From Coleofasciculus sp. FACHB-T130 (GTDB lineage: Bacteria; Cyanobacteriota; Cyanobacteriia; Cyanobacteriales; FACHB-T130), in NCBI RefSeq assembly GCF_014695375.1, contig NZ_JACJOG010000015.1, positions 1 to 64,000 on the forward strand: DNA of 64,000 nucleotides, in the 5' to 3' direction. The translations under genes and the position numbers were made by a program. A model generated the notes under the pieces. That model did no database searches. It saw only the letters and a list, made by a program, of their open reading frames with translations, and was not told the origin of the DNA. Below, piece by piece: positions 1 through 64,000 of the stretch; position 1 is the first letter of the stretch; each line of letters begins with the position of its first letter.

Positions 1-41
1 ATCACCTTCTGACGCAGGTCATAACTATAGGGGTTTGCCAT
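1..41 (-). CDS. IS630-type transposase, N-terminal fragment cut by window edge
   Basis: Reading leftwards from the ATG at 41, the thirteen visible codons give MANPYSYDLRQKV, which matches the typical opening of IS630-family (Tc1/mariner-like) transposase ORFs in cyanobacteria. The rest lies outside the window. Upstream, the stretch around 85-116 ends in CTTGGCGGTTGCTATA, which could be the terminal inverted repeat and TA target of the insertion sequence, but the other end is not visible, so this boundary is inference. No other transposase was recognised in the window. Confidence 0.7.
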   Translation of the reverse strand, partial: MANPYSYDLRQKV

Positions 42-335
42 GAGCAGCTTGAATAACTTCAGGACAACAGGTGATCTCTACTCTACGTCCTAACTATCTT
101 GGCGGTTGCTATACCTACCGTGAAGATTGTTTAATTTGATACCGTTTTTCCCCGGAAAAGCTTGTGAAATCAGCGTCCCGCAACGATCCTCTACCTTTCC
201 TTTAGTTGATCCCAGCCCCACTGGTAGGGTTAAACACACTTTACTAGAATTAGCAACACTAGCAGTAGTGGAGTGAAGGGGCTACACTCAAACTAGCATT
301 GCTCGTGGCAGCACTCTTCGCGCCGAGGTCTGAAA

Positions 336-560
336 ATGGTGAACACTAGCGCGGTCGCTCTCAAACCCTGCATCTCACCCAAACTGGTTGAGCAGTTTCC
401 GGTTGGGTGTCGAGTCAGGCGCTTGGACTTTTGTACGGAAGGGGTAGTGGTGAAATACGAGGCGGGCGATCGCATAGGCTACACAACGGATGATGGGTGG
501 TATGACTTTCCTCATCATTCCCAGCTCCAACGGATTGATGCGGATGAGGTGGATTGGTAA
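336..560 (+). CDS. Small conserved hypothetical protein
   Basis: This 74-residue soluble acidic protein has no family name I can give. The ATG is preceded by GAGG at 325-328 with seven-base spacing, a reasonable ribosome binding site. The sequence has a compact beta-rich look (VGCRVRRLDFCTEGVVVKYEAGDRIGYTTDDGWYDF), resembling small SH3-like or KOW-like barrels, which is only an impression. It stands alone between the IS end and a convergent membrane-protein gene. GCGATCGC occurs inside it, as in its neighbours, so base use gives no sign of recent transfer. Confidence 0.5.
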   Translation: MVNTSAVALKPCISPKLVEQFPVGCRVRRLDFCTEGVVVKYEAGDRIGYTTDDGWYDFPHHSQLQRIDADEVDW

Positions 561-657
561 ATAGCACAGACTTGTCAGGGGTAGGCGAACGCCTCGCTTT
601 GAAGACACGCGATCGCGTCTACTCAAAAGAGTCGCTCATAGCGTTTTTGCCGCCACT

Positions 658-1104
658 TTAATGGCTGAGAAATTGCTGGATGTAGCTAGCCAAACTTTGT
701 TGTAATTGCCAGTCAGTGCTAGGAATCGGAGTTAAATAAAATCGCTGTCCTGATAAAAGCGTCAGAGTAAGCCGGTAAAAGCGAATTCCTCCTAAGTTAG
801 ATTCTTCTACTTGAACGTCCGTAATCTTGTCAATTGAATAACCCGTTACTTGAGTTCCCAGCCAGCCTTTTTGTTTGAGAATTACTCGATTGAGATGTTT
901 ATCAAATCGGCAAGTCTTCACCGGACTTCCAAACATCATCAAGTTAGCGCAAAAAATGCAGAACAATCCAAAAAAATCAATCGGCCAATTGGAAGAGATA
1001 AAAACGAGAAGCCCTAAAACAGCGGTAAAACTACTCAGTATCCAAATGCCAACTGGGCGTTCTCGCAGGGTGAGTAATGTAAAAGTTTGCTGAATTACCT
1101 TCAT
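658..1104 (-). CDS. Hypothetical membrane protein with PH-like soluble part
   Basis: This 148-residue protein has two hydrophobic segments at about residues 20-36 and 40-60, then a soluble domain rich in beta strands (CRFDKHLNRVILKQKGW, RFYRLTLTLLSGQRFYLTP). The pattern of two membrane helices followed by a strand-rich half resembles small cyanobacterial proteins with bacterial PH-like domains, but I cannot assign a function. It probably sits in the plasma membrane with the C-terminus in the cytoplasm. It is convergent with the small gene on its left and has no operon partner. Confidence 0.6.
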   Translation of the reverse strand: MKVIQQTFTLLTLRERPVGIWILSSFTAVLGLLVFISSNWPIDFFGLFCIFCANLMMFGSPVKTCRFDKHLNRVILKQKGWLGTQVTGYSIDKITDVQVEESNLGGIRFYRLTLTLLSGQRFYLTPIPSTDWQLQQSLASYIQQFLSH

Positions 1105-1501
1105 CGGTTTAGCTGTGGATGCGATCGCACCTCAAGAGCAGATTTGCTCTTGCTACTGTCATAGGTCACGCCTGACAAGAATAACCAAAACTGTTGCCAC
1201 GAATCATAAAAAGCAAAAATCCCACTTCCCAACTTGACGCAAGTCGATGTCTTGACGCGCCATAAACCCATCATAAGACTGCCAACTTAAGTTGGGACAA
1301 ACCTTCTCGACCAAGCCGTCTCTGGTTCCTGGGAGCGAATCAAGGAGCCACTCAGTAGTTTTTATCACCTCCTGCTAATGGGTGACCAACAAGCGGGATA
1401 TTGAAATATCCAGTTGCATGAACTGAACGTGCGAGGTGGAAGGGAGAACGCTTTGGTTAGTTTGGAATAGTCAAACACAGGAATTCAAAGAGAGTTAAGC
1501 C
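1105..1501. other. Non-coding stretch between divergent genes
   Basis: No convincing gene was seen in these 397 bases. They contain a HIP1-like site near 1120, a small hairpin (AAGAGCAGATTTGCTCTT, about 1132-1149) and the promoter region of the peptidoglycan-binding gene, which has GAGAG shortly before its ATG. I saw no transposon ends or RNA gene. Confidence 0.4.
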
Positions 1502-1996
1502 ATGCTTGCTAAAGAATCAACTCAAATATCAGTCAAACCAGCTCAACTCAATAAGCCCGTACTGCAAATAGGGAACTCTGGAGCCGCAGTAAAAGAATTA
1601 CAACAACTATTAACTAAAAGGTTTGCTTATAACGGAGCTATCAACGGAAACTTTAATGAAGAAGTCGAATTTGCCGTTCTTGTTTTTCAAAATTGGATGT
1701 TTCTCAAAGAAGATGGCGTCGTGGGTCAAATGACCTGGCAGGCTCTCTACACCGGCGCTCCCGTAAATATGCCAGTGCTGAAACGAGGCGCTAAAGGTGA
1801 GATAGTCATCACGCTTCAGAGTGTACTGTCTTTATCTGGTGATTTTGATGAAGAAGTGAATGGAATCTTCGGACCCCACACTGAAGCTGCTGTGAGATCC
1901 TTTCAACTGCGTAGTGGTCTATTAGCAGACGGAATTGTGGGCGAAAAAACCTGGTACGGGTTGAGTAAGGTGCGTCAACAAATCGGGGGGTGTTGA
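1502..1996 (+). CDS. Peptidoglycan-binding domain protein (two PG_binding_1 repeats)
   Basis: The 164 residues hold two copies of the PG_binding_1 helical fold, at about 20-85 (LQIGNSGAAVKELQQLL to GVVGQMTWQALY) and 92-158 (LKRGAKGEIVITLQSVL to GIVGEKTWYGLS). Both show the family pattern of a G-x-V-x-x-L-Q helix, N/D-G-x-F/I-G-x-x-T/E and a closing DGxVGxxTW. There is no catalytic domain and no obvious signal peptide, so the protein is either a bare binding module or exported by another route. It stands alone with an upstream GAGAG ribosome site. Members of this kind bind muramyl peptides in the cell wall; the partner here is unknown. Confidence 0.85.
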   Translation: MLAKESTQISVKPAQLNKPVLQIGNSGAAVKELQQLLTKRFAYNGAINGNFNEEVEFAVLVFQNWMFLKEDGVVGQMTWQALYTGAPVNMPVLKRGAKGEIVITLQSVLSLSGDFDEEVNGIFGPHTEAAVRSFQLRSGLLADGIVGEKTWYGLSKVRQQIGGC

Positions 1997-2111
1997 GCCG
2001 GTTGCGTGGATACGCTTTTCAATACTTGCACGTTTCAAGCGATCGCTAGCCGTAGATTTTGACATGGCGACGCCACCTGAATTCTACCAAACCGCTCTCC
2101 TGCTTGCGAAT

Positions 2112-2148
2112 GTGATGCACCTCACACTCACCATCCGAGGTGCATCAC
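2112..2148. repeat. Perfect 12-bp inverted repeat
   Basis: GTGATGCACCTC (2112-2123) is followed after 13 bases by its exact reverse complement GAGGTGCATCAC (2137-2148). It lies 116 bases after the peptidoglycan-binding gene. No T run follows on either strand, so a factor-independent terminator is unlikely; it may be an mRNA 3' hairpin or a dispersed palindrome. Confidence 0.6.
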
Positions 2149-2243
2149 GAGGGGTTCCAAAGTTCTGTCACCTAAATCTTTTTAAACAATCACTTTTGCT
2201 TGCGGGTTGAATCACGATTCGCCATAGTATTTTCACCGATATT

Positions 2244-2268
2244 TAGGGCATGAAGTTCCCGTGCCCTA
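2244..2268 (+). promoter_or_regulatory. Hairpin abutting a start codon
   Basis: TAGGGCA (2244-2250) pairs with TGCCCTA (2262-2268), directly before the ATG at 2269. No Shine-Dalgarno sequence is seen, and this stem occupies the place where one would lie. It could reduce translation, or point to initiation at the second ATG (2272) or to a leaderless mRNA. The structure is read by eye only. Confidence 0.4.
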
Positions 2269-2640
2269 ATGATGATCCCACCGAGTCAACCCCAACCCTC
2301 AGTAACATCCAACGTCCTTGATACTGACGTTAAAGAAGTTCCCAGCCAATATAAAGGCTGGTCAATTAGCACAAAAGTGATTGATGGAAAGCTATGGTTG
2401 CGTTGGCAACATCCCCAAGAATCCTTCCCCCGGTTTGGGTGTCCTGTAAACGAAGCTGGCCTTGCTTCAACCATTGGTCATGTGCGATTCCTCATCGATC
2501 TCGCCATCAAGTTGGAGTCAGGAGTGCCCGCGAGAAAGCCTTTGACATCAAATGACTCAAATTTCTCCGACCGGATAGAGCGATCGCTTTTTCGGGTTGA
2601 TTATATGGATGGGGATTCACCACTTGCATTTGTAGGCTGA
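2269..2640 (+). CDS. Conserved hypothetical protein
   Basis: This 123-residue soluble protein has a central region (YKGWSISTKVIDGKLWLRW, then FPRFGCPV and HVRFLIDLAIKLE) that looks like a conserved cyanobacterial domain of unknown function. I cannot name it. The N-terminal 25 residues are Pro/Ser/Thr rich and probably disordered. Its 3' end overlaps the convergent gene on the other strand by 40 bases. It starts with ATGATG immediately after a hairpin and lacks a ribosome binding site, so the start is uncertain. Confidence 0.6.
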   Translation: MMIPPSQPQPSVTSNVLDTDVKEVPSQYKGWSISTKVIDGKLWLRWQHPQESFPRFGCPVNEAGLASTIGHVRFLIDLAIKLESGVPARKPLTSNDSNFSDRIERSLFRVDYMDGDSPLAFVG

Positions 2641-2948
2641 ATTTCACTGACAATTTCATAGAAAGCAGTGGTCGGCGCTTCCTCAAACAAAGGATTCATC
2701 TGATTTAAGATGGCTTGGTATGCCTCGCTTTGATTGGCTTGCATATCTTCGATACTCTCCCAAAGAATAATAGCGATTCCTCGGTCAGTCCCTGGTTCTT
2801 GCAGTAAGTACGACCCCTTAAAGCCGTGCGTGTAGGTTGAGACAGCTTTTTCATAGAGTTGCTCAGCCTCATCAAATTTGCCAGGTTTGAATTCTCCAAT
2901 CGCAACATAGGCAAATTTGTGCTTTAAAAAATCTTGAAACTCTGTCAT
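2601..2948 (-). CDS. ABM-domain-like (antibiotic biosynthesis monooxygenase fold) protein
   Basis: This 115-residue protein reads AYVAIGEFKPGKFDEAEQLYE, then GFKGSYLLQEPGTDRGIAIILW and SIEDMQANQSEAYQAILNQM. The pattern of a strand, a helix with acidic residues, a G-x-x-G-S strand, 'IAIILWES' and a final helix is that of dimeric alpha/beta barrel (ABM-type) proteins. The family includes small heme-degrading and quinol monooxygenases, but most members are uncharacterised and I see no residue that fixes a substrate. AGGAGG lies a few bases before the ATG, a strong ribosome site. It is convergent with the gene on its left. Confidence 0.65.
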   Translation of the reverse strand: MTEFQDFLKHKFAYVAIGEFKPGKFDEAEQLYEKAVSTYTHGFKGSYLLQEPGTDRGIAIILWESIEDMQANQSEAYQAILNQMNPLFEEAPTTAFYEIVSEIQPTNASGESPSI

Positions 2949-3089
2949 GGTTTCCTCCTAGAAGCTGGGGTTATCGCGGTTTTGTCGGGGCTAAGCCTAC
3001 GGTACGCTAATGGGTTGAAGGGAGAACCGCTTGATGGATGCGATCTGCTGAAAGCAGCAGCGCTTCGCTATCGCGCCCTTCATCCTCGA

Positions 3090-3830
3090 TCATTGATCGG
3101 GAATTTGCTTGATGTAGGCTTCGGTATAAAGAGTTAAACTACCCTCTTGTACATCCATCTCCTTAATGCGGATTGCCATCCCTTGGAGGTCAAAATAGGG
3201 CAAGTTTGCCAGTTCTCCTAACTTCTCCATCAAGGCGATCGTGAGTTCCAGTGAAATGCCTTGTCCAGGATTACAGCTAAACCCCTCCAACAAGATTGGC
3301 GTTGAAGAAGTACGCGGACGCACTACGGCGGCGAAACCGACTTGTCGAGCCTTATCCACGTCATGCAGTAGCATTTTTCCACTGAATTCCATCTTGCCCT
3401 CACCCGGCAGATGCATTTCCAGTTCTTGCGGTTCCAAGGTCACGATTTGACCATCCGCATTCAACTCCATGCTTTGAAACTTGCTGCGGATGTAGTCTGA
3501 GTTTAAAGCGCGGTTGATATCTTGTTCGGTGAGGACAACACGGGCAGTCGCGTCTAGCGGATGGTTCAGCTTAATCTGCCCGAATATCGCGTCAAAGAGA
3601 TTGATCGCAATATTATCGGCGTGCAATTCCATTTCCTGCACGCGAATATCTTTCTGAATCGCCAGACCCCGACCTTCAACCGAAACTGAATTAGCCTTTC
3701 CTTGAGCCATCTTCAGCAAATCGGTTCGGACATCTACATTGATGTTCTCTACGCTATCCATCTGGCTAGATAACCCCATTTCGACAGCCTGGGAGAGGGC
3801 CTGCTCCTCTAGGCGTGGCTCGTCTGTCAT
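3090..3830 (-). CDS. DUF2993 (LmeA-like) lipid-binding protein
   Basis: Length and sequence match the DUF2993 family, which is widespread in cyanobacteria and actinobacteria; actinobacterial LmeA binds phospholipid. Seen here are an acidic N-terminal helix, then VDVRTDLLKMAQGKANSVSV, MELHADNIAINLFDAIFGQI and the closing LQGMAIRIKEMDVQEGSL, which make up the beta-rich DUF2993 core. There is no signal peptide or membrane helix. The open frame begins with TTG at 3845, but the ATG at 3830 (MTDEPRLEEQ) fits the family better. Its likely role is at a membrane-lipid interface; the ligand in cyanobacteria is unknown. Confidence 0.8.
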   Translation of the reverse strand: MTDEPRLEEQALSQAVEMGLSSQMDSVENINVDVRTDLLKMAQGKANSVSVEGRGLAIQKDIRVQEMELHADNIAINLFDAIFGQIKLNHPLDATARVVLTEQDINRALNSDYIRSKFQSMELNADGQIVTLEPQELEMHLPGEGKMEFSGKMLLHDVDKARQVGFAAVVRPRTSSTPILLEGFSCNPGQGISLELTIALMEKLGELANLPYFDLQGMAIRIKEMDVQEGSLTLYTEAYIKQIPDQ

Positions 3831-3957
3831 AGTGCTTAATCTCAAGAAGTGTGCTGATACTGGTTACTCTAGACGCTCATCACTCAGCAGCGTATCTGCA
3901 TCTCGGAATAAACAAAATGTAATAAATCATCTAGTCCAATATTTTTTGGCTCAGGCA

Positions 3958-4050
3958 AACCTAACCCCCAACCCGTTCCTATGCAGGGAACGGGAGCCAG
4001 AGCCATTTTCACAGTTCCTCTGGGCATTGCAGAGGAGTTAGGGGTTGGGT
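3958..4050. repeat. Dispersed palindromic repeat with CCCCAACCC arms
   Basis: The outer arms are CCCAACCC near 3968 and GGGTTGGG near 4042. An inner stem, CCCGTTCC (3972-3979) with GGAACGGG (3987-3994), lies inside. The same design, CACCCCCAACCCCTCTCCG, occurs at 7551-7584. Such elements are common intergenic repeats in cyanobacterial genomes. Confidence 0.6.
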
Positions 4051-4181
4051 CAAAAGCCCCATCCATTCCCTATCTCAAAGTATTGGCTACCTGCTTATCA
4101 GTCCAAATGTGTCGTTTCTGGAGACAAGATAAGCCATGAATCTGGGCTGTAGTTCGTTGTTGAAGGATTTTGACAGATATG

Positions 4182-4228
4182 AAAAAGCGCCTGGGAGTCT
4201 TGCCGTGTTTCGACCCCAGACGCTTTTT
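4182..4228. terminator. Bidirectional terminator-like hairpin
   Basis: AAAAAGCG-C-CTGGG (4182-4195) pairs with CCCAG-A-CGCTTTTT (4215-4228), giving A/T tracts on both sides, so it could end transcripts in either direction. On the minus strand it is about 310 bases beyond the 88-residue gene at 4541-4807. On that strand GTGTGAGGAG, the complement of the Yfr1 core, lies just before the hairpin. Confidence 0.5.
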
Positions 4229-4540
4229 CTTCTAAACTTGCTCCTCACACAACTAAAGAATATCGCTTGTTCAATCGAGCTAATACTCTACTACGTGACA
4301 CTTGATCAACTGACACGCGCTAGATAAAAATCTTTACATTATGGTTAATGAGCGCCCAGACGGAGGAAAATCGCTCGGCGGCTACAATATTAAGCTGGTC
4401 TCTGGGCGATCGCTCTTTTGTAACGTGACACACCCAATACATTCCAGGTTGCCGAAGCGTCGGTCATCTTTACAATCCCCGATCGAGATTCATTCAGAAC
4501 AACCCACGCCATTTTTCAGTATCAGACCCGATTAGGAATT

Positions 4541-4807
4541 TTAGGTGTATTCAATTTGAAGGAAAACCGCGAGAACTCCGAGAATTGCCACCCCAACAAT
4601 GGTTTCCCGTTGCTCATCCCAAAGACGGCGCAAGCCATAAAAAACATAGGTAAAGGCTGCACGGCGTTCTCGTCCGAGTTCAGCCATCAGCAATTGAACT
4701 TTAGCATCTACCTCTTCAATCGAGACTTCGCCCTTTTCATAGGCAGCTTCTAACTGATCTAATTTGCGCCAATATTCTTTGGTTGCTTCAAACAGGTTAG
4801 GCATCAT
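4541..4807 (-). CDS. Small hypothetical protein with coiled coil and one TM helix
   Basis: This 88-residue protein has an amphipathic charged N-terminal half (residues 5-60, heptad-like: EYWRKLDQLEAAYEKGEVSIEEVD) and one hydrophobic segment near the C-terminus (IVGVAILGVLAVFLQI). It looks like a tail-anchored small membrane protein with a coiled-coil head, of a type often conserved among cyanobacteria without a known role. Either of the two adjacent ATGs could be used; no clear ribosome site precedes them. Confidence 0.6.
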   Translation of the reverse strand: MMPNLFEATKEYWRKLDQLEAAYEKGEVSIEEVDAKVQLLMAELGRERRAAFTYVFYGLRRLWDEQRETIVGVAILGVLAVFLQIEYT

Positions 4808-4876
4808 AACTTAAAGGTGTATTCTTTTATTGTTAACTTATGTGAATTAAGCTAACGCGCCTGTCTGGGTGGTTGT

Positions 4877-4922
4877 GTCTATAAAGGGGTAGAACCCGAT
4901 TGTCTATAAATAGGTAGAACCC
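4877..4922. repeat. Two 21-bp direct repeats, 25-bp period
   Basis: GTCTATAAA followed by a variable two bases and GGTAGAACCC occurs at 4877-4897 and 4902-4922, with two differences. It lies between the small gene ending at 4807 and ccmP. It could be a regulator site or simply a tandem duplication; the spacing of 25 bp is not a close multiple of the helical turn. Confidence 0.6.
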
Positions 4923-5083
4923 TGGTTGCGTGAGTCTTCAAATCCCTAAATGGGAGAGTCCTTCGGCGGGAAGCGATCGCTTCTCTTATTGGCTGACCAG
5001 ATGCAGCTTCTGGCGATCTGAGATCGCGGTAAACTCAGATGTTGCACCCGATTCCTTTTTTCTAACTTCCGGAGTTAATTACC

Positions 5084-5725
5084 TTGGGCATAGAACTACG
5101 CAGTTACGTATTTCTAGACAGCTTGCAGCCTCAGCACGCAGCTTACATGGGGACGGTAGCACTAGGGTTCTTGCCATTGCCAGGAGATACGTCGCTGTGG
5201 ATTGAAATCTCACCGGGCATTGAAATTAACCGGATTACTGATGTCGCCCTCAAAGCTGCCTCTGTACGTCCAGGGGTGCAGGTGGTCGAACGACTATACG
5301 GGCTACTAGAAGTGCATTCCAGCCGCCAAGGGGAGACGCGGGCGGCGGGTAAAGCCATTTTGGAGGCGCTGGGAGTGCATCGAAATGAATGTCTCAAGCC
5401 GCACGTCGTTTCTAGCCAGATTATCCGCAACATTGATGCTCACCAAACGCAGCTGATCAATCGCACGCGACGAGGACAGCTACTTCTGGCAGGGCAAACG
5501 CTTTATGTATTAGAAGTTCAACCTGCCGCTTATGCAGCACTGGCGGCGAATGCGGCGGAGAAAGCGGCGGCAATTAACATCTTGGAAGTGCAAGCTGTGG
5601 GAAGCTTCGGACGCCTCTATTTGGGCGGAGCAGAACAGGATATTCTGGCGGGTTCTGCGGCGGCGTTGGTGGCGCTAGAAGGCGTGCCTGGTCGTGAAAA
5701 TCCTGCTAGTTGGCGTCAAGAATAG
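5084..5725 (+). CDS. ccmP: Carboxysome shell protein CcmP, tandem BMC domains
   Basis: The protein is 213 residues with two BMC domains, at about 1-100 and 105-205. The sequence ([77 protein letters not shown]) agrees with CcmP of beta-cyanobacteria, whose pseudotrimers stack face to face and are thought to gate metabolites through a large pore in the beta-carboxysome shell. The start is a TTG at 5084, preceded by GGAG at 5071-5074 with nine-base spacing; no in-frame ATG gives the family N-terminus. It stands alone, away from any ccmKLMN operon, as is usual for ccmP. Confidence 0.93.
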
Positions 5726-5863
5726 CGAAAGGATGGGGATGACGAGGGAGAGAAGGGGAATGCGATCGCTCTTTACAAATGGGCGATCGCTTGCTTTCAA
5801 AGAAAGCCACTTCAGATTAAAGTCAATGCGTTAGCACTGGTGGGTTAAGCAAAGGAAATCCAA

Positions 5864-6715
5864 ATGGCAAATCTAGAGCATCTTGCACTACTTCAGAACG
5901 GTGCAGTGAAATGGATTGAGTGGAGAAGAAAAAACCGACAAATAGAACCAGACTTGAGCGAAGCAAACCTCAGAGGGGTCAACCTCAGAGGCGCAATCCT
6001 CACAGGCGCTAACCTGAGAAGGGCGGATCTGGGCAATAGTTTACTCATCGCCGCTAACCTCAGCCATGCTACCCTCAGCGATGCAAATCTCCACTCCGCT
6101 TCCCTAATGGAAGCAAACCTGAGTGAAGCGAACCTCAGCATTGCGAACCTCAGCAAAGCCAACCTCAGCGATGCCGATCTGGGCGATGCGAACCTGATCG
6201 GGGCTGACCTCAGAGGCGCTAACCTAAGAAGAGCGAATCTAACTAACGCGAACCTGATCGGCACCGATCTCAGAAGCGCTAATCTTCACAAAGCCGATCT
6301 CGGTGCAGCAAAGCTGGCTAGAACGAACCTCAGCGAAGCTAACTTGATGGCAGCGAACCTAATAGCCGTCGATCTCAGTAATGCTAATCTTTACGACGCT
6401 GAACTACTAGGAGCTTACCTTTACAAAGCTGACCTACACAAAGCAAACTTAATCGAGGCTCACTTCAATGGTGCTTATCTCTTTAGGTCTAACTTGAGCG
6501 AAGCGAACCTGACTCAGGCTGATTTCAGATGGACTAACCTCAGCAAATCGAACCTCTCCGGCGCTAATTTGAACAAAGCGAACTTGAGGGGTGCTAATCT
6601 TACCGGCGCTAACCTCACTGCGGCGAATCTTACCGGCGCTAACCTCACCGGCGTTAACCTGACGCGGACGATACTCCAAAAAGCAATCATGCCTGATGGC
6701 ACAATTCACCCTTAG
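5864..6715 (+). CDS. Pentapeptide repeat protein
   Basis: After about 24 N-terminal residues (LLQNGAVKWIEWRRKN), nearly all of the 283 residues are A(D/N)LxX pentapeptides from about residue 29 to 275, roughly fifty repeats, which predicts a long quadrilateral right-handed beta helix. The start is supported by AAAGGAAATCCAA upstream. The N-terminal W-I-x-W-R motif and the final LQKAIMPDGTIHP are shared by many cyanobacterial members; the tail also matches the second pentapeptide protein at 22448-23158 (IMPDGSVQ). No signal peptide is seen, so it is probably cytoplasmic. Function is unknown; a DNA-mimic role like that of MfpA/Qnr is known only for some members. Confidence 0.92.
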   Translation: MANLEHLALLQNGAVKWIEWRRKNRQIEPDLSEANLRGVNLRGAILTGANLRRADLGNSLLIAANLSHATLSDANLHSASLMEANLSEANLSIANLSKANLSDADLGDANLIGADLRGANLRRANLTNANLIGTDLRSANLHKADLGAAKLARTNLSEANLMAANLIAVDLSNANLYDAELLGAYLYKADLHKANLIEAHFNGAYLFRSNLSEANLTQADFRWTNLSKSNLSGANLNKANLRGANLTGANLTAANLTGANLTGVNLTRTILQKAIMPDGTIHP

Positions 6716-6814
6716 CTGGCAATTAAATTTTGGGTTGTAGAAATGCGATTCATGGCTTCTTCCCGCCAGACCCTTCAAAAATCCCAAATCTAAAATCCTA
6801 AATTAGTCTAACTC

Positions 6815-7498
6815 ATGAAAAAACTGATTGTAATTACAGGGGTAAGTCGGGGTCTCGGTCTTGCCATGACTGAAAAATTTATTGAGCAAGGTCATACAGT
6901 TTGTGGGTGCGCCCGTTCTACAGAAGCAACACAGAAGCTTGAGCGAAAATTTAGAACGCCCCATCATTTTTCCAGCGTAGATGTTGCGGATGAACATCAA
7001 GTGAAAGCCTGGGCTGAGCAACTTTTAAATAAATACTCATCCCCTGATTTATTAATTAATAATGCCGCATTAATCAATCTACCCGCCCCGCTTTGGAAAG
7101 TTGATAGCACGGAATTTTCTCGACTCATTGATGTCAATATTAAAGGAGTCGCGAATGTAATCCGCTCCTTTGTTCCAGCCATGATTCAGAAGAACAATGG
7201 CATCATTGTCAACTTGAGTTCAACTTGGGGTCGATCCACCTCGCCTGAATTTGCACCTTATTGTGCTTCCAAGTGGGCAATTGAAGGATTAACTCAGTCG
7301 TTGGCTCAAGAATTACCTTCGGGAATGGCGGCGATTCCCCTCAACCCAGGCATTATTCATACTGATATGTTAGAGGTTTGTTTTGGAGAAGAAGCGGCTG
7401 CTTACACAGCGGTGAAAGATTGGGTTAAAAAAGCGGTGCCATTTTTATTGCAAATGGCACCAAAAGACAATGGTGTGCCGCTGACAGTTCCTTCATAA
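6815..7498 (+). CDS. Short-chain dehydrogenase/reductase (SDR)
   Basis: This classical SDR has 227 residues. The TGVSRGLG nucleotide-binding loop is at 8-15, NNA at 82-84, a catalytic Ser near 136 (VNLSSTWG) and Tyr149-x-x-x-Lys153 (YCASK). The glycine motif and an ARS triplet after strand 2 favour NADP(H). The C-terminal third is shorter and less typical than in oxidoreductases of the FabG type, so the substrate is open. It begins MKKLIVITG with no strong ribosome site. It follows the pentapeptide gene by 100 bases and need not be co-transcribed with it. Confidence 0.88.
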   Translation: MKKLIVITGVSRGLGLAMTEKFIEQGHTVCGCARSTEATQKLERKFRTPHHFSSVDVADEHQVKAWAEQLLNKYSSPDLLINNAALINLPAPLWKVDSTEFSRLIDVNIKGVANVIRSFVPAMIQKNNGIIVNLSSTWGRSTSPEFAPYCASKWAIEGLTQSLAQELPSGMAAIPLNPGIIHTDMLEVCFGEEAAAYTAVKDWVKKAVPFLLQMAPKDNGVPLTVPS

Positions 7499-7547
7499 CC
7501 TTCCTATGCGGTTAATCTATGAACGAGAATTAAAGACAGAAATAAGG

Positions 7548-7595
7548 AACCTCACCCCCAACCCCTCTCCGTGAACGGAGAGGGCCTTTGAGCAT
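7548..7595. repeat. Dispersed CCCCCAACCCC palindrome
   Basis: CACCCCCAACC is followed by the perfect stem CCCTCTCCGT (7563-7572), loop GA, ACGGAGAGGG (7575-7584). It belongs to the same repeat class as 3958-4050. It sits 65 bases after the SDR stop codon and could form a 3' hairpin, but no T run follows. Confidence 0.6.
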
Positions 7596-7729
7596 GGCTC
7601 TCATTTCTTCATAGTTCTTGTTAGGTCTGGGAGCGCTTTGATGAGCAAAACAAGTCACTTGTGTGTAGACCGTAGCTCTTTAAAGGACAGGGGGTGGGGA
7701 GGAGGTTCTCTGTGAGGAAACAAATCAAC

Positions 7730-8836
7730 TCAAGCCGTCTGTAATTCAAGGCTTGGATAGTCGATATATCCCTTCTCATCGCCACCATAAAAGGTGGAGC
7801 GATCAGGCTTATTTAGGGAAACATTGAGTGCAAACCGTTCTGGCAAATCTGGATTGGCAATATACAGTCTGCCATAAGCCACCAAATCTGCATTACCAGA
7901 AGCCAAAACAGCATTCCCTAAGTCACGGTCATATCCTCCTGCGGCGATTAAAGTCCCTTTGAAGATAGGACGGAAGTATTCGGTAAACAAGCCTCCTGTA
8001 GAGTTATCGAGGCTAGTATTGCCATCGGTTCTTGGCTCAACGATGTGGAGATAAGCGAGGTTGAAACGGTTGAGTGAATCGGCTACATAACTGAACAAAG
8101 CAGATGGATTGGAGTCAGACATACTGTTGAAAGTGCCGCTTGGGGAAAGGCGAATTCCTACCCGTTGTCCACCCCAAACACTGACGACCGCTTCAGTCAC
8201 TTCCATCAAAAGTCGGGCACGGTTCTCAATTGAACCGCCATATTGGTCGGTTCGTTTGTTCGTCCCATCCTCAAGAAACTGGTCAAGGAGATAACCGTTG
8301 GCACTATGAATTTCAACCCCGTCAAATCCAGCAGCTAAGGCATTTTCTGCCCCTTTGCGGTATTGTTCGACGATTCCTGGAATTTCTTCTGTTTCTAAGG
8401 CGCGAGGCGTGACGAAGGGTTTTGGCCCTTCAAGAGTGATTGCTTCACCTTCTGGTGCGATCGCGCTGGGCGCTACTGGCAGTTCTCCTCCTGGTTGCAG
8501 TAATGGGTGAGAAATCCGCCCAACGTGCCACAACTGTAAGAAAATCCGCCCCCCACGAGCATGAACTGCATCTGTCACCAGTTGCCATCCTGCCACCTGT
8601 TCTGCTGAGTGAATGCCTGGGGTATTCGCATATCCCTGTCCTTGAGGCGATACTTGAGTGGCTTCTGCGATAATTAACCCCGCCGATGCCCGTTGTGCAT
8701 AATAAGTCGCATTCATCGCTCTAGGAACATTTCCCGCTCCCGCACGCATCCGGGTTAAGGGAGCCATCACGATTCGATTGGGAAGTTCTAAAGAACCCAG
8801 CTGAACAGTTGAGAAAAGATTGATATTCTCGCTCAT
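7730..8836 (-). CDS. Old yellow enzyme family ene-reductase (NemA-like)
   Basis: This FMN-dependent ene-reductase is 368 residues from the chosen start. It shows LPNRIVMAPLTRMRA near the N-terminus, LWHVGRISHP, the substrate and flavin region FDGVEIHSANGYLLDQF, GGSIENRARLL and the C-terminal GRLYIANPDLPERF. The family reduces alpha,beta-unsaturated carbonyls and nitro compounds with NAD(P)H. The frame opens at 8890, but the ATG at 8836 (MSENINLFSTVQ) follows GGAG with good spacing and gives the family N-terminus. It lies 125 bases downstream of a thioredoxin gene on the same strand, suggesting a shared redox-stress transcript under the divergent ArsR-type repressor. Confidence 0.92.
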   Translation of the reverse strand: MSENINLFSTVQLGSLELPNRIVMAPLTRMRAGAGNVPRAMNATYYAQRASAGLIIAEATQVSPQGQGYANTPGIHSAEQVAGWQLVTDAVHARGGRIFLQLWHVGRISHPLLQPGGELPVAPSAIAPEGEAITLEGPKPFVTPRALETEEIPGIVEQYRKGAENALAAGFDGVEIHSANGYLLDQFLEDGTNKRTDQYGGSIENRARLLMEVTEAVVSVWGGQRVGIRLSPSGTFNSMSDSNPSALFSYVADSLNRFNLAYLHIVEPRTDGNTSLDNSTGGLFTEYFRPIFKGTLIAAGGYDRDLGNAVLASGNADLVAYGRLYIANPDLPERFALNVSLNKPDRSTFYGGDEKGYIDYPSLELQTA

Positions 8837-8961
8837 TGACTTAATCTCCATTGGAATGACATTACAGTTTTGATTGCACAACGCAGACATCAGGAACTCT
8901 AGCTAGCTAGTGTATGAGCAGTGCGGATAAGAGTTACCCGCACCGCCAACAAACTAGATAG

Positions 8962-9333
8962 TTAGTTAATCGCTACTGGCTTTGTGGTTAAGTTGTTCTG
9001 TGGAAGTAAAGCTTGAAGCTTGTCAGACAGCACTTCCAAAGGAGCTACGCCAGTGGTTCGATCCACCACCACACCATCTTTGAAGAACAGCAGCGTTGGC
9101 ACGGCTTGGATGTTGTATTGTGTAGCGATGTGTCCATAGGCGTCAATATTCAGCTTGCCAACCTTAGCAATTCCTTCAAAATTGGCAGCTAATTCTGCAA
9201 CTAATGGGTTGAGCATCCGGCAAGGACCACACCAAGCCGCCCAGAAATCTACCACAACTGGAACTGAACTTGCGAGGACTTCGGTTTCAAAGTTGTCTTC
9301 GGTCAAGGTGACATATTTCGCGTTGTCTGACAT
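8962..9333 (-). CDS. trxA: Thioredoxin
   Basis: This 123-residue thioredoxin has the WCGPC active site (Cys35, Cys38) in the DFWAAWCGPCRML context, the cis-proline loop (AVPTLLFFKDG) and the usual five-strand length. A C-terminal extension (NNLTTKPVAIN) goes slightly beyond the fold. GAGGCTGGAAACC precedes the ATG. The gene is divergent from an ArsR-family regulator across a 397-bp region with a paired 22-bp inverted repeat. This matches the trxA2/rexT layout of Nostoc sp. PCC 7120, where RexT represses a stress-induced thioredoxin. The function as a disulfide reductase is certain; the trxA2 identity is inferred from context. Confidence 0.93.
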   Translation of the reverse strand: MSDNAKYVTLTEDNFETEVLASSVPVVVDFWAAWCGPCRMLNPLVAELAANFEGIAKVGKLNIDAYGHIATQYNIQAVPTLLFFKDGVVVDRTTGVAPLEVLSDKLQALLPQNNLTTKPVAIN

Positions 9334-9482
9334 GGTTTCCAGCCTCCTTCAGGCTGTAGATCAAGGTGAGGAGAGTATCAGCAGCTGTTGCAGAAAGCGC
9401 ATTGCATCATTTCATGCGATCGCATCCACTCAACTCGCTGCTAAAAGTTACCAATCTGGTTTCAATCCCCTAAAGGGTTTAG

Positions 9483-9550
9483 TAGTTAAACAACCATTTG
9501 ACTAAATACTAGAACAATCTTTCCCCAATAGTCAAGTGGTTGTTTAACTA
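9483..9550. promoter_or_regulatory. Paired ArsR/RexT-type operator
   Basis: A 22-base arm at 9483-9504 (TAGTTAAACAACCATTTGAC plus TA) is repeated as its reverse complement at 9529-9550 with a single mismatch, 24 bases apart. Each arm is itself imperfectly palindromic (TAGTnAAA-N6-TTTnACTA), the form of SmtB/ArsR dimer sites. Two such sites between thioredoxin and the ArsR-type gene suggest co-operative repression of one or both promoters. Confidence 0.75.
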
Positions 9551-9730
9551 TTTCAATACTGAGCGCCAAGACGTAAAATAGAAGTAAGACGGTGAGTTTT
9601 CGCCAACGGCATACATCCACGTCAGACACGCCTATACCGTCGTTCAACCTTCTTTTAGTGTTGACATCAGGAGTAATGCAGAGTCTTGTTGGGGCTTTCT
9701 CGTGGCTTCTTTTAGTAACCCCTACTTCCC

Positions 9731-10114
9731 ATGATCGATAACAACCATAGCGTTCAACTGCCCTCTGCGTCTCAAGCTGCCGTTCAAGACATAGAACTTC
9801 GGGCTAAAATCTTTGCAGCTCTCTCCGATCCAACACGTTTGAGGATTGTGGAGATGTTAGCTTCTTGTGAGGAAATGAGCGGCAGCGAGATAGCCAATTA
9901 TTTAGGGATTAGTTTAGCTCTCTTCTGTCACCACTCCAAAACACTTGCGGAAGCAGGATTAATCCAGATCCGAAAAGAAGGTCAAACCAAGTACAACTCG
10001 CTGAAACGAGAGTTACTACTTGATTGCTTCGCAAGTTTTACGCCCAAACAGCTAGAAATAACCCCAGGTGAAAATAATTCTAAAGAGGCTAACGCGATCC
10101 AACTCAAGCATTAA
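9731..10114 (+). CDS. ArsR/SmtB-family transcriptional regulator, RexT-like
   Basis: The 127 residues form a winged helix. ALSDPTRLRIVEMLAS is the family's first helix pair (about 30-45), GSEIANYLGISLALFCHHSKTLAEAGL is the recognition helix-turn-helix (51-77) and QIRKEGQTKYNSLK is the wing. There is no CxC metal site of the ArsR or SmtB alpha-3 type; cysteines are at 46, 66 and 99. Divergence from a thioredoxin/ene-reductase pair and the paired operator between them argue for a redox sensor like RexT of Nostoc rather than an arsenic or zinc sensor. The sensing residues are not established here. Confidence 0.88.
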   Translation: MIDNNHSVQLPSASQAAVQDIELRAKIFAALSDPTRLRIVEMLASCEEMSGSEIANYLGISLALFCHHSKTLAEAGLIQIRKEGQTKYNSLKRELLLDCFASFTPKQLEITPGENNSKEANAIQLKH

Positions 10115-10201
10115 TTCCTCTTCTATTTTCTCGAATTATGTAGGCTGGGCGAAAGCCCATTACAACGAATTGAGGCGAAGTTTTCGAGGATTCACTTAAA
10201 A

Positions 10202-10612
10202 TTAATAACGACGATCTTGTTCTTGAATTGGGTAGTCATTCGCACTCATATCGCGCCTTTTCATCAGCCCATCAGCATCAAATTCCCAGTGTTCGTTTCC
10301 ATGAGTGCGGAACCATTGATTCGTCTGTGCATCACGCCATTCATACTCAAAGCGTACAGAAATCCGATTATCCGTGTACGCCCACAATTCTTTCATCAGG
10401 CGATAGTCTAGTTCTTTTGCCCATTTGCGCTTCAGAAACTCTTTGATAGCTTCTCGACCCGTAAAAAATTCGGTACGATTTCGCCATTGAGAATCAACTG
10501 TATAGGCATTAGCGACTCGTTCACGATCGCAAGTATTCCAAGCATCTTCGGCTGCTTTTACTTTGGCAAGTGCAGTTTCTTGAGTAAATGGGGGACGAAT
10601 TGGGGATGACAT
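10202..10612 (-). CDS. NTF2-like protein, DUF1348 (SnoaL-type fold)
   Basis: This 136-residue protein matches the DUF1348 group of NTF2-like cone-shaped barrels: [72 protein letters not shown] and [13 protein letters not shown]. These proteins are usually small cytoplasmic enzymes or binding proteins of unknown substrate. AGGAGGAATCTCAAA before the ATG is a very strong ribosome site, so it may be highly translated. It is convergent with the ArsR-type gene and alone on its strand. Confidence 0.88.
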
Positions 10613-10726
10613 TTTGAGATTCCTCCTGTTAATTGATTTTCAGTGAATTGAATTGGGATAACGCTTAAGTTTATACAGAACCGATAAGTTTGTATATAGC
10701 AGTTCTAAAGGGTTGGTGCAGGAGAA

Positions 10727-10755
10727 ATCCCCAACTTCTTGGAGAAGTTGGGGAT
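10727..10755. repeat. Perfect 13-bp stem palindrome
   Basis: ATCCCCAACTTCT (10727-10739), a TGG loop and AGAAGTTGGGGAT (10743-10755) form a perfect hairpin. This ATCCCCAACTTCTnGGAGAAG element is a frequent dispersed palindrome in cyanobacteria. It lies between two minus-strand genes with only a weak T run after it, so termination is possible but not clear. Confidence 0.7.
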
Positions 10756-10860
10756 CTGAATCGCAAAAAGGTAGGTTGAGAGATTCTGTTGCAGATGATT
10801 TGGGAAACAGTATTCGCAGGATTCGTTCTATTTGATGAAAGTTGCAACCGGATATCCCGT

Positions 10861-11547
10861 TTATTTCAAATTCTCTGGGATAGTTGCAGGCACAACCCAG
10901 GTGTAAATCGTGTGCTGGCGACCGGGACTACTTTCTACCTGCACCACTTGTTCAGGTTTCCATTCACCCATGTCGTAGTTGTGCGAAACAATCCGAGTGC
11001 CTGGTTTGAGTTCCTTGAGTAGCTTCGGTCGTAAGCGCAAGTTAACATCCGGAAGCAAGTAAAGCGTTACCACCGTGGCATCGCTGAGGTCAGTGGTGAA
11101 TAAATCTTGTTGTAAAAACCGCACGCGATCGCTTACACCGGCTTTTTGGGCATTTTCTCGACTTTCCTGAACCAGCTGCGGATTAATATCTACACCAGTG
11201 CCGCGAGTGCCGAATTGTTTTGCAGCGGTAATCACGATTCGTCCATCGCCACTACCGAGGTCGTAGAGTACATCGTTCCCTTTTACCTGCCCCTGTTTAA
11301 GCATTTCGGCGACGACGACTTCGGGCGTTGGTACAAAGGGCACATCCGCTGGCTGTTGTTGGGTTTGAACGTCGGTTGCGGGTGCTTCGACTTGAACACT
11401 CGGTGCGGTCGGGGCGGCGGGCGCTTGGGTTTGAGCATCAGATTGAGCTTGTGCATCGAACTGGCGTTGTTGGGTGCAGCCTGCGAACAAGAAGCTACCC
11501 GCACTCAAACTAGCAACCAGCAACAGCTTAATTTGTTGTAATTGCAT
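10861..11547 (-). CDS. Lipoprotein with SAM-dependent methyltransferase-like domain
   Basis: The 228 residues start with a lipoprotein signal (KLLLVASLSAGSFLFAGC, lipid Cys24), then a low-complexity Gln/Ala/Pro linker (25-70). A class I methyltransferase fold follows, with the SAM loop DLGSGDGR at 96-103 and GTGVDINPQLVQESRENA after it. Motif post-II is VVTLYLLPDVNLRL. A membrane-anchored, exported methyltransferase is unusual because SAM is cytoplasmic; orthologues with this layout are nevertheless common in cyanobacteria. It is 34 bases downstream of the APC permease gene and probably in the same transcript. The target is unknown. Confidence 0.85.
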   Translation of the reverse strand: MQLQQIKLLLVASLSAGSFLFAGCTQQRQFDAQAQSDAQTQAPAAPTAPSVQVEAPATDVQTQQQPADVPFVPTPEVVVAEMLKQGQVKGNDVLYDLGSGDGRIVITAAKQFGTRGTGVDINPQLVQESRENAQKAGVSDRVRFLQQDLFTTDLSDATVVTLYLLPDVNLRLRPKLLKELKPGTRIVSHNYDMGEWKPEQVVQVESSPGRQHTIYTWVVPATIPENLK

Positions 11548-11581
11548 TGCATCTTCTCCTTTTGAGTTGTTAACGTTTTGC

Positions 11582-12946
11582 TCAAATTTGCCGACGACGA
11601 GATAACAGCAATAGCGGTGCGCCAGCGATCGCTACACCTACTCCGACAAGCGCCCCAATCCCTGTATAGGCAACGCTGGAGTAGAGTAAATAAGCACAGA
11701 TTCCACAGAAAAGTAGGGGCGTCAGAGGATAGAGAGGGACGCGGAAGGGTCGCAATACTTGCGGTTCTCGAACTCTTAACACTAACAGCGAGACACCCGA
11801 TAGTAGGAAGAAGAACCAGAACACCGGCGCGGTGTAGTCCACCATTGTTTTAAAGCCTTCGCGGGTCAGAGTACCCAGGAACACGAGGGCTAACGCGATC
11901 GCACCTTGCACTAGCAAGGCATTAGCTGGCGTACTGGCGCGATGGTGCCAGCGTCCGAGGAAGCTGAACCAGGAAAAATCTTGTCCGAGGGCGTAGTTGG
12001 TACGTGCGCCGGTGAAAATCGTGGCGTTGATCGCCCCTAAGGTGGAAATGGCAATCAGGAAGCTGATAAACCAAGCACCAGGTTCGCCAACTGCACGACG
12101 CATCAAATCCGCTGCTACGGCTTCTGAGGCTGCCATGTTCGCCAATCCTAAACCGTGGATGTATGCGAAGTTGATCGCTAAGTAAATTGTCGTGATGATG
12201 CCGATACTCACTAGCAGCGATCGCACCATGTTTCGATTGACGTTGCGTAACTCGGCTGAGATATAAGCCGCTTCATTCCAGCCGCCATAGGACAACAGCA
12301 CGAAAAGCATTGCCATCCCAAAGTTTGTTTGGGATGTTGCCGGTGCAGCAGGCACCTCCGGGAGACTGGGAACGGCAAAGGCTAAACCCCCAATTACCAC
12401 CAACAGCAAGCCACCCACTTTGGCGACTGTTAGCCAATTCTGCGCCCACTTTCCTTGCTGAACGCCGATGATATTTAAACCTGTCAACAGGGCGATCGCA
12501 ATCCCTGCGTAAAGTGAGGATGAATAATTCCCAAGGCGCAGTAATTGCGAGGCATAGTCTCCGAATACGAACGCCAACAGGGCAATCGAACCTGTTTGAA
12601 TCACCGTCATTCGCGCCCAAGCAAAAAAGAAGGCGATGTTTTTGCCGAAGGCACGCATCAAGTAAAAGTAATTGCCCCCAGCGTGAGGATATGCCGTTGC
12701 CAATTCTGCGTAGCACAATGCGCCGACTAAGGACATCCCGCCACCCAGAATCCACAGGGAAAGTGCAACCACTTCACTCCCAGAAGCAGCGGCGACTAGA
12801 GAGGGCGTCTCGAAAATCCCGGCACCAATCACGATGCCAACAATTAGGGCGATCGCGTCTACGAAAGCCAGCGCTGGCTTGGGTGCTGCTGTTTTGCTTA
12901 CCGCGAAGACTTGATTTGGGAGACTGTCGTTTACCCGTCTGCTCAT
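11582..12946 (-). CDS. APC-family amino acid permease
   Basis: This 454-residue membrane protein has about 12 helices. The first helix carries the broken-helix substrate motif GIVIGAGIFETP, and GGGMSLVGALCYAELATAYP follows, as in the APC superfamily (LAT/YfnA-like). The C-terminal region ends with GAPLLLLSRRR. The carrier should bring amino acids or similar compounds across the plasma membrane with protons or by exchange; specificity cannot be read from sequence. It precedes the lipoprotein methyltransferase gene by 34 bases, suggesting a two-gene operon. Confidence 0.9.
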   Translation of the reverse strand: MSRRVNDSLPNQVFAVSKTAAPKPALAFVDAIALIVGIVIGAGIFETPSLVAAASGSEVVALSLWILGGGMSLVGALCYAELATAYPHAGGNYFYLMRAFGKNIAFFFAWARMTVIQTGSIALLAFVFGDYASQLLRLGNYSSSLYAGIAIALLTGLNIIGVQQGKWAQNWLTVAKVGGLLLVVIGGLAFAVPSLPEVPAAPATSQTNFGMAMLFVLLSYGGWNEAAYISAELRNVNRNMVRSLLVSIGIITTIYLAINFAYIHGLGLANMAASEAVAADLMRRAVGEPGAWFISFLIAISTLGAINATIFTGARTNYALGQDFSWFSFLGRWHHRASTPANALLVQGAIALALVFLGTLTREGFKTMVDYTAPVFWFFFLLSGVSLLVLRVREPQVLRPFRVPLYPLTPLLFCGICAYLLYSSVAYTGIGALVGVGVAIAGAPLLLLSRRRQI

Positions 12947-13016
12947 TCTGGCACCTTCACCGTTGCGATCGTAATTTCTTTGAGTTGCGATGTGAAAAGA
13001 TTAAAGCAAAGTCGGT

Positions 13017-13970
13017 TTAAAGTCCTGAGAAAGTGTAACCAACTCCGATTAATAATCCCACCTCTGTTTCATCAACAAAACCGACATTCACGCCAGCGGT
13101 TGCGGTGAATTGGGATGATAATGGAACATCGACCCCGCCCGTAATCAGTGCGCCAATAGTGCTATCGTCACCCGTTGAAATCGCCACTCCGCCTCCAATA
13201 TAAGGGGCTACACGGTATCTGATTTGTTCCACTCCTTGAGATGGGAAATCGTAAGTAAGTGGAACCAGAAAAACTGTATTATCGCCAAATAAAGCAGCGG
13301 GTCGCACAGATAAATTTCTGGTGAGTCCAATTTTGCTAATGACTGCAAAGGCACCTTCACTTAAAGTCGTATCGCCACCTAATCCAATGTTGCCTGCAAC
13401 CCCGATATAACTTGGGCCAGAGCGAGTGGCTCTACCAGGTATTACATCCACTTGAGCGATTTCCGGCGCTGTGGTTTCAGTCGTCGCTGCTTCTGGGAGT
13501 TGAGGTGTTGAAGGTTCAACAGTCAAAGCCGACGCAGACGTTTTCACCCTTTTGTCTACAATCTGCTCTGGGTTTACCGCATCGGAGGTTGCGATCGCTG
13601 TTTTCTCAGGAATTTCCTGCTTTGTCTCGCTAGAAAGGTTAGATGGAGATTGATTCGCCTCGGCTGATGCAGTGGCAGTTGGCAATTTTATTTCTGAAAA
13701 ATCTTGCTCTTGAATTGTTGATTCTGTCAGTACCTTTACAACAGAATCAGGTGAACCTGAATTCGCTACATTCACTTGTTCTTGTACAAAGAAAGTTGTA
13801 ACTTGGTCAGATTGAATTGGAGTCTTATTTGATTCAAAATTATGATTAGGTACTCTGGCAAACGCATCTGTCTTAGGGGTGAAGTCGTCAGTTTCAGCTT
13901 GAGCTGATAAACCACTACAAACAACAGCCAGAGCGGCAAGGCAGAGTAGAGAAGTACCTCTGAACAACAT
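13017..13970 (-). CDS. Exported protein with outer-membrane-barrel-like C-terminus
   Basis: The 317-residue protein begins with a Sec signal peptide (LLCLAALAVVCSGLSAQAE, cleavage near residue 26). A low-complexity Ser/Thr/Glu region follows to about 185, then a glycine-rich, strand-alternating part (GPSYIGVAGNIGLGGD, YRVAPYIGGGVAIST, GLLIGVGYTFSGL). The last third resembles a small eight-stranded beta barrel ending in hydrophobic/aromatic residues, similar to the end of the SLH protein at 61991-63736. I infer an outer-membrane location. The promoter region carries the 40-bp GTCAC element shared with the P-type ATPase and holin-like genes. Confidence 0.75.
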   Translation of the reverse strand: MLFRGTSLLCLAALAVVCSGLSAQAETDDFTPKTDAFARVPNHNFESNKTPIQSDQVTTFFVQEQVNVANSGSPDSVVKVLTESTIQEQDFSEIKLPTATASAEANQSPSNLSSETKQEIPEKTAIATSDAVNPEQIVDKRVKTSASALTVEPSTPQLPEAATTETTAPEIAQVDVIPGRATRSGPSYIGVAGNIGLGGDTTLSEGAFAVISKIGLTRNLSVRPAALFGDNTVFLVPLTYDFPSQGVEQIRYRVAPYIGGGVAISTGDDSTIGALITGGVDVPLSSQFTATAGVNVGFVDETEVGLLIGVGYTFSGL

Positions 13971-14054
13971 CGGATTTACACTAACTCCATGAAAAAAAGT
14001 GTTGAAAACTAACTAAAGAAAAATGATTTAGGAGTGATAACCTTCTGCTCCTGC

Positions 14055-14095
14055 TATCTTCAGTGTTGGCAACAAATGTGACTAGAAAGTGACAG
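14055..14095 (-). promoter_or_regulatory. GTCAC-N6-GTCAC promoter element, copy 1
   Basis: Read on the minus strand towards the gene at 13970, this is CTGTCACTTTCTAGTCACA, then TTTGTTG and a tail ending ACTGAAGATA. The two GTCAC half-sites (14089-14093, 14078-14082) start 11 bp apart, as expected for an OmpR-class dimer on one face of DNA. The element is about 110 bp from the start codon. Confidence 0.65.
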
Positions 14096-14117
14096 TGGGA
14101 GCATCCCGTATTTGCAA

Positions 14118-14280
14118 ATCCCCCACAGACTGGAAGTCTGGGGCTACACAAACAAAGCCTGCCTCCGCAGGCTGAATTGATTCCGCGCAGGCGGACTTGG
14201 TTGAATAGAAGCGAAGCAACTTATGTCCCCTCTTCTTCTTGAAGGGGGGTAAGGGGGGTTGGCGTAGCCGCGATTTCCAA
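14118..14280. repeat. Cluster of dispersed palindromes
   Basis: Between the OMP-like gene and the histidine kinase lie a hairpin around 14121-14143 (CCCCACAGACT / AGTCTGGGG), the stem AGCCTGC (14156-14162) with GCAGGCT (14167-14173), and a GGGGGGTAAGGGGGG tract. These are typical mobile intergenic repeats of cyanobacteria; no coding content is seen. Confidence 0.6.
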
Positions 14281-14297
14281 TCGCCAGGTTATTTTTG

Positions 14298-15557
14298 CTA
14301 CTGGAGTGGCAGCTCAATTTGAAAAGTTGATCCTTGACCGACTACACTGGTGACTTCGATCCCACCTCCATGAGCTTTGACGATTTGCTCAGCGATCGCT
14401 AATCCCAAACCAAAACCCCCTGTAGTGCGAGAGCGATCGCGATTCACCCGATAAAACCGTTCAAAAATATGGGGCAAATCAGTCGCCGCAATCCCCATCC
14501 CAGTGTCTGAAACTTGAATAATAGCCAGATGCGATCGCGTAAACAATCGCAGTTGAACTTCACCGCCCTCCAGGGTATATTTGCAAGCATTACTCAGCAG
14601 GTTCATCACCGCCAGACGGAGCAACTCTGGATCGGCCTTCACCTCCAAGCTCTCAGTCGGCAGATTACTAACAAAATTTAGATTTTTGGTGGCTGCTTGC
14701 GTTGCATAATTCTCTGCTAGCTCCTGTAGCAAAAGAGTTAGATTAATCTTTCTCAAAGATTCAGGAGATAATGACCCATCATTCCGAGCCAAAAACAGCA
14801 GATTACTCACCAGCGAATTCATTGACTTAGCAACATTCACAATCTTGTCTAGCCGAAGCCGTTGCTGTGAACGATCGTCAGACAGCAACCCGACTTGTGC
14901 ATTGCTAAGAATCGCCGCCAATGGTGTCCGCAGTTCATGGGAAGCATCTGCGGTGAAGCGATGCAGTTGCTCGTAAGCATGACGAATCGGTTGCATCGCT
15001 AGCCCCCCCAAAAACCACCCAGTCAGGCTAATTACCCCCAAGGTGACTGGCACCAAGAGCGTCAGAACCAGCCGCAATTCAGACAAAGCCTCTTGAGTGG
15101 ATGTCAGGGAAGTCGCAACCTGGAGATAACCAATTAATACACTCTTCTCGTAGACAGGCAGCGTTACCTGACGCAGCCAACGTGCAGAGCCATTGGCAGT
15201 TTTGATGGTTTGAAATCCATCTGTCACCGTCAGCTTCTCTGGAGGAAGCGTACCAAAAAATTGCACCAATTGCCCTTTGGCATCGTACCAACGCCCATAC
15301 GCCAGCCCACTATCCAACGGCTGTGGGTTATTTCCCAAAAGTGGCACATTGTCCAGCTCTACCTGCCACTGACCATTGCGACGCTCATAATTCACGCTCG
15401 CTGCCATCACCTTGGTTTGTTGGTAGAGTAATCGATCCAATGCTAAGAGCGCGTCTGCAACTTCTACGTAGTAGACGACTCCTGCAAAAATCACCAAAAT
15501 ACTTCCCATTGATAGGGTGAACCAGCGAGCCAGATTGTGACGGCTACGACCAAACAT
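14298..15557 (-). CDS. Sensor histidine kinase, RppB-like
   Basis: The protein is 419 residues from the ATG at 15557 ([13 protein letters not shown]); the frame extends to a TTG at 15641, which I reject. It has a TM helix at about 12-32, a periplasmic sensor region (to about 165) and a second TM helix ([20 protein letters not shown]). After these come HisKA with [11 protein letters not shown], then the HATPase with [16 protein letters not shown] and GGFGLGLA. It lies 139 bases downstream of an RppA-like regulator gene on the same strand and is presumably its partner. RppB/NrsS in Synechocystis senses redox or nickel; the signal here is not known. Confidence 0.9.
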
Positions 15558-15696
15558 GGAAAAAAGCAAAGTTAAAAAGCGCCCCAAATTCGGGTGTATC
15601 TTTGCTTCCCCGAATCTTGGAGCAAGACAGGCAAAAAGCAAAAGAAAGATTTATTCTGTCATTTTGATTCATTTCTCTTTTGAATTTCTTCTCTTT

Positions 15697-16380
15697 TTAC
15701 TTTTGACTTCCCGAAGGATTGAGGCGATATCCCATGCCATAGACTGTTTCAATCCAATCTGCCGCACCGACTAACTGCAAACGCTGCCGCAGCCTCCGGA
15801 CAAGGGTAGTTACGGCATTGCTCTCTGGTTCTGCACCCCACTCCCACAAGGCTTGTTCAATTTGATCGCGGGTTAAGACCTGATGAGGGTGGCGCAGGAA
15901 GTATTCTAATAGCTGAAACTCGCGGGCGGACAATTGGATAGTTGTCTGTCCCCGTTCAACAGTCAAGCTATTCAAGTGCAGTTGTAAATCTTCTATGCGG
16001 AGGATATCTCCCTGCCATAGAGGCGATCGCCTTCCCAATGCCCGCACCCGTGCCAAAAGTTCGATAATATCAGTCGGTTTAACCAGATAATCATCAGCAC
16101 CGGCATCCAAACTCGTAACTTTATCCACAGTCGTGTCTTTGGCAGTCAGCATCAGCACCGGCGAGGTTTTCCCTGCTTGTCGATACTGGCGACAAAGGCT
16201 CAACCCGCTGACTGTCGGCAACATCCAGTCTAAAATTAACAAGTCATAGTCTTTTTGAGAGATCAGCCATTGGGCAGTTTCCCCATCCTCAATGCCATCG
16301 ACAATATGTCCGGCTTGCAACAAAGCTGCGTTTAGTGGCTCTAATTGTTCGGGGTCGTCTTCTACCAGTAAAATTCTCAT
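15697..16380 (-). CDS. OmpR-class response regulator, RppA-like
   Basis: The 227 residues comprise a receiver (acidic pocket E8-D9, phosphoacceptor Asp51 in LLILDWMLP, Thr79, Lys101) and a winged-helix OmpR/PhoB output domain (SAREFQLLEYFLRHPHQVLT, VTTLVRRLRQRL, IETVYGMGYRL). The sequence (MRILLVEDDPEQLEPLNAAL) is that of proteins annotated RppA in cyanobacteria. The cognate kinase is just downstream. OmpR-class proteins bind direct repeats with an 11-bp period; such repeats occur at four promoters in this window, two of them within 2.5 kb of this gene, so it is my candidate regulator for them (inference). Confidence 0.92.
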   Translation of the reverse strand: MRILLVEDDPEQLEPLNAALLQAGHIVDGIEDGETAQWLISQKDYDLLILDWMLPTVSGLSLCRQYRQAGKTSPVLMLTAKDTTVDKVTSLDAGADDYLVKPTDIIELLARVRALGRRSPLWQGDILRIEDLQLHLNSLTVERGQTTIQLSAREFQLLEYFLRHPHQVLTRDQIEQALWEWGAEPESNAVTTLVRRLRQRLQLVGAADWIETVYGMGYRLNPSGSQK

Positions 16381-16623
16381 AAGACGCTTTAGTGAAACCT
16401 CTTTTCCGGAGAATCGTCGATCGCGCTGCTCATAGTAGAGAAGCCTAAAGCGATCGCACGTCTTCCACCAGTCAGATTTTTATCGAGTACCGAAGAAAAT
16501 CAAGAGTCAAAAGTGAATCTTCTCTTTTTTTATCTTTTAAATTTTGACTTTTGATGTCGAATTTGATTGTTTTTTTCCCTTAAACTCAATTGGCTGTGAA
16601 GCTAAAATTCCTCACCTCTCCCT

Positions 16624-17022
16624 ATGTCCTCTCCCCGTTGGTTACAAAGATTACATTTTTTAGGGCTAGAATTTTGGCTACCTCTACCCCTGCTAGGAAT
16701 TATTTTTTGGGTTGGGGGTGGACTGGTAACAGACCAAGCATTAAGTCGCTCCTACGATACGGTTGATAAGCTTCAAGCTGATACACAGTTGGAAGTGCAA
16801 CTTTCAGTCACCTTGCTAGTCATCAAAGCAGAAATTGACAAAGAGCAGGGATTTACCAAAGTACAGGTCAAAACGACAGATTCGACACTCAAAAAGTTAG
16901 AATTTGAGTTTCCAGTAACAGAATTCAGTCAGGTGGAAGCTGCGATCGCGCAAGAATTAGGACTGTCTGCTGAAAATGTTAGGACGCTAGTGCGTTACCA
17001 ATTGAAAAACCGATCCTTCTAG
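16624..17022 (+). CDS. Hypothetical membrane-anchored protein divergent from rppA
   Basis: This 132-residue protein has one strong hydrophobic segment at about 16-40 (FWLPLPLLGIIFWVGGGLV) and a soluble C-terminal domain (DTQLEVQLSVTLLVIKAEID, VKTTDSTLKKLEFEFP, VEAAIAQELGLSAENVRTLV). I recognise no family name, though such genes are often found next to rppA homologues in cyanobacteria. The position, divergent from the RppA-like regulator by about 240 bases, suggests shared control. The C-terminal domain should face the periplasm or cytoplasm as a small alpha/beta module. Confidence 0.7.
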   Translation: MSSPRWLQRLHFLGLEFWLPLPLLGIIFWVGGGLVTDQALSRSYDTVDKLQADTQLEVQLSVTLLVIKAEIDKEQGFTKVQVKTTDSTLKKLEFEFPVTEFSQVEAAIAQELGLSAENVRTLVRYQLKNRSF

Positions 17023-17100
17023 ACAGTTACTCTCACTCAATCCGGACTCTCTGAACCCTCTACTTCCGGTTCTCTCTCCCCGCTCAGAACCAGCCTGCGC

Positions 17101-17454
17101 TTACAATCTGAGCGATGCTAGCAGATGGAAAAGTACAGAATTAACAATGCTCAGCGCCAGGGAGCCAAGCAAAGCACTCCAAAAACCCCACCGTAACCGA
17201 AATCCTGTCACTAACCAAGCGGCTAAACCGAAAATAACTGCATTTAAGACAAACAGGAATAAACCAAATGACAAAAGAATGAATGGAAAGGTGAAGAACC
17301 CTAAGATGGGTTTTAAGAGAGCATTCAAAATTCCAAAAACTGCTGCGGAAATTGCGGCTTTTCCAAAAGTGTCGATTTCTACGCCAATCGGCAGCCGGGA
17401 AATAATTAAAAAACTGATAGTAGTGACTAATCAGGTGATGAGGATTCCAACCAT
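17101..17454 (-). pseudogene. Holin-4/YvlD-like membrane protein gene with TGA at codon 8
   Basis: Read from the ATG at 17454, the translation is MVGILIT, stop (TGA 17431-17433), LVTTISFLIISRLPIGVEID, then FGKAAISAAVFGILNALL and a hydrophobic remainder to 17101. This is the full phage-holin-4-superfamily (YvlD-type) protein of 117 codons, with four hydrophobic segments, interrupted where a Trp (TGG) would fit. The ATG has a perfect AAGGAG eight bases upstream, so the true start is clear. An open frame from TTG at 17328 covers only the last 75 residues. The lesion could be a real nonsense mutation or a sequencing error. Its promoter carries copy 2 of the shared GTCAC element. Confidence 0.8.
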
Positions 17455-17505
17455 AACCAAAACTCCTTATCATCAATCGTTTTGTTACAGGGTCGGGTAA
17501 GTTTC

Positions 17506-17546
17506 CATCTTCAGGGTCATCAATAAATGTGACCAGAAAGTGATAG
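17506..17546 (-). promoter_or_regulatory. GTCAC-N6-GTCAC promoter element, copy 2
   Basis: On the minus strand it reads CTATCACTTTCTGGTCACA, then TTTATTG and a tail ACCCTGAAGATG. The half-sites (17540-17544, 17529-17533) are again 11 bp apart; the first is ATCAC rather than GTCAC. It is about 75 bp from the start of the holin-like gene, in the same orientation as copies 1 and 3. Confidence 0.6.
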
Positions 17547-18080
17547 TAACCTTGGAATTCAGAATTAACTGAATAACCAGCCTTGGAAACCAGCAAATCT
17601 CGCCGGGAAAAACCGAATTAATTGGGTTCTCCATTCCGGGAGTCCCGAACCCAATCCAAACCGTCGCGAAGAAAAACTCCTTTTTATCTTCCCCCGCTTG
17701 CGCTTGAAGTGAGAGAGTTTTAAGTAAATTTTTGTAATTGAGACGATTTGAATTTTTTGCCGGAGAAGATTCGTTTGGCGGTGGGAATTCAGGAGAGCGG
17801 TGGGTGAGCAGTGAGGATGCGATCGCATCCTCAACTCTGGTAAACCTGGAAATCTCGCTTGTAGAGCCGCTTTTTTCTACAGAACATCCGGAGTTTTTCC
17901 GCCGTTTACATTGCTGTTGCGATCGCTATTTAAAGATTTCTGCGAGCGCACATCTCAACCCAAGTGGTTGAAAGCATTCCGCAAATTACCGCTCCAGCTT
18001 GCGATCGCGGTCATCTCCTGCGAATTTACCTGTTAAACCGATTGATGCTGAGGCATTGCGAGGAACGGTTCGGTAATATT
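17547..18080. other. Non-coding region with repeat A at its right end
   Basis: No gene is supported in these 534 bases. There is a HIP1-like site near 17820, and from 17948 the 126-bp repeat A, which ends eight bases from the stop codon of the hybrid kinase. Confidence 0.4.
17948..18073 (-). repeat. 126-bp repeat, copy A
   Basis: It aligns without gaps to 21363-21488, with about 20 differences by my count. On the minus strand both copies keep the frame VPRxASASxGL..FAGDDxDRK and stop (TAA) at the same place, although copy B also has an inner stop. It looks like the 3' end of a lost gene plus downstream sequence. The frame here continues leftwards from YLEYYRT, overlapping the kinase stop in another frame. 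Confidence 0.75.
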
Positions 18081-19727
18081 CTAGGTACCGCTGATTCGTC
18101 CAGTTAAATTGGCAATTACTGCAATTAATTCAGCAGGTTCAACGGGTTTGGCAATATGGGATTGAAAGCCTGCTAAAAGCGCAGCCGTGCGGTCTTGAGT
18201 TCTAGCATAGGCGGTCAGGGCGATCGCGGAAATTCTGCCTTTATTGTTTGACTCCAAAGCTCTGACGCGACGCAACAGAGCATAACCGTCTTCATCTGGC
18301 ATCCCAATATCACTGATTAATATATCCATCGGTGGTGAAGATTGGGTCAGTGCTGAGATTGCTTCGTCTGCTGAAGCGGCGGCGATGACTTCTGCCCCAC
18401 AAACTTCCAGCGTGTAGGCGAGCAAATCCCGCATATCCGGGTCATCATCCACGATCAGTATCTTCAATCCCTCTAGTTGAGAGGAGCAGTCAAATGGGAC
18501 ACTGTCTCCCACGGTTGGATGCACCCGTTCTGGTTCAATCGCTGTTGGCCCAACGGCAAGCAGGGGTAGTTTGACGGTAAATGTTGCACCTTGTCCTTCT
18601 CCAGGGCTTTGAGCATGCACCGTTCCGCCATGCAGTTCTACCAATTGGCGAACGATCGCTAAACCCAGCCCCAATCCGCCAAAGGAACGAGTGATGGAAC
18701 CATCTGCCTGACGAAAGCGCTCAAAGACGTAGGGGAGGAATTCTGCACTGATGCCTTGACCCGTATCTGCCACCACAATCTCAATATGAGAATTAATCCG
18801 TTGCAGACCAATCTGAACCCGCCCCTGTTTCGGTGTGAACTTGATCGCATTGCTGAGCAAATTCCAGACAATCTGTTGTAATCGCTCGGAGTCTCCTAAA
18901 ACAGGGCCTGCTGCTGGATCGAGCACCGACTGCAAGCGAATGTTCTTGGCATCAGCGGCAGGACGCACCGTATCGATTGCTGCCTGAATCGCGGGCAATA
19001 GGTCAACTGTTTGCACATTGAGGCGAATCTTGCCTGTAATGATGCGGGAAATATCCAGGAGATCGTCAACCAACTGTGCCTGGGATCTGGCATTGCGCTC
19101 TATCGTTTCCAGCGCCCGATGCATCTTGGCTGCGTCTACCTTGCTAGTTCTCAGGATATTAGACCAGCCAAGGATGGCATTGAGAGGGGTTCGCAGTTCG
19201 TGGGATACGGTAGATAGAAATTCATCCTTCAATCGATTCAGCTTCTCAGCTTCTACTCGTGCTTTCTGTTCCTGCACCAGAAGTTTAGCTCGCTCTTCTT
19301 CCGCTCGTTGACGCTGCCGAATCTCTTTGGCTAATTCATCGATCTTCTTGTTCAGCAGGGTGAATCGGCTACTGGCAGATTCCTTGTTTTTCAAGCGTAA
19401 GAGAATAAGTGCCGGGGATTCAGGCGATCGCGGTCGGATGACCGCTCCTTCACAGCGACACAAGCAAGTCTCTCCATTGTTAGCATTGAAGGTTAATGAG
19501 CCAATCACCATTTCTCGACTGCTGGAACAAGCACGCAGATACTGTTTAACCTTATCAGCAGGATCGACGACCATCTCAAAGAGCATTTTCTCTTGCAGGA
19601 GCTGACGGGGTAGCCCCAGCATCTTGGAAAATGGCGGATTGGCAGCCAGAAGCTGACCATTTCCGGCAATTAGGAGCATGGGTTCGGGTAAAGGTCTAGC
19701 GAATTCGAGAAACTGTTCGGGCGTCAC
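18081..19727 (-). CDS. PAS-containing hybrid histidine kinase with C-terminal receiver
   Basis: The 548 residues hold a PAS domain at 1-115 ([21 protein letters not shown]), a coiled coil, HisKA ([17 protein letters not shown], His near 177), and a HATPase ([26 protein letters not shown]). A receiver follows from about 425 ([12 protein letters not shown], phosphoacceptor in [14 protein letters not shown], Lys in SHIAKPVEP). No membrane segment is present, so it is cytoplasmic. It starts with GTG in a GTGA overlap with the MetOD1-type gene, so the two are translationally coupled and probably form one sensor system. The kinase core is closely related to that of the 1746-residue kinase at 32647-37887. 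Confidence 0.93.
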
Positions 19728-20284
19728 CCCTCGTTATCTCCCTCACTCTCTCCTTTGAAGTATTCTCTGCCGTGACTTTCTTCTGCCTCTGGGGTGGGTT
19801 TCAAATAAACAACCACACGGCATCCAGGCGCACCCATTGCGATCGTCTCTTGCAGTTCTACTTTGGCGTACCCCAGATTGTCCGCTGCAATGGAGCCAAA
19901 AACATTGGAGGTCATCATACACATAGCGGGGCGATCGATGACTTTTTCGGCAAACGGGCACGCCCGGTTCCCTAAGACAATCTTTTCATCCGTTTGTTCA
20001 ATAATATAAAAGTCACCTTGGATTCGCTTCTTCAAATCTACCAAAACATCAGCAACTTGCTCTCGCGTTAGATGGGATACCTCTAGAGCCGCTTTATAGT
20101 CCCGGTCGATTTGCCTCCCCATGTTTTGACCCACGACACTAATAAACCCGGAGGCTTCCTCTAAGCCCACGACATCCTGTAATGTACCTGCCAACTCTCG
20201 AATTAAGGTACGTAAAAATATATCCCGCTCTAAAGGAATTTCGAGTCCCTTCATGGATGTTTCAGACTTAAGAGAACTATTCAT
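19724..20284 (-). CDS. MetOD1-type (methanogen output domain 1) sensor protein
   Basis: The 186-residue soluble protein resembles the methanogen output domain 1 family. It has a helical first half ([37 protein letters not shown]), then a cysteine-containing strand region ([54 protein letters not shown]). Cysteines at about 119, 132 and 165 could bind a ligand or metal, which is not shown. It overlaps the hybrid kinase start by four bases and is likely its partner sensor. Upstream there is an inverted repeat TGCCAC-N8-GTGGCA (20333-20352) in the promoter region. Confidence 0.75.
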
Positions 20285-20332
20285 AGCAATATCTCGTGAA
20301 TGGGGATCGGCAGCCCTTACTCAAGGCTATAA

Positions 20333-20352
20333 TGCCACCCGGCGAAGTGGCA
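20333..20352. promoter_or_regulatory. Inverted repeat upstream of the MetOD1-kinase operon
   Basis: TGCCAC (20333-20338) and GTGGCA (20347-20352) are separated by eight bases, about 50 bp before the operon's start codon. It could be an operator or a leader hairpin. A second small palindrome, ACATCTATCTTTAGATGT on the minus strand, lies just upstream (about 20357-20375). Confidence 0.4.
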
Positions 20353-20438
20353 CTTTAATACATCTAAAGATAGATGTCTATACTGATACTACATGGTCAG
20401 ACGAGCGCTCTGTGGCGAGAGGGCGATCGCTCGTCAGC

Positions 20439-20478
20439 TAGTAATGGACTACTACCAATCTTCATCCTCATAACGGCT
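20439..20478 (-). repeat. 40-bp repeat, copy C
   Basis: It aligns without gaps to 21537-21576, with about six differences. On the minus strand both copies read SRY(E/D)DE(D/Y)W then TAG, with changes that are mostly conservative, so this seems to be the 3' end of a lost or duplicated small gene. In copy C the stop is followed by a hairpin (GACGAGCG / CGCTCGTC). Confidence 0.65.
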
Positions 20479-20637
20479 TGCGCTTCACAGGCGGCAAGTA
20501 AAATATAATTCAGCATAAGTATATACCGACCGTCCGGTGCAAGCGTTTTTTTAGGTATTCAAAGGACTGGAATTGCTCGGTTTCATCACTCAATCTAGTC
20601 TACGAGGTGACAGAAAAGGACTAAAAGGAGAATGGCG

Positions 20638-21183
20638 ATGAAAAAAGTAGCAGTATTTGGCAATGCTGGAGGCGGTAAATCAACTCTAAGCAAGAGACTA
20701 TCCGAAATCACGGGTTTGCCACTTCACGTCTTGGACAAGATTCAATATCAAGCGGGGGGCACGCCAGTTCCCCATGAAGTCTATAAGCACGCCCATCAGC
20801 AAATTTTAGTTACTGACCGATGGATTATTGACGGTTTTGGTTGCAAGGAAACCGTCTGGCTGCGACTTGATGAAGCGGATACTTTGGTTTTTGTGGATCT
20901 ACCAATCTATGTGCATTTTTGGTGGGTAACTAAACGAATGATCGCAGGTTTTTTTAAACCCCCAGAAGGCTGGCCCGAAAAAAGTCCAATATTAAAGAGT
21001 TCGCTGAATAGCTACCGCGTGCTTTGGTTATGTTACAAATATTTGACCCCCAAATATCGTGGGTATATCGAGCAGGCGCAAAATACTAAAAGGGTTTATC
21101 ACATCAGATATACCGAACAAATTTCGCAATTTTATGAATTGATTGAAAATGAAACCATCTTGGAAGATGGTACACCAGCTTAA
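20638..21183 (+). CDS. P-loop NTPase, adenylate-kinase/topology-modulation-like
   Basis: The 181-residue protein has a Walker A GNAGGGKST at 8-16 (VAVFGNAGGGKSTLSKRLSE), then LPLHVLDKIQYQ and WIIDGFGCKETVWLRLDEAD. This is the pattern of FlaR/'DNA topology modulation' small kinases of the adenylate kinase superfamily. The C-terminal KYRGYIEQ...VYHIRYTEQISQFYEL is also typical. These probably phosphorylate a nucleotide or small molecule; the substrate is unknown. The frame opens at 20632, but AAGGAG at 20625-20630 sits seven bases from the second ATG (20638), which is the likely start. Confidence 0.88.
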   Translation: MKKVAVFGNAGGGKSTLSKRLSEITGLPLHVLDKIQYQAGGTPVPHEVYKHAHQQILVTDRWIIDGFGCKETVWLRLDEADTLVFVDLPIYVHFWWVTKRMIAGFFKPPEGWPEKSPILKSSLNSYRVLWLCYKYLTPKYRGYIEQAQNTKRVYHIRYTEQISQFYELIENETILEDGTPA

Positions 21184-21362
21184 GCCTTATTAGACTGAAA
21201 GCTTCTGCCTAATACTCTCGCATCAGATTGATAGATTGCTGCATTCCTGGTATCAGACCAAATCAGATGAATCGGTAGAAATATTCCGGGTCGGATGCTA
21301 GTTCAGGGAGATAGACAGAAACTTCCTCGCAACCTAGCTTCGCTCCGCTTGGTTGGCTTCTT

Positions 21363-21488
21363 GCACATCTCAATCCAAGTGGTTGAAAGCACCAAACAAA
21401 TTACCGTTCCATCTTGCGATCGCAGTCATCACCTGCGAATTAACTTTTCAAACCAGTTGATGCTGAAGCTCTGCGAGGAACGGTTTGG
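21363..21488 (-). repeat. 126-bp repeat, copy B
   Basis: Second copy of the element at 17948-18073. Here the minus-strand frame has a TAA where copy A has a Lys, so it cannot be an intact gene end. Only 48 bases separate it from repeat D, whereas A and C are separated by the MetOD1-kinase operon. Confidence 0.75.
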
Positions 21489-21536
21489 GAATTGAGAGGC
21501 TATCACCTTTACTCCACAGAGCGCTCATTCCTTGGT

Positions 21537-21576
21537 TAGCAATGAGCTACTACCAATATTCGTCATCATAACGGCT
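21537..21576 (-). repeat. 40-bp repeat, copy D
   Basis: Second copy of 20439-20478, with the minus-strand frame SRYDDEYW and TAG. A GCTCATT / AATGAGC hairpin follows the stop. CCACAGAGCGCTC next to it is the exact reverse complement of a 13-mer next to copy C. Confidence 0.65.
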
Positions 21577-21660
21577 AAGATGAACGGCGGTAAACAACTT
21601 CTACATTCCCCGCCAAGCTTTTTCGTTCTGCCCACTCTATCGTATTGTTAGCCCTCTTCG

Positions 21661-22200
21661 CTAATAACCAAACAGGAATAGCCCTCGAACATTTGTGTAG
21701 TTTTCTTCAAGATCGAAGAACGGCCTAAGCCTTCGATTAACAGTCTCAAACTCGCGTCGAACTGTTGCAGATTCCTTCTGACGAAGTTCTTGTGGTACGA
21801 GTAAGAATAGATAATGAGCATGTTCGCAGATATGGCATTTCCAAAAGTCGAGAATATCCATATTATTCATGGTTGTCTTGCCCCGTTCAACTTCTAGCAA
21901 AATGCCTGTGTTAAGTGTTTCACCTAAGGATAAGTAGTAGTCAGGCCGTAAACCTGCGGTTAAATAATTATTGAATAATCCTCGTGCCTCACTACGAAAG
22001 CCAAGCTTTTTAGTAGCGAACTCATTAAAGGTACTTTGTACCTTAGCACTACTTGCACCTGGTTGGTTGGCATTTTCTATTGCTTGTTGTACCTCATTCA
22101 AATTAAGATACATCAACAACTTTTCTGCAATTTCTACCACGTGCTGCTGTTCTTTGGCCGCCACGGTTTTTTGTACATGTTGCTTGAGTACGACTGACAT
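21661..22200 (-). CDS. Putative PD-(D/E)XK-type nuclease-like protein
   Basis: This 179-residue soluble protein is not a family I can name. A helical first half (EQQHVVEIAEKLLMYLNLNE) is followed by GLRPDYYLSLGE, NTGILLEVERGKTTMNNMDI and HYLFLLVPQELRQ. The order P-D, then strand ILLEVERGK, then a helix and the strand YLFLLVP resembles the PD-(D/E)XK nuclease fold (here PD...E-x-E-x-G-K). No restriction, methylase or toxin partner is nearby; it lies among repeats and remnants, so it may be the survivor of a lost defence module. The start has no clear ribosome site. Confidence 0.55.
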   Translation of the reverse strand: MSVVLKQHVQKTVAAKEQQHVVEIAEKLLMYLNLNEVQQAIENANQPGASSAKVQSTFNEFATKKLGFRSEARGLFNNYLTAGLRPDYYLSLGETLNTGILLEVERGKTTMNNMDILDFWKCHICEHAHYLFLLVPQELRQKESATVRREFETVNRRLRPFFDLEENYTNVRGLFLFGY

Positions 22201-22447
22201 GAACTACTCCAATGATGGACGCTGAACAAAACATATATAGAAGTTAGGTTTTTAACACACAAGGCAGGTAAGGTTAAAGGGCACTAGCAGAAATGGCTAA
22301 CTATAGCCCCTGCAAACCAGGCTACAAAACGAAGAATATGGAACGACTTAAACCAAAGCTATGCCATAAAGTTCTATGAACACTTGTGAAATAACCAGTC
22401 TAGCCATTAACTTCACTGCTCTCTCCGCGTGAGGGGTTAGTAACCCC

Positions 22448-23158
22448 TCACTGTACCGATCCATCGGGCATGATTGCTCCCTGCAACTCTGCATCCGTCA
22501 GCACAGCGCCTGTCAAATCAGCATCTCTCAAATTTGCCTTGTGTAAAATTGCTCCTGTGAGATCGGCATAACTCAAGTCAGCTCCTCGCAAGTTGGCTGC
22601 GCTCAAATCGGTTGATTTCATTCCTTGTTGTGGCGTTCGATTTAAATGAGCGCGGCAAAGCTTTGCACCATTTAGATTTGCCCTATATAAAACAGCTCCA
22701 CTTAAATTGGCGTAGCATAGGTCTGCATCGCTTAAAATCGCATGACTCAGATCCGTCGCTTGGTCGGACGTAGGACGCAAATTGGCGTCAAACAAATTGG
22801 CACGAAATAATCTGGCGCGGACTAAATTCGCACCTCCTAAGGTTGCTTTACTCAAGTTCGCTCGCTCCAGATTGGCGTAACTCAGCTCGGCACCACTCAA
22901 GTCTGCCTCTCGTAGAATGGCTCGCTCCAAATCAGCTTCGCTCAAATCAGTTCCGCACAAGAGCGCTTCGCTGAGGTCTGCCTCCCGGAAGCTGGCTCGG
23001 CTAAAGTCCGTTTTACCCAATCGCGCTTGCCGTAAATCTGCCTGATTGAAGTTCACACCATGAAAGTGAGCATTCTGCAAATCAACCTCTCGCAGGTTGA
23101 CCCTTTGAAAGCTTCGTTTGCCTTCGGCATACCGATTCAGGATCTCTTCAATAGTCAT
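22448..23158 (-). CDS. Pentapeptide repeat protein
   Basis: From the chosen ATG at 23158 (MTIEEILNRYAEGKRSFQRV) the protein is 236 residues, nearly all A(D/N)LxX pentapeptides, ending LQGAIMPDGSVQ like the paralogue at 5864-6715. An interruption at about residues 140-150 (LRPTSDQATDL) and another near 185 (NRTPQQGMKSTDL) break the helix into segments. AAAGG eight bases upstream supports this start. The frame extends to 23224 (GTG/ATG pair) without a good ribosome site. The MTIEEILxRYAxGxRxF opening is common to cyanobacterial members. Likely cytoplasmic; function unknown. Confidence 0.88.
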   Translation of the reverse strand: MTIEEILNRYAEGKRSFQRVNLREVDLQNAHFHGVNFNQADLRQARLGKTDFSRASFREADLSEALLCGTDLSEADLERAILREADLSGAELSYANLERANLSKATLGGANLVRARLFRANLFDANLRPTSDQATDLSHAILSDADLCYANLSGAVLYRANLNGAKLCRAHLNRTPQQGMKSTDLSAANLRGADLSYADLTGAILHKANLRDADLTGAVLTDAELQGAIMPDGSVQ

Positions 23159-23342
23159 CTCTGTTGCCTTTAAGTGTTGCAACTGTAGGGGGTTCTCTTG
23201 AAAAGAGGTTCGCTCAGCCATCACCGTTCAAGCTAGGTATTATTCCCCAGTCTCATTATAGAAACGCAGTTTGAGGAACTTGTCAGGAAATACGAGCGCT
23301 AAAAGAGATCCCGCCACAGGCAGGTACGCACCCGATTCGATC

Positions 23343-23630
23343 TCAACACGTTCCGGTTAACTCCGCCATCACCTCAGCGACAGACATAATTCGGTCTGCG
23401 CGTCCGGCGTATGCTCCGAAAAAGATTAAGCCGTTCTCTATATCTCTATCCGCTGCCTTGGCGAGTGCCTGAATGATGCAATAGGTTTTTCGGCTAACCC
23501 GACACAGGCAGCTTTCTAAACACTTAGCCATGCATTGTCGTTCTAAATCTGGGAATGCAGCGGCAGCGATGCCTCTTCTAATTGATGGATGGCAGCCAAT
23601 GCTGATGGTGTAAGAAATGTCATCGGATAG
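23343..23630 (-). pseudogene. C-terminal remnant of a nitronate monooxygenase-like flavoprotein
   Basis: The minus-strand frame runs from a stop at 23631-23633 and reads DISYTISIGCHPSIRRGI, then MAKCLESCLCRVSRKTYCII, QALAKAADRDIENGLIFFGA and YAGRADRIMSVAEVMAELTG. The last 60 residues match the C-terminal signature of many NMO/FabK-like flavin oxidoreductases (Cys cluster, YCI-x-ALxxA, GLxFxGxxAxR, VxExxxEL). The flavin-binding barrel, some 250 residues, is missing, and Yfr1 occupies the upstream DNA. It is therefore a remnant unless it has become a small protein from the ATG at 23531. Confidence 0.6.
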
Positions 23631-23661
23631 TCACCAAAACGTCACATTCGCTGACTAGGCT
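23630..23661 (+). promoter_or_regulatory. Yfr1 promoter region with GTCAC-N6-GTCACATT
   Basis: GTCAC at 23630-23634 and GTCACATT from 23641 start 11 bp apart, as in the three other elements in this window. With transcription starting near 23668, the repeats would lie at about -38 and -27, covering the -35 region, and TAGGCT (23656-23661) would be the -10. No TTGACA-like -35 is seen, which fits an activator-dependent promoter (inference). Confidence 0.55.
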
Positions 23662-23667
23662 GATAGT

Positions 23668-23742
23668 AAGAACTGCAAAGTTCTACTCCTCACACCATAA
23701 AATACAGCCCTCTCGTTCAACAGCAAGAGGGCTTTTTCTTTA
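23668..23742 (+). ncRNA. yfr1: Small regulatory RNA Yfr1
   Basis: All parts of Yfr1 are present in order. A 5' hairpin AGAACT-GCAA-AGTTCT (23669-23684) comes first, then the invariant single-stranded core ACTCCTCACAC (23685-23695) and an A-rich linker. A terminator follows: AGCCCTCT (23706-23713), a 12-base loop, AGAGGGCT (23726-23733), then a T-rich tail. Yfr1 is a short, very abundant RNA found in most cyanobacteria; in Prochlorococcus its core pairs with porin mRNAs and inhibits their translation. Here it lies between a broken flavoprotein gene and a CAP-domain gene. The transcript ends should be about right within a few bases. Confidence 0.92.
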
Positions 23743-23785
23743 ATGACAGCAGTTCCAGATCGTCGTCAAGCAATTGTCATCACAA

Positions 23786-24472
23786 TTACTTGAATAAATC
23801 TTTGGGTGAAAATTGCGATCGCAAGAATAACTGCGTAATGTAACAAGTGTTTCCTTGCCGCCAAACTCCGATACCCGTCTCGGCGTATTCGGCTTGCAAA
23901 ATATTTGCACGATGTCCGGGACTATTCATCCATCCCTCAACAGCTAACGGTACGGGTTGGGGAGCATTCACACTTTTAAACAAATTCTCCCCAACCATCC
24001 AGTAGGAGATTCCCCCCGCACGAACCCGTTTAGTCAAAGTGCTGCCATCTGGACTATCGTGGCTGAAGAAGTTCTCACGAGCCATCTTCTGACTGTAATT
24101 GCGAGCAACCCGTGCTAATTTTTCGTTGTTTTGAAGTGGATTTAAGCCATTCTTTTGGCGGACTTCATTGATCCGCTGACGGACAGAAGCTTCCATCTGG
24201 GCACTGGTGGGGGATTGAGCGGCGCTGTTAGGCAATTTCGGCGCTTCGGGTACATCCTGTCCAGGCAATTGCCGCAATAACTCTGCGGCAGGTTCGCACC
24301 CTACCAATCCTAGAGCCATCGGTATCCAGAATATCCAAGCTATCCTTGGTCGTCGCTGACGCCTGATGGTTGCCTTTAAATTTTGCGCGGGTATGCTTCT
24401 GCTGGTTGCTGTTTTAGTTTGTTGAATTTGAATCAATCGAAAAATCCTTTTGTGATTCATCGCTGCTGGCAT
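23786..24472 (-). CDS. CAP (SCP/PR-1) domain lipoprotein
   Basis: The 228 residues begin with a charged stretch, then a hydrophobic lipoprotein signal (IAWIFWIPMALGLVGC, lipid Cys59). A proline-rich linker and a CAP domain from about 92 follow: INEVRQKNGLNPLQNNEKLA, FFSHDSPDGSTLTKRV, GENLFK, WMNSPGHRANIL and YAETGIGV. These are the standard CAP signatures, including the His and Glu of the central cavity. Bacterial CAP proteins are exported, with unclear activity at the envelope. The long N-terminal region before the signal suggests the real start may be further in, for example MNHKRIF at 24460. It is divergent from the P-type ATPase and shares its promoter region with GTCAC copy 3. Confidence 0.88.
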   Translation of the reverse strand: MPAAMNHKRIFRLIQIQQTKTATSRSIPAQNLKATIRRQRRPRIAWIFWIPMALGLVGCEPAAELLRQLPGQDVPEAPKLPNSAAQSPTSAQMEASVRQRINEVRQKNGLNPLQNNEKLARVARNYSQKMARENFFSHDSPDGSTLTKRVRAGGISYWMVGENLFKSVNAPQPVPLAVEGWMNSPGHRANILQAEYAETGIGVWRQGNTCYITQLFLRSQFSPKDLFK

Positions 24473-24565
24473 CAGCCATCATGTTGAGCTAGTATTCTCA
24501 GCTTAGCGAGAACCGAGATGGCTGTGCTGGACGACAATCGGCACATTCGACTTTGTTTGCGATCG

Positions 24566-24607
24566 CTGTCACTTTCTAGTCACATTTGTTACTAACACTA
24601 AAGAAAA
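24566..24607 (+). promoter_or_regulatory. GTCAC-N6-GTCAC promoter element, copy 3
   Basis: On the plus strand it reads CTGTCACTTTCTAGTCACA, then TTTGTTACTAACACTAAAGA. It is almost identical to copy 1 and in the same orientation relative to the downstream ATPase gene, about 105 bp from its start. Half-sites are at 24568-24572 and 24579-24583. The divergent CAP gene begins 94 bp on the other side. Confidence 0.65.
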
Positions 24608-24688
24608 CAGAATCTATGCAAGAAACTCATACTTTTTGGTTTTTTGTCTGCAACAGATAGACTTCTTGCCTCTAGAGGAGCCAACAAA

Positions 24689-27442
24689 ATGACAGCAACA
24701 GCGAAAGAGAAATCAGTGGGAAATCAGTGGCATCATCTACCTGTGGGAGAAGTTGCTCAGAATTTAGACAGCAACATAGAAACAGGTTTGACATCTGCTG
24801 AAGTAACAAAGCGACAGGAACGTTTTGGAGCGAACGAACTCAAGGGTAAAGCCGGAAAAAGTCCCTTAGTGCGATTTCTCCAGCAATTTAATCAACCGCT
24901 CCTGTATATTTTGTTAATTGCTGGTGCAGTCAAGGCATTTCTAGGGGAATGGGTGAATGCGTGGGTAATTTGGGGCGTGACGCTAATTAACGCCATTATC
25001 GGATTTGTCCAAGAATCAAAAGCCGAAAGCGCGATCGCTGCCTTAGCTTCTTCTGTCCAAACAGATGCAAATGTACTGCGCGAGGGTCAAAAAGTACAAG
25101 TTCCTTCGACTGAGTTAGTACCGGGCGATCTCGTACTCCTCACTTCTGGAGACAAAGTACCTGCCGATTTGCGACTGGTGAAGGTGCGTAACTTGCAAGT
25201 GAACGAATCTGCACTCACCGGCGAGTCGGTTGCAGTACAAAAAGAGGCGGAAACAGAAGCCCCGCTTTTGCACCTAGACGCACCCTTGGCGGAGCGAACC
25301 AATATGGCTTATGCTGGCAGCTTCGTGACATTTGGTACTGCCAGGGGCGTTGTCGTCGCAATTGGGGAGGCGACTGAAACCGGGCGAATCTCCCAGTTAA
25401 TGGATCGGGGAAGCAGCCTGATAACCCCCTTAACTCGCAAATTTGACAAATTCAGTCGAAAATTGCTGTACGTCATTCTAGGAGTCGCCGCGCTAACGTT
25501 TGCCGTGGGCTGGGGGTACGGCAATTCCTGGGTAAAAATGTTTGAAGCTGCCGTAGCCTTGGCAGTGAGTGCGATTCCCGAAGGATTACCTGCCGTTGTG
25601 ACGGTGACGCTGGCGATTGGCGTTTCCCGCATGGCTCGTCGTCATGCTATTGTCCGCAAGTTGCCAGCCGTTGAAACTCTGGGTGGTGCCACAGTCATTT
25701 GTTCTGACAAAACCGGCACCTTGACTGAAAACCAGATGACGGTACAAGCCATTTATGCCGGAGGTCAGCACTATACAGCCAGCGGTAGCGGCTACAATCC
25801 GGCAGGGGAAATCCTGTTAGAAGAAAAACCGATTAACCTGAACAATTTCCCCGTTCTTCTAGAGTGTTTAAAAGCCGGATTGTTATGCAATGACTCCCGC
25901 CTTGAAGTCAAGGACGAGCAATGGGTTGTGATTGGCGATCCGACAGAGGGAGCTTTAATTGCTGTTGCCAATAAAGTGGGATTAAAGCAGTCAAACTTAG
26001 AGCGAGAAATGCCTAGGTTGGATGTTATTCCGTTTGAGTCTGAATTTCAGTACATGGCAACGTTGCATGAAGGTAAAAGCGATGGGGACGGGCGGGGAAA
26101 CCCCGGTACGACGATTTACGTGAAGGGTTCGGTGGAGGCAATTCTCCAGCGCTGTCAGCAGATGCTAGATGCTGATGGGAGTTTGATCCCTGTGGATGGA
26201 GAAACGGTGCATCGGGAAGTCGATGCAATGGCAGAACAAGGGCTACGGGTGTTGGCCTTGGCGAAGAAGCCCGTGTCAGCCGAGCAACAATCAGTAGATC
26301 ATGGTGATATTGCAAAGAATCTGATTTTCATCGGATTGCAGGGGATGATCGATCCGCCGCGAAAAGAAGCGATCGCTGCCGTGCAAGCCTGTCAAGAAGC
26401 GGGGATTCAAGTCAAGATGATTACGGGCGATCATGCTGTCACCGCAGCAGCGATCGCTTCTCGCATGGAATTGAAAAAGCATGGGGAAGTTCTGGCATTC
26501 ACCGGACAAGATCTTGCTCAAATGAATGAACAAGAACTGGCGACAGCGGTAGAAGATGGAGTCGTGTTTGCCCGTGTCGCACCGGAACAAAAACTCCGTC
26601 TTGTCGAAGCTTTACAACTTAAAGGCGAAGTTGTCGCGATGACGGGGGATGGGGTTAACGATGCGCCTGCACTCAAGCAAGCAGATATTGGGATTGCAAT
26701 GGGAGGTGCGGGTACTGAGGTAGCAAAAGAAGCCGCCGATATGATTTTGACCGATGATAACTTTGCCTCGATAGAAGCGGCTGTTGAGGAAGGTCGTACC
26801 GTTTACCGAAATCTCCTGAAAGCGATCGCCTTCATTCTCCCCGTTAATGGTGGCGAATCGATGACGATTTTGATTAGCGTGTTACTCGCTAGAGAATTGC
26901 CCATCTTATCTTTACAAGTTCTCTGGCTAAATATGGTTAATTCCATTGCAATGACCGTCCCCTTAGCCTTTGAGCCTAAATCTCAGCAGGTGATGCAACA
27001 GCCTCCACGCAACCCGAATGAACCCTTGCTTTCTGGCAGTCTGTTAAAGCGGATCTTAGTAATTTCTGCTTTTAACTGGATTGTAATTTTTGGCGTATTT
27101 GAATGGATGAAACAAACAACCGGGAATATTGATTTAGCCCGCACAATGGCAATCCAGGCTTTAGTGGTCGGGAGAATCTTTTATCTTTTAAGCATTAGCC
27201 ACTTTGGAAATGCTGTCATCGCCAAAATTCGTGGCATCGGACGCATTCGCAATTCCCCAGCCCTGGCAATTGGGATTGCCTGCACTGTGCTTTTGCAAGT
27301 AATCTTCAGTCAGTGGAGCCTAATGAATGGCTTATTCTCCACAACACCACTGAACTTAAATCAATGGCTCATTTGCCTGTTGGTGGGGTTGCCAATGATT
27401 GCAGTAGCCGCCTTCGTCAATCGCTTTGATCCACAACACTAA
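24689..27442 (+). CDS. Cation-transporting P-type ATPase (type II)
   Basis: The 917-residue protein starts at the ATG at 24689, which has GAGGAG eight bases upstream; the frame extends to a TTG at 24644. Features are an N-terminal cation-ATPase domain (LTSAEVTKRQERFGANEL), the actuator TGES loop (ESALTGESV), a PEGLP ion-site helix (SAIPEGLPAVVT), the phosphorylated DKTGTLT (Asp340), MITGDH, MTGDGVNDAPALKQADIGI and six C-terminal helices. It belongs to the Ca2+/H+/Na+ group seen in cyanobacterial PMA1- or PacL-like pumps; the ion cannot be set from sequence alone. The promoter has the GTCAC element found at two other envelope-protein genes. Confidence 0.93.
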   Translation: MTATAKEKSVGNQWHHLPVGEVAQNLDSNIETGLTSAEVTKRQERFGANELKGKAGKSPLVRFLQQFNQPLLYILLIAGAVKAFLGEWVNAWVIWGVTLINAIIGFVQESKAESAIAALASSVQTDANVLREGQKVQVPSTELVPGDLVLLTSGDKVPADLRLVKVRNLQVNESALTGESVAVQKEAETEAPLLHLDAPLAERTNMAYAGSFVTFGTARGVVVAIGEATETGRISQLMDRGSSLITPLTRKFDKFSRKLLYVILGVAALTFAVGWGYGNSWVKMFEAAVALAVSAIPEGLPAVVTVTLAIGVSRMARRHAIVRKLPAVETLGGATVICSDKTGTLTENQMTVQAIYAGGQHYTASGSGYNPAGEILLEEKPINLNNFPVLLECLKAGLLCNDSRLEVKDEQWVVIGDPTEGALIAVANKVGLKQSNLEREMPRLDVIPFESEFQYMATLHEGKSDGDGRGNPGTTIYVKGSVEAILQRCQQMLDADGSLIPVDGETVHREVDAMAEQGLRVLALAKKPVSAEQQSVDHGDIAKNLIFIGLQGMIDPPRKEAIAAVQACQEAGIQVKMITGDHAVTAAAIASRMELKKHGEVLAFTGQDLAQMNEQELATAVEDGVVFARVAPEQKLRLVEALQLKGEVVAMTGDGVNDAPALKQADIGIAMGGAGTEVAKEAADMILTDDNFASIEAAVEEGRTVYRNLLKAIAFILPVNGGESMTILISVLLARELPILSLQVLWLNMVNSIAMTVPLAFEPKSQQVMQQPPRNPNEPLLSGSLLKRILVISAFNWIVIFGVFEWMKQTTGNIDLARTMAIQALVVGRIFYLLSISHFGNAVIAKIRGIGRIRNSPALAIGIACTVLLQVIFSQWSLMNGLFSTTPLNLNQWLICLLVGLPMIAVAAFVNRFDPQH

Positions 27443-28017
27443 TCCCATTTTAGATTTTGAGTTGTAGAAGGCTTGCGGTTATCGCATCTGTTGTCAGTAG
27501 CTATCCGATTCTGGCTGCAAGGCTGAAGACATGGCTTGTTGTTTAAGCGCGTAGACCCGTCCAAATTCTGTGCTTCTGGTTGCTGATTCCAAACAACCCA
27601 AACTTACTTACAGTTTCTATGCAGCTTAACGTCTTCTTGAAGATACATTTTGTCAGCACTCAGCGCTTTGGATTTCACTGGAAAATAGGGCTGTCAGGAT
27701 GGAGTCTCCTCGCCCATGCGGGTACTGACTCTTTTGATGCGATCGCGCACCGTTATCCTCGGTTAAGTGGAGAGAAGGGGAGAGAACTGCCGATCCAAGT
27801 ATGCGAGCGCCTTTTGCCCCTACATCATCCTCAATATTGCGTTTTGTAATACTTTTATGGCTCTTTTCCAGATCAAATTCTAAAATGCTATCATCTCAAA
27901 TGAGAGTTGATTCGGTTGCAAGGTTTTGTTTTTATTGACTGGCTTTTTCGTCTTGGTCTTAACAGACTCCTCTCCGAAATCTAAATCTCCACGTTCCTAT
28001 GATTTTGGAGTCGATCT
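27443..28017. other. Intergenic region upstream of the RRM gene
   Basis: No convincing gene. A frame at 27580-27849 lacks a ribosome site and family look. The last 150 bases, T-rich and ending in GGAG before the ATG, are probably the long 5' leader typical of cold-regulated cyanobacterial rbp genes; I could not define a structure in it. Confidence 0.4.
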
Positions 28018-28320
28018 ATGTCTATTTATGTAGGTAATTTGTCCTACGACGTTACCGAAGCCGATTTAACCGGCGTTTTTGCAGAATATGGTTCTGTAAA
28101 GCGGGTTCAGCTACCCACTGACCGCGAAACAGGTCGTCCGCGCGGCTTTGGTTTTGTGGAAATGTCTACCGAGGCTGAAGAAACAGCTGCCATTGAAGCC
28201 CTGGATGGTGCTGAATGGATGGGTCGTGACATGAAAGTGAATAAAGCCAAGCCCCGCGAAGACAGAAGTTCGTCCGATGGTGGCGGTCGCAGAAACAACA
28301 GTTTCTCTCGTCGCTACTAA
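28018..28320 (+). CDS. RNA-binding protein with a single RRM (Rbp type)
   Basis: The 100-residue protein has one RRM: RNP2 is IYVGNL (3-8) and RNP1 is RGFGFVEM (42-49), with a complete beta-alpha-beta-beta-alpha-beta fold to about residue 80. A short Arg/Ser/Gly tail (SSSDGGGRRNNSFSRRY) follows, shorter than in glycine-rich cold-induced forms. Cyanobacterial Rbp proteins bind mRNA and are often cold-induced; some help target thylakoid-protein mRNAs to membranes. GGAG eight bases before the ATG supports the start. A strong terminator follows directly, so it is a single-gene transcript. Confidence 0.95.
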   Translation: MSIYVGNLSYDVTEADLTGVFAEYGSVKRVQLPTDRETGRPRGFGFVEMSTEAEETAAIEALDGAEWMGRDMKVNKAKPREDRSSSDGGGRRNNSFSRRY

Positions 28321-28333
28321 AACATAAAGAAGA

Positions 28334-28359
28334 AGCCCCCATTTCTGGGGGCTTTTTTA
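28334..28359 (+). terminator. Rho-independent terminator of the RRM gene
   Basis: AGCCCCC (28334-28340), loop ATTTCT, GGGGGCT (28347-28353) and TTTTT, 14 bases after the stop codon. Confidence 0.9.
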
Positions 28360-28423
28360 TTGGTCGCTGGAGTGCGATCGCGCTCCCTTCGCGCCCCCTT
28401 CGCACTCCAGACAGGTGGAGAGT

Positions 28424-28861
28424 TTAAGGTCTGGGGGGATTACCACACTGCGGGCTAGGATTATTTAAACATAGCCAAATTCCTGGCATGAGGTCGGTGT
28501 TGTTGTTGTTCATAGTACTTGTGGTTGAAGGACTAGCTGCGGGGCTAGCTTCAGGACTGGCTTCAGGACTAGCTTCAGGACTGGCTTCAGGGCTAGCTTC
28601 GGGACTGGCTTCGGGACTGGCTTCAGGACTGGCTTCGGGACTATCTTCGGGACTATCTTCGGGGCTGGCTGGCGCATCTTGAGCGAATAACTCTTGGCTA
28701 CTCACAGTTAAATCAGCTTGCTCGGAGCCACTACCAGCATTGGAGTGATTATTAGGACTATTAATTAGTGCAGTAGCTGGAAAACTCAGCAAAATTCCAG
28801 CACTCACAACCAACATCATGCCAACTCGCGTTTTAATTTGAGTTTTAAGATCTTTATTCAT
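28424..28861 (-). CDS. Exported hypothetical protein with PEAS tandem repeat
   Basis: The 145 residues start with a signal peptide (GMMLVVSAGILLSFPATA, cleavage near 31). A short region follows, then ten tetrapeptides PE(D/A)S and a PAAS (about 66-111), and a C-terminal domain of about 34 residues with two cysteines (GIWLCLNNPSPQCGNPP). The repeat is a proline-rich extended spacer such as is found in cell-wall or surface-linker proteins. The Cys pair may form a disulfide outside the cell. No family is recognised. The downstream gene on the other strand is convergent across a repeat-rich gap. Confidence 0.65.
   Translation of the reverse strand: MNKDLKTQIKTRVGMMLVVSAGILLSFPATALINSPNNHSNAGSGSEQADLTVSSQELFAQDAPASPEDSPEDSPEASPEASPEASPEASPEASPEASPEASPEASPAASPSTTSTMNNNNTDLMPGIWLCLNNPSPQCGNPPRP
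28529..28666 (-). repeat. 12-bp coding minisatellite
   Basis: About eleven 12-base units encode PEDS, PEAS or PAAS. Units differ mostly at third positions (gcttcaggact / gcttcgggact and similar), so the array is old enough to vary but its length is in frame and could change by slippage. Confidence 0.85.
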
Positions 28862-29415
28862 CGGTATCTACTTGGTTTCTCCTAAAATCGGGATGCACTT
28901 GATTAAAACTCATTCCTCTGTAATCGTCTTCCTACTTCCGATAGAAGTAGAAGTAAAGTATACTCAATGCTTAAGTAGTGGGCACTCCTTAATAAGATTT
29001 GACGAGAGCTAAACCACCAAAATTAGTATTTGTTGTTTTTTTTGCTGCTAAAGTCAAGCTAAAATTATTATTTTTCAAGGAGCAGTATTGGGGCAGTCCC
29101 TACGTTAAAAAAATTCTTTTTCGAGAGTTGGTATCGCGGTTCTCGCTAAGTATGCGCTCCACATTGAACCTCAAACCCACTCGGCTTTCGGAGAGAAGCC
29201 GGAGGGGGGTTAAACTGTACTGCTCCAAACGAAAATTGCTATATAGTTTTCTATGCAAGTAGGGAATCGGAAAGTTACGTAGAAGCGAGAAAATATTTAA
29301 AAGTAGATTAACTGGATTTCGGTAGCGTTGATAACAAATTGCCAAAACAAATTGCCAAAGTGAGCTGTCATGATGAGCAGAGCGACGAATGCACTCTTCT
29401 GAAAGCAAGTAGAGA
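28862..29415. other. Non-coding gap
   Basis: Two overlapping short frames (28999-29262 plus, 29100-29408 minus) do not look like real proteins and lack ribosome sites. I see no RNA gene or repeat of note in these 554 bases. Confidence 0.4.
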
Positions 29416-30630
29416 TTAATCCATTGCCGCTAGCACCGCCTTGGGTGCTAATTTATCTTTAAACCAAACAATTCTTGCCGGTACATCGTTCAATTTAACA
29501 CCGGCTTTCTCCAAATTTAGCCGCTCAGAAATCGCTAAAATTAAGTTCTCGCATTCAGCGCGACGCACCTGGGAAAACTTCTTTTGCAAGTATTCGGGAC
29601 GCCAGTAGCCGACAATTTCGAGTAAGAACGTGCGACCATCAGGATGCACTAAGCGAAAGTCAGGAATCATGACACTGCCTGGAATGGGGATAAGGTCAAC
29701 TTCTCTTTCTAATACCCATTCACTTTTCAGCGCGTCCCAGCGGTCGGCAAAAGACGCCTCTAACATACTGTCATAAGGCTTGCCAGGTGGATAGTGGGAC
29801 ACCAAACCACATTCAGAATTCAGCGTAAAGCGTCCGGTTTTCCAGTTGCCAGTGAAGGCATCGCGGTTTTGCAGCGTGGCGCTGAGACTCCATTTAGTGA
29901 CGTGGAGTAAAGCTGGGAGGAGTTTAGCGATCGCTAACCCATAGCGCGTACTCGGCTTAAATAAACTGGTAGGGCCATCCACTGTTATCGTGAAGCCATG
30001 ATCCGCATCGCCTTCAATATATGCCATCAATTGAAATAATTTGAGATAGCGGAATAACAGCTTATATTCGCCCGGAACGTTGCGGTGAGCATTCAGGGTA
30101 ATTTGACTCGCACGATAGAAGACACCCTGCACCTGGGATAAATTGTAGCGGTGCAACAAATTTTCGGGCGTGGGAGTGTCAAACTGAGTGAGAATGCGAT
30201 TCTCGGCTAAATCGGCGTAAAGTCCCATGCGAATTTGACTTTCCAGCACTTCTCGATCGAGTTCCTGGCTGAGTTTGTCAGCTAATAAGCTTAGTGTCTG
30301 CGCCGACGCTTGGGGACTGGGAACAGATTGAGCCGCCAGCGCAAAGACTCGTTCCCGCAATTCTTGCGGTTCCAAGGGACTGACGATTTCAAACGTACAC
30401 AAACTGCTTTTGAGAATGTGGGCAAGTCCTCGCTTTAGGCGATAATCTGGACTGTCTCCTTCTAACTCCAGCAACTGGCGATCGAGTTCTCCCTGCGTAC
30501 AACCAAGCGCTTCCTGAAAACAGGTAATCAGATCGGATGCAATCTCTAGATGCTTATCATCTATATTTAAGCGTTTTGGGACTATTGTTTCGCCATTTTG
30601 ACGGTGGATTAAAAGGTCGGTAGGTAACAT
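29416..30630 (-). CDS. Bax1-like nuclease (DUF790)
   Basis: The 404-residue protein belongs to DUF790, the Bax1 family known in archaea as the nuclease partner of XPB helicase. The N-terminal half is helical (ITCFQEALGCTQGELDRQL, RLKRGLAHILKSS). The C-terminal part carries the PD-(D/E)XK nuclease signature: SMLEASFADRWDAL, VMIPDFRLVHPDGRTFLLEI with VGYW. It lies 31 bases downstream of the XPB-like helicase gene on the same strand, so the two form an operon and very probably a helicase-nuclease complex acting on DNA with bubbles or branches, as shown for archaeal XPB-Bax1. Start codon: ATG at 30630, no strong ribosome site. Confidence 0.9.
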   Translation of the reverse strand: MLPTDLLIHRQNGETIVPKRLNIDDKHLEIASDLITCFQEALGCTQGELDRQLLELEGDSPDYRLKRGLAHILKSSLCTFEIVSPLEPQELRERVFALAAQSVPSPQASAQTLSLLADKLSQELDREVLESQIRMGLYADLAENRILTQFDTPTPENLLHRYNLSQVQGVFYRASQITLNAHRNVPGEYKLLFRYLKLFQLMAYIEGDADHGFTITVDGPTSLFKPSTRYGLAIAKLLPALLHVTKWSLSATLQNRDAFTGNWKTGRFTLNSECGLVSHYPPGKPYDSMLEASFADRWDALKSEWVLEREVDLIPIPGSVMIPDFRLVHPDGRTFLLEIVGYWRPEYLQKKFSQVRRAECENLILAISERLNLEKAGVKLNDVPARIVWFKDKLAPKAVLAAMD

Positions 30631-30643
30631 TTGGATTTAGATA

Positions 30644-30671
30644 ATTGCTAATTGCTAATTGCTAATCGCTA
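30644..30671. repeat. Heptamer tandem repeat ATTGCTA x4
   Basis: Three units of ATTGCTA and one ATCGCTA run from 30644 to 30671 and include the helicase stop codon. This is a short tandemly repeated repetitive sequence of the cyanobacterial type, here between two co-transcribed genes. Confidence 0.8.
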
Positions 30672-32203
30672 ATGGGTGGTTCATCCTCCTCTCCCCATTT
30701 TGCCGGTGACTCCGCTGCTCGCTTAGCGACATTAGAATTTACCCCATAAATCGGTTTCGACGGCAAAATCTCCAATTGTTTACCTTTCTTCTCCTCTCTT
30801 TCTTCGCGTTCTCTGCGCCTTGGCGGTTCGTTTTTCTTATCTCCCCGCCGCCGCTGGGACGTACCTTCCTCACTCGTATTTTCCGCCACCACCTCATAGA
30901 GAATGGCACGTTTATTTTTATCCTGACTTTTTCGCAAAACCCGTCCCATCCGCTGAATAAACTCACGCTGGGAACCCGTGCCCGATAAGATAATTGCCAC
31001 ACTAGCGGCGGGGACATCCACCCCTTCATTCAGGACGTGGGAAGCGATCAGAGTTTTGTATTCTCCCTCCCGAAACCGAGTTAATATCTCGTGGCGTTCC
31101 TTCACCGGCGTTTGATGGGTAATCGCTGGGATTAAGAAATCCTGGGAAATGCGATAAACGGTCGCGTTATCAGCCGTAAAAATCAAAATTCGTTCTGGGT
31201 GGTGTTCAGCAATCAAATTGGCGAGAATTCGCAGTTTGCCGTCTGTACCCAAGGCGATATCTTTGGCTTCCCGGTGGGCTAGCATCGCCCGGCGTCCCGC
31301 TGGCGAACCAGCACTTCTCATCACAAACTGCTGCCAACCTTGTATGCTACCCAGAGAAATATTGGACTCTCGCAAAAAGTTGTTGCGGAGTTGAATTAAC
31401 TCGTTATAGCGATCGCGCTCTAGTTGCGATAACTTGACTTTAATCTGCACGATCTCATGCTCAGCGAGTGCCGAACCCGAAAGTTCCTCTGCCGTTTTGC
31501 GGTAAACTTCGGAACCAATGAGAAGATTTAGATCGGCGTGTTTGCCGTCAGAACGCTCCGGAGTCGCACTCAGTCCCAGTCGGTAGGGCGCGATCGCATA
31601 TTCGGCAATCACCCGATTAAAATCAGTCGGTAAGTGGTGACACTCATCAAACACGAGCATGGCATAGCGATTGCCCAAGTTTTCGGCATGAATTGCCGCA
31701 CTGTCGTAAGTGGCAACCAGAATTGCTGTTCTATCCCGCGAACCCCCTCCCAGCAACCCCACCTCTGCATCCGGAAAAGCTGCCGTCAAGTGGGCATACC
31801 ACTGGTGCATCAAATCCAGTGTCGGCACCACAATTAACGTACTGCGCGGCGTCGCCTGCATCGCCAGTTGAGCCAGATACGTCTTCCCAGCCGCCGTAGG
31901 CAGCACCACTACTCCCTGACGTCCCGCTTGCTTCCAAGCCATCAGCGCCTCAGTTTGATGCGGGTAGGGTTCCATTTCCATGCTGGCGACGAGTTCCAGC
32001 GCTTGAAAACCCTTCGCCTCATCGATAAAATTTGTTTCTTCCGCTTGTAGTGCTTCTACCAGTTGACGATAGTGCATCGCTGGAATGCGGAACTTTTCCA
32101 CGCGATCGTCCCAAGTCGCATATTCCACCCAAGCTTTGCCCCTAGGAGGCGGATGCAATATTAAAGTGCCACGATCAAAAGATAAAGTAGGGCTACGAGC
32201 CAT
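30662..32203 (-). CDS. XPB/RAD25-like superfamily 2 DNA helicase
   Basis: The 513 residues start with a damage-recognition-like domain (FDRGTLILHPPPRGKAWVEY, 1-75). Helicase domain 1 follows, with Q-type PYPHQTEALMAW, Walker A LPTAAGKT (101-108), DECH (186-189) and SATPER (212-217). Helicase domain 2 has ILIFTADNATV, VLNEGVDVPAASVAII and QRMGRVLRK. The highly charged C-terminal tail (from about 455, RREREEREEKKGK) is probably disordered. The family unwinds or melts DNA; in archaea XPB works with Bax1, whose homologue is the next gene. The stop codon lies in a heptamer repeat. The start is an ATG at 32203. Confidence 0.92.
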   Translation of the reverse strand: MARSPTLSFDRGTLILHPPPRGKAWVEYATWDDRVEKFRIPAMHYRQLVEALQAEETNFIDEAKGFQALELVASMEMEPYPHQTEALMAWKQAGRQGVVVLPTAAGKTYLAQLAMQATPRSTLIVVPTLDLMHQWYAHLTAAFPDAEVGLLGGGSRDRTAILVATYDSAAIHAENLGNRYAMLVFDECHHLPTDFNRVIAEYAIAPYRLGLSATPERSDGKHADLNLLIGSEVYRKTAEELSGSALAEHEIVQIKVKLSQLERDRYNELIQLRNNFLRESNISLGSIQGWQQFVMRSAGSPAGRRAMLAHREAKDIALGTDGKLRILANLIAEHHPERILIFTADNATVYRISQDFLIPAITHQTPVKERHEILTRFREGEYKTLIASHVLNEGVDVPAASVAIILSGTGSQREFIQRMGRVLRKSQDKNKRAILYEVVAENTSEEGTSQRRRGDKKNEPPRRREREEREEKKGKQLEILPSKPIYGVNSNVAKRAAESPAKWGEEDEPPISD

Positions 32204-32646
32204 TATTTTTTTAAATTCTTAATCCCCCGATAATTTTAGGAGACTTAATGCACAATGCGATTGAACCCTTGCAGTAATTGGAGCTTTCCCTAATTAAGGG
32301 ATGAATGCATCGGGGGTAGTAAATAGACTCTCCCAACCTCACAACCCAACCGCGCAAAATTGTTACAGTATGGTGCAATCTTGTGCAACAGCGTAATTGG
32401 AGCTGATTTTTGTGTTTAACACTGGCATCATCAGTATTTTGCAATATAGAGGCGCTAAATCTTGACATCTGGCTATGATACGGATCGAGGAGCCATTAGG
32501 GTAGATGTGCGAACCAGCGAACTGACAAGTCAGCGCAACGCGATCGCGCTGGCGCGGGAGATTCGTTTTTCATTTTTTACATCAAGAATCGGTGTTGGCA
32601 TTAGTGCGAAGCGCTCCAAATGCCGAACCCGCCAGGAGAACAGAAT
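32204..32646. other. Divergent promoter region
   Basis: These 443 bases separate the helicase operon from the giant kinase. A HIP1 site lies near 32540. The AGGAG at 32634-32638 belongs to the kinase start. No further gene or structure was recognised; ATTGGAGCT occurs twice (about 32277 and 32395). Confidence 0.4.
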
Positions 32647-35600
32647 ATGTTAAAAAAAATCAACCCTCGATTACGGCGCTACGGTGTTGCTGTACTCGCC
32701 GTTGCTAGCGCTGGGGTACTGACGCTGTGGTTATTGCCGCACATTCAGCCGCACATTTCCCCACTTTTTTTTGCTGCCGTGATGTTGAGTTCCTGGTACG
32801 GCGGCTCGAAACCGGGACTGTTAGCTACTGTTTTGTCTACTTTAACGATTTCTTATTTTTTTATCCCGCCGTTCCATTCAGTTTTGTTTGGTGGAGGGGA
32901 CATCCTGCGAGTGGCGGTGTTTGGGTTGGTGGCATTATTTATTAGTTGGCTCAGCGCGGAATTAAAAGCTGCCAAGCATCGATCCGAGAAGAACATATTA
33001 AAAGTACGAGCCAGCGAGGAGCGGTATCGTAGCATCGTCGAGACGGCTAACGAGGGCATCTGGTTATTGGATGCCCAAATGCGAATAGAGTACGTCAATC
33101 AACGGTTAGCCGAGATGTTCGGTTACGGTGTAGAAGAGATGCTCGGTCGTCCAATTTTTGACTTCATGGATGAAGAGGCTCGCATTCAGTTAGAGCAATC
33201 TTTGGAGCGTGGGAAGCAGGGTATCAACGAGCAGTTTGACTTCCGTTACCGCCGCAAAGACGGTTCGACGCTTTGGGCAATTGTCTCCACAAATCTTATT
33301 TTTAATGAAGGCGGTGTCAGCGACGCGAAAGGTGAAGCGATGCCAAAAGCGATCGCGATGTTAACTGATGTCACCGAGCGCAAAGCCGCTGAGGAAGAAT
33401 TAAAACGATATCAACTTCTTTCTCAACACAGTCGTGACATTGTTTTATATATTCAGCTTGATGGTCAAATTATTGAAGCAAACCAAGCTGCTGTTAAGGC
33501 TTATGGTTACTCTAAATCAGAGTTGATTTCCCTGAAGATTAACGATTTACGAGCGCCACAAACTCAGGATTTAATCGCTCAGCAAATTGAACAAGCAGAC
33601 AAAGAAGGAATTTTGTTTGAAACCATTCACTACCGGAAAGACGGGAGTTCTTTTCCGGTAGAAGTGAGTGCCCAAAGCTTAGGAATTGGCAATAAAAAAA
33701 TAGTTTTAAGTATTATTCGAGACATTACTGAGCGCAAGCAAGCTGAAGCCTTGTTGCGGAACAGCGAAGAACGCTACCGCGCTTTTATTGAGCGGAGTTC
33801 AGAAGGAATTTGGCGATTTGAACTTGAGCAACCGATTCCCATAGAAGTGACAGAAGATGAGCAGATTCAGCGTTTTTACCAACATGGATACTTAGCTGAA
33901 TGCAATCGGGTCATGGCTCAAATGTATGGGTTTAGTAGTGTAGAAGAAATTATTGGGGTAAGATTAGAAGATTTTTTAATTCCCTCCGAGCCACATAATA
34001 TTGAATATTTGCGGGCGTTTATTCAGTCTGGCTACCGACTCAGCGATGCAGAATCCTATGAGGTGGATAAAGAAGGAAATCCCAAATATTTTTTAAATAA
34101 CCTCGTAGGAATTGTGGAAAATGGTTTTTTAGTACGAGCGTGGGGAACTCAACAGGACATTAGCGAAAGCCTGCGGCACGCTACGCTACGCAAACAAGCG
34201 GAAGAAAACTCTCGGCATCTCGCAAACGAGCTTCAAGAACAAGCCAGTACGCTGGATGCAATTCTTTCGGCATCTGTCGATCACATTTACATCTTCGATC
34301 GTGAAGGTCGCTACCAATATGTAAGCGCTGGCGGTGCCCAAGTGGTAGGGTTCCAGCCAAGCGAGCTGGTAGGCAAAACTTGGCGAGATATCGGCTTGCC
34401 AGAAGAAATTATGAGCCGATTTGATGCTCACAGAGAAGAAGTCATCTCTACCGGAGAACCGATCAGACATGAGAACGAGTTCTTAGGTGCTAGCGGCTTG
34501 CAACACTACGAATATATCGTCGCCCCCCTGCACAATCAGGATAAAAGCATCAAGGGGATCGTGGTCATTTCCCGCGACATCACCCAGCGCAAGCAAGCTG
34601 AAGAGGCTCTGCGAGAAAGTGAAGTACGGGCGAGACGCTTGATTGAGTCAAATATTATCGGGGTTATCATTGCGGACTTTTCTGGCAATATCCTGGAAGC
34701 AAACGATGTCTTTTGTAACATCGTCGGTTATACACAGGAGGAAGTGCTATCCGGAAAAGCGAACTGGGCGGAAATGACGCCGCCAGAATATCGGCATTTA
34801 GATTTGCAGGCGATGGAGGCGATGCAGCAGACAGGCACCCATACGCCTTTCGAGAAAGAATACATCCGCAAAGACGGCACCAGGGTTCCCGTCCTAGTGG
34901 GGACAGGCTATCTGGGCGGAGCGAACAAAATCGGAGTGGGTTTTGCGATTGACTTAAGCGAAAGCCTGCGGCACGCTACGCTACGCAAACGCGCTGAGCA
35001 GGAATTGCGAGTATCAGAAGCTCGCTTCCGAGCTTTGGTGGATCAGTCCCCGTTGAGTACGCAAATTATGGCTCTCGACGGTCGGATTCTTCAGGTAAAC
35101 CAGGCTTGGGAGAAACTTTGGGGAATCACGCTTGACCAACTTTCGGAATACAACCTGTTGCAGGATGAGCAATTAGTTGCTAAAGGCATCATGCCGTACA
35201 TTCAAAAGGCATTTGCTGGCGAGGCGACAGCCATGCCACCCATCGTCTACTATGTTTCGGAGCTAGGAGATTTCCACGAGCAAGAACGCTGGACGCAGGC
35301 TTTCATCTATCCCGTCAAAGATGAAACCGGAAATATTCGCGAAGTGGTTTTGGTACACGAAGATATTACAGAGCGCGTCCGAGCCGAGGAAGCACTTCGA
35401 GAAAGCGAAGAACGATTCCGAAAATTTTTTGAAGAGGCACCCATTGGCATCTCCGTGGTTGACTTAAACGGTCGTTTGGTCAAAATGAATAAAACCTACT
35501 GTGAGATGTTGGGATACCCAGAGCAAGAACTCAGTCAATTGACCTTTACAGAGATTACCCACCCCGAAGATGTTGAAAAAGATTGGCGCTATACAGAGCA

Positions 35601-37887
35601 ATTATTCACAGGTGAACTAACTCGCTATCAAGTAGAAAAACGTTATATCAAGAAAAATGGGGAAATTTTATGGATTAATCTTACAGCTACGGCAATTTAC
35701 GATCGAGAAGGGAACCCCTGCTATGGATTGGGCATGGTTGAAGACATCAGCGAACGGAAGCGAGCTGAGGAAGCGCTGCAAGCAACGAACCAAACTCTTG
35801 ACAGCCTGATTCAAGCTTGTCCCCTGGGGATTACAGTTCTCAGTATTGATGATGGAACGGTAAAACTGTGGAATCCAGCAGATGAGCGGATCTTCGGCTG
35901 GAGCGAACAAGAGGTAGTCGGCTGTTTTCTTCCTAGCATCCTAGAAGATAAACGAGACGAGTTTATAGCACAACTTGATGCTATCGAGCAAGGCGGAACA
36001 TTAACGGCTATAGAAACACGTCGCCGAAAGAAGGACGGTTCACTGGTTGATATCAGTGTCTGGGCGTGTCCGGTGCGTGACGCTCAGGGAAATCTTAGCT
36101 GTATGTCCATTGTTGCCGATATTAGCGAGCGCAAGCAGTTAGAGCAAGAACGCAATCAACTTTTGCTCAACGAACAACAACGGGCGACCCAACTTCGAGG
36201 CTTGGCGGATGCTGCTTTAGCCATCAACTCTACACTCTCGATTGATGAGCGGTTGCAAGCGATCGCTGACCAAGCGCGTACCATCATCGGTGCCCACCAG
36301 TCACACGCCAAACTAAGTTTTAATCAAGACTGGGCGCAGTCTCTCAACGCCATCTCTGTGTCAGACAAATATGCAGCCAGGCGCGAATCCCCTGAAGAAC
36401 TTGATGTGACGACGAGCATCTACTCGCTTGTCTGGCAGAGGAACCGCCCGATGCGGATGACGCAAGCTGAGCTGGAGGCACATCCGGCTTGGAAAGAATT
36501 TGACAAAACTGTTGATAATCTACCAATGCGAGGCTGGCTAGCTGCACCCCTGACGGGACACAACGGGAAAAATATCGGTTTGATTCAACTGTCGGATAAA
36601 TACGAGGGTGAGTTCACCGAACAAGATGAAGCCATCTTCGTCCAACTGGCACAGATGGCTTCCGTCGCGGTTGAGAATGCACGCCTTTACCGGGAAGCCC
36701 AAGAAGCAAACCGCACCAAAGATGAGTTTTTAGCGACCCTTTCCCACGAACTGCGAACGCCTCTCAACGCCATGCTGGGATGGACTCAACTCCTGCGTAC
36801 CCGGAAATTTGACCCAGCCACTGCCACCCGCGCCCTGGAAACCATCGACCGCAATACCAGGTCACTGTCTCAATTGATTGAGGATGTCCTAGATGTCTCG
36901 CGGATTATTACCGGCAAGTTGCGCCTAAATGTGCGTCCCATCGAACTTGTACCCGTGATTGAGGCCGCTATCGATACGGTGCTACCCGCAGCAGAAGCGA
37001 AAAACATTCAAATTGACTCTAGATGCGATCGCTCAGTCGGACTCATTTTGGGCGATTCCGCTCGTTTGCAGCAAGTCGTCTGGAATCTGCTTTCTAACGC
37101 CGTCAAGTTCACCCCCAAGGGAGGGCGGATCGAGGTACAACTTTCTGTAGGCAGGGGGAATGGGAACGAACCATTCCCGATTTCCAACTATGCCGAAATC
37201 AGAGTAACTGACACGGGACAAGGGATTAGTGCCGACTTTCTCCCTTATGTATTTGAACGCTTCCGTCAAGCCGATGGTACAACGACGCGATCGCATGGCG
37301 GACTCGGACTTGGACTTGCGATCGTGCGCCACCTCGTAGAATTGCAAGGGGGAACCGTCCGCGCCCAAAGCCCCGGAATTGGCTTAGGCGCAACCTTTAT
37401 TGTGAATTTACCGCTCCGAAGGGAGGAAGCAGAAAACCGGAAAGATGAATTAGATTCTCACCTTCCTCCTTCCACCGCCGACTTCGCTTCCTGTGCCGTA
37501 ACGCTGGATGGGTTGCGAGTGCTAATTGTGGATGATGAACCCGACGCCCGCGAAGTGCTAACTGCCATCTTGGAGCAATACCACGCCCAAGTCACCGCTG
37601 TGACGAGTGCCCGCGAAGCACTGGAAGCCCTCCACCGCTTGCAGCCGGATATCTTGGTGAGCGATATTGGGATGCCGGAAGAAGATGGCTACGACCTGAT
37701 TCGTCAAGTCAGGGCGCTGGATACACAAGGTAGAACAATTCCGGCTGTAGCGCTGACCGCCTACGCCAGAGTTGAAGACCGTACAAAGGCGCTCCAAGCA
37801 GGTTTCCAGGTACACATTTCTAAGCCAGTCAACCCCGTGGAGTTAGCGACAGCGATCGCTAACCTCACCGGACGCACCCAATCTTGA
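32647..37887 (+). CDS. Giant hybrid histidine kinase: DUF4118, eight PAS, GAF, HisKA, HATPase, receiver
   Basis: The protein is 1746 residues from the ATG at 32647 (AGGAG eight bases upstream). A four-helix DUF4118 membrane unit (about 10-110) is followed by eight PAS/PAC units joined by ERKxAEE linkers. A GAF domain (about 1180-1350), HisKA ([17 protein letters not shown]), HATPase ([18 protein letters not shown]) and a receiver (LIVDDEPDAREVL, LVSDIGMPEEDGY) come next. It should sense several ligands or redox states near the plasma membrane; no partner regulator is adjacent. The linkers after PAS3 and PAS5 read SESLRHATLRKQAEE and SESLRHATLRKRAEQ instead of SERKQAEE, because a 24-bp repeat has inserted in frame twice. 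Confidence 0.95.
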   Translation: MLKKINPRLRRYGVAVLAVASAGVLTLWLLPHIQPHISPLFFAAVMLSSWYGGSKPGLLATVLSTLTISYFFIPPFHSVLFGGGDILRVAVFGLVALFISWLSAELKAAKHRSEKNILKVRASEERYRSIVETANEGIWLLDAQMRIEYVNQRLAEMFGYGVEEMLGRPIFDFMDEEARIQLEQSLERGKQGINEQFDFRYRRKDGSTLWAIVSTNLIFNEGGVSDAKGEAMPKAIAMLTDVTERKAAEEELKRYQLLSQHSRDIVLYIQLDGQIIEANQAAVKAYGYSKSELISLKINDLRAPQTQDLIAQQIEQADKEGILFETIHYRKDGSSFPVEVSAQSLGIGNKKIVLSIIRDITERKQAEALLRNSEERYRAFIERSSEGIWRFELEQPIPIEVTEDEQIQRFYQHGYLAECNRVMAQMYGFSSVEEIIGVRLEDFLIPSEPHNIEYLRAFIQSGYRLSDAESYEVDKEGNPKYFLNNLVGIVENGFLVRAWGTQQDISESLRHATLRKQAEENSRHLANELQEQASTLDAILSASVDHIYIFDREGRYQYVSAGGAQVVGFQPSELVGKTWRDIGLPEEIMSRFDAHREEVISTGEPIRHENEFLGASGLQHYEYIVAPLHNQDKSIKGIVVISRDITQRKQAEEALRESEVRARRLIESNIIGVIIADFSGNILEANDVFCNIVGYTQEEVLSGKANWAEMTPPEYRHLDLQAMEAMQQTGTHTPFEKEYIRKDGTRVPVLVGTGYLGGANKIGVGFAIDLSESLRHATLRKRAEQELRVSEARFRALVDQSPLSTQIMALDGRILQVNQAWEKLWGITLDQLSEYNLLQDEQLVAKGIMPYIQKAFAGEATAMPPIVYYVSELGDFHEQERWTQAFIYPVKDETGNIREVVLVHEDITERVRAEEALRESEERFRKFFEEAPIGISVVDLNGRLVKMNKTYCEMLGYPEQELSQLTFTEITHPEDVEKDWRYTEQLFTGELTRYQVEKRYIKKNGEILWINLTATAIYDREGNPCYGLGMVEDISERKRAEEALQATNQTLDSLIQACPLGITVLSIDDGTVKLWNPADERIFGWSEQEVVGCFLPSILEDKRDEFIAQLDAIEQGGTLTAIETRRRKKDGSLVDISVWACPVRDAQGNLSCMSIVADISERKQLEQERNQLLLNEQQRATQLRGLADAALAINSTLSIDERLQAIADQARTIIGAHQSHAKLSFNQDWAQSLNAISVSDKYAARRESPEELDVTTSIYSLVWQRNRPMRMTQAELEAHPAWKEFDKTVDNLPMRGWLAAPLTGHNGKNIGLIQLSDKYEGEFTEQDEAIFVQLAQMASVAVENARLYREAQEANRTKDEFLATLSHELRTPLNAMLGWTQLLRTRKFDPATATRALETIDRNTRSLSQLIEDVLDVSRIITGKLRLNVRPIELVPVIEAAIDTVLPAAEAKNIQIDSRCDRSVGLILGDSARLQQVVWNLLSNAVKFTPKGGRIEVQLSVGRGNGNEPFPISNYAEIRVTDTGQGISADFLPYVFERFRQADGTTTRSHGGLGLGLAIVRHLVELQGGTVRAQSPGIGLGATFIVNLPLRREEAENRKDELDSHLPPSTADFASCAVTLDGLRVLIVDDEPDAREVLTAILEQYHAQVTAVTSAREALEALHRLQPDILVSDIGMPEEDGYDLIRQVRALDTQGRTIPAVALTAYARVEDRTKALQAGFQVHISKPVNPVELATAIANLTGRTQS
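34168..34191 (+). repeat. 24-bp repeat inserted in a PAS linker, copy 1
   Basis: AGCCTGCGGCACGCTACGCT plus ACGC encodes SLRHATLR within what would otherwise be the DISERKQAEE linker after PAS3. The same 24 bases occur at 34963-34986, and a degenerate relative (AAGCCTACGGTACGCTA) lies in the intergenic region near 2995. Confidence 0.8.
34963..34986 (+). repeat. 24-bp repeat inserted in a PAS linker, copy 2
   Basis: Identical to the copy at 34168-34191, placed at the equivalent point of the linker after PAS5 (LSE...KRAEQ). The identity at all 24 positions contrasts with the divergence of the PAS domains around them, so it came by insertion or conversion rather than by domain duplication alone. 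Confidence 0.8.
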
Positions 37888-37990
37888 ATGGTGGTAAGGA
37901 AAAGCGATTGGTTCAAGAAAAAAAACAATCATCGCTAGTGGTAAGTGATATCTTTAGTGGCAAAAGCGATCGCTCTGTTGCACCACAATA

Positions 37991-39736
37991 ATGCCTATTT
38001 CTCTAAGGTCTAAGCGTTTTTCCCTGGCACTGGTGACAGTTCTTGTCTCTGTCTCCGTGTCTTGGTGCGACAAAGCACCCGCAGCATTTATACAGCCTCT
38101 GCGAAGCAAACGGGGGATGGTTGTCTCCGCTCACCGACTGGCAAGTGATGCCGGGTTGAGTATGTTACGCAAGGGAGGCAATGCAGTCGATGCAGCCGTG
38201 GCAACTGCTTTTGCCATTTCCGTTGTCGAGCCTTTTTCGGCTGGGATCGGCGGCGGGGGTTTTGCGCTGGTGCGCTTGGAGAAAACTGGCGAAATCAAGG
38301 CGCTTGACTTTCGCGAACGCGCCCCCCTGAAGGCAACGCGGGATATGTACCTGGATGCAGCGGGGAAAGTGCGTCCCAATGCCAGTGTCAATGGATATTT
38401 GTCAGTAGCAGTGCCCGGAACGGTGGCGGGACTGTACGAACTCCATCGCCAGTATGGCAAACTTCCCTGGAAAGAAACGATCGCACCGGCGATTCGTTTT
38501 GCCAACGAAGGCTCTACGATCAACCCTACCTCGCGTTTTGCCCAAGTTGCTGGAAACCGCAAGGATGCCATTCTCAATAATCCCGCAGCCCGACAAATTT
38601 TTGCGCCGAACGGCACTTTGTTTGCACCGGGAGAGAAACTGGTACAAAAAGATTTAGCCAAAACCTTACAAGCGATCGCCCTCAATCCTCAAGACTTCTA
38701 TACTGGCGACATTGCCCGCGCGATCGCCAGCGATATGGCAAAAAATGGGGGGTTGATTTCCCTTGAAGATTTAAAATCTTACAAAACGACCTGGCGCGCC
38801 CCCGTCTGCGGCAATTTCCGGGCTGCTCGGATTTGCTCGATGCCGCCGCCTTCGTCGGGAGGCGTTCACCTGTTGCAAATGTTAAATATTATCGGGGAAA
38901 CCGATTTAAAATCCAAAGGATGGCACCACCCGGACACCCTGCATCTGATGGTGGAAGCCATGCGGATCGCTTATGCAGATCGAGCCGTACATTTGGGCGA
39001 TCCGGCTTTTGTGAAAGTCCCGGTTAACGCTCTGATCGATCCGGCATACGCTGCCAAAAGACGCCAGGAAATTAGTCTAGAACGGGCACGAGCTTCCACT
39101 GAGGTAAAGGCAGCGAATCAGGAGACGCTACAAGGCTTTGGCAAGTCCAAGGAATCGCAAGATACGTCTCATTTAACGGTAGTCGATGAGGAGCGCAATA
39201 CTGTCAGCCTCACGTTTACGATTAACTACGGGTTTGGATCGGGTGTGGTGGTGCCGGGAACGGGAATTCTGCTAAATGACGAGATGGACGATTTTGCCGC
39301 TGCGCCGGGAGTCCCCAATGTTTTTGGCTTAGTGGGCGGTGAAGCGAATGCGATCGCTCCCGGCAAAATTCCCCTCTCCAGTATGACCCCAACGATCGTC
39401 ACCGAAAATGGCAAGCTGCGGATGGCTGTCGGTGCGCCTGGGGGTAGCACGATCATTACTACCGTGATGCAAGTTGTCCTCAACGTCCTGGAATACGGCA
39501 GGGATGCTGGTGCCGCCGTTTCCGCCCCCCGTATCCATCATCAATGGCTTCCGGACAAGCTCAACGTGGAACCTTACGGCTTAGACGCCGCCACGCTTGC
39601 AGAACTGAGCCGTCGAGGGCACAAAATCGAAGAGCGATCGCCTTGGGGAAATGCGAACGCGATCGTCGTGACCCCTGAAGGCTTATTAGAAGGTGCTGCC
39701 GATCCTCGCGGCGAAGGTGCCCCAAGCGGTTATTAG
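37991..39736 (+). CDS. ggt: Gamma-glutamyltransferase
   Basis: This 581-residue Ntn hydrolase is made as a precursor with a signal peptide (LALVTVLVSVSVSWC, about 11-32) for export to the periplasm. GGNAVDAAVATAFAISVVEP, GIGGGGFALV and DFRERAP are large-subunit signatures. The autocleavage point is before Thr392 in SQDTSHLTVVD, which becomes the N-terminal nucleophile of the small subunit. Later come GFGSGVVVPGTGILLNDEMD, PLSSMTPTIV and the catalytic GAPGGSTIITTV. It hydrolyses or transfers the gamma-glutamyl group of glutathione and related compounds. It has no operon partner; a GA-rich tandem repeat follows the stop. Confidence 0.95.
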   Translation: MPISLRSKRFSLALVTVLVSVSVSWCDKAPAAFIQPLRSKRGMVVSAHRLASDAGLSMLRKGGNAVDAAVATAFAISVVEPFSAGIGGGGFALVRLEKTGEIKALDFRERAPLKATRDMYLDAAGKVRPNASVNGYLSVAVPGTVAGLYELHRQYGKLPWKETIAPAIRFANEGSTINPTSRFAQVAGNRKDAILNNPAARQIFAPNGTLFAPGEKLVQKDLAKTLQAIALNPQDFYTGDIARAIASDMAKNGGLISLEDLKSYKTTWRAPVCGNFRAARICSMPPPSSGGVHLLQMLNIIGETDLKSKGWHHPDTLHLMVEAMRIAYADRAVHLGDPAFVKVPVNALIDPAYAAKRRQEISLERARASTEVKAANQETLQGFGKSKESQDTSHLTVVDEERNTVSLTFTINYGFGSGVVVPGTGILLNDEMDDFAAAPGVPNVFGLVGGEANAIAPGKIPLSSMTPTIVTENGKLRMAVGAPGGSTIITTVMQVVLNVLEYGRDAGAAVSAPRIHHQWLPDKLNVEPYGLDAATLAELSRRGHKIEERSPWGNANAIVVTPEGLLEGAADPRGEGAPSGY

Positions 39737-39737
39737 A

Positions 39738-39833
39738 GAGGGCTGAGGACTGAGGGCTGAGGACTGAGGGCTGAGAGAAAAAGAGTGAGGGCTGAGGAGT
39801 CAGGGAAGAGGGCTGAGGGAAGAGGATTGATTT
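39738..39833. repeat. Purine-rich tandem repeat (GAGGGCTGAGGACT type)
   Basis: After the ggt stop come about seven degenerate units of GAGGGCTGAGGACT/GGAAGA. This is the familiar 'gggctgagg' short tandem repeat of filamentous cyanobacteria; no coding content. Confidence 0.75.
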
Positions 39834-39882
39834 CAACCGCCCTCAGCTAGATGTGAGAAGCTTTCCTTAAAGAGCGGGAGTG

Positions 39883-40689
39883 TCAATTGTTATTGCCCAA
39901 AAATTGCACTAAAGGTTGAAAAGTTGGGACGAGTTCGGGACGACTCACGACTAAAGTGGGGAAAGAAATACTGCCATAATTCACTCCTTTTTGCAAAGGA
40001 AACACAGGTTTTGAATTCAGCGGTATCCAAACCCCACCCGCCGCCTGCAAAATTGCCCAAACTGCTGCAATATCCCAAACTTTGGGGGTAGATTCAACCC
40101 CGCCCAAGCTGGTACCGGAAGCAACTGCCAGGAAATTGTAGGTGGTGACGCCCAGCATCCGGATTTTGCAGGGGAAAGGTTTCTGCAAGATAGAGGTACT
40201 TCTGGCACACACGCAGAAGAAGTGACTATTACTCGGAGCATCTGGACTAGTGTGAATCGGGCGATTATTTAAAAAAGCACCATTGTCACCGCCTTCACCG
40301 TGCCAAAAGCCGTGAAAAGATTGCCTGGTGGGGGGGAAATACACGTACCCGAATACCGGAGTGCCTTGATAAAGCAACCCCATTGAAATTCCCCAGATTG
40401 GAATTCCCCGCGTGAAATTGGTGGTGCCATCAACCGGATCGATGACCCAGCACCATTCGGAACCGAAAAAGGTATGTTCTGCCTCTTCACTCAAAACATC
40501 GTGGCTGGGGAATGTGCGCGCGATCGCTTCTCGAATTTCTCGATCCGCCCACTTATCTGCCTGCGTTACCAAACTCCCATCTGCTTTATGTTCTGCCTGG
40601 ATCTGTCCAAAATCTTGCAGCAGTTGCTCACCGAGTCTAACAGTCGTCTCTTGTGCAAAGCTGAGAACCTTCTCCCAAAAATCTGTCAT
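39883..40689 (-). CDS. Inositol-monophosphatase family phosphatase
   Basis: The 268-residue enzyme has the metal-binding motifs of the IMPase/FIG superfamily: LSEEAEH, the core VIDPVDGTTNFTRG and the late WDIAAVWAILQAAGG. Together they hold two or three Mg ions for hydrolysis of a sugar- or inositol-phosphate. In cyanobacteria such proteins act on inositol-1-phosphate, histidinol phosphate or PAP; the choice is not clear here. I chose the ATG at 40689 (MTDFWEKVLSFAQ) over 40725, because it gives the family N-terminus. It is downstream of, and same strand as, the PucC-type carrier gene, 73 bases away. Confidence 0.9.
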   Translation of the reverse strand: MTDFWEKVLSFAQETTVRLGEQLLQDFGQIQAEHKADGSLVTQADKWADREIREAIARTFPSHDVLSEEAEHTFFGSEWCWVIDPVDGTTNFTRGIPIWGISMGLLYQGTPVFGYVYFPPTRQSFHGFWHGEGGDNGAFLNNRPIHTSPDAPSNSHFFCVCARSTSILQKPFPCKIRMLGVTTYNFLAVASGTSLGGVESTPKVWDIAAVWAILQAAGGVWIPLNSKPVFPLQKGVNYGSISFPTLVVSRPELVPTFQPLVQFLGNNN

Positions 40690-40762
40690 CTGCGTTCGTG
40701 GTTCGGGGTTGATGGCTAATGGCAATACAATTCACCATTAGCGATGATCTATTCGCAATTCG

Positions 40763-42211
40763 TTAGTCTAATTCACCTTCCAGGACAGTTGCGATCGCAT
40801 TTTTGGCATCTGTGCGAAATTCTGACACATTTACCCGACTGAGGAACCAAACCGCTAGCACCATCCCCACGGCTTGCAGCGCAAATACCAATCCATAAGA
40901 GAGTACCGGGTTTGCAAATAGCTGTTTCCCCACATCCAAAACAGCACCTCCCGTCACGGTTGCCAGTGCCCGTGCCATTGCCTGCGCCAATCCCCAAGCA
41001 CCGATAAACGTACCGGCTGTTTCCGCTGCTGTCAGATCCAGCATTAAGCTAATCGCGCCGGTGGTTGTGACGCCAGAGGCAAGCCCAAACAAGAATAACG
41101 CACCCTGCAATAACTTTTGATTTTGGCTAAATCCTGACAGGATAATCAACACAAAACAAGCGGCTACTAACAAACAGCCTAGCTTAGCGGTTTTTTGCTT
41201 ACCTAGGCGCGGCACAATCAAAAAACCAGTGCTGCTAATTCCAATCAGGGTTCCCAGTCCCCAGTAAGCATTCAGCTTGGTTGTTTCCGAAACTGGCATT
41301 CGGAAAACCTCGCCCCCATAAGGTTCTAAGACTGCTTCCTGCATAAACAAACTAATCGTCATCACCAGCAAAAACGTAAAAAAGATTCCCGTTTGCCGGT
41401 TAGCGGTTAACACTCGCAATGCCTTACCCAAGGTAATGCTATCTTCTCGCTCTACTAAAGTGGAACGAGAGGTATAGCGGGAATATTTTTTCTCGACGCC
41501 CACCGTCGCCAGCAATGCCAGACCCACCACGGTCGCCGGTACAATCATAAACAAGCGGTCGATCGAGGCTTGCAATGCTGATAGGGGTGCGTCTGTGCCG
41601 ACTTGCTTGAGCAAACTGCTGCCGAGAATTGCCCCGATAACAATTCCCACCATCAACATAGACCAGACAATCCCGACGAGTTTAGAACGATTATCTTCAT
41701 CGGAAACATCCACCAACATCGCGGCAAAGGGAGTCGAACTCATACTCAGCGCCACGCCATAAAACACGAAGACAAGTGCCAGCAAACCAGTCCAGCCGTA
41801 GGTTTGGGTTGTCCACGACCAACCCCCGGCAGCTTGCACCACATTGCCCAGCCGCCACATTACTTGTACGGCGAGGAAGGATGCGATCGCAAATAGTGTC
41901 GCGCCTATCCACACATAACCCGTGCGGTGATACCCCAATATCGGCTTTGCATCCGACATTTGCCCAAACCACACTCGCACTGGGGCAACAAACTGGTGCA
42001 TCGCTAAGGCACCCGCAGCAATTGTGGCAGGAATTGCTAACTCCCCAATCATGACTCTGTTGAGGATGCCCAGCGCCAAAACGGACATCATCCCCAATCC
42101 CATCTGAAATAAGCCGAGTCGGAACATGGTGAATAAATTCACCTTGGGAGGAAATGACTCGCGGGGTTTCGAGTCTTCTGGTTGCAAATTTGATATATCA
42201 CCTGTTGCCAT
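40763..42211 (-). CDS. BCH/PucC-family major facilitator protein
   Basis: The 482 residues have about 12 membrane helices. FRLGLFQMGLGMMSVLALGI, LNRVMIGELAIPATIAAGAL and RTGYVWIGATLFAIASFLAV match the PucC/LhaA branch of the MFS, known in phototrophs for light-harvesting complex assembly and possibly (bacterio)chlorophyll handling. The cytoplasmic loop carries a charged stretch (GVEKKYSRYTSRSTL). Location could be thylakoid or plasma membrane. It ends 73 bases before the IMPase-family gene and may share a transcript. The role in chlorophyll delivery is by family analogy. Confidence 0.88.
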   Translation of the reverse strand: MATGDISNLQPEDSKPRESFPPKVNLFTMFRLGLFQMGLGMMSVLALGILNRVMIGELAIPATIAAGALAMHQFVAPVRVWFGQMSDAKPILGYHRTGYVWIGATLFAIASFLAVQVMWRLGNVVQAAGGWSWTTQTYGWTGLLALVFVFYGVALSMSSTPFAAMLVDVSDEDNRSKLVGIVWSMLMVGIVIGAILGSSLLKQVGTDAPLSALQASIDRLFMIVPATVVGLALLATVGVEKKYSRYTSRSTLVEREDSITLGKALRVLTANRQTGIFFTFLLVMTISLFMQEAVLEPYGGEVFRMPVSETTKLNAYWGLGTLIGISSTGFLIVPRLGKQKTAKLGCLLVAACFVLIILSGFSQNQKLLQGALFLFGLASGVTTTGAISLMLDLTAAETAGTFIGAWGLAQAMARALATVTGGAVLDVGKQLFANPVLSYGLVFALQAVGMVLAVWFLSRVNVSEFRTDAKNAIATVLEGELD

Positions 42212-42325
42212 CTTTTTTTAAAAGCAAATGAAAGCATCTTTTGCTGTTTTCATTTCACCATACTCATCTGCGACTGTCTGCGACGTTAAACTGAAAAATA
42301 TAAAGTTTTGTAAAGAGTAGAAATT

Positions 42326-43282
42326 TTGAGCCTACAAACGATTACTTTAGGACGCGATGGTCCCACAGTCACCCAACTCGGTATCGGCACTTGGGCTTGG
42401 GGGGACAAGCTGTTTTGGAATTATGGCAGCGATTACGGGGAAGCCCAACTACGAGAAGCCTTTGAAGCCACGCTAAATTCCGGCATTACCTTTTTTGATA
42501 CTGCTGAGATTTATGGGTTCGGAGAGTCAGAGTCACTTTTGGGAAAGTTCATGCAAGAAACTGGATGTCCTGCCCAAATTGCTACTAAATACGGCCCTGC
42601 CCCTTGGCGATTCACGGGTCAATCTGTCTCAGATGCCTTAACAGACAGTTTAAAACGCTTGCGGGTTGAGCAAGTTGCCCTTTATCAGGTGCATTGGCCT
42701 TTTACCTTTTTGATGAGTCAAGAGACGCTGATGAATGCCCTAGCCGATGAGGTGAAGCGAGGCAGAATTGCGACAGTCGGCGTCAGCAATTACTCAGCCG
42801 AACAAATGAAAGAAGCGCACCAACTGCTGGCAGCCAGGGGCGTGCCTCTAGCGGTGAACCAAGTACGCTATTCTCTGCTAACGCGACAAATCGAAACCAA
42901 CGGCATTCTCGACACAGCGCGTCAACTGGGGGTGACAATCCTGGCTTACAGCCCTCTTGCACAAGGGTTACTCACTGGTAAGTACACCGTTGAGAAGTAC
43001 CAGGAACCGACGGGTGCCCGCCGATTTGACTCTCGCTTCAGCCGCAGTGGTTTGGAGAAAATCTCCCCGGTGACATCTTTGCTGAATCAGTTGGGGGAAA
43101 AATATCAAAAAACACCCGCTCAGGTTGCCCTGAATTGGTTAATCGCTCAGAACGATGTGATTGCGATTCCAGGCGCGAAGACAGCCGAACAGGCGCGGCA
43201 GAATGCTGGGGCGCTCGGTTGGGAATTGAGCAGCGAGGAAGTTGCCCAATTGGAACAAGTGAGTCGTCCTTGGCGAAGTTAA
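42326..43282 (+). CDS. Aldo/keto reductase
   Basis: This 318-residue TIM-barrel oxidoreductase has the AKR tetrad in context: Asp and Tyr in FFDTAEIYGFGESE, Lys in ATKYGP and His in YQVHWP. The NADPH-binding end is AIPGAKTAEQARQNAGAL. It resembles the plant and cyanobacterial pyridoxal-reductase-like group. The start is a TTG at 42326 (SLQTITLGRDGPTVTQLG), because no ATG lies before the conserved N-terminus; the ribosome site is weak (GAG). It is divergent from the PucC-type carrier by about 115 bases, so the two promoters are close. Substrate not determined. Confidence 0.9.
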   Translation: MSLQTITLGRDGPTVTQLGIGTWAWGDKLFWNYGSDYGEAQLREAFEATLNSGITFFDTAEIYGFGESESLLGKFMQETGCPAQIATKYGPAPWRFTGQSVSDALTDSLKRLRVEQVALYQVHWPFTFLMSQETLMNALADEVKRGRIATVGVSNYSAEQMKEAHQLLAARGVPLAVNQVRYSLLTRQIETNGILDTARQLGVTILAYSPLAQGLLTGKYTVEKYQEPTGARRFDSRFSRSGLEKISPVTSLLNQLGEKYQKTPAQVALNWLIAQNDVIAIPGAKTAEQARQNAGALGWELSSEEVAQLEQVSRPWRS

Positions 43283-43540
43283 ACCGATTTTAGATTTTGG
43301 TTCGCAATCGAGGCACTGCCTCGATTGTGTCCAGAGTTATTGAAGGACGGGAGACGTATTCGACCCTTAGGCGCACCCTGCACCCGCCAGAGCGACAAAG
43401 GTAGCACTACCAACCTAACTTCTACAGAACACAGCATTTTTTTAGCCAATTGGAAAAGCGACACATAAAATTTAACTTAGTTACCACTTCAGGCTAAAAT
43501 TACTGGATGGTGTGAGTACACAGAAATATCTGTTTAGCTG

Positions 43541-43804
43541 ATGTCCACTCGTTCATCTACACTGATTCGTCCGCAAGACTCTGTTGGCAATTCCGAGCCG
43601 CTGAGCAATCTTTTGACAGCCCCAACTGGTAACAAGCCTTTGAAGCCTGCAACCAAAGCTGTCTATCAAGCCGACCAGCAAGTTAAGTTCCTGCATTTGC
43701 AGGCGGAAGTTGAAATTCTCTTGCAACAGCTGCAAACAATCAAAAAGCAGCGGTTAGCATCGGATCGCGAGATGGCGGCGACACCTAGCACCGCTAACCC
43801 GTAA
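43541..43804 (+). CDS. Small conserved hypothetical protein
   Basis: The 87-residue soluble protein has a disordered first half (TLIRPQDSVGNSEPLSNLLT) and a helical second half with heptad character (VKFLHLQAEVEILLQQLQTI). It looks like a small cyanobacterial coiled-coil protein; I know no function. A terminator-like hairpin lies about 110 bases downstream. Confidence 0.6.
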   Translation: MSTRSSTLIRPQDSVGNSEPLSNLLTAPTGNKPLKPATKAVYQADQQVKFLHLQAEVEILLQQLQTIKKQRLASDREMAATPSTANP

Positions 43805-43911
43805 GGTTCGTAGGAAGAGGCTTTTATCCCTAGAAATGCTGTTTGTAACTCTATCGGCAACTCTTCGGTGCTAGCTTCGTTTGCCCGAAGGTATAAATCA
43901 TTCGCCGATCA

Positions 43912-43953
43912 AAAATACTGCCTGCCACAAATCTGTATCGGGCAGTATTTTTG
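43912..43953. terminator. Terminator-like hairpin before desA
   Basis: AAAATACTGCC (43912-43922) pairs with GGCAGTATTTT (43941-43951), followed by TT. It is symmetric and could act in both directions. It probably ends the small gene at 43541-43804, or forms part of the desA leader, whose ATG is 57 bases on. Confidence 0.65.
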
Positions 43954-44007
43954 TGCGCGTATAAACGCACTGCACTCAACGAAAACCACGAGAACTTTAA
44001 TCTCTGC

Positions 44008-45054
44008 ATGACATCGACTATCCCAGCAACGCTCCCCAACTCGGATGCAACCACTGACAGCCTGCACCTAAGAGACATTTTGAGGAGTCTACCGCGTGAG
44101 GTTTTTACCAAGAATCGCCGCAAAGCTTGGCTCACAGCGCTGATTAACGTTTTAATGGTTGGCTTAGGCTACTGGGGTTTAGCGATCGCTCCCTGGTTTC
44201 TTTTACCTCCTCTCTGGATTTTTATCGGCACAGCGTTGACTGGTTTTTTTGTGATTGGGCATGACTGCGGACACCGATCCTTTGCCAATCGGCGCTGGAT
44301 AAACGATCTCGTAGGGCATTTATTCATGCTGCCGCTCATTTATCCTTTCCACAGTTGGCGGATTCTGCACAATTATCATCATACCCACACCAATAAGCTC
44401 AATGAAGACAACGCTTGGGAACCCTTTCAACCAGAGTTTTATAACAGTTTAGGAAGCTTGGGACAGTGGGGCTATCGCTTACTGCGGGGTCGATTTTGGT
44501 GGGTGGCTTCGATTGTCCACTGGGGTGTTATGCATTTTAATTGGTGGCAATTTAAAGGGAATGACCGCCAGAAAGTGAAATTATCAGCGATAGTCGTGCT
44601 GGTATTTGCCAGCGTAGCCTTCCCCTTATTAATTGCCATACTCGGCATCTGGGGGTTTGTCAAATTTTGGCTTCTACCCTGGCTGGTGTATCACTTCTGG
44701 ATGAGTACCTTTACTCTGGTTCACCACACAGCACCAGACATTCCCTTCACCCCTGCCCAGCAGTGGAATGAAGCTCAAGCGCAACTCTTTGGAACTGTCC
44801 ATTGCGATTACCCGCGCTGGGTAGAATTTCTCTGCCACGACATCAATGTTCACATTCCTCACCATATTTCCACCGCAATTCCCTCCTATAACTTGCGACT
44901 AGCTCATCGCAGTATCCAAGAAAAGTGGGGAGACTCAATTCGTGAATGTCGCTTCTCTTGGTCTTTGATGAAGCAGATTACAGATGAATGTCACTTGTAC
45001 AATCCCGAAGACTCTTACTATCAGTCTTTTAAGGACTACCACATTGGGCGATAG
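44008..45054 (+). CDS. desA: Acyl-lipid delta-12 desaturase DesA
   Basis: This 348-residue membrane desaturase has three histidine boxes for the di-iron centre: HDCGH (85-89), HNYHHTH (121-127) and HIPHH in [12 protein letters not shown] near 284. Four hydrophobic segments flank them. The sequence ([33 protein letters not shown]) is that of cyanobacterial DesA, which puts a double bond at delta-12 of oleoyl chains in membrane glycerolipids, using ferredoxin. desA is typically cold-induced. I chose the ATG at 44008; the frame extends to a TTG at 43951. It is a single gene. Confidence 0.94.
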
Positions 45055-45055
45055 G

Positions 45056-45316
45056 CTAGCCGCGCCAAAATAATCGGGTATAAACTCTTTCAAGCACCCT
45101 TGACTTTTTAGGAATGGGGTGTTTTTTTGGAAAAAGGCTATTTTTAGGTGACGGATTAACCGCCCACCTGTCGAGATGTACCCACCACTCCGGAATTTCA
45201 TCTGCACGAAAAATTTCACGAGTTTGGTTAGGCGGCGTGCCTGAAAAACCCAAATTTGCAGTAACAGATAATTTGGACAACTTGAGCAATAAACTTTTCC
45301 TAGTTTGTTTCTCCAC
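45056..45316 (-). CDS. Possible small protein, low support
   Basis: An 86-codon frame starting with GTG on the minus strand contains NLGFSGTPPNQTREIFRADE and IPEWWVHLDRWA. The WWVxLDRWA phrase looks like protein rather than chance. However, there is no clear ribosome site and the C-terminal third (KNSLFPKKHPIPKKSR) seems random, so it may be a decayed or frameshifted fragment. It is convergent with desA, the two stop codons being adjacent. Confidence 0.3.
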   Translation of the reverse strand: MEKQTRKSLLLKLSKLSVTANLGFSGTPPNQTREIFRADEIPEWWVHLDRWAVNPSPKNSLFPKKHPIPKKSRVLERVYTRLFWRG

Positions 45317-45542
45317 CTAGCGTTTATAGGTTGGAGCAAGGGTGCTTAGATAGAAAGTAATCCCTATTCCCATAGGAATAATCTCGATTAATAGCAAGAC
45401 CAAGGCAGAACTAGCTAAACACAAAAATGGCATCTTTTGCGCTGGGGATGAAACATCTTCATCACGTTGCCTTTGCTGCGGGTGAGTGAGGCTACCGTTA
45501 CCAACCACTGCTCAACCAACTCCAAGAATTAAAAATTAATCG

Positions 45543-46736
45543 CTATTGCTCAGTTGCTGCCATGTCGCTTGATAGTCTTACTCCTATTACTTCGTAGATT
45601 TTTGCCGTCCTTCTTACCACATCCTGGTCATCGAATTCACGTAATACCTTCTCTCTCCCGGCTTCCCCCATTGCTTTGCACAGGTCTGGATCTTTCAGGA
45701 GGACCTCAATGGCATTAGCCAGCAGCCGAGCATTTTTAACGGGAACTAGAAAGCCATTTTTGCCAGGAATAACCACCTCTCGACAGCCAGGGACATCCGT
45801 TGCGACCAGTGGTTTCCCCATCGCAGCGGCTTCTAGTAAAATCCGAGGCACACCTTCCCGGTAGGAAGGAAGCACAACAACGGTTGATAAGGCGATTGGG
45901 TTTTCCATCTTCTCTACATACCCTAGAAGGTCAACCGCTCCTTCCCTGCGCCACTGCTCCAAGGTCGTCTCAGAAATTGAAGATGGATTTCCGGTGTCTG
46001 GGACACCTGCTATTTGAAACGTCGCGCAGACTCCTTTTGTTTTGAGGATGCGGGCAGCTTCAACGTATTCAATCAGACCCTTATCAACTAGCAGCCTAGC
46101 GGCGAACAACACAACCGGAGCAGGTGGAGCATCGGGGTGACTGGGACGTGGTGAAAAGCGCTTCAAGTCAACACCAGAGCTTCTGATTAGTATCGTCCGG
46201 TCCGGAACGATCAACTTTCGATCTGCAAAAGCTTGCAGATCATCCATATTCTGGAACACAACCCTCACCCTACGAGCAGTCAATATCTGCCGATACAGAA
46301 ACCGGATAATCGGTTGTAAAGTACGAGCCTTCCACTCGGTGCTAATAAAGATGTAGCCCAAACCGGTTACAGCATTCACCACTGCTCTCGTTCTACTAAG
46401 CTTTGCACCAATCGTTCCGTACAGAACGCACTTAATTGTAAAGTGATGGACAGCGGAGGGCTTCTCACGAAGGTAAATGTATGTTAAGTGAGCAATGGTT
46501 AAGAGTTCTACGAGAGGGTTGATACTCCGCCGACTCAGCCGCAGTTGAATCCAACGAAACCCTTCTGCTTCCAGCCTTTCGACGTAGGCATCCCAAGGGG
46601 AAACTAAAACGACTTCGATTCCCTGAAGACGCAGAAATCTAGCTAGAGGCAGACGGAAGTTATAAAGATACCAGCCCGTATTAGCAACTAGCAAAATTTT
46701 CAGGCGATTTTTGTTTTCCACACAACCTAATCTCAC
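45543..46736 (-). CDS. GT4-family glycosyltransferase (PglA-like)
   Basis: The 397 residues have a GT-B fold. The N-terminal domain begins LKILLVANTGWYLYNFRLPL and includes HHFTIKCVLYGTIGAKLS and VNAVTGLGYIF, as in PglA/WbpX-like enzymes that add N-acetylhexosamine to lipid-linked sugars. The C-terminal nucleotide-sugar site has VLFAARLLVDKGL and SYREGVPRILLEAAAMGKPLV with the EGxP...E signature. It is the last gene of the glycan region on this strand, 225 bases after the nucleotide-sugar dehydrogenase gene. The likely action is at the cytoplasmic face, extending an undecaprenyl-linked glycan. Confidence 0.9.
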   Translation of the reverse strand: MRLGCVENKNRLKILLVANTGWYLYNFRLPLARFLRLQGIEVVLVSPWDAYVERLEAEGFRWIQLRLSRRSINPLVELLTIAHLTYIYLREKPSAVHHFTIKCVLYGTIGAKLSRTRAVVNAVTGLGYIFISTEWKARTLQPIIRFLYRQILTARRVRVVFQNMDDLQAFADRKLIVPDRTILIRSSGVDLKRFSPRPSHPDAPPAPVVLFAARLLVDKGLIEYVEAARILKTKGVCATFQIAGVPDTGNPSSISETTLEQWRREGAVDLLGYVEKMENPIALSTVVVLPSYREGVPRILLEAAAMGKPLVATDVPGCREVVIPGKNGFLVPVKNARLLANAIEVLLKDPDLCKAMGEAGREKVLREFDDQDVVRRTAKIYEVIGVRLSSDMAATEQ

Positions 46737-46961
46737 CCTAGTTTTATCAATTAGTTTATATGCAGGTATGGAAATATATAAACTTGATAGTAAAACCGAA
46801 CTAATAAGGTTGCCTATGAAGTCAATTCGCTCAGCTTAGATGTGTTCTTGGTAGCGACTCTCTTCAGAGCTAACAATCTTAGGGAAAAACAGGGTTCTAT
46901 CGATTCATTCCCAGTTGAATGCTTCGCCACTACAAAATAATTAGCACGTTACAGATATTCT

Positions 46962-48266
46962 CTAAAGACTCCAGTAATGGATAGTTGATGGTAATGTAGC
47001 AGGGTCAAGAACCGATTTGACATCCATTAATACTCCACCTGAGCGCAGACAACTGAGTAGTTGAGCGCTGGGCATGTCTAGGTAGACTTGATGACTGACA
47101 GCAAGGATCAGTCCCTCCAGCTCGGATAAGGCTTGCCAAGGGACAAGGTCAATGTTGTAGTAGCGCTGTACTTCATCGGGATCGACCAAGGGGTCATGTA
47201 CGAGTGGCTCTACACCAAATTGTTGCAGCTCTGCCACAATATCTGGCACTCGGCTATTGCGAAGGTCTGGGACATTTTCCTTAAACGTTAGCCCTAGAAT
47301 CCCAATTCGCGACCCTTTGATAGGCAGATTAGCCTGAACTAAAAGCTTGACTAGGCGCTGTCCTAGGTATGTACCCATGCTGTCGTTGATACGGCGACCG
47401 GCTAGGATGACTTGAGGATGATACCCCAGCTCTTCTGCTTTAGTCGTTAGGTAATAAGGATCGACCCCAATGCAATGACCCCCGACGAGTCCAGGTGTGA
47501 AGGGCAAAAAATTCCATTTGGTTTTGGCTGTTGCCAAAACATCCCAGGTACGAATGCCCAGGCGATCGCAAATTAAGGCTAACTCGTTCATCAAGGCAAT
47601 GTTCAAGTCTCGTTGAGTGTTCTCGATGACTTTGGCTGCCTCGGCTACTTTGATGGAAGGGGCGCGGTAAACGCCTGCTTCAATGATGGTGCCGTAGACA
47701 TTGGCAACCCGTTCCAGGGTTTCGGCATCCTCCCCAGCTACGACTTTGACCAGGTTTTCTAGGGTATGAACGCGATCGCCAGGATTGATTCGCTCTGGTG
47801 AGTAACCTAGCTTAAAATCTATACCCTGCTGTAAGCCTGATACCTTGGCTAAGACGGGCCCACAAATATCTTCTGTTACTCCTGGGTACACGGTGGATTC
47901 GTATACGATTACTGCTCCCGGTTGTAGCACTTTGCCAATTGTTTCAGAAGCTTGGATCAGGCAGGTTAAGTCTGGTCGGTGGTTGCGATCGATTGGTGTT
48001 GGTACAGCGACTACAAAAAAATTTGCTTCGGCGAGGTTGGCGATCGCGGTGGAGATCCGGAGATTGGAGATTTTTAAGTCATCATTGCTGACTTGACGCG
48101 CAGGATCGATGCCCTGCATGAGGATCTTGACTTTCTCGACATTACTATCAAAGCCAATTGTGCCGGGGAACTTTTTGGCAAACGCCAAGGCAACAGGTAA
48201 ACCAACATAACCAAGACCGATGACGGCAATGCGATTTGTTTGCCTAAACGCTTTGCGATCGCTCAT
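46962..48266 (-). CDS. UDP-sugar 6-dehydrogenase, WbpA/TviB type
   Basis: The 434-residue enzyme has an N-terminal NAD site (IAVIGLGYVGLP, Gly17/19/22), the YSPERINPGD element, conserved Lys and Asn (EAAKVIENTQRDLNIALMNE) and the catalytic Cys265 in GGHCIGVDPYY. These motifs mark the UDP-GlcNAc/GalNAc dehydrogenase branch (WbpA, TviB) rather than UDP-glucose dehydrogenase. It oxidises the C6 hydroxyl twice to give a uronic acid sugar nucleotide. With the asparagine-synthase-type amidotransferase nearby, this could supply amidated uronic acids for the surface glycan (inference). Confidence 0.93.
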   Translation of the reverse strand: MSDRKAFRQTNRIAVIGLGYVGLPVALAFAKKFPGTIGFDSNVEKVKILMQGIDPARQVSNDDLKISNLRISTAIANLAEANFFVVAVPTPIDRNHRPDLTCLIQASETIGKVLQPGAVIVYESTVYPGVTEDICGPVLAKVSGLQQGIDFKLGYSPERINPGDRVHTLENLVKVVAGEDAETLERVANVYGTIIEAGVYRAPSIKVAEAAKVIENTQRDLNIALMNELALICDRLGIRTWDVLATAKTKWNFLPFTPGLVGGHCIGVDPYYLTTKAEELGYHPQVILAGRRINDSMGTYLGQRLVKLLVQANLPIKGSRIGILGLTFKENVPDLRNSRVPDIVAELQQFGVEPLVHDPLVDPDEVQRYYNIDLVPWQALSELEGLILAVSHQVYLDMPSAQLLSCLRSGGVLMDVKSVLDPATLPSTIHYWSL

Positions 48267-48310
48267 AATACTTGCTTTTCGTTGATGTTTAGAACCAGGT
48301 CGGTCTGCCT

Positions 48311-48632
48311 TTAGTCATCTAACCATGCCTGGAACATTAGGACAGCCCATAGATAATATTGCCAGTTTGCGATCGCCCGATAGGTGCTTCTTCTATTTCT
48401 GACAATGGGTTGAGGATTGAAACAACCCTAATGCTGTGATCGCTGTTCTCAAAGCAAGGCCTCTCAACAGTGGCACACAGAACTCCGGCAACCAGCATTT
48501 AATCGAAATACCAAAGCCCATTTTGGTTTCCTCAATCAAGTTCCGAGGCATATACTTACATAAAACTTGCGGCAAAACTTATGTACCCTAGCTCTTTTTG
48601 ATTTTAATTGTCAGCGGCACGCACTAAGCAAA
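48311..48632 (-). pseudogene. Broken 3' copy of the asparagine synthase gene
   Basis: About 320 bases align throughout with the 3' end of asnB at 50416-50735, same orientation. Both end in FQAWLD-x-stop or its equivalent, and the fragment keeps VLCKYMPRNLIEETKMGFGI (asnB: ILCKYVPRNLIERPKMGFGV). Frameshifts destroy the frame between these parts. Nothing of the N-terminal 500 residues is present. It is a duplicated, decayed end, separated from the intact gene by the phosphatase-superfamily gene at 48887-50317. Confidence 0.85.
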
Positions 48633-48886
48633 TCCCATAATTTTAAAGGTATCAATTTATATTATCCACTCAGTAAATTTTTACGAAAAATTTAATTTCT
48701 ACACTATGTATTCTATCCTGGTATTACCAACTAATTTCTGTCTCACGTTTTGAAATATTTTAATTTGCTTGCCATTCTAATACCAAGCTACAACACATTT
48801 GATACACACCTCACTTCGCGTATTCAGCTTGATGTCTATAGATTAGAATCAATCATTTATTTTAACTTTCAAGCAATGCTCCTGCT

Positions 48887-50317
48887 TTATGAGAGGGTAT
48901 ACACACTTTTGGCCTCAGTAGTTTCAAAGGCAAGTTTAAGTAGTAGAGATTTACACGATGAAGCCTTAATTACTTCTCGTGAGTCCTTTTGTATGATTCC
49001 ATAACCGAATACCGCCATTATACCTTCTGGTATGTGGTAGGCTGTGCCCGGATCGACTTGATGCATTGTAATCCCTGCTGATTCCCAACTAAAATCAATG
49101 CTTTCTCCATTTTTATTTTTATAAATAAACTTCTTAAACTTAATGTCTATAGCAGGAGGCGTTCCAATCGTAATACTAAGGCTACTGTTTATTTCTTCCA
49201 CTTTAAATAGTGGCTTACCACTCACAGAGTAACAGTTATCTAACTTTTGAATGAGGCGGCATCTTACTTCTGGGTCAGGAATTTCTACAGCAATCTGCGG
49301 CACCATTGCCAGAAGTTGCTTGTAATCTGTTTTTCGTAAGCCAAATAAACCCATAAATTTAGGAATATCTGAAATTGCCGAAGAAAACCCTTGATATTCA
49401 TCCCGGTGAATTGCGGCTTGCCCCATACTGGTGGCAAATACTAAAGTTATTTCTGGATTTACCTGGCAAAATTGCATGGCATCAGCCAGGATTTTGTCAA
49501 GTATTTCAAGAGCGAAAATCATAGTAGCCGCATGGAGCTTAGGTTGAGTGGCGTAGCGATCGCCAAATTCTTCAGTAAAAATATGGTGCCAGTAGCGGTG
49601 CATTACACTAGCCACATGATTCGTAAAAAATGTAGAAAATGCGGGTGGGTTATGGGCGTTATAGAGAGATTTGAATATATCCCATAAAAGGATAGTTTGG
49701 AAAGTTGATCGACGTGCAACACGTGGTGGATCAATCCATTCCATACAAAGCTGTTTGGCGATTTGTATGATGGTAGTCCTGGAAATACCAAGTTTAGGTA
49801 GAGAGGCTAATAACCCTGATAAATCTTTAGAAATCAGTCTATCTTTTTTGACAACAAGACCGTTTTTGGCAACTTGCCCGAGATTAAATTTTTGGAAAGG
49901 CTCAATATATCTGGGAATACACCTTTCGTCGTGAGCAAAAGTATCGGGAATGTAGAAGCCACCCTCCCCTGGATCGCTAGGAGGCCAACTTTGTAAAGAA
50001 CCACAGATACCAATACTCAAACCAAGTTCGCGAAATTCCTCCCAGAGTGGCTTACCTTTGAAAGTACGGGGATCTTGTCCTAAATTTTTGATTCCATGCT
50101 CTTGATTACTCATACCTCGATAAAATGAAGGCCAAGTAACCCAAGGTGAAAGTTCACCGCTATCAACTGCTAACGTAGTGTAAGTTTTAGCGTTGTCAAA
50201 AAACTTTCTGATATGAGGAAAGCGTGGATCAGTTTTGAATCTATCGATAAGCTGCCACGGAACTTCATTAATTTCCAATAACAGAATTTTACGGAGTGGT
50301 CTAACTAAATTAGACAT
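48887..50317 (-). CDS. Alkaline-phosphatase-superfamily protein in glycan cluster
   Basis: The 476 residues resemble type I phosphodiesterase/nucleotide pyrophosphatase-like members of the alkaline phosphatase superfamily. The start is KILLLEINEVPWQLIDRF. A probable nucleophile Thr lies in SPWVTWPSFYRGMSNQEHGI, and LVFATSMGQAAIHRDEY marks the metal-site end. Here the usual D-H-G of this segment is replaced by S-M-G, so metal binding may be weakened or lost. No signal peptide or TM helix is seen, suggesting a cytoplasmic role. Base composition is more AT-rich than in the neighbouring asnB gene. It sits between asnB and its broken copy, as if inserted. Function unknown. Confidence 0.7.
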   Translation of the reverse strand: MSNLVRPLRKILLLEINEVPWQLIDRFKTDPRFPHIRKFFDNAKTYTTLAVDSGELSPWVTWPSFYRGMSNQEHGIKNLGQDPRTFKGKPLWEEFRELGLSIGICGSLQSWPPSDPGEGGFYIPDTFAHDERCIPRYIEPFQKFNLGQVAKNGLVVKKDRLISKDLSGLLASLPKLGISRTTIIQIAKQLCMEWIDPPRVARRSTFQTILLWDIFKSLYNAHNPPAFSTFFTNHVASVMHRYWHHIFTEEFGDRYATQPKLHAATMIFALEILDKILADAMQFCQVNPEITLVFATSMGQAAIHRDEYQGFSSAISDIPKFMGLFGLRKTDYKQLLAMVPQIAVEIPDPEVRCRLIQKLDNCYSVSGKPLFKVEEINSSLSITIGTPPAIDIKFKKFIYKNKNGESIDFSWESAGITMHQVDPGTAYHIPEGIMAVFGYGIIQKDSREVIKASSCKSLLLKLAFETTEAKSVYTLS

Positions 50318-50415
50318 TTATAACCTCCAATAGTTTATTTTTAGGAGCAGAGTAACTGAAGCAATTACTGACCTAACATTTCTCAAGTTTTGATAAGGAA
50401 TTCAGATAAAGAGTG

Positions 50416-52359
50416 TCAGGCATCTAACCAAGCTTGGAACATCAGGACATCCCAAAGATAGTATTGCCAGTTGCGATCGCCCACAATATGCTCCTTCCAT
50501 TTCTGACGAATGGGTTGAGGATTGAAATAGCCCTCCCGCTGCAATCGCTCTGTAGAAAGCAATTCCTCCGCCCAGTCTCGTAAAGAACCGCGCAACCAGC
50601 GATCTATCGGAACGCCAAAACCCATTTTAGGACGCTCAATCAAGTTACGAGGTACATATTTACACAATATTTCTCGTAACAGCCATTTCCCCCCGCTCTT
50701 GTTGATTTTCATGGAAAGTGGCAGGCGCAGGGCAAACTCGACAAGGTGGCGATCTAACAGCGGCACGCGAGCTTCTAAAGCCACTCCCATACTAGCCCTA
50801 TCTACCTTGACAAGAATATCGTCCGGAAGATAGGTGACAGTATCGAGGTACATCATTCGCTGCATAAATGATGGTAGGTTCGCCCATTGTTGGCGATCGC
50901 TCAATACTGTCGGTGGTTCGCGGCTACCTATTACCAAAACTTCTGGGTTTTTCCAGTGGGAAAGAAAACTCCTGTAGATGGCTTCAGGGTTCGGCATTGC
51001 CAAAATTTCAGCTAGCTTGTGGATTTTGTCGCCTGGGTTCGGATGCTGTAGTTGCGCGGGTAGTCGACTATCAACATAAGAAAAGGCTTGGTTCCACTTA
51101 TCGGGGGATAAGTTAGTCAATGCATCTGCTGCAACCTGCCTCATCGTTGGCGGTATCCAGCCGATTTGCTGCCAAATCTTGCTAACCAAGAAGTAGCGGT
51201 TGTAGCCACCAAAGAGTTCATCCCCTCCATCGCCGGAAAGTGCAACACTCACTTGCTGTCTGGCAAGTTGAGAGACGAGGAAGGTAGGAATCTGGGATGA
51301 GTCAGAGAATGGCTCATCGTATAAAGTTGGTAGCTTGGGGATAACTGCTAGTGCTTCTTCTGCTGTCACATATAATTCTGTGTGGTCTGTGCCTAAATGT
51401 TGGGCGACAGCTTTGGCATAGGCGGCTTCGTTGTAAGAGTTTTCATAAAAACCGATGGTAAAGGTTTTCACGGGTTGGCTTGAGACTCGCTGCATCATGG
51501 CTACGATAGTCGAGGAGTCGATGCCGCCTGAGAGGAAAGCGCCCAAGGGGACATCTGCCATCATTCGCAGCTTGACAGCTTCTTGTAACAACGTCTCTAG
51601 TTTTTCTGCTGCTTCCGCCTCTGAACCAGCGAAGGAGTTGGTGACACCTGATTCAGCGATTTGCTTGGCAGACCAATATGGTATTGGAGAAGAGCGATTT
51701 TCACCACCATTCCAGGTTAGGACTGTGGCGGGGGCTAATTTGTAGATGCCTTGATAGATGGAATAGGGTGTGGGGATATAGTTGTGCCGCACAAACAGCG
51801 CTAAGGCATCGCGGTTGATTTCACAGTGGAAATGGGGATAAGCTTTGAGTGCTTTTAATTCGGAACCGAATAACAAAGTTTTGCCCATCCAGCCGTAATA
51901 TAGGGGTTTTTCCCCTAGCCTGTCTCGGCACAAGTGCAAAACTCTTTCTTGGCAATCCCACAGGGCAAAGGCAAACATACCGTTAAACTGTTGGACGGCT
52001 TGCTGCAAACCCCACTCTGTAAAAGCAGCCAGCATCACTTCTGTGTCCGAACCACCGCGAAACCGATGTCCTAGCCGTTCGAGTTCTCGCCGCAAGTCTA
52101 AAAAGTTATAAATTTCGCCGTTGAATACTATAATGTAGCGCCCATTGGCAGACACCATCGGCTGATGTCCTTGTGGGGAGAGGTCTACAATTGCCAGCCG
52201 CCGATGACCTAGCGCAATTCCGGCTGCGGCATCCACCCACGCGCCGCCGTCATCTGGGCCGCGATGGAGTAGGGCATCGGACATTTTTCGCGCGATCGCC
52301 TGCATTTCCAATGCGCTTTTTTGTCTGGATATGTCCCAAAAGCCTGTAATACCGCACAT
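50416..52359 (-). CDS. asnB: Glutamine-hydrolysing asparagine synthase
   Basis: The 647-residue protein begins MCGITGFWD, so Cys2 is the N-terminal nucleophile of the glutaminase domain (1-210, with NGEIYNF and GGSDTEVML). The synthetase domain has the PP-motif SGGIDSS for ATP and LSGDGGDELFGGYNRYF. The C-terminal part ends FQAWLDA. The long form and its place in a glycan cluster suggest it amidates a uronic acid or another carboxylate sugar, as several cluster-encoded AsnB proteins do, rather than making free asparagine. It is five bases after the GT4 gene at 52365-53513, in the same transcript. Confidence 0.93.
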   Translation of the reverse strand: MCGITGFWDISRQKSALEMQAIARKMSDALLHRGPDDGGAWVDAAAGIALGHRRLAIVDLSPQGHQPMVSANGRYIIVFNGEIYNFLDLRRELERLGHRFRGGSDTEVMLAAFTEWGLQQAVQQFNGMFAFALWDCQERVLHLCRDRLGEKPLYYGWMGKTLLFGSELKALKAYPHFHCEINRDALALFVRHNYIPTPYSIYQGIYKLAPATVLTWNGGENRSSPIPYWSAKQIAESGVTNSFAGSEAEAAEKLETLLQEAVKLRMMADVPLGAFLSGGIDSSTIVAMMQRVSSQPVKTFTIGFYENSYNEAAYAKAVAQHLGTDHTELYVTAEEALAVIPKLPTLYDEPFSDSSQIPTFLVSQLARQQVSVALSGDGGDELFGGYNRYFLVSKIWQQIGWIPPTMRQVAADALTNLSPDKWNQAFSYVDSRLPAQLQHPNPGDKIHKLAEILAMPNPEAIYRSFLSHWKNPEVLVIGSREPPTVLSDRQQWANLPSFMQRMMYLDTVTYLPDDILVKVDRASMGVALEARVPLLDRHLVEFALRLPLSMKINKSGGKWLLREILCKYVPRNLIERPKMGFGVPIDRWLRGSLRDWAEELLSTERLQREGYFNPQPIRQKWKEHIVGDRNWQYYLWDVLMFQAWLDA

Positions 52360-52364
52360 TCACC

Positions 52365-53513
52365 CTAATTCCTTCTGTTGAGTTGCCCAGTAAGTACAAT
52401 CTCATACAACTCCTCATACTGTGTCACAACAGAGTCTAAAGAAAAGTGTTCGATGATTCTTGTCCGTGCCAGATGCCCCAGTGTTTCTCTACCCATTGAC
52501 CCCAGAGCGATTAACTCTTTCCAGGCCTTGGCGAGTGCTTGCGGATCTCGTGCCGGTACAACTCGCCCTGTGTCGCCCACCAGCCAGGCTGAGTCTCCCA
52601 CATCTGTAACCACACAAGGTACACCGCAGGACATAGCTTCACCAATGACATTGGGAAAAGCTTCGCTGTAAGAAGAAGAGGAAGCAATATCTAAAGCTGC
52701 TGTAATCTGTGGCATATCAGAGCGTTCTCCTAGCAAGTGGATTCGCTCTGTCAACCCCCATGTTTCGATAATATCCTGTAGGGCTTTATTATCTCGACTG
52801 ATTTCCCTACCTGCAAGAACAAAATGTATATCTGAGTATGTTTCTAGCAGAATTGCTGCTGCTTTCAAAAAAGTGGCGTGATCTTTAACAGCGTGATAGC
52901 GCCCCATTAAACCGATGAGAAATATATTTTCTGCAATGCTTAGTTCAGTTCGCAAGCTATTTCTAGCTTCTGTTGAGGGAGTAAATAAATCTGTATCAAA
53001 GCCATTAGGAATTATTCTAGTTTTCTCAGCTTTGTAGCCAAGCTCCTCATGGTGGATTGCGCTGGTTTTAGAGTTATACAGAATTTGTGAGGGATAACTA
53101 GAAAGTTTAGCTAATAGTTTAATGATGGCTGCTGTACCTGCTTTTTCGCTGTCTAATGAGTGCAGAGAGTGGCGAATATTCCAGAGTACAGGTACGGGCT
53201 GAGGAGCAATAATGCCAGCTAATTGTGCTGCTAAATTACCATGATACATCCAGCCTTGAATTAAGTTAGAATTGAGTTCTCTCACAATACTAACCAACCG
53301 CCAAATAGAGGTTAAGGTTGGTATTCCTGGTTTCATATCAATAGTGTAAACTGGGATGCCTAAAGATTCGATGCTAGTGTTTAAGGTTCCTCGCTTCACT
53401 AGAGAAATGACAACCGGAGCGAACTGCTCTTGATTTATACGAGATAATAGATTGTAGAGCATCATTTCAGCCCCACCAGTTGAAAGCCCAGTGATGATAA
53501 ACAACAATTTCAT
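52365..53513 (-). CDS. GT4-family glycosyltransferase
   Basis: The 382-residue GT-B enzyme opens LLFIITGLSTGGAEMMLYNL (acceptor-side N-domain) and has the donor-site motifs IFLIGLMGRYHAVKDHATFL, SSSYSEAFPNVIGEAMSCG and VVTDVGDSAWLVGDTGRVV. It is closely related to the transferase at 54672-55787: both share a GEAM(S/A)CG(V/I)PCVVTDVGDSAW segment, which points to a duplication. It lies between the polytopic protein and asnB, within tight spacing. Acts at the cytoplasmic face on a lipid-linked glycan; sugar not known. Confidence 0.9.
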   Translation of the reverse strand: MKLLFIITGLSTGGAEMMLYNLLSRINQEQFAPVVISLVKRGTLNTSIESLGIPVYTIDMKPGIPTLTSIWRLVSIVRELNSNLIQGWMYHGNLAAQLAGIIAPQPVPVLWNIRHSLHSLDSEKAGTAAIIKLLAKLSSYPSQILYNSKTSAIHHEELGYKAEKTRIIPNGFDTDLFTPSTEARNSLRTELSIAENIFLIGLMGRYHAVKDHATFLKAAAILLETYSDIHFVLAGREISRDNKALQDIIETWGLTERIHLLGERSDMPQITAALDIASSSSYSEAFPNVIGEAMSCGVPCVVTDVGDSAWLVGDTGRVVPARDPQALAKAWKELIALGSMGRETLGHLARTRIIEHFSLDSVVTQYEELYEIVLTGQLNRRN

Positions 53514-53532
53514 CTATATTTTGTAATCTTAG

Positions 53533-54687
53533 CTATATCAAATGTCCTTTAAGCGGAATGCGAGGGGGCTGAATTTTTAAAATCATCCACAAGAAGTGGA
53601 ACTGTGCCCAAGCAATTATAGGAGTTATCTGAAGCCGCTGACGAGGTCCTTGTAGCTCATAGAAAGCTCCATAAAGAAAAAGGGTTAGGACAAGGTATAC
53701 GAATAGAAATTTGACTTCCCTTGAACACCGCCAAAGCATCCATCCACCGCAGATAGCAGGGATAAATAATACCCAATGAAGAATAGATGGAAAAAATAGA
53801 AAAGTAGATGCTGGCTCAATTGACCAAGGTTGAGGCGTTAATGCCATTCTGATTACTCCTAATAGAATAGTTGTCCAATTCTGATCAAGACGATTGAAAT
53901 TATATAGAGTATTTTCTAGCCCTAAGAAAAATATAACAAAAATGCTACCAATAGCTGCTAAAAAAAGTAAAATGTATCTCCGCCAGCCCTTCTGAAAAAG
54001 AGAGAGCCAGATTCCGGTAGCTATCATCATGATGATCGGGACATAAAATCTAATCCAGAAAAAAACAAAAATAACTCCTCCCAAGCCCAATAAATCATAA
54101 AATTTAAGCTGTTTTGATAATCTTAAAATTAAGTAGATTGCTATTATAGTAAGAGTCATAATCATAGGATCTTTTAAATTCAGAAAGGATGACCATGCTA
54201 CTATTTCCCAGTGAAATAAAGAAAACAGAAGCAGCCTCTGAGCATACTTACGGCTAAAACCACTCAGATGAGCTATACGAAACAGAAAATATCCACTAAT
54301 AAAAGTAAGAGAAACGTTTAGAAAGACTGGAGAGTAGTAATACTTACCAAATAAATACTGACCGAGTATATTCCACCACCCATAGAGGACATGTCTCCCT
54401 CCCGATAGAGACATCAGATTCGACAGACCATTTGGATTGACTAGTGCTGTAATCGGGTTATATCCCAATTGCAGCATTTTGGTTCCTTGAGATTGATAAG
54501 TTATGTCATCCAGAAATATCCAAGTACCATCAAAGAAAAAAGCAAAATAAACCAGCGGAATTAAAACTTTGACAAGGGCTGCATAAAAAGCTGTAAAAAT
54601 TGAAAGATTTCGACTAGCAATCCAGAAGCATAATAATCCAATACAAAAAGCAGCCCTGAGCAAATCGCTGGTTAAACCTTCAGCCAC
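53533..54687 (-). CDS. Polytopic membrane protein: Wzy polymerase or GT-C transferase
   Basis: The 384-residue protein has about 9-11 hydrophobic segments. The first large loop carries DDITYQSQGTKMLQLGYNP, and acidic residues just after helix 2-3 (FFDGTWIFLDD) resemble the catalytic loop of GT-C glycosyltransferases. Position in the cluster and size also fit an O-antigen-type polymerase. I cannot decide between them. It overlaps the upstream GT4 gene by 16 bases, so they are coupled. The region is AT-rich compared with the flanking housekeeping genes, as is common for glycan loci acquired by transfer. Confidence 0.7.
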   Translation of the reverse strand: MAEGLTSDLLRAAFCIGLLCFWIASRNLSIFTAFYAALVKVLIPLVYFAFFFDGTWIFLDDITYQSQGTKMLQLGYNPITALVNPNGLSNLMSLSGGRHVLYGWWNILGQYLFGKYYYSPVFLNVSLTFISGYFLFRIAHLSGFSRKYAQRLLLFSLFHWEIVAWSSFLNLKDPMIMTLTIIAIYLILRLSKQLKFYDLLGLGGVIFVFFWIRFYVPIIMMIATGIWLSLFQKGWRRYILLFLAAIGSIFVIFFLGLENTLYNFNRLDQNWTTILLGVIRMALTPQPWSIEPASTFLFFPSILHWVLFIPAICGGWMLWRCSREVKFLFVYLVLTLFLYGAFYELQGPRQRLQITPIIAWAQFHFLWMILKIQPPRIPLKGHLI

Positions 54688-55787
54688 AGTGCTTCCTCTG
54701 TTTGCTCTACGAGTTGCTTCACACTAAAATGCTCGACTATACGCGAACGTACATTTAACCCCAAGACACTTTTCTCCCTTTCTAAACAAGCTACCCACCC
54801 TAAAGCAAGAGCTTCTGGGTTTTGCTTCCCCACTACCACCCCCGTATCACCTACAATCCAGGCTGAATCTCCCACATCCGTCACCACACATGGGATACCG
54901 CACGCCATCGCTTCCCCAATCACATTAGGAAATCCCTCGGTGTAAGAAGAAGAAACAGCCATATCTAGGCTATTATGAACCGCAGGCATATCGGCACGCG
55001 CTCCTGCCCAAATAATTTTGTTAGAGATACCTAACTCTTCAGATAGCTGATACAACTCATTAGCATAACTCTCCAGACCGTTACCCACGCAGACAAAACG
55101 TACATTCTCCCACTCTTGACATAGAAGTGCAGCTGCCTTGAGAAAGGTAGGATGGTCCTTCATAGGGTCTAACCGTCCGACTAATCCAATTAATATTGTG
55201 TCCTCAGCTATACTCCATTCTGTTCGTAACCTCGCCCTTGCTTCCTTGTCTGGTTTAAAGCGTTCTGTATCGATACCATTAGGAATTACTACCATCTTAT
55301 CAGCAGGAAAACCATGTGCTAGATGATAAGCTAGACCCGCATGAGAGTTGATAACAATTAGGTCGGCAAAATGAGAAAATAAGCACTCTAGTTTGAATAT
55401 AAGACGGCATAGCCAGTCATATCGGCTTAAATCAACATTGGATGCTCGAACTCCCCAGAAAATTTTAGTTGATGGAAGAAAAATCTTTAGGAAGATAGTC
55501 AGTAAATTTGATGTACTCATAAATCCATACAAGACATTAGGATTTATGCGCTTTACATGATAGATAAGACGCAATAAAAAGCCGACAACGTCCCAGCGAT
55601 CGCGCTTTTCTAAAGAAATCAACTGGATCTCGCTATCTTGCAGATCTTTTTCTAATGCCCCACCAGAGTAAAAGTAGAGAACTGTTATATTAAATTTTTT
55701 CTTATCAAGGGCTTTTACGAGGGTTATTAATTGTCTTTCAGCCCCGCCATAATTTAGCGAACGAATTAGGAAGGCAATCTCAATCAT
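54672..55787 (-). CDS. GT4-family glycosyltransferase
   Basis: The 371-residue GT-B protein begins IEIAFLIRSLNYGGAERQLI and has ILIGLVGRLDPMKDHPTFLK, SSSYTEGFPNVIGEAMACG (E-x7-E) and VVTDVGDSAWIVGDTGVVV. It is a paralogue of the transferase at 52365-53513. The start codon ATG at 55787 shares one base with the stop of the methyltransferase gene upstream (TAATG), and its end overlaps the polytopic protein, so translation is coupled on both sides. Donor sugar not determined. Confidence 0.92.
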   Translation of the reverse strand: MIEIAFLIRSLNYGGAERQLITLVKALDKKKFNITVLYFYSGGALEKDLQDSEIQLISLEKRDRWDVVGFLLRLIYHVKRINPNVLYGFMSTSNLLTIFLKIFLPSTKIFWGVRASNVDLSRYDWLCRLIFKLECLFSHFADLIVINSHAGLAYHLAHGFPADKMVVIPNGIDTERFKPDKEARARLRTEWSIAEDTILIGLVGRLDPMKDHPTFLKAAALLCQEWENVRFVCVGNGLESYANELYQLSEELGISNKIIWAGARADMPAVHNSLDMAVSSSYTEGFPNVIGEAMACGIPCVVTDVGDSAWIVGDTGVVVGKQNPEALALGWVACLEREKSVLGLNVRSRIVEHFSVKQLVEQTEEALWLKV

Positions 55788-56611
55788 TACTTTTTAAACA
55801 CAAATTGATTGTTGCCTAAGCTACCTCCACAAGTGAGCAGGTTTTCTAGCACAAGATTTTTATTCCGATAGAACTTAAAGATTTCTTCTGGTTTTGCGAC
55901 TTCAAACGGGTAGCCACCTAACCAATCAAACCAATCATAAACTATAGACATACCCCTCGTTTTTTTGTACTCGGTATATCGAGCTATTGGATTTCGAGCC
56001 TTGAGTATATCTACAGCTAATCCACCTAAAATAAAATAGGGAATGAACAAAGTAGAAACTAGGGTTTTCCCGGCTATTCCTGAGCAGTAAAGTTGCTTGA
56101 TTCTGCGCCAACGTTTAGATTTACCGCCCTGTTCATTGTAAATAGCAATAAACAACCTACCCTGCTCTGCAACAGGCAAAGTGACATTTTCTATGGCTTG
56201 CCACATAGCTCCAGTATGGTGAAGCACGCCCCATGAATAAACAATATCAAACTTGCCTAGAGACTTTAAGTAATCTGCGTCTAGAACGGAACCTCGTTCA
56301 ATAATCCAATTATTATCATCAGGAAAATAGCGGCGTTTGAGTTCTTGAGTACAACCTACTGAATCAGGATCGTAATCAAAAGAATGCACTTTAGCTCCTA
56401 AGCGACGAGCGGCAAGAGAAAATAACCCGCTACCAGAGCCAATATCAAGAAAGGTTTTACCTTGTAAATCTTCTACTTGGAGCATCTGTTTGAGCGACTT
56501 TTGTGCTTCTGCAATGCGCTCGTCATTAAGAACTGATAAAAAGCGCTGCCAGTTTTTGCCAAATTGAAAGCGATCGCCCTGCTTTACTTCCTGCTCAAAA
56601 GTGCTTGTCAT
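55787..56611 (-). CDS. Class I SAM-dependent methyltransferase
   Basis: From the ATG at 56611 (MTSTFEQEVKQGDRFQFG) the protein is 274 residues; the frame extends to 56650, but the ATG at 56611 forms an ATGA overlap with the GT4 stop, which decides the start. The SAM site is FLDIGSGSGLFSLAARRLGA, followed by VHSFDYDPDSVGCTQELKRR and DIVYSWGVLHHTGAMW. A C-terminal extension (GMSIVYDWFDWLGGYPFEVA) is typical of glycan-cluster methyltransferases. It probably methylates a sugar of the cluster's product; the target is inferred from context only. Confidence 0.88.
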   Translation of the reverse strand: MTSTFEQEVKQGDRFQFGKNWQRFLSVLNDERIAEAQKSLKQMLQVEDLQGKTFLDIGSGSGLFSLAARRLGAKVHSFDYDPDSVGCTQELKRRYFPDDNNWIIERGSVLDADYLKSLGKFDIVYSWGVLHHTGAMWQAIENVTLPVAEQGRLFIAIYNEQGGKSKRWRRIKQLYCSGIAGKTLVSTLFIPYFILGGLAVDILKARNPIARYTEYKKTRGMSIVYDWFDWLGGYPFEVAKPEEIFKFYRNKNLVLENLLTCGGSLGNNQFVFKK

Positions 56612-57714
56612 AGCTTCTCCTTGACAACTTGATCCAACAATTTTTCCCACATATTCATTACTTTCTCTAAACTAAATCTATCCATTACCTGTGTAGCACG
56701 ACTAGCTAAGCGTTGGCGCTCTGCTTCATCAGACATGAGACGCTTCATTGCCGCAGCTAAAGCATCTACATCTTGATTTTTTACTAAAATACCATCTACG
56801 CCATCACGAATAATCTCTCTTGGCCCGCTGGGACAGTCTGTAGAAATGACGGGTAGACCACAAGCCATTGCTTCACACAGAGCGTTAGGAAATCCTTCAA
56901 ACCTGGAAGACATAACGAAAATATCAGCCTGCTTCAGAAATTCATAAATATTTTTCACCCGTCCAGGTAGATGAACCCGGTTAGACAAACCAAGCTGGTC
57001 CCGCAAAGCTTCTAATTCCGTGCGTAATGCCCCTTCTCCTAATATTGTCAATGTCCAATCAGGGTAGCAGACTTTTAGCAGTGCAAAAGCTTGTAGCAGT
57101 AAGTCAAAACCCTTCTGAGAGTCAAGCCGTCCAACAGCAATTAGAGATGGTTTAGTTATCAATTTTGCTGACTCTGTTTGGTTTGTATTAATAAATATAA
57201 CTGGATTAGGGATAACATACGAGCGAGATTGTATCTGGGCAGAAAAATAACTCAATGCTCTTGCAGTTACCCCAACAACTCGATTGGCTTTGGGATAAAT
57301 CCACTGACGCAATAACCCCCTTACCCCGCCAATAGAGTACATTGCTGGATGAATGCGTTCAGATACTACTACTGGGATATGTAACCCGCGCGTCGCCAGT
57401 AGGGTGAGTATGTTATTTTTATCTATGAAGCTAATTACAGCATCGGGCTGACTATCAGCAATGGCGACTCGTAGAACTTGAATGCGTTTCAGGTTATTCC
57501 AGATACCAACGAGCAAGCTTGGCGACTCTCTAGCTATACCCAAACAAATATGATGAACATTGCAATCTAGGTCATAAAACGGAGGTACTTTGCCATCATC
57601 GAAAGTCAACAAAGTAATTTTCCATCCTTTAGCTGCCCAGTAGTTAGCCATGACTGACATTACCTTTTCAGCACCGCCAGCGAATATGGAAGGAATTACT
57701 AAGGTTAACCGCAT
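56608..57714 (-). CDS. GT4-family glycosyltransferase
   Basis: The 368-residue GT-B enzyme opens LTLVIPSIFAGGAEKVMSVM and has SLIAVGRLDSQKGFDLLLQA, the donor-site SRFEGFPNALCEAMACGLPV and STDCPSGPREIIRDGVDGIL. The SxFEGFPNxLxEAMAxGxP...TDCPSGP set is characteristic of GT4 amylovoran- or GalNAc-type transferases. It overlaps the methyltransferase genes on both sides (10 and 4 bases). Cytoplasmic, acting on undecaprenyl-linked sugar. Confidence 0.92.
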   Translation of the reverse strand: MRLTLVIPSIFAGGAEKVMSVMANYWAAKGWKITLLTFDDGKVPPFYDLDCNVHHICLGIARESPSLLVGIWNNLKRIQVLRVAIADSQPDAVISFIDKNNILTLLATRGLHIPVVVSERIHPAMYSIGGVRGLLRQWIYPKANRVVGVTARALSYFSAQIQSRSYVIPNPVIFINTNQTESAKLITKPSLIAVGRLDSQKGFDLLLQAFALLKVCYPDWTLTILGEGALRTELEALRDQLGLSNRVHLPGRVKNIYEFLKQADIFVMSSRFEGFPNALCEAMACGLPVISTDCPSGPREIIRDGVDGILVKNQDVDALAAAMKRLMSDEAERQRLASRATQVMDRFSLEKVMNMWEKLLDQVVKEKL

Positions 57715-58439
57715 TTTTTTTTTGCAACTATTAAAGCATTACTATAAAATGCCTGAGTGCGATCGCTATAATCTATCAACCAACCGCTTAAGTTAATGAC
57801 CATACAAAAAAATATCCAAAGCGGGAGAATTACGCCTTTTAATATACGACTGTATTTGTACAAGTTCATTTGCCTTTCGAGCCAATTTAAAACTAGCGCC
57901 CCAACCGTGCTACCAATACCGCCCTGATGTTTTGCTTCCATAACTTCATAATTTTGCTCGATTAAATTTATAAGTCCGTATACTGAAAACCGCCGATAAT
58001 CATCTGGTACACCATGCTCGTTATAGATAAAAGGTACAGTTAGTATTAGTATACCGCCCGTTTTTAAAACCCGAGTAATTTCCTCAATAGTATTGCCTAA
58101 GTTGGCTGTGTGTTCTAAAACCTGAGTGCATAAAATAGCATCAAAAGAAGATGTTTCTAAAAGCCATTCTTCATCAGTGTCAATGACAATATCAACCTTT
58201 GAGCCGGGATAAATATCAATGCCGATATGTTTGACCTTCTCTAAATTTATCCAAGTGCTGTAAGGTTTATCACCGCAGCCAACATCGAGCAAGCGCCCTT
58301 CAAGAGTTGGTAATATACGCTTGAGATCTGAATAAAGGTCTTTTACTGCCAACCATTGAAAATGCCAAAATCGTATATGCGGATGCGTTCCGCAAAGCTT
58401 TTTATATAGGTTAGAATAGATATCACCGATAAGACTCAT
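57705..58439 (-). CDS. Class I SAM-dependent methyltransferase
   Basis: The 244 residues include the SAM site LLDVGCGDKPYSTWI, HIGIDIYPGSKVDIVIDTDE and DAILCTQVLEHTANLGNTIE, then ILTVPFIYNEHGVPDDYRRF. The latter (GxPxDYxRF) is frequent in methyltransferases of surface-polysaccharide clusters. A hydrophobic C-terminal segment (VILPLWIFFCMVINLSGWLI) could bind it to the membrane. It overlaps the GT4 gene by ten bases and starts four bases inside the next methyltransferase gene. Confidence 0.88.
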   Translation of the reverse strand: MSLIGDIYSNLYKKLCGTHPHIRFWHFQWLAVKDLYSDLKRILPTLEGRLLDVGCGDKPYSTWINLEKVKHIGIDIYPGSKVDIVIDTDEEWLLETSSFDAILCTQVLEHTANLGNTIEEITRVLKTGGILILTVPFIYNEHGVPDDYRRFSVYGLINLIEQNYEVMEAKHQGGIGSTVGALVLNWLERQMNLYKYSRILKGVILPLWIFFCMVINLSGWLIDYSDRTQAFYSNALIVAKKKCG

Positions 58440-59125
58440 ACAAATTTCTTACTTATAAAAAATATATTTCCGTTGTTTCCATGTAAGCCAATTAGTGATA
58501 AGCATTTTTTGAGCAAGGCACTTATAACACCCTTCCAATTCAATGATGACCAACTAACAAAATAAATTACTTTAAGTTTCTCTACTTTCAGATTACCTGA
58601 AAATATAGCCGCTAAACTATGAGTATTAAAAGACTGCTGGTGTCCCCATTTGTGAAAAATATGTCCACAATCAGGACAGATAACTTGGCTGTTAAAAAGG
58701 TTTTCCTTAAATGGAACAGTCCCAACCAATAACCCAGAATTTTTTAATATCCGTTCTATCTCATACAAGCCTTGCTGTATTTGTTCACTTGATAAATGTT
58801 CGATAACCTCAGAACAAAAAACAACATCAAAAAAATTATCAGGATACGGAATCTGTTCTATATACCCTACCTTTCCTTCAATACCTCTTTGCTCCAGCAG
58901 AGCAATTGTGGTTTCACTTGGGTCTAAAGCATAAGTTTCCCAGGCTTGCTCCATACATTTCTGTTCAAGCCAGCCGTTGCCAACTCCTATGTTCAATACT
59001 CTTGGCTTGGTGTGACTATAAATTGCCAAAACTTGGCGAAAAAGATAGTTTAACCTTGGAGCTGACTGCAAGAATATGTCAGATGATTGTACCTGAAAAT
59101 AATCCCAGATTTTGTCCTGTTGCAT
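58436..59125 (-). CDS. SAM-dependent methyltransferase with Zn-ribbon-like insert
   Basis: The 229-residue protein has VLNIGVGNGWLEQKCME as SAM loop, YALDPSETTIALLEQRGIEG and DVVFCSEVIEHLSSEQIQQG. Between the last strands lies an insert, NSQVICPDCGHIFHKWGHQQ, with two Cys and two or three His that could bind zinc; the same CPDCGxxFHxWGHQ insert is seen in a subset of glycan-cluster methyltransferases. It ends in a four-base overlap with the next methyltransferase gene. Target unknown; likely a glycan or its lipid carrier. Confidence 0.85.
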   Translation of the reverse strand: MQQDKIWDYFQVQSSDIFLQSAPRLNYLFRQVLAIYSHTKPRVLNIGVGNGWLEQKCMEQAWETYALDPSETTIALLEQRGIEGKVGYIEQIPYPDNFFDVVFCSEVIEHLSSEQIQQGLYEIERILKNSGLLVGTVPFKENLFNSQVICPDCGHIFHKWGHQQSFNTHSLAAIFSGNLKVEKLKVIYFVSWSSLNWKGVISALLKKCLSLIGLHGNNGNIFFISKKFV

Positions 59126-59163
59126 TTTTTTATTTTACTGAAGCATTGCTGTAGCCAGTACAA

Positions 59164-59907
59164 TTATTTTTTGATGACAAAAGCTTGACCACTTGGAACA
59201 TTAATAATCTTTTCTGCCTTATTTTCCATTAACTCATCAAACGCTTTTTTTGCGCCTGGACAGGTTGTAAATCCGTAGTCATCACACAAGATTAGTCCAC
59301 CAGTTACCATTTTAGGGTAGAAAAAACAAAGGGAATCAAAGGTAGGTTGATAAAGGTCAACATCTATATGAACAAAACAAAATTTTTTACTTGAGACATT
59401 ATTAAATGTTTCTGGTATCCATCCTTTATAGATTTCTATTTTATCTTTATACTCGGCAAGATTTCTTTTAGCTATATCTTCAGTGGCTTTCAAATCACCT
59501 GCCTGCCAATACACTCCATCTATCTCCAAAGGTGAAGATAAGCCTTCAAACGAGTCAAAAGCATGATGTACCTTGTCAGTATTTTTAAATTTATTACAAA
59601 TTAGCCAAGATGAAGCACCGTTAAAGACACCACACTCAGCCGTGTCACCCGGCAATTCATCAACAAGCGATAACAAAGATGTAATAAAAAATTTTCTGTC
59701 AGCAGAACGGTAGCTTTTTCCTACATATTTTTCGTAAAAATCGAAAAAATCTTTATTTTCAAGCCATATCTTTCCATACTCACTGAAAGTAAATTTTGGA
59801 TACCATAAAGATGCTATTTTCTCACCGAGAACAAAGCTAGCATACTTACTTTCTTGCTTAGAAAAAAACTTTTTGTATAAGAGGCGAAAAAGGGTTATTA
59901 ACTTCAT
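59164..59907 (-). CDS. TylF/MycF-type O-methyltransferase
   Basis: The 247-residue protein belongs to the macrocin-O-methyltransferase (TylF) family: GDTAECGVFNGASSWLICNK, HAFDSFEGLSSP, GDLKATEDIAKRNLAEY, FVHIDVDLYQPTFDSLCFFY and GLILCDDYGF. The DxD/DD acidic residues bind the divalent metal needed for sugar-hydroxyl methylation. In this family the acceptor is a sugar hydroxyl, which supports a methylated glycan as the cluster's product. Its ATG overlaps the flippase stop by four bases. Confidence 0.92.
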   Translation of the reverse strand: MKLITLFRLLYKKFFSKQESKYASFVLGEKIASLWYPKFTFSEYGKIWLENKDFFDFYEKYVGKSYRSADRKFFITSLLSLVDELPGDTAECGVFNGASSWLICNKFKNTDKVHHAFDSFEGLSSPLEIDGVYWQAGDLKATEDIAKRNLAEYKDKIEIYKGWIPETFNNVSSKKFCFVHIDVDLYQPTFDSLCFFYPKMVTGGLILCDDYGFTTCPGAKKAFDELMENKAEKIINVPSGQAFVIKK

Positions 59908-61277
59908 ATAAGTTTGGGTGTAATTTTTTTCACACTCAATAAACAGTAGGTCAAGTAACCAAAGGAAAAACAGATAACAATGGAAGTAGATAAGGCAATA
60001 CCTGATACGCCCATATACTTTGTAAGCAAGTAATTGAAGCTAATATTAATTATTAAATTAAACCCAGATGCCCACATTAGTATCTGATTAAGTTGAATTG
60101 ACGAAATTAACCGCACAACCAAAATACCTGAAATATAAAAAGGGATTTGCAAGGCATAAAAAGCTTGTATTTGGGCTACTAAGCGCGTAGCTTCAGGTGT
60201 AAATGAACCCCTTTGAAACAACACTTGGATAATAGGTTCAGAAAACAGAAATAAAAACCCTGTTAAGGGTACGGTCACCATAAAAATAAAAAAAAGAAAA
60301 CGCTGAAGTGTATAGCGCACTCCTGTCCAATCTTTACAGGCAACCATCTTTGAAAAATATGGAATTACTGCTGTTCCCAATCCTGTAGCCATTAGCCCAA
60401 TTGGAAATGCAATTACTTTATTGCCATAGTTTAAGGCGGCGACACTTCCCGGTGACAGCATTGCTGCCATTGATTGATCCACCAGATTGGTGCTGCTCAT
60501 TAAAAAAGCTCCAGCAATCATCGGTGCATACTGACCAGCTACCTGACGCAAGTGAGGATCAAATCCGTACCACCTGGGGCGCAATGAGATACCTTGCCGC
60601 TTCAGCGCCACTCCCATAACTACCATCTCCAAAACTGCACCGCACAGTAGACCACCTGCCAAGGCAAAGATTCCCCAAGACGAACATATCAGCAGAAATA
60701 TCACACTGATAACTGGGGTAATAATCGGAGAAAGTGCAGCTAAAGCGAATCGCTCACCCGCATTCAAAAGTGCAACCCAGATAACAACCACCCCATCCAG
60801 CAGCACAACAGGCGCGATCGCCCACAGAAGACGAAACGTCAGGCCTAACTTTTCAGAGCTAAACCCCCTAGCAATCCAGGGTAGATATAGAGGCGCAGTA
60901 ACTACCATCAGTATGGTAGTAATTAACAACAACCCTAAACTCCAGACAATTACCCCGGAGAAAAGCCTTTGTGCTGCCTCTACACCTTCTTTCTCCCGTA
61001 CCTGAATATAGGTGGGGATGAAGGCAGCATTAAAAGAGCCAGCTACCACATTGATGATAAAAGAAGGAACGAGCAAGGCAATTAAAAATGCATCGAGTTC
61101 GTCCCCAGTGCCAAATTTCCAAGCAACTACCAATTCCTTTCCCGCAGCTGCTACTTTTACCAACGCTGTCATCAGAGCAACTGTAACAGCTGCACCAAAG
61201 ATTTGGCGGTTGGTCGAGCCACTAGTCAGCTTTTTCCAAGAATGGAGCAGCTTTTGTGCTGCTAGAGTTTGTTTCAC
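59904..61277 (-). CDS. MurJ/MviN-type lipid-linked oligosaccharide flippase
   Basis: The 457-residue MOP-superfamily protein has 12-14 helices. It opens with IFGAAVTVALMTALVKVAAA and GTGDELDAFLIALLVPSFII, then FNAAFIPTYIQVREKEGVEA and YFSKMVACKDWTGVRY, like MurJ. In a glycan cluster it is more likely the Wzx-like carrier of the repeat unit than the housekeeping lipid II flippase. It is the first gene of the tight run that continues to asnB, so a promoter is expected between 61278 and 61401. ATG at 61277; the last bases overlap the TylF-type gene. Confidence 0.9.
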   Translation of the reverse strand: MKQTLAAQKLLHSWKKLTSGSTNRQIFGAAVTVALMTALVKVAAAGKELVVAWKFGTGDELDAFLIALLVPSFIINVVAGSFNAAFIPTYIQVREKEGVEAAQRLFSGVIVWSLGLLLITTILMVVTAPLYLPWIARGFSSEKLGLTFRLLWAIAPVVLLDGVVVIWVALLNAGERFALAALSPIITPVISVIFLLICSSWGIFALAGGLLCGAVLEMVVMGVALKRQGISLRPRWYGFDPHLRQVAGQYAPMIAGAFLMSSTNLVDQSMAAMLSPGSVAALNYGNKVIAFPIGLMATGLGTAVIPYFSKMVACKDWTGVRYTLQRFLFFIFMVTVPLTGFLFLFSEPIIQVLFQRGSFTPEATRLVAQIQAFYALQIPFYISGILVVRLISSIQLNQILMWASGFNLIINISFNYLLTKYMGVSGIALSTSIVICFSFGYLTYCLLSVKKITPKLI

Positions 61278-61401
61278 CTACACTTAGCTCAAGTTTTCAG
61301 CTCGCTGAGCGATTTCATCCCAAACTCCCTCATAGGGACTGATAGTAGCAGCGCTCAACCCCATAGATCCTCATTAATTGACATCAAATTTGGAAGTACC
61401 A

Positions 61402-61965
61402 TTAACCTGCTCCAAAAGCCGCATTCAACAATGCAGCCAGGACAGATTGAATCGCTAGCAGCTCATCGGGAGGCTCGCTCAAAAATACGCCGCTACTGGA
61501 GTTGATGAGAGCATTATATGCTTCCACTGCCGCCGCCAGCCGAACCGCATCGACCCTACCATTTGCGGTTAGCCCTTGCAAGTTGGCAACCACGTTACGA
61601 GCCAGGGTTGGATTAATGCCTTCAGTAGCATTCACCAGACCGCTTTCTAGCTGGCTCGCGCTAGCAGCAACATTTCCAGTCCCTGTCAAAACGTTCCCTA
61701 AGCTATTATTGGCAGTCTGGGAGTTGACTGAGGCTGCTGCCTGGTTGACAGCAGACGCGATCGCCTCCGTTCTGAAGGCGAGTCTTCCCCGCCCACCTCT
61801 ATCGGGTATGAAGGCTCCGTTGACAACGTCGCTAGTCGTCATAACCGGCCCTGTGACATCTGAATTGAAGCCTGGAGTCTGGGCAAGCGCTGTTTCCGAA
61901 AGCAGAAGAGAAGAACCCAAAGCTAAACCCAGACCGAGATTTACAGAAAGACGTTTGATATTCAT
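61402..61965 (-). CDS. Exported hypothetical protein
   Basis: From the ATG at 61965 (MNIKRLSVNLGLGLALGSSL) the protein is 187 residues with a clear signal peptide (cleavage after SETALAQ, about 29). The mature part is Ala/Asn/Val-rich and helical (AIASAVNQAAASVNSQTANN, TARNVVANLQGLT pattern). The frame reaches 62046, but that start would overlap the SLH gene and bury the signal. Similar exported proteins follow SLH-domain genes in other cyanobacteria. Envelope or sheath location is inferred. Confidence 0.65.
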   Translation of the reverse strand: MNIKRLSVNLGLGLALGSSLLLSETALAQTPGFNSDVTGPVMTTSDVVNGAFIPDRGGRGRLAFRTEAIASAVNQAAASVNSQTANNSLGNVLTGTGNVAASASQLESGLVNATEGINPTLARNVVANLQGLTANGRVDAVRLAAAVEAYNALINSSSGVFLSEPPDELLAIQSVLAALLNAAFGAG

Positions 61966-61990
61966 GGCTTTTGTTTTGCGAGCAAAGAAC

Positions 61991-63736
61991 TTAGAAAGTA
62001 ATGCCGTAACCGACGCCCAGGATAAAACGCGCCCCATCACCAGCATTTCCGGTTACATCAGCAAGCGCTGGAGTGATGATCAGCGGTATATTCTCGAATG
62101 GAGCGATCGAAGCACCCACATTCAAATCTTGACCGCTCCATTCGGCAATGACCGATATTGGTTGAGCTACGCGCACGCCAATACTGCCAAACGGATTGAC
62201 CGAGTCTCTGCCAGCCTCAATATCAGGTACTGAACGAAAGCGACCGCCACCCAGACCTACAGAAGCAGTAACTGAGGGGGAGAAGCCTGCCGTTGTCCGA
62301 GATCCTAGCGGAAAAACTTTACTAACGACACCGTAAACGGTGCTGTACCCTGGATCGGGTTCTCCAAACGTCTCGATATTTTCCACCCCAACCGCAACGG
62401 CTAGGTCATTAGCAAACTGACGGTGAATCTTGAAGCTAATCCCACCATCTTCAAAGCTATCATCGCCGAAGAGGTCATAAATTGAGATAACGCCTTCTAC
62501 ACCCACTGCTCTTCGAGCATCGCCCAGACCAATACCTGCTGCAATTACCCCGTCTGCCTTATTGGTGTTGCGGGTTCTTTCTTGGAAGCCCCCTCCGATA
62601 AAAGCCTGACCCCGATCGGCTCCGAAAGCCGTGGGTGTTGTAATACTAGAGTTTCCGCCAATTAACCGCCGCAGCTGTTCTACTATTGGGGGTGCCGGAA
62701 GCCGATACTGTTGGCGCAAGGCTGCAACTTGTTCTGCTGTCAGGGGAGGCGGTGTTGTCGCCACGGGTTCGTAGCCAACAACGTAACGAGCAGCAACATC
62801 CGTTGCTGGAATCTGCGGCGCTTGCCCCGCATTCACTAAAGCCTGGTAAATAAACGCTGCCACGTCAGCACGGGTGGCTAACTGATTAGGATTTAACAGC
62901 GCCACATCTGGATAGTTGACAACTAGTTGATTTTGTGCAGCGGCGGCAACACTGGTGCGGGCATAGGCAGGAATGCTCCCAGCATCCTGAAATAAACCAT
63001 TTAAAATTGAGGCGGTATCTGCGGTTGGATTCAAGTTAAGTCCGCTGACCAAAGATACCAAGACTTGGACGCGGGGGATGTTTTGATTCGGCTGGAAAAC
63101 CTGGTTGGGGTATCCTTCTAAAAACCCTGTCCGATAAGCTTCCTGAATGGCTGTGTAACCCCAGTAATTGGCAGGCACATCCACAAAATCGATCGCTTGG
63201 CGAGTGGCGGGTCTTTGAAAAGCCTTCCGGATCATGGCGGCAAACTGAGCGCGTGTCACCGGCTCGTCAGGGCGGAAAGAGCCATCTGGAAAGCCTACGA
63301 TCACTTCTCGCTCTGCGAGTGCTTCAATAAACGTCTGCGCCCAGCTACCTTGTACATCTGGGAAGGTGCTGGCTTGAGCCAGTTGAGTCGGCGTCGTGAC
63401 GGCTCCAGGTTGCTGTAAACTTCTTCCTGGGGCGGCTGGATTGCTAATCGCTGGCAGCGAAGAGCTAGAACGGGTGGTGGTTGAAGGAGCAGGCGGGTTA
63501 GAACGCAGCGCGTCAGCTCCCAGCATCGTTTTTAAGAGTGCGTCACCCATTGAACCGCTACCCTTGGCTGGTGCTGAAGCATTCCCGTTGGTAGAACTTG
63601 CCTTCGTGGTAGCCAGACTGGCAGCTGCATAGAGGATCGTACTGCCCAAAAACATGGAACTTAGTAGGATGTGTACCCGATACCACAATTTCTTTTTGCT
63701 TGCACTGACACGGCTCCTACCTGTTGCTGGCGTCAT
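61991..63736 (-). CDS. SLH-domain surface protein with barrel-like C-terminus
   Basis: From the ATG at 63736 (perfect AGGAGG eight bases upstream) the protein is 581 residues. It has an N-terminal hydrophobic signal (VHILLSSMFLGSTILYAAAS) and a Ser/Pro-rich linker. Three SLH repeats follow (FPDVQGSWAQTFIEALAERE, FVDVPANYWGYTAIQEAYRT, FQDAGSIPAYARTSVAAAAQ), which bind wall polysaccharide. The C-terminal 220 residues are strand-alternating and Gly-rich (FIGGGFQERTRNTNKADG to ILGVGYGITF, aromatic end), like an outer-membrane barrel. It lies next to the glycan cluster and could attach to, or be coated by, its product (inference). Confidence 0.88.
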   Translation of the reverse strand: MTPATGRSRVSASKKKLWYRVHILLSSMFLGSTILYAAASLATTKASSTNGNASAPAKGSGSMGDALLKTMLGADALRSNPPAPSTTTRSSSSLPAISNPAAPGRSLQQPGAVTTPTQLAQASTFPDVQGSWAQTFIEALAEREVIVGFPDGSFRPDEPVTRAQFAAMIRKAFQRPATRQAIDFVDVPANYWGYTAIQEAYRTGFLEGYPNQVFQPNQNIPRVQVLVSLVSGLNLNPTADTASILNGLFQDAGSIPAYARTSVAAAAQNQLVVNYPDVALLNPNQLATRADVAAFIYQALVNAGQAPQIPATDVAARYVVGYEPVATTPPPLTAEQVAALRQQYRLPAPPIVEQLRRLIGGNSSITTPTAFGADRGQAFIGGGFQERTRNTNKADGVIAAGIGLGDARRAVGVEGVISIYDLFGDDSFEDGGISFKIHRQFANDLAVAVGVENIETFGEPDPGYSTVYGVVSKVFPLGSRTTAGFSPSVTASVGLGGGRFRSVPDIEAGRDSVNPFGSIGVRVAQPISVIAEWSGQDLNVGASIAPFENIPLIITPALADVTGNAGDGARFILGVGYGITF

Positions 63737-63925
63737 AACCTTATCCTCCTCATACCCAAATATTCCTTGCCACCTCAAAGGTACACGAGTTTGGGAAAAT
63801 TACGTTGGTGATTAAACTTTATACTGCAACTTTTTACGGATTGTATCCGTCAATGGCGTGACTTTGTGTAACGAGGTTTAACAGATTTGGAATGAAGAGT
63901 GCTAACTTGAGCGCCAAAAGGCATC

Positions 63926-64000
63926 GTGAAACAAGTTCTGATTTTTGTAATAGCGGTGCTAGTTTTCCGAAACTGGCTACCCGAACCGTTGTGGGCTTGG
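63926..64000 (+). CDS. N-terminus of an exported or membrane protein, cut by window end
   Basis: A frame starting with GTG at 63926 reads MKQVLIFVIAVLVFRNWLPE, then PLWAW, to the last base. The positive start and hydrophobic core look like a signal or anchor. It is divergent from the SLH gene by about 190 bases. Identity cannot be told. Confidence 0.5.
   Translation, partial: MKQVLIFVIAVLVFRNWLPEPLWAW

Follow-up and report, generated by a model that had tools for sequence, protein, structure and literature searches.

A genus-specific second Yfr1-motif small RNA gene and its candidate two-component regulator in a cyanobacterium

The genome of Coleofasciculus sp. FACHB-T130 carries, at 23669–23742 of the stretch analysed here, a gene that resembles the small RNA gene yfr1 and is preceded by two GTCAC repeats, which raises the questions of whether it is yfr1 itself and what would control it. 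The window is the whole stretch of 64,000 nucleotides. The RNA is a second Yfr1-motif RNA, encoded by a genus-specific gene distinct from yfr1. On balance, we think it probable that an RppA-like regulator switches on this conditional RNA, which would block the mRNAs of SomB-type porins, and that the same regulator drives other envelope genes.

Anatomy and identity of the RNA gene

The following small RNA genes of the window are referred to below.
23669–23742, forward strand: second Yfr1-motif small RNA, assigned from its fold, core, terminator and identity with a sister genome; the start is predicted.
4179–4254, reverse strand: Cyano-1 RNA, which we take to be of the Yfr2 family (Yfr2-type; 52.6 bits, cut-off 41), with a 5′ end complementary to the Yfr1 core.

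The second RNA was composed of a 5′ hairpin of 6 bp (23669–23684), an unpaired core, ACTCCTCACACC (23685–23696), which opened an unpaired stretch of 21 nt, and a terminator (23706–23733) with a U-rich tail to 23742. As judged from the sequence, transcription would start near 23669. The predicted fold had an energy of −21 kcal/mol and a z-score of −5.6, and equal stability was reached in 0 of 200 shuffles. The earlier note had placed a hairpin, an invariant core and a terminator in this order at 23668–23742, and this anatomy was borne out at 23669–23742.

The window RNA shared with Yfr1 (RF01116) two stem-loops around an unpaired ACUCCUCACAC, a length of about 70 nt and predicted porin targets. 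This ultraconserved ACUCCUCACAC was left unpaired between the two stem-loops, within an unpaired stretch of 21 nt as against 16–20 nt in the published Yfr1 range (PMC2190773, in excerpt). In contrast to Yfr1, the window RNA stayed below the Rfam cut-off (21.1 bits against a gathering cut-off of 38), was located away from guaB–trxA, between HetL-like and CAP genes, and had a promoter of the regulated type, while a canonical copy was present elsewhere in the genome. This canonical yfr1 (C9:15032–15096), which scored 62.2 bits with the Rfam model and had an unlike 5′ hairpin, was located between two genes that, from their translations, we take to be guaB and trxA. The corresponding location was reported by guaB in 25 of 31 genomes and by trxA in 27 of 31 (PMC2190773, in excerpt).

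The Rfam score and the synteny, with the canonical copy at C9, ruled out the window RNA as the yfr1 orthologue. The covariance-model search that had been proposed to confirm the name "Yfr1 RNA gene" thus spoke against it, and the orthologue sits at guaB–trxA. The setting of marine picocyanobacteria, from which the earlier note had drawn, did not apply either, as the host genome of 6.2 Mb is not that of a streamlined marine picocyanobacterium.

The closest parallel was provided by Yfr10, Yfr12 and Yfr18 of Prochlorococcus, which are extra RNAs with the Yfr1 11-mer; in the available passages of the two sources, Yfr12 has a mutated 11-mer, the synteny of Yfr10 is not conserved, Yfr10 has its motif in the loop that caps a stem, and Yfr10-group genes adjoin Yfr2-type genes (PMC6778093, PMC2518516). 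As in this class, an extra motif RNA was present besides yfr1 both in the window genome and in the sister genome, G001 (canonical copy at C31:20904, second copy at C22:71313). The window RNA differed from the class in that two stems flanked its motif and in that 19 kb separated its gene from the Cyano-1 gene.

The GTCAC element and the genes behind it

The promoter of the RNA gene, the related elements of the window and the genes behind them were as follows.
23619–23648, forward strand: operator-like region of the RNA gene, with GTCAT at 23619, GTCAC at 23630 and GTCACATT at 23641, in an 11-bp period.
23656–23661, forward strand: predicted −10 sequence TAGGCT, at the offset of the A, C and T conserved in sites from other genera.
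24568–24586, forward strand: element GTCACTTTCTAGTCACATT, with the P-type ATPase gene 58 bases downstream; 48.8 bits, the best of the window.
14075–14093, reverse strand: element GTCACTTTCTAGTCACATT, before the outer-membrane-protein gene; 47.7 bits.
17526–17544, reverse strand: element ATCACTTTCTGGTCACATT with one mismatch, before the small holin-like frame; 38.4 bits; an exact copy in G001.
24644–27442, forward strand: P-type cation ATPase, type IIA, calcium-like (TIGR01522, 665 bits, below the cut-off of 798; Pfam E1-E2_ATPase).
13017–13970, reverse strand: probable outer-membrane protein (OMP), with a signal-peptide-like start and a beta-rich C terminus.
17105–17460, reverse strand: small holin-like membrane protein frame (named by eye), behind the element at 17544.

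The positions of GTCAC at 23630 and of GTCACATT at 23641, and their 11-bp period, agreed with the earlier note. The consensus of the element was GTCACTTTCnnGTCACATT. The pattern GTCACN6GTCACATT occurred three times in the window, within 10.5 kb, against 0.00 copies expected from 100 shuffles, and four times in the 6.2-Mb genome, against none for the reversed pattern. The genomic copy at C31 was rejected as a true element; it was located inside a long palindrome, had no downstream similarity (−4.7 bits) and looked like a chance match.

Exact copies were found in 15 of the 80 genomes searched, the own genome included. Outside the genus, there were 24 exact sites with 23 distinct sequences. They conserved a T at position −1, the spacer TTTC and, at a fixed offset, a −10-like motif (A 0.83, C 0.79 and T 0.90 at offsets 27, 30 and 31), all of which were absent from the search pattern. 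Operators of the OmpR/PhoB type are composed of direct repeats with an 11-bp period near −35, at a fixed spacing to −10, and this layout was found here, with 11-bp direct repeats near −35 and a fixed −10 spacing. We read the element as a real regulatory site and not as a product of chance. A description of the element was not found in the available parts of the literature on the element or the regulator, in which one paper on a Synechocystis plasmid contained GTCACATT once.

Outside the genus, the OMP orthologue was located behind an exact element in seven genomes (G002, G005, G018, G021, G048, G059 and G069). In G002 and G005, a copy with two mismatches stood 95 bases before the ATPase orthologue, and in G079 an exact copy preceded it by 878 bases. 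Exact sites also preceded a permease gene in two genomes (G021 and G048), a methyltransferase gene in one (G046) and a relative of the small membrane protein in one (G018). None of the tested window proteins had a relative within 1.3 kb downstream at 13 of the 24 outside sites, a count that includes two low-similarity-spacing sites of G002 and G005 not in that scan. The OMP itself gave no match in Pfam or NCBIfam, and its single-sequence structure prediction contained strands but, at a mean pLDDT of 38, was uninformative. An early stop codon interrupted the holin-like frame of the window, and the G001 copy was open. In G046, one contig (C39; L066 and L067) contained five exact elements in about 19 kb; over the 1.3 kb behind each, no relative of a tested protein was encoded, and these elements may possibly serve further genes or small transcripts.

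A scoring matrix of 43 positions was built from the 23 distinct sites outside the genus, so that the RNA site was outside the training set. Scores above 8 bits were obtained at only four positions of the window (128 kb of strands), namely 24568, 14093, 17544 and the RNA site, which scored 28.5 bits. The downstream part of the RNA site was within the top 4.7e-5 of window positions, whereas its spacer part was ordinary; the −1 T and the TTTC spacer were absent, and the spacer score of −8.8 was equalled or exceeded by 73% of window positions. The site is therefore classed as an atypical member of the class that has a third, in-phase repeat and no TTTC spacer.

The combined arrangement of element and RNA (GTCAYATT, then ACTCCTCACAC within 20–50 bases) was found in only two of the 388 genomes searched in the order, which belong to the same genus. 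With a stricter pattern (GTCACATT, CTCCTCACAC), one of 388 genomes of the class was found, and G001 was absent from that list. When the window was compared with G001, all four sites were kept, two of them exact to the pattern and two with one change, which is weak evidence because the two genomes differ by only about 6% in this region. The three repeat positions before the RNA read GTCAT, GTCAT and GTCACATT in G001, the middle repeat thus being GTCAT, and the G001 site scored 18.1 with the matrix. The RNA was found in just two genomes, which are close relatives, so that divergence gives no footprint of its promoter.

It is unlikely, though the idea deserves some weight, that the RNA is real and its GTCAC pair coincidental, with an ordinary promoter outside the regulon of the regulator. 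The exact 13-base pattern was joined by a third in-phase repeat and by a −10-like motif at the class offset, with the high downstream similarity given above; another class member was located 0.94 kb away; and the clear chance match at C31 had no such similarity. What speaks for coincidence is that the spacer and the −1 position misfit the class, that the arrangement occurs in one genus only, and that the sister promoter was barely better conserved than its flank (58 of 62 identical positions against 344 of 376 upstream).

The element was absent upstream of 29 Yfr1 cores from 30 canonical loci, where the best score was −2.7 bits as against 28.5 for the window RNA. The canonical yfr1 promoters examined, whose alignment had been suggested as a check on the GTCAC pair, thus lack the element. 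The match had been expected to be coincidental if relatives conserved Yfr1 without the pair; on this test the claim fails for yfr1, with the element at 0 of 29 cores. The window RNA, however, is encoded by a separate, genus-specific gene, whose element was kept in the sister genome with one change.

The candidate regulator

A two-component system was encoded next to the OMP gene of the window.
15697–16380, reverse strand: response regulator of the OmpR/PhoB type, RppA-like paralogue (NF041734, 263 bits, cut-off 250); putative binder of the element.
14298–15641, reverse strand: sensor histidine kinase, RppB-like (NF041735, 308 bits, below the cut-off of 400).

The nearest known counterpart is RppA/RppB of Synechocystis (sll0797), presumably the pair also called NrsR/NrsS. 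The window pair was alike in that the regulator passed the NCBIfam RppA cut-off (NF041734) of 250 and the kinase was RppB-like. It was unlike in that the best RppA of the genome was located at C4 (417 bits) and that the RppA motif was absent from the window. With RppA-family paralogues at C4, C14 and C22, at least three other RppA-like regulators were present in the genome. The published binding motif of Synechocystis RppA, AAMAWCTCYYWCCCC, is unlike the GTCAC repeats (PMC13421787, in excerpt) and, at up to two mismatches, gave 0 matches in the window against 3.3 expected by chance. This would fit a paralogue with a different specificity.

At a threshold of E ≤ 1e-95, 26 of the 80 genomes had an orthologue of the regulator. 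The orthologue was present in 13 of the 15 element genomes and in 13 of the 65 others (Fisher, 2.3e-6). When the genus was left out, the figures were 11 of 13 against 13 of 65 (1.7e-5). Counted once per family, which is fairer because the genomes are related, they were 7 of 9 against 7 of 24, a modest difference (p = 0.017). Two of the 15 element genomes had no regulator, and 13 of the 26 regulator genomes had no exact element. Furthermore, regulator, kinase and element shared one fetched stretch in five genomes outside the genus (G002, G005, G046, G048 and G059), and weaker elements of 15–22 bits were located near the regulator orthologue in five genomes without exact copies (G009, G010, G024, G049 and G070).

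The suggestion that one regulator sets both the OMP gene (site 14075–14093) and the RNA is probably right, given the shared element class and its co-occurrence with the regulator. The binding of another OmpR-type regulator to the same promoter class is quite improbable; the RppA-family paralogues at C4, C14 and C22 and the two element genomes without an orthologue would leave room for it, whereas the window regulator is favoured by its co-occurrence with the element and by the loci that they share, and the published RppA motif differs. Under the favoured reading, in which the RppA-like regulator controls the RNA, the kinase would sense a signal, probably from the envelope or a cation. The regulator would most likely bind the 11-bp-phased GTCAC promoters and activate rather than repress them. 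The active regulator would then raise transcription of the OMP gene, the P-type ATPase gene, the small membrane protein gene and the RNA.

Predicted pairing partners and distribution of the RNA

The reported targets of Yfr1 are porin mRNAs in Prochlorococcus and, in Nostoc, genes of the outer membrane and the cell wall (PMC6974561, in excerpt). SomB-type porins were searched in the family (47 matches in six genomes), and 30 loci were examined, the start codons being assigned by eye. In 11 of the 30 loci, a stretch of 10–12 nt near the start was exactly complementary to the core, a length reached in 0 of 50 shuffles for each, although the shuffles somewhat overstate significance because ribosome-binding sites are GAGG-rich. 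The other 19 loci had shorter core complements or none. In the host genome, two of the five porin loci examined (10 matches) had such long complements, C22:151484 (por_somb, 467 bits) and C53:1514. At the 11 starts, the core duplex had an energy of −20.2 to −25.1 kcal/mol, as a simple duplex energy without accessibility.

The 9-mer TGTGAGGAG occurred 39 times in the genome, as against 24 times for its reversed control. Of these 39 copies, two were the opposite strands of the two Yfr1-type RNAs, and two more belonged to Cyano-1 RNAs. Scans for Cyano-1 covered the window and 27 of the 39 loci, and two RNAs exceeded the Rfam cut-off, the reverse-strand RNA at 4179–4254 and one at C46:38042 (L182), and in each the 5′ end was complementary to the Yfr1 core. 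A core complement was also located at the start of a secretin-like protein (L158, C10:22166; PilQ model 22 bits, cut-off 284) and at the start of a frame resembling a LysM/M23 peptidase by eye (L171, C30:147740); both genes are candidate further targets of the Yfr1 core.

Through its unpaired ACUCCUCACACC, the RNA would bind SomB-type porin mRNAs at their ribosome-binding sites, as well as Yfr2-type RNAs, and the pairing would lower porin synthesis. As the canonical Yfr1 has the same core, these porin targets are common to both RNAs, and conditional expression would be what the second RNA adds.

The earlier note had proposed a feed-forward arrangement, in which one regulator might set both an outer-membrane-protein gene and the RNA that limits such proteins. 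When 53 gene starts of the window were ranked by duplex energy with the RNA, the OMP start ranked 31 and the ATPase start 26; because both pair poorly, feed-forward on the same gene is not indicated, and this proposal was set aside for both genes. For the RNA, SomB-type porins encoded elsewhere in the genome are predicted as targets. A coordinated switch is indicated instead, with other envelope genes raised and porins lowered.

The RNA might mainly titrate Yfr2-type (Cyano-1) RNAs and so free the canonical Yfr1, rather than silence porins. The core paired with the window Cyano-1 RNA at −19.7 kcal/mol, and an interaction of Yfr2 with Yfr1 and Yfr10 was reported in Prochlorococcus MED4 (PMC6778093, in excerpt). 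This role is improbable, since the 11 porin starts paired with the core equally or more strongly. That the RNA is a decaying, functionless yfr1 duplicate is very improbable: despite its occurrence in two species only and its low Rfam score, hairpin, core and terminator were intact, the 5′ hairpin differed from that of canonical yfr1, and window and G001 were identical at 72 of 74 positions of the RNA, with both differences outside the predicted stems, as against 344 of 376 upstream and 35 of 44 downstream.

Enterobacterial OmpR–MicF is a system in which a two-component regulator is tied to membrane-protein genes and to a porin-silencing small RNA. The favoured reading of a regulator-controlled Yfr1-motif RNA is alike in this linkage, with targets that are here only predicted. 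It is unlike in that the RNA and regulator lineages are unrelated and in that the window RNA comes without evidence for Hfq. With about as much doubt as belief, we propose that the genus placed a duplicated Yfr1-motif RNA in an RppA-like two-component regulon, by which steady porin silencing would become a stimulus-controlled switch. In MED4, Yfr1 changes only slightly under the stresses tested, and Lambrecht et al. stated that it is unknown which regulators alter the expression of yfr10 when light varies (PMC6778093, in excerpt). If the proposal is true, a Yfr1-motif RNA gains a defined regulator and a GTCAC regulon is revealed across the order. The question of the regulator becomes testable because the operator is common to membrane-protein genes and the candidate regulator is located 7 kb away. 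The presence of the element in several families of the order outlines an RppA-like regulon, whose targets would be predictable in many cyanobacteria.

In the stretches of G002 and G005 around the CAP orthologue and the regulator, CTCCTCACAC was not found, while regulator, kinase and OMP element were present. A scan of named genomes for GTTCTACTCCTCACACC gave six matches, five of them non-cyanobacterial by title, in a set that possibly omits records of the own or a very near genome. The match in Calothrix NIES-3974 was rejected as a second RNA, having no terminator-like fold. Among the non-canonical motif matches of relatives that were folded (L033, L036, L044, L050 and L052), only L044 resembled another extra RNA. 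This candidate (G003:C230:12383), from a third genus of the family, had the core and a terminator hairpin, and the GTCAC pair was not seen by eye in the 80 bases upstream. Given L044, extra copies of Yfr1-motif RNAs may have arisen repeatedly.
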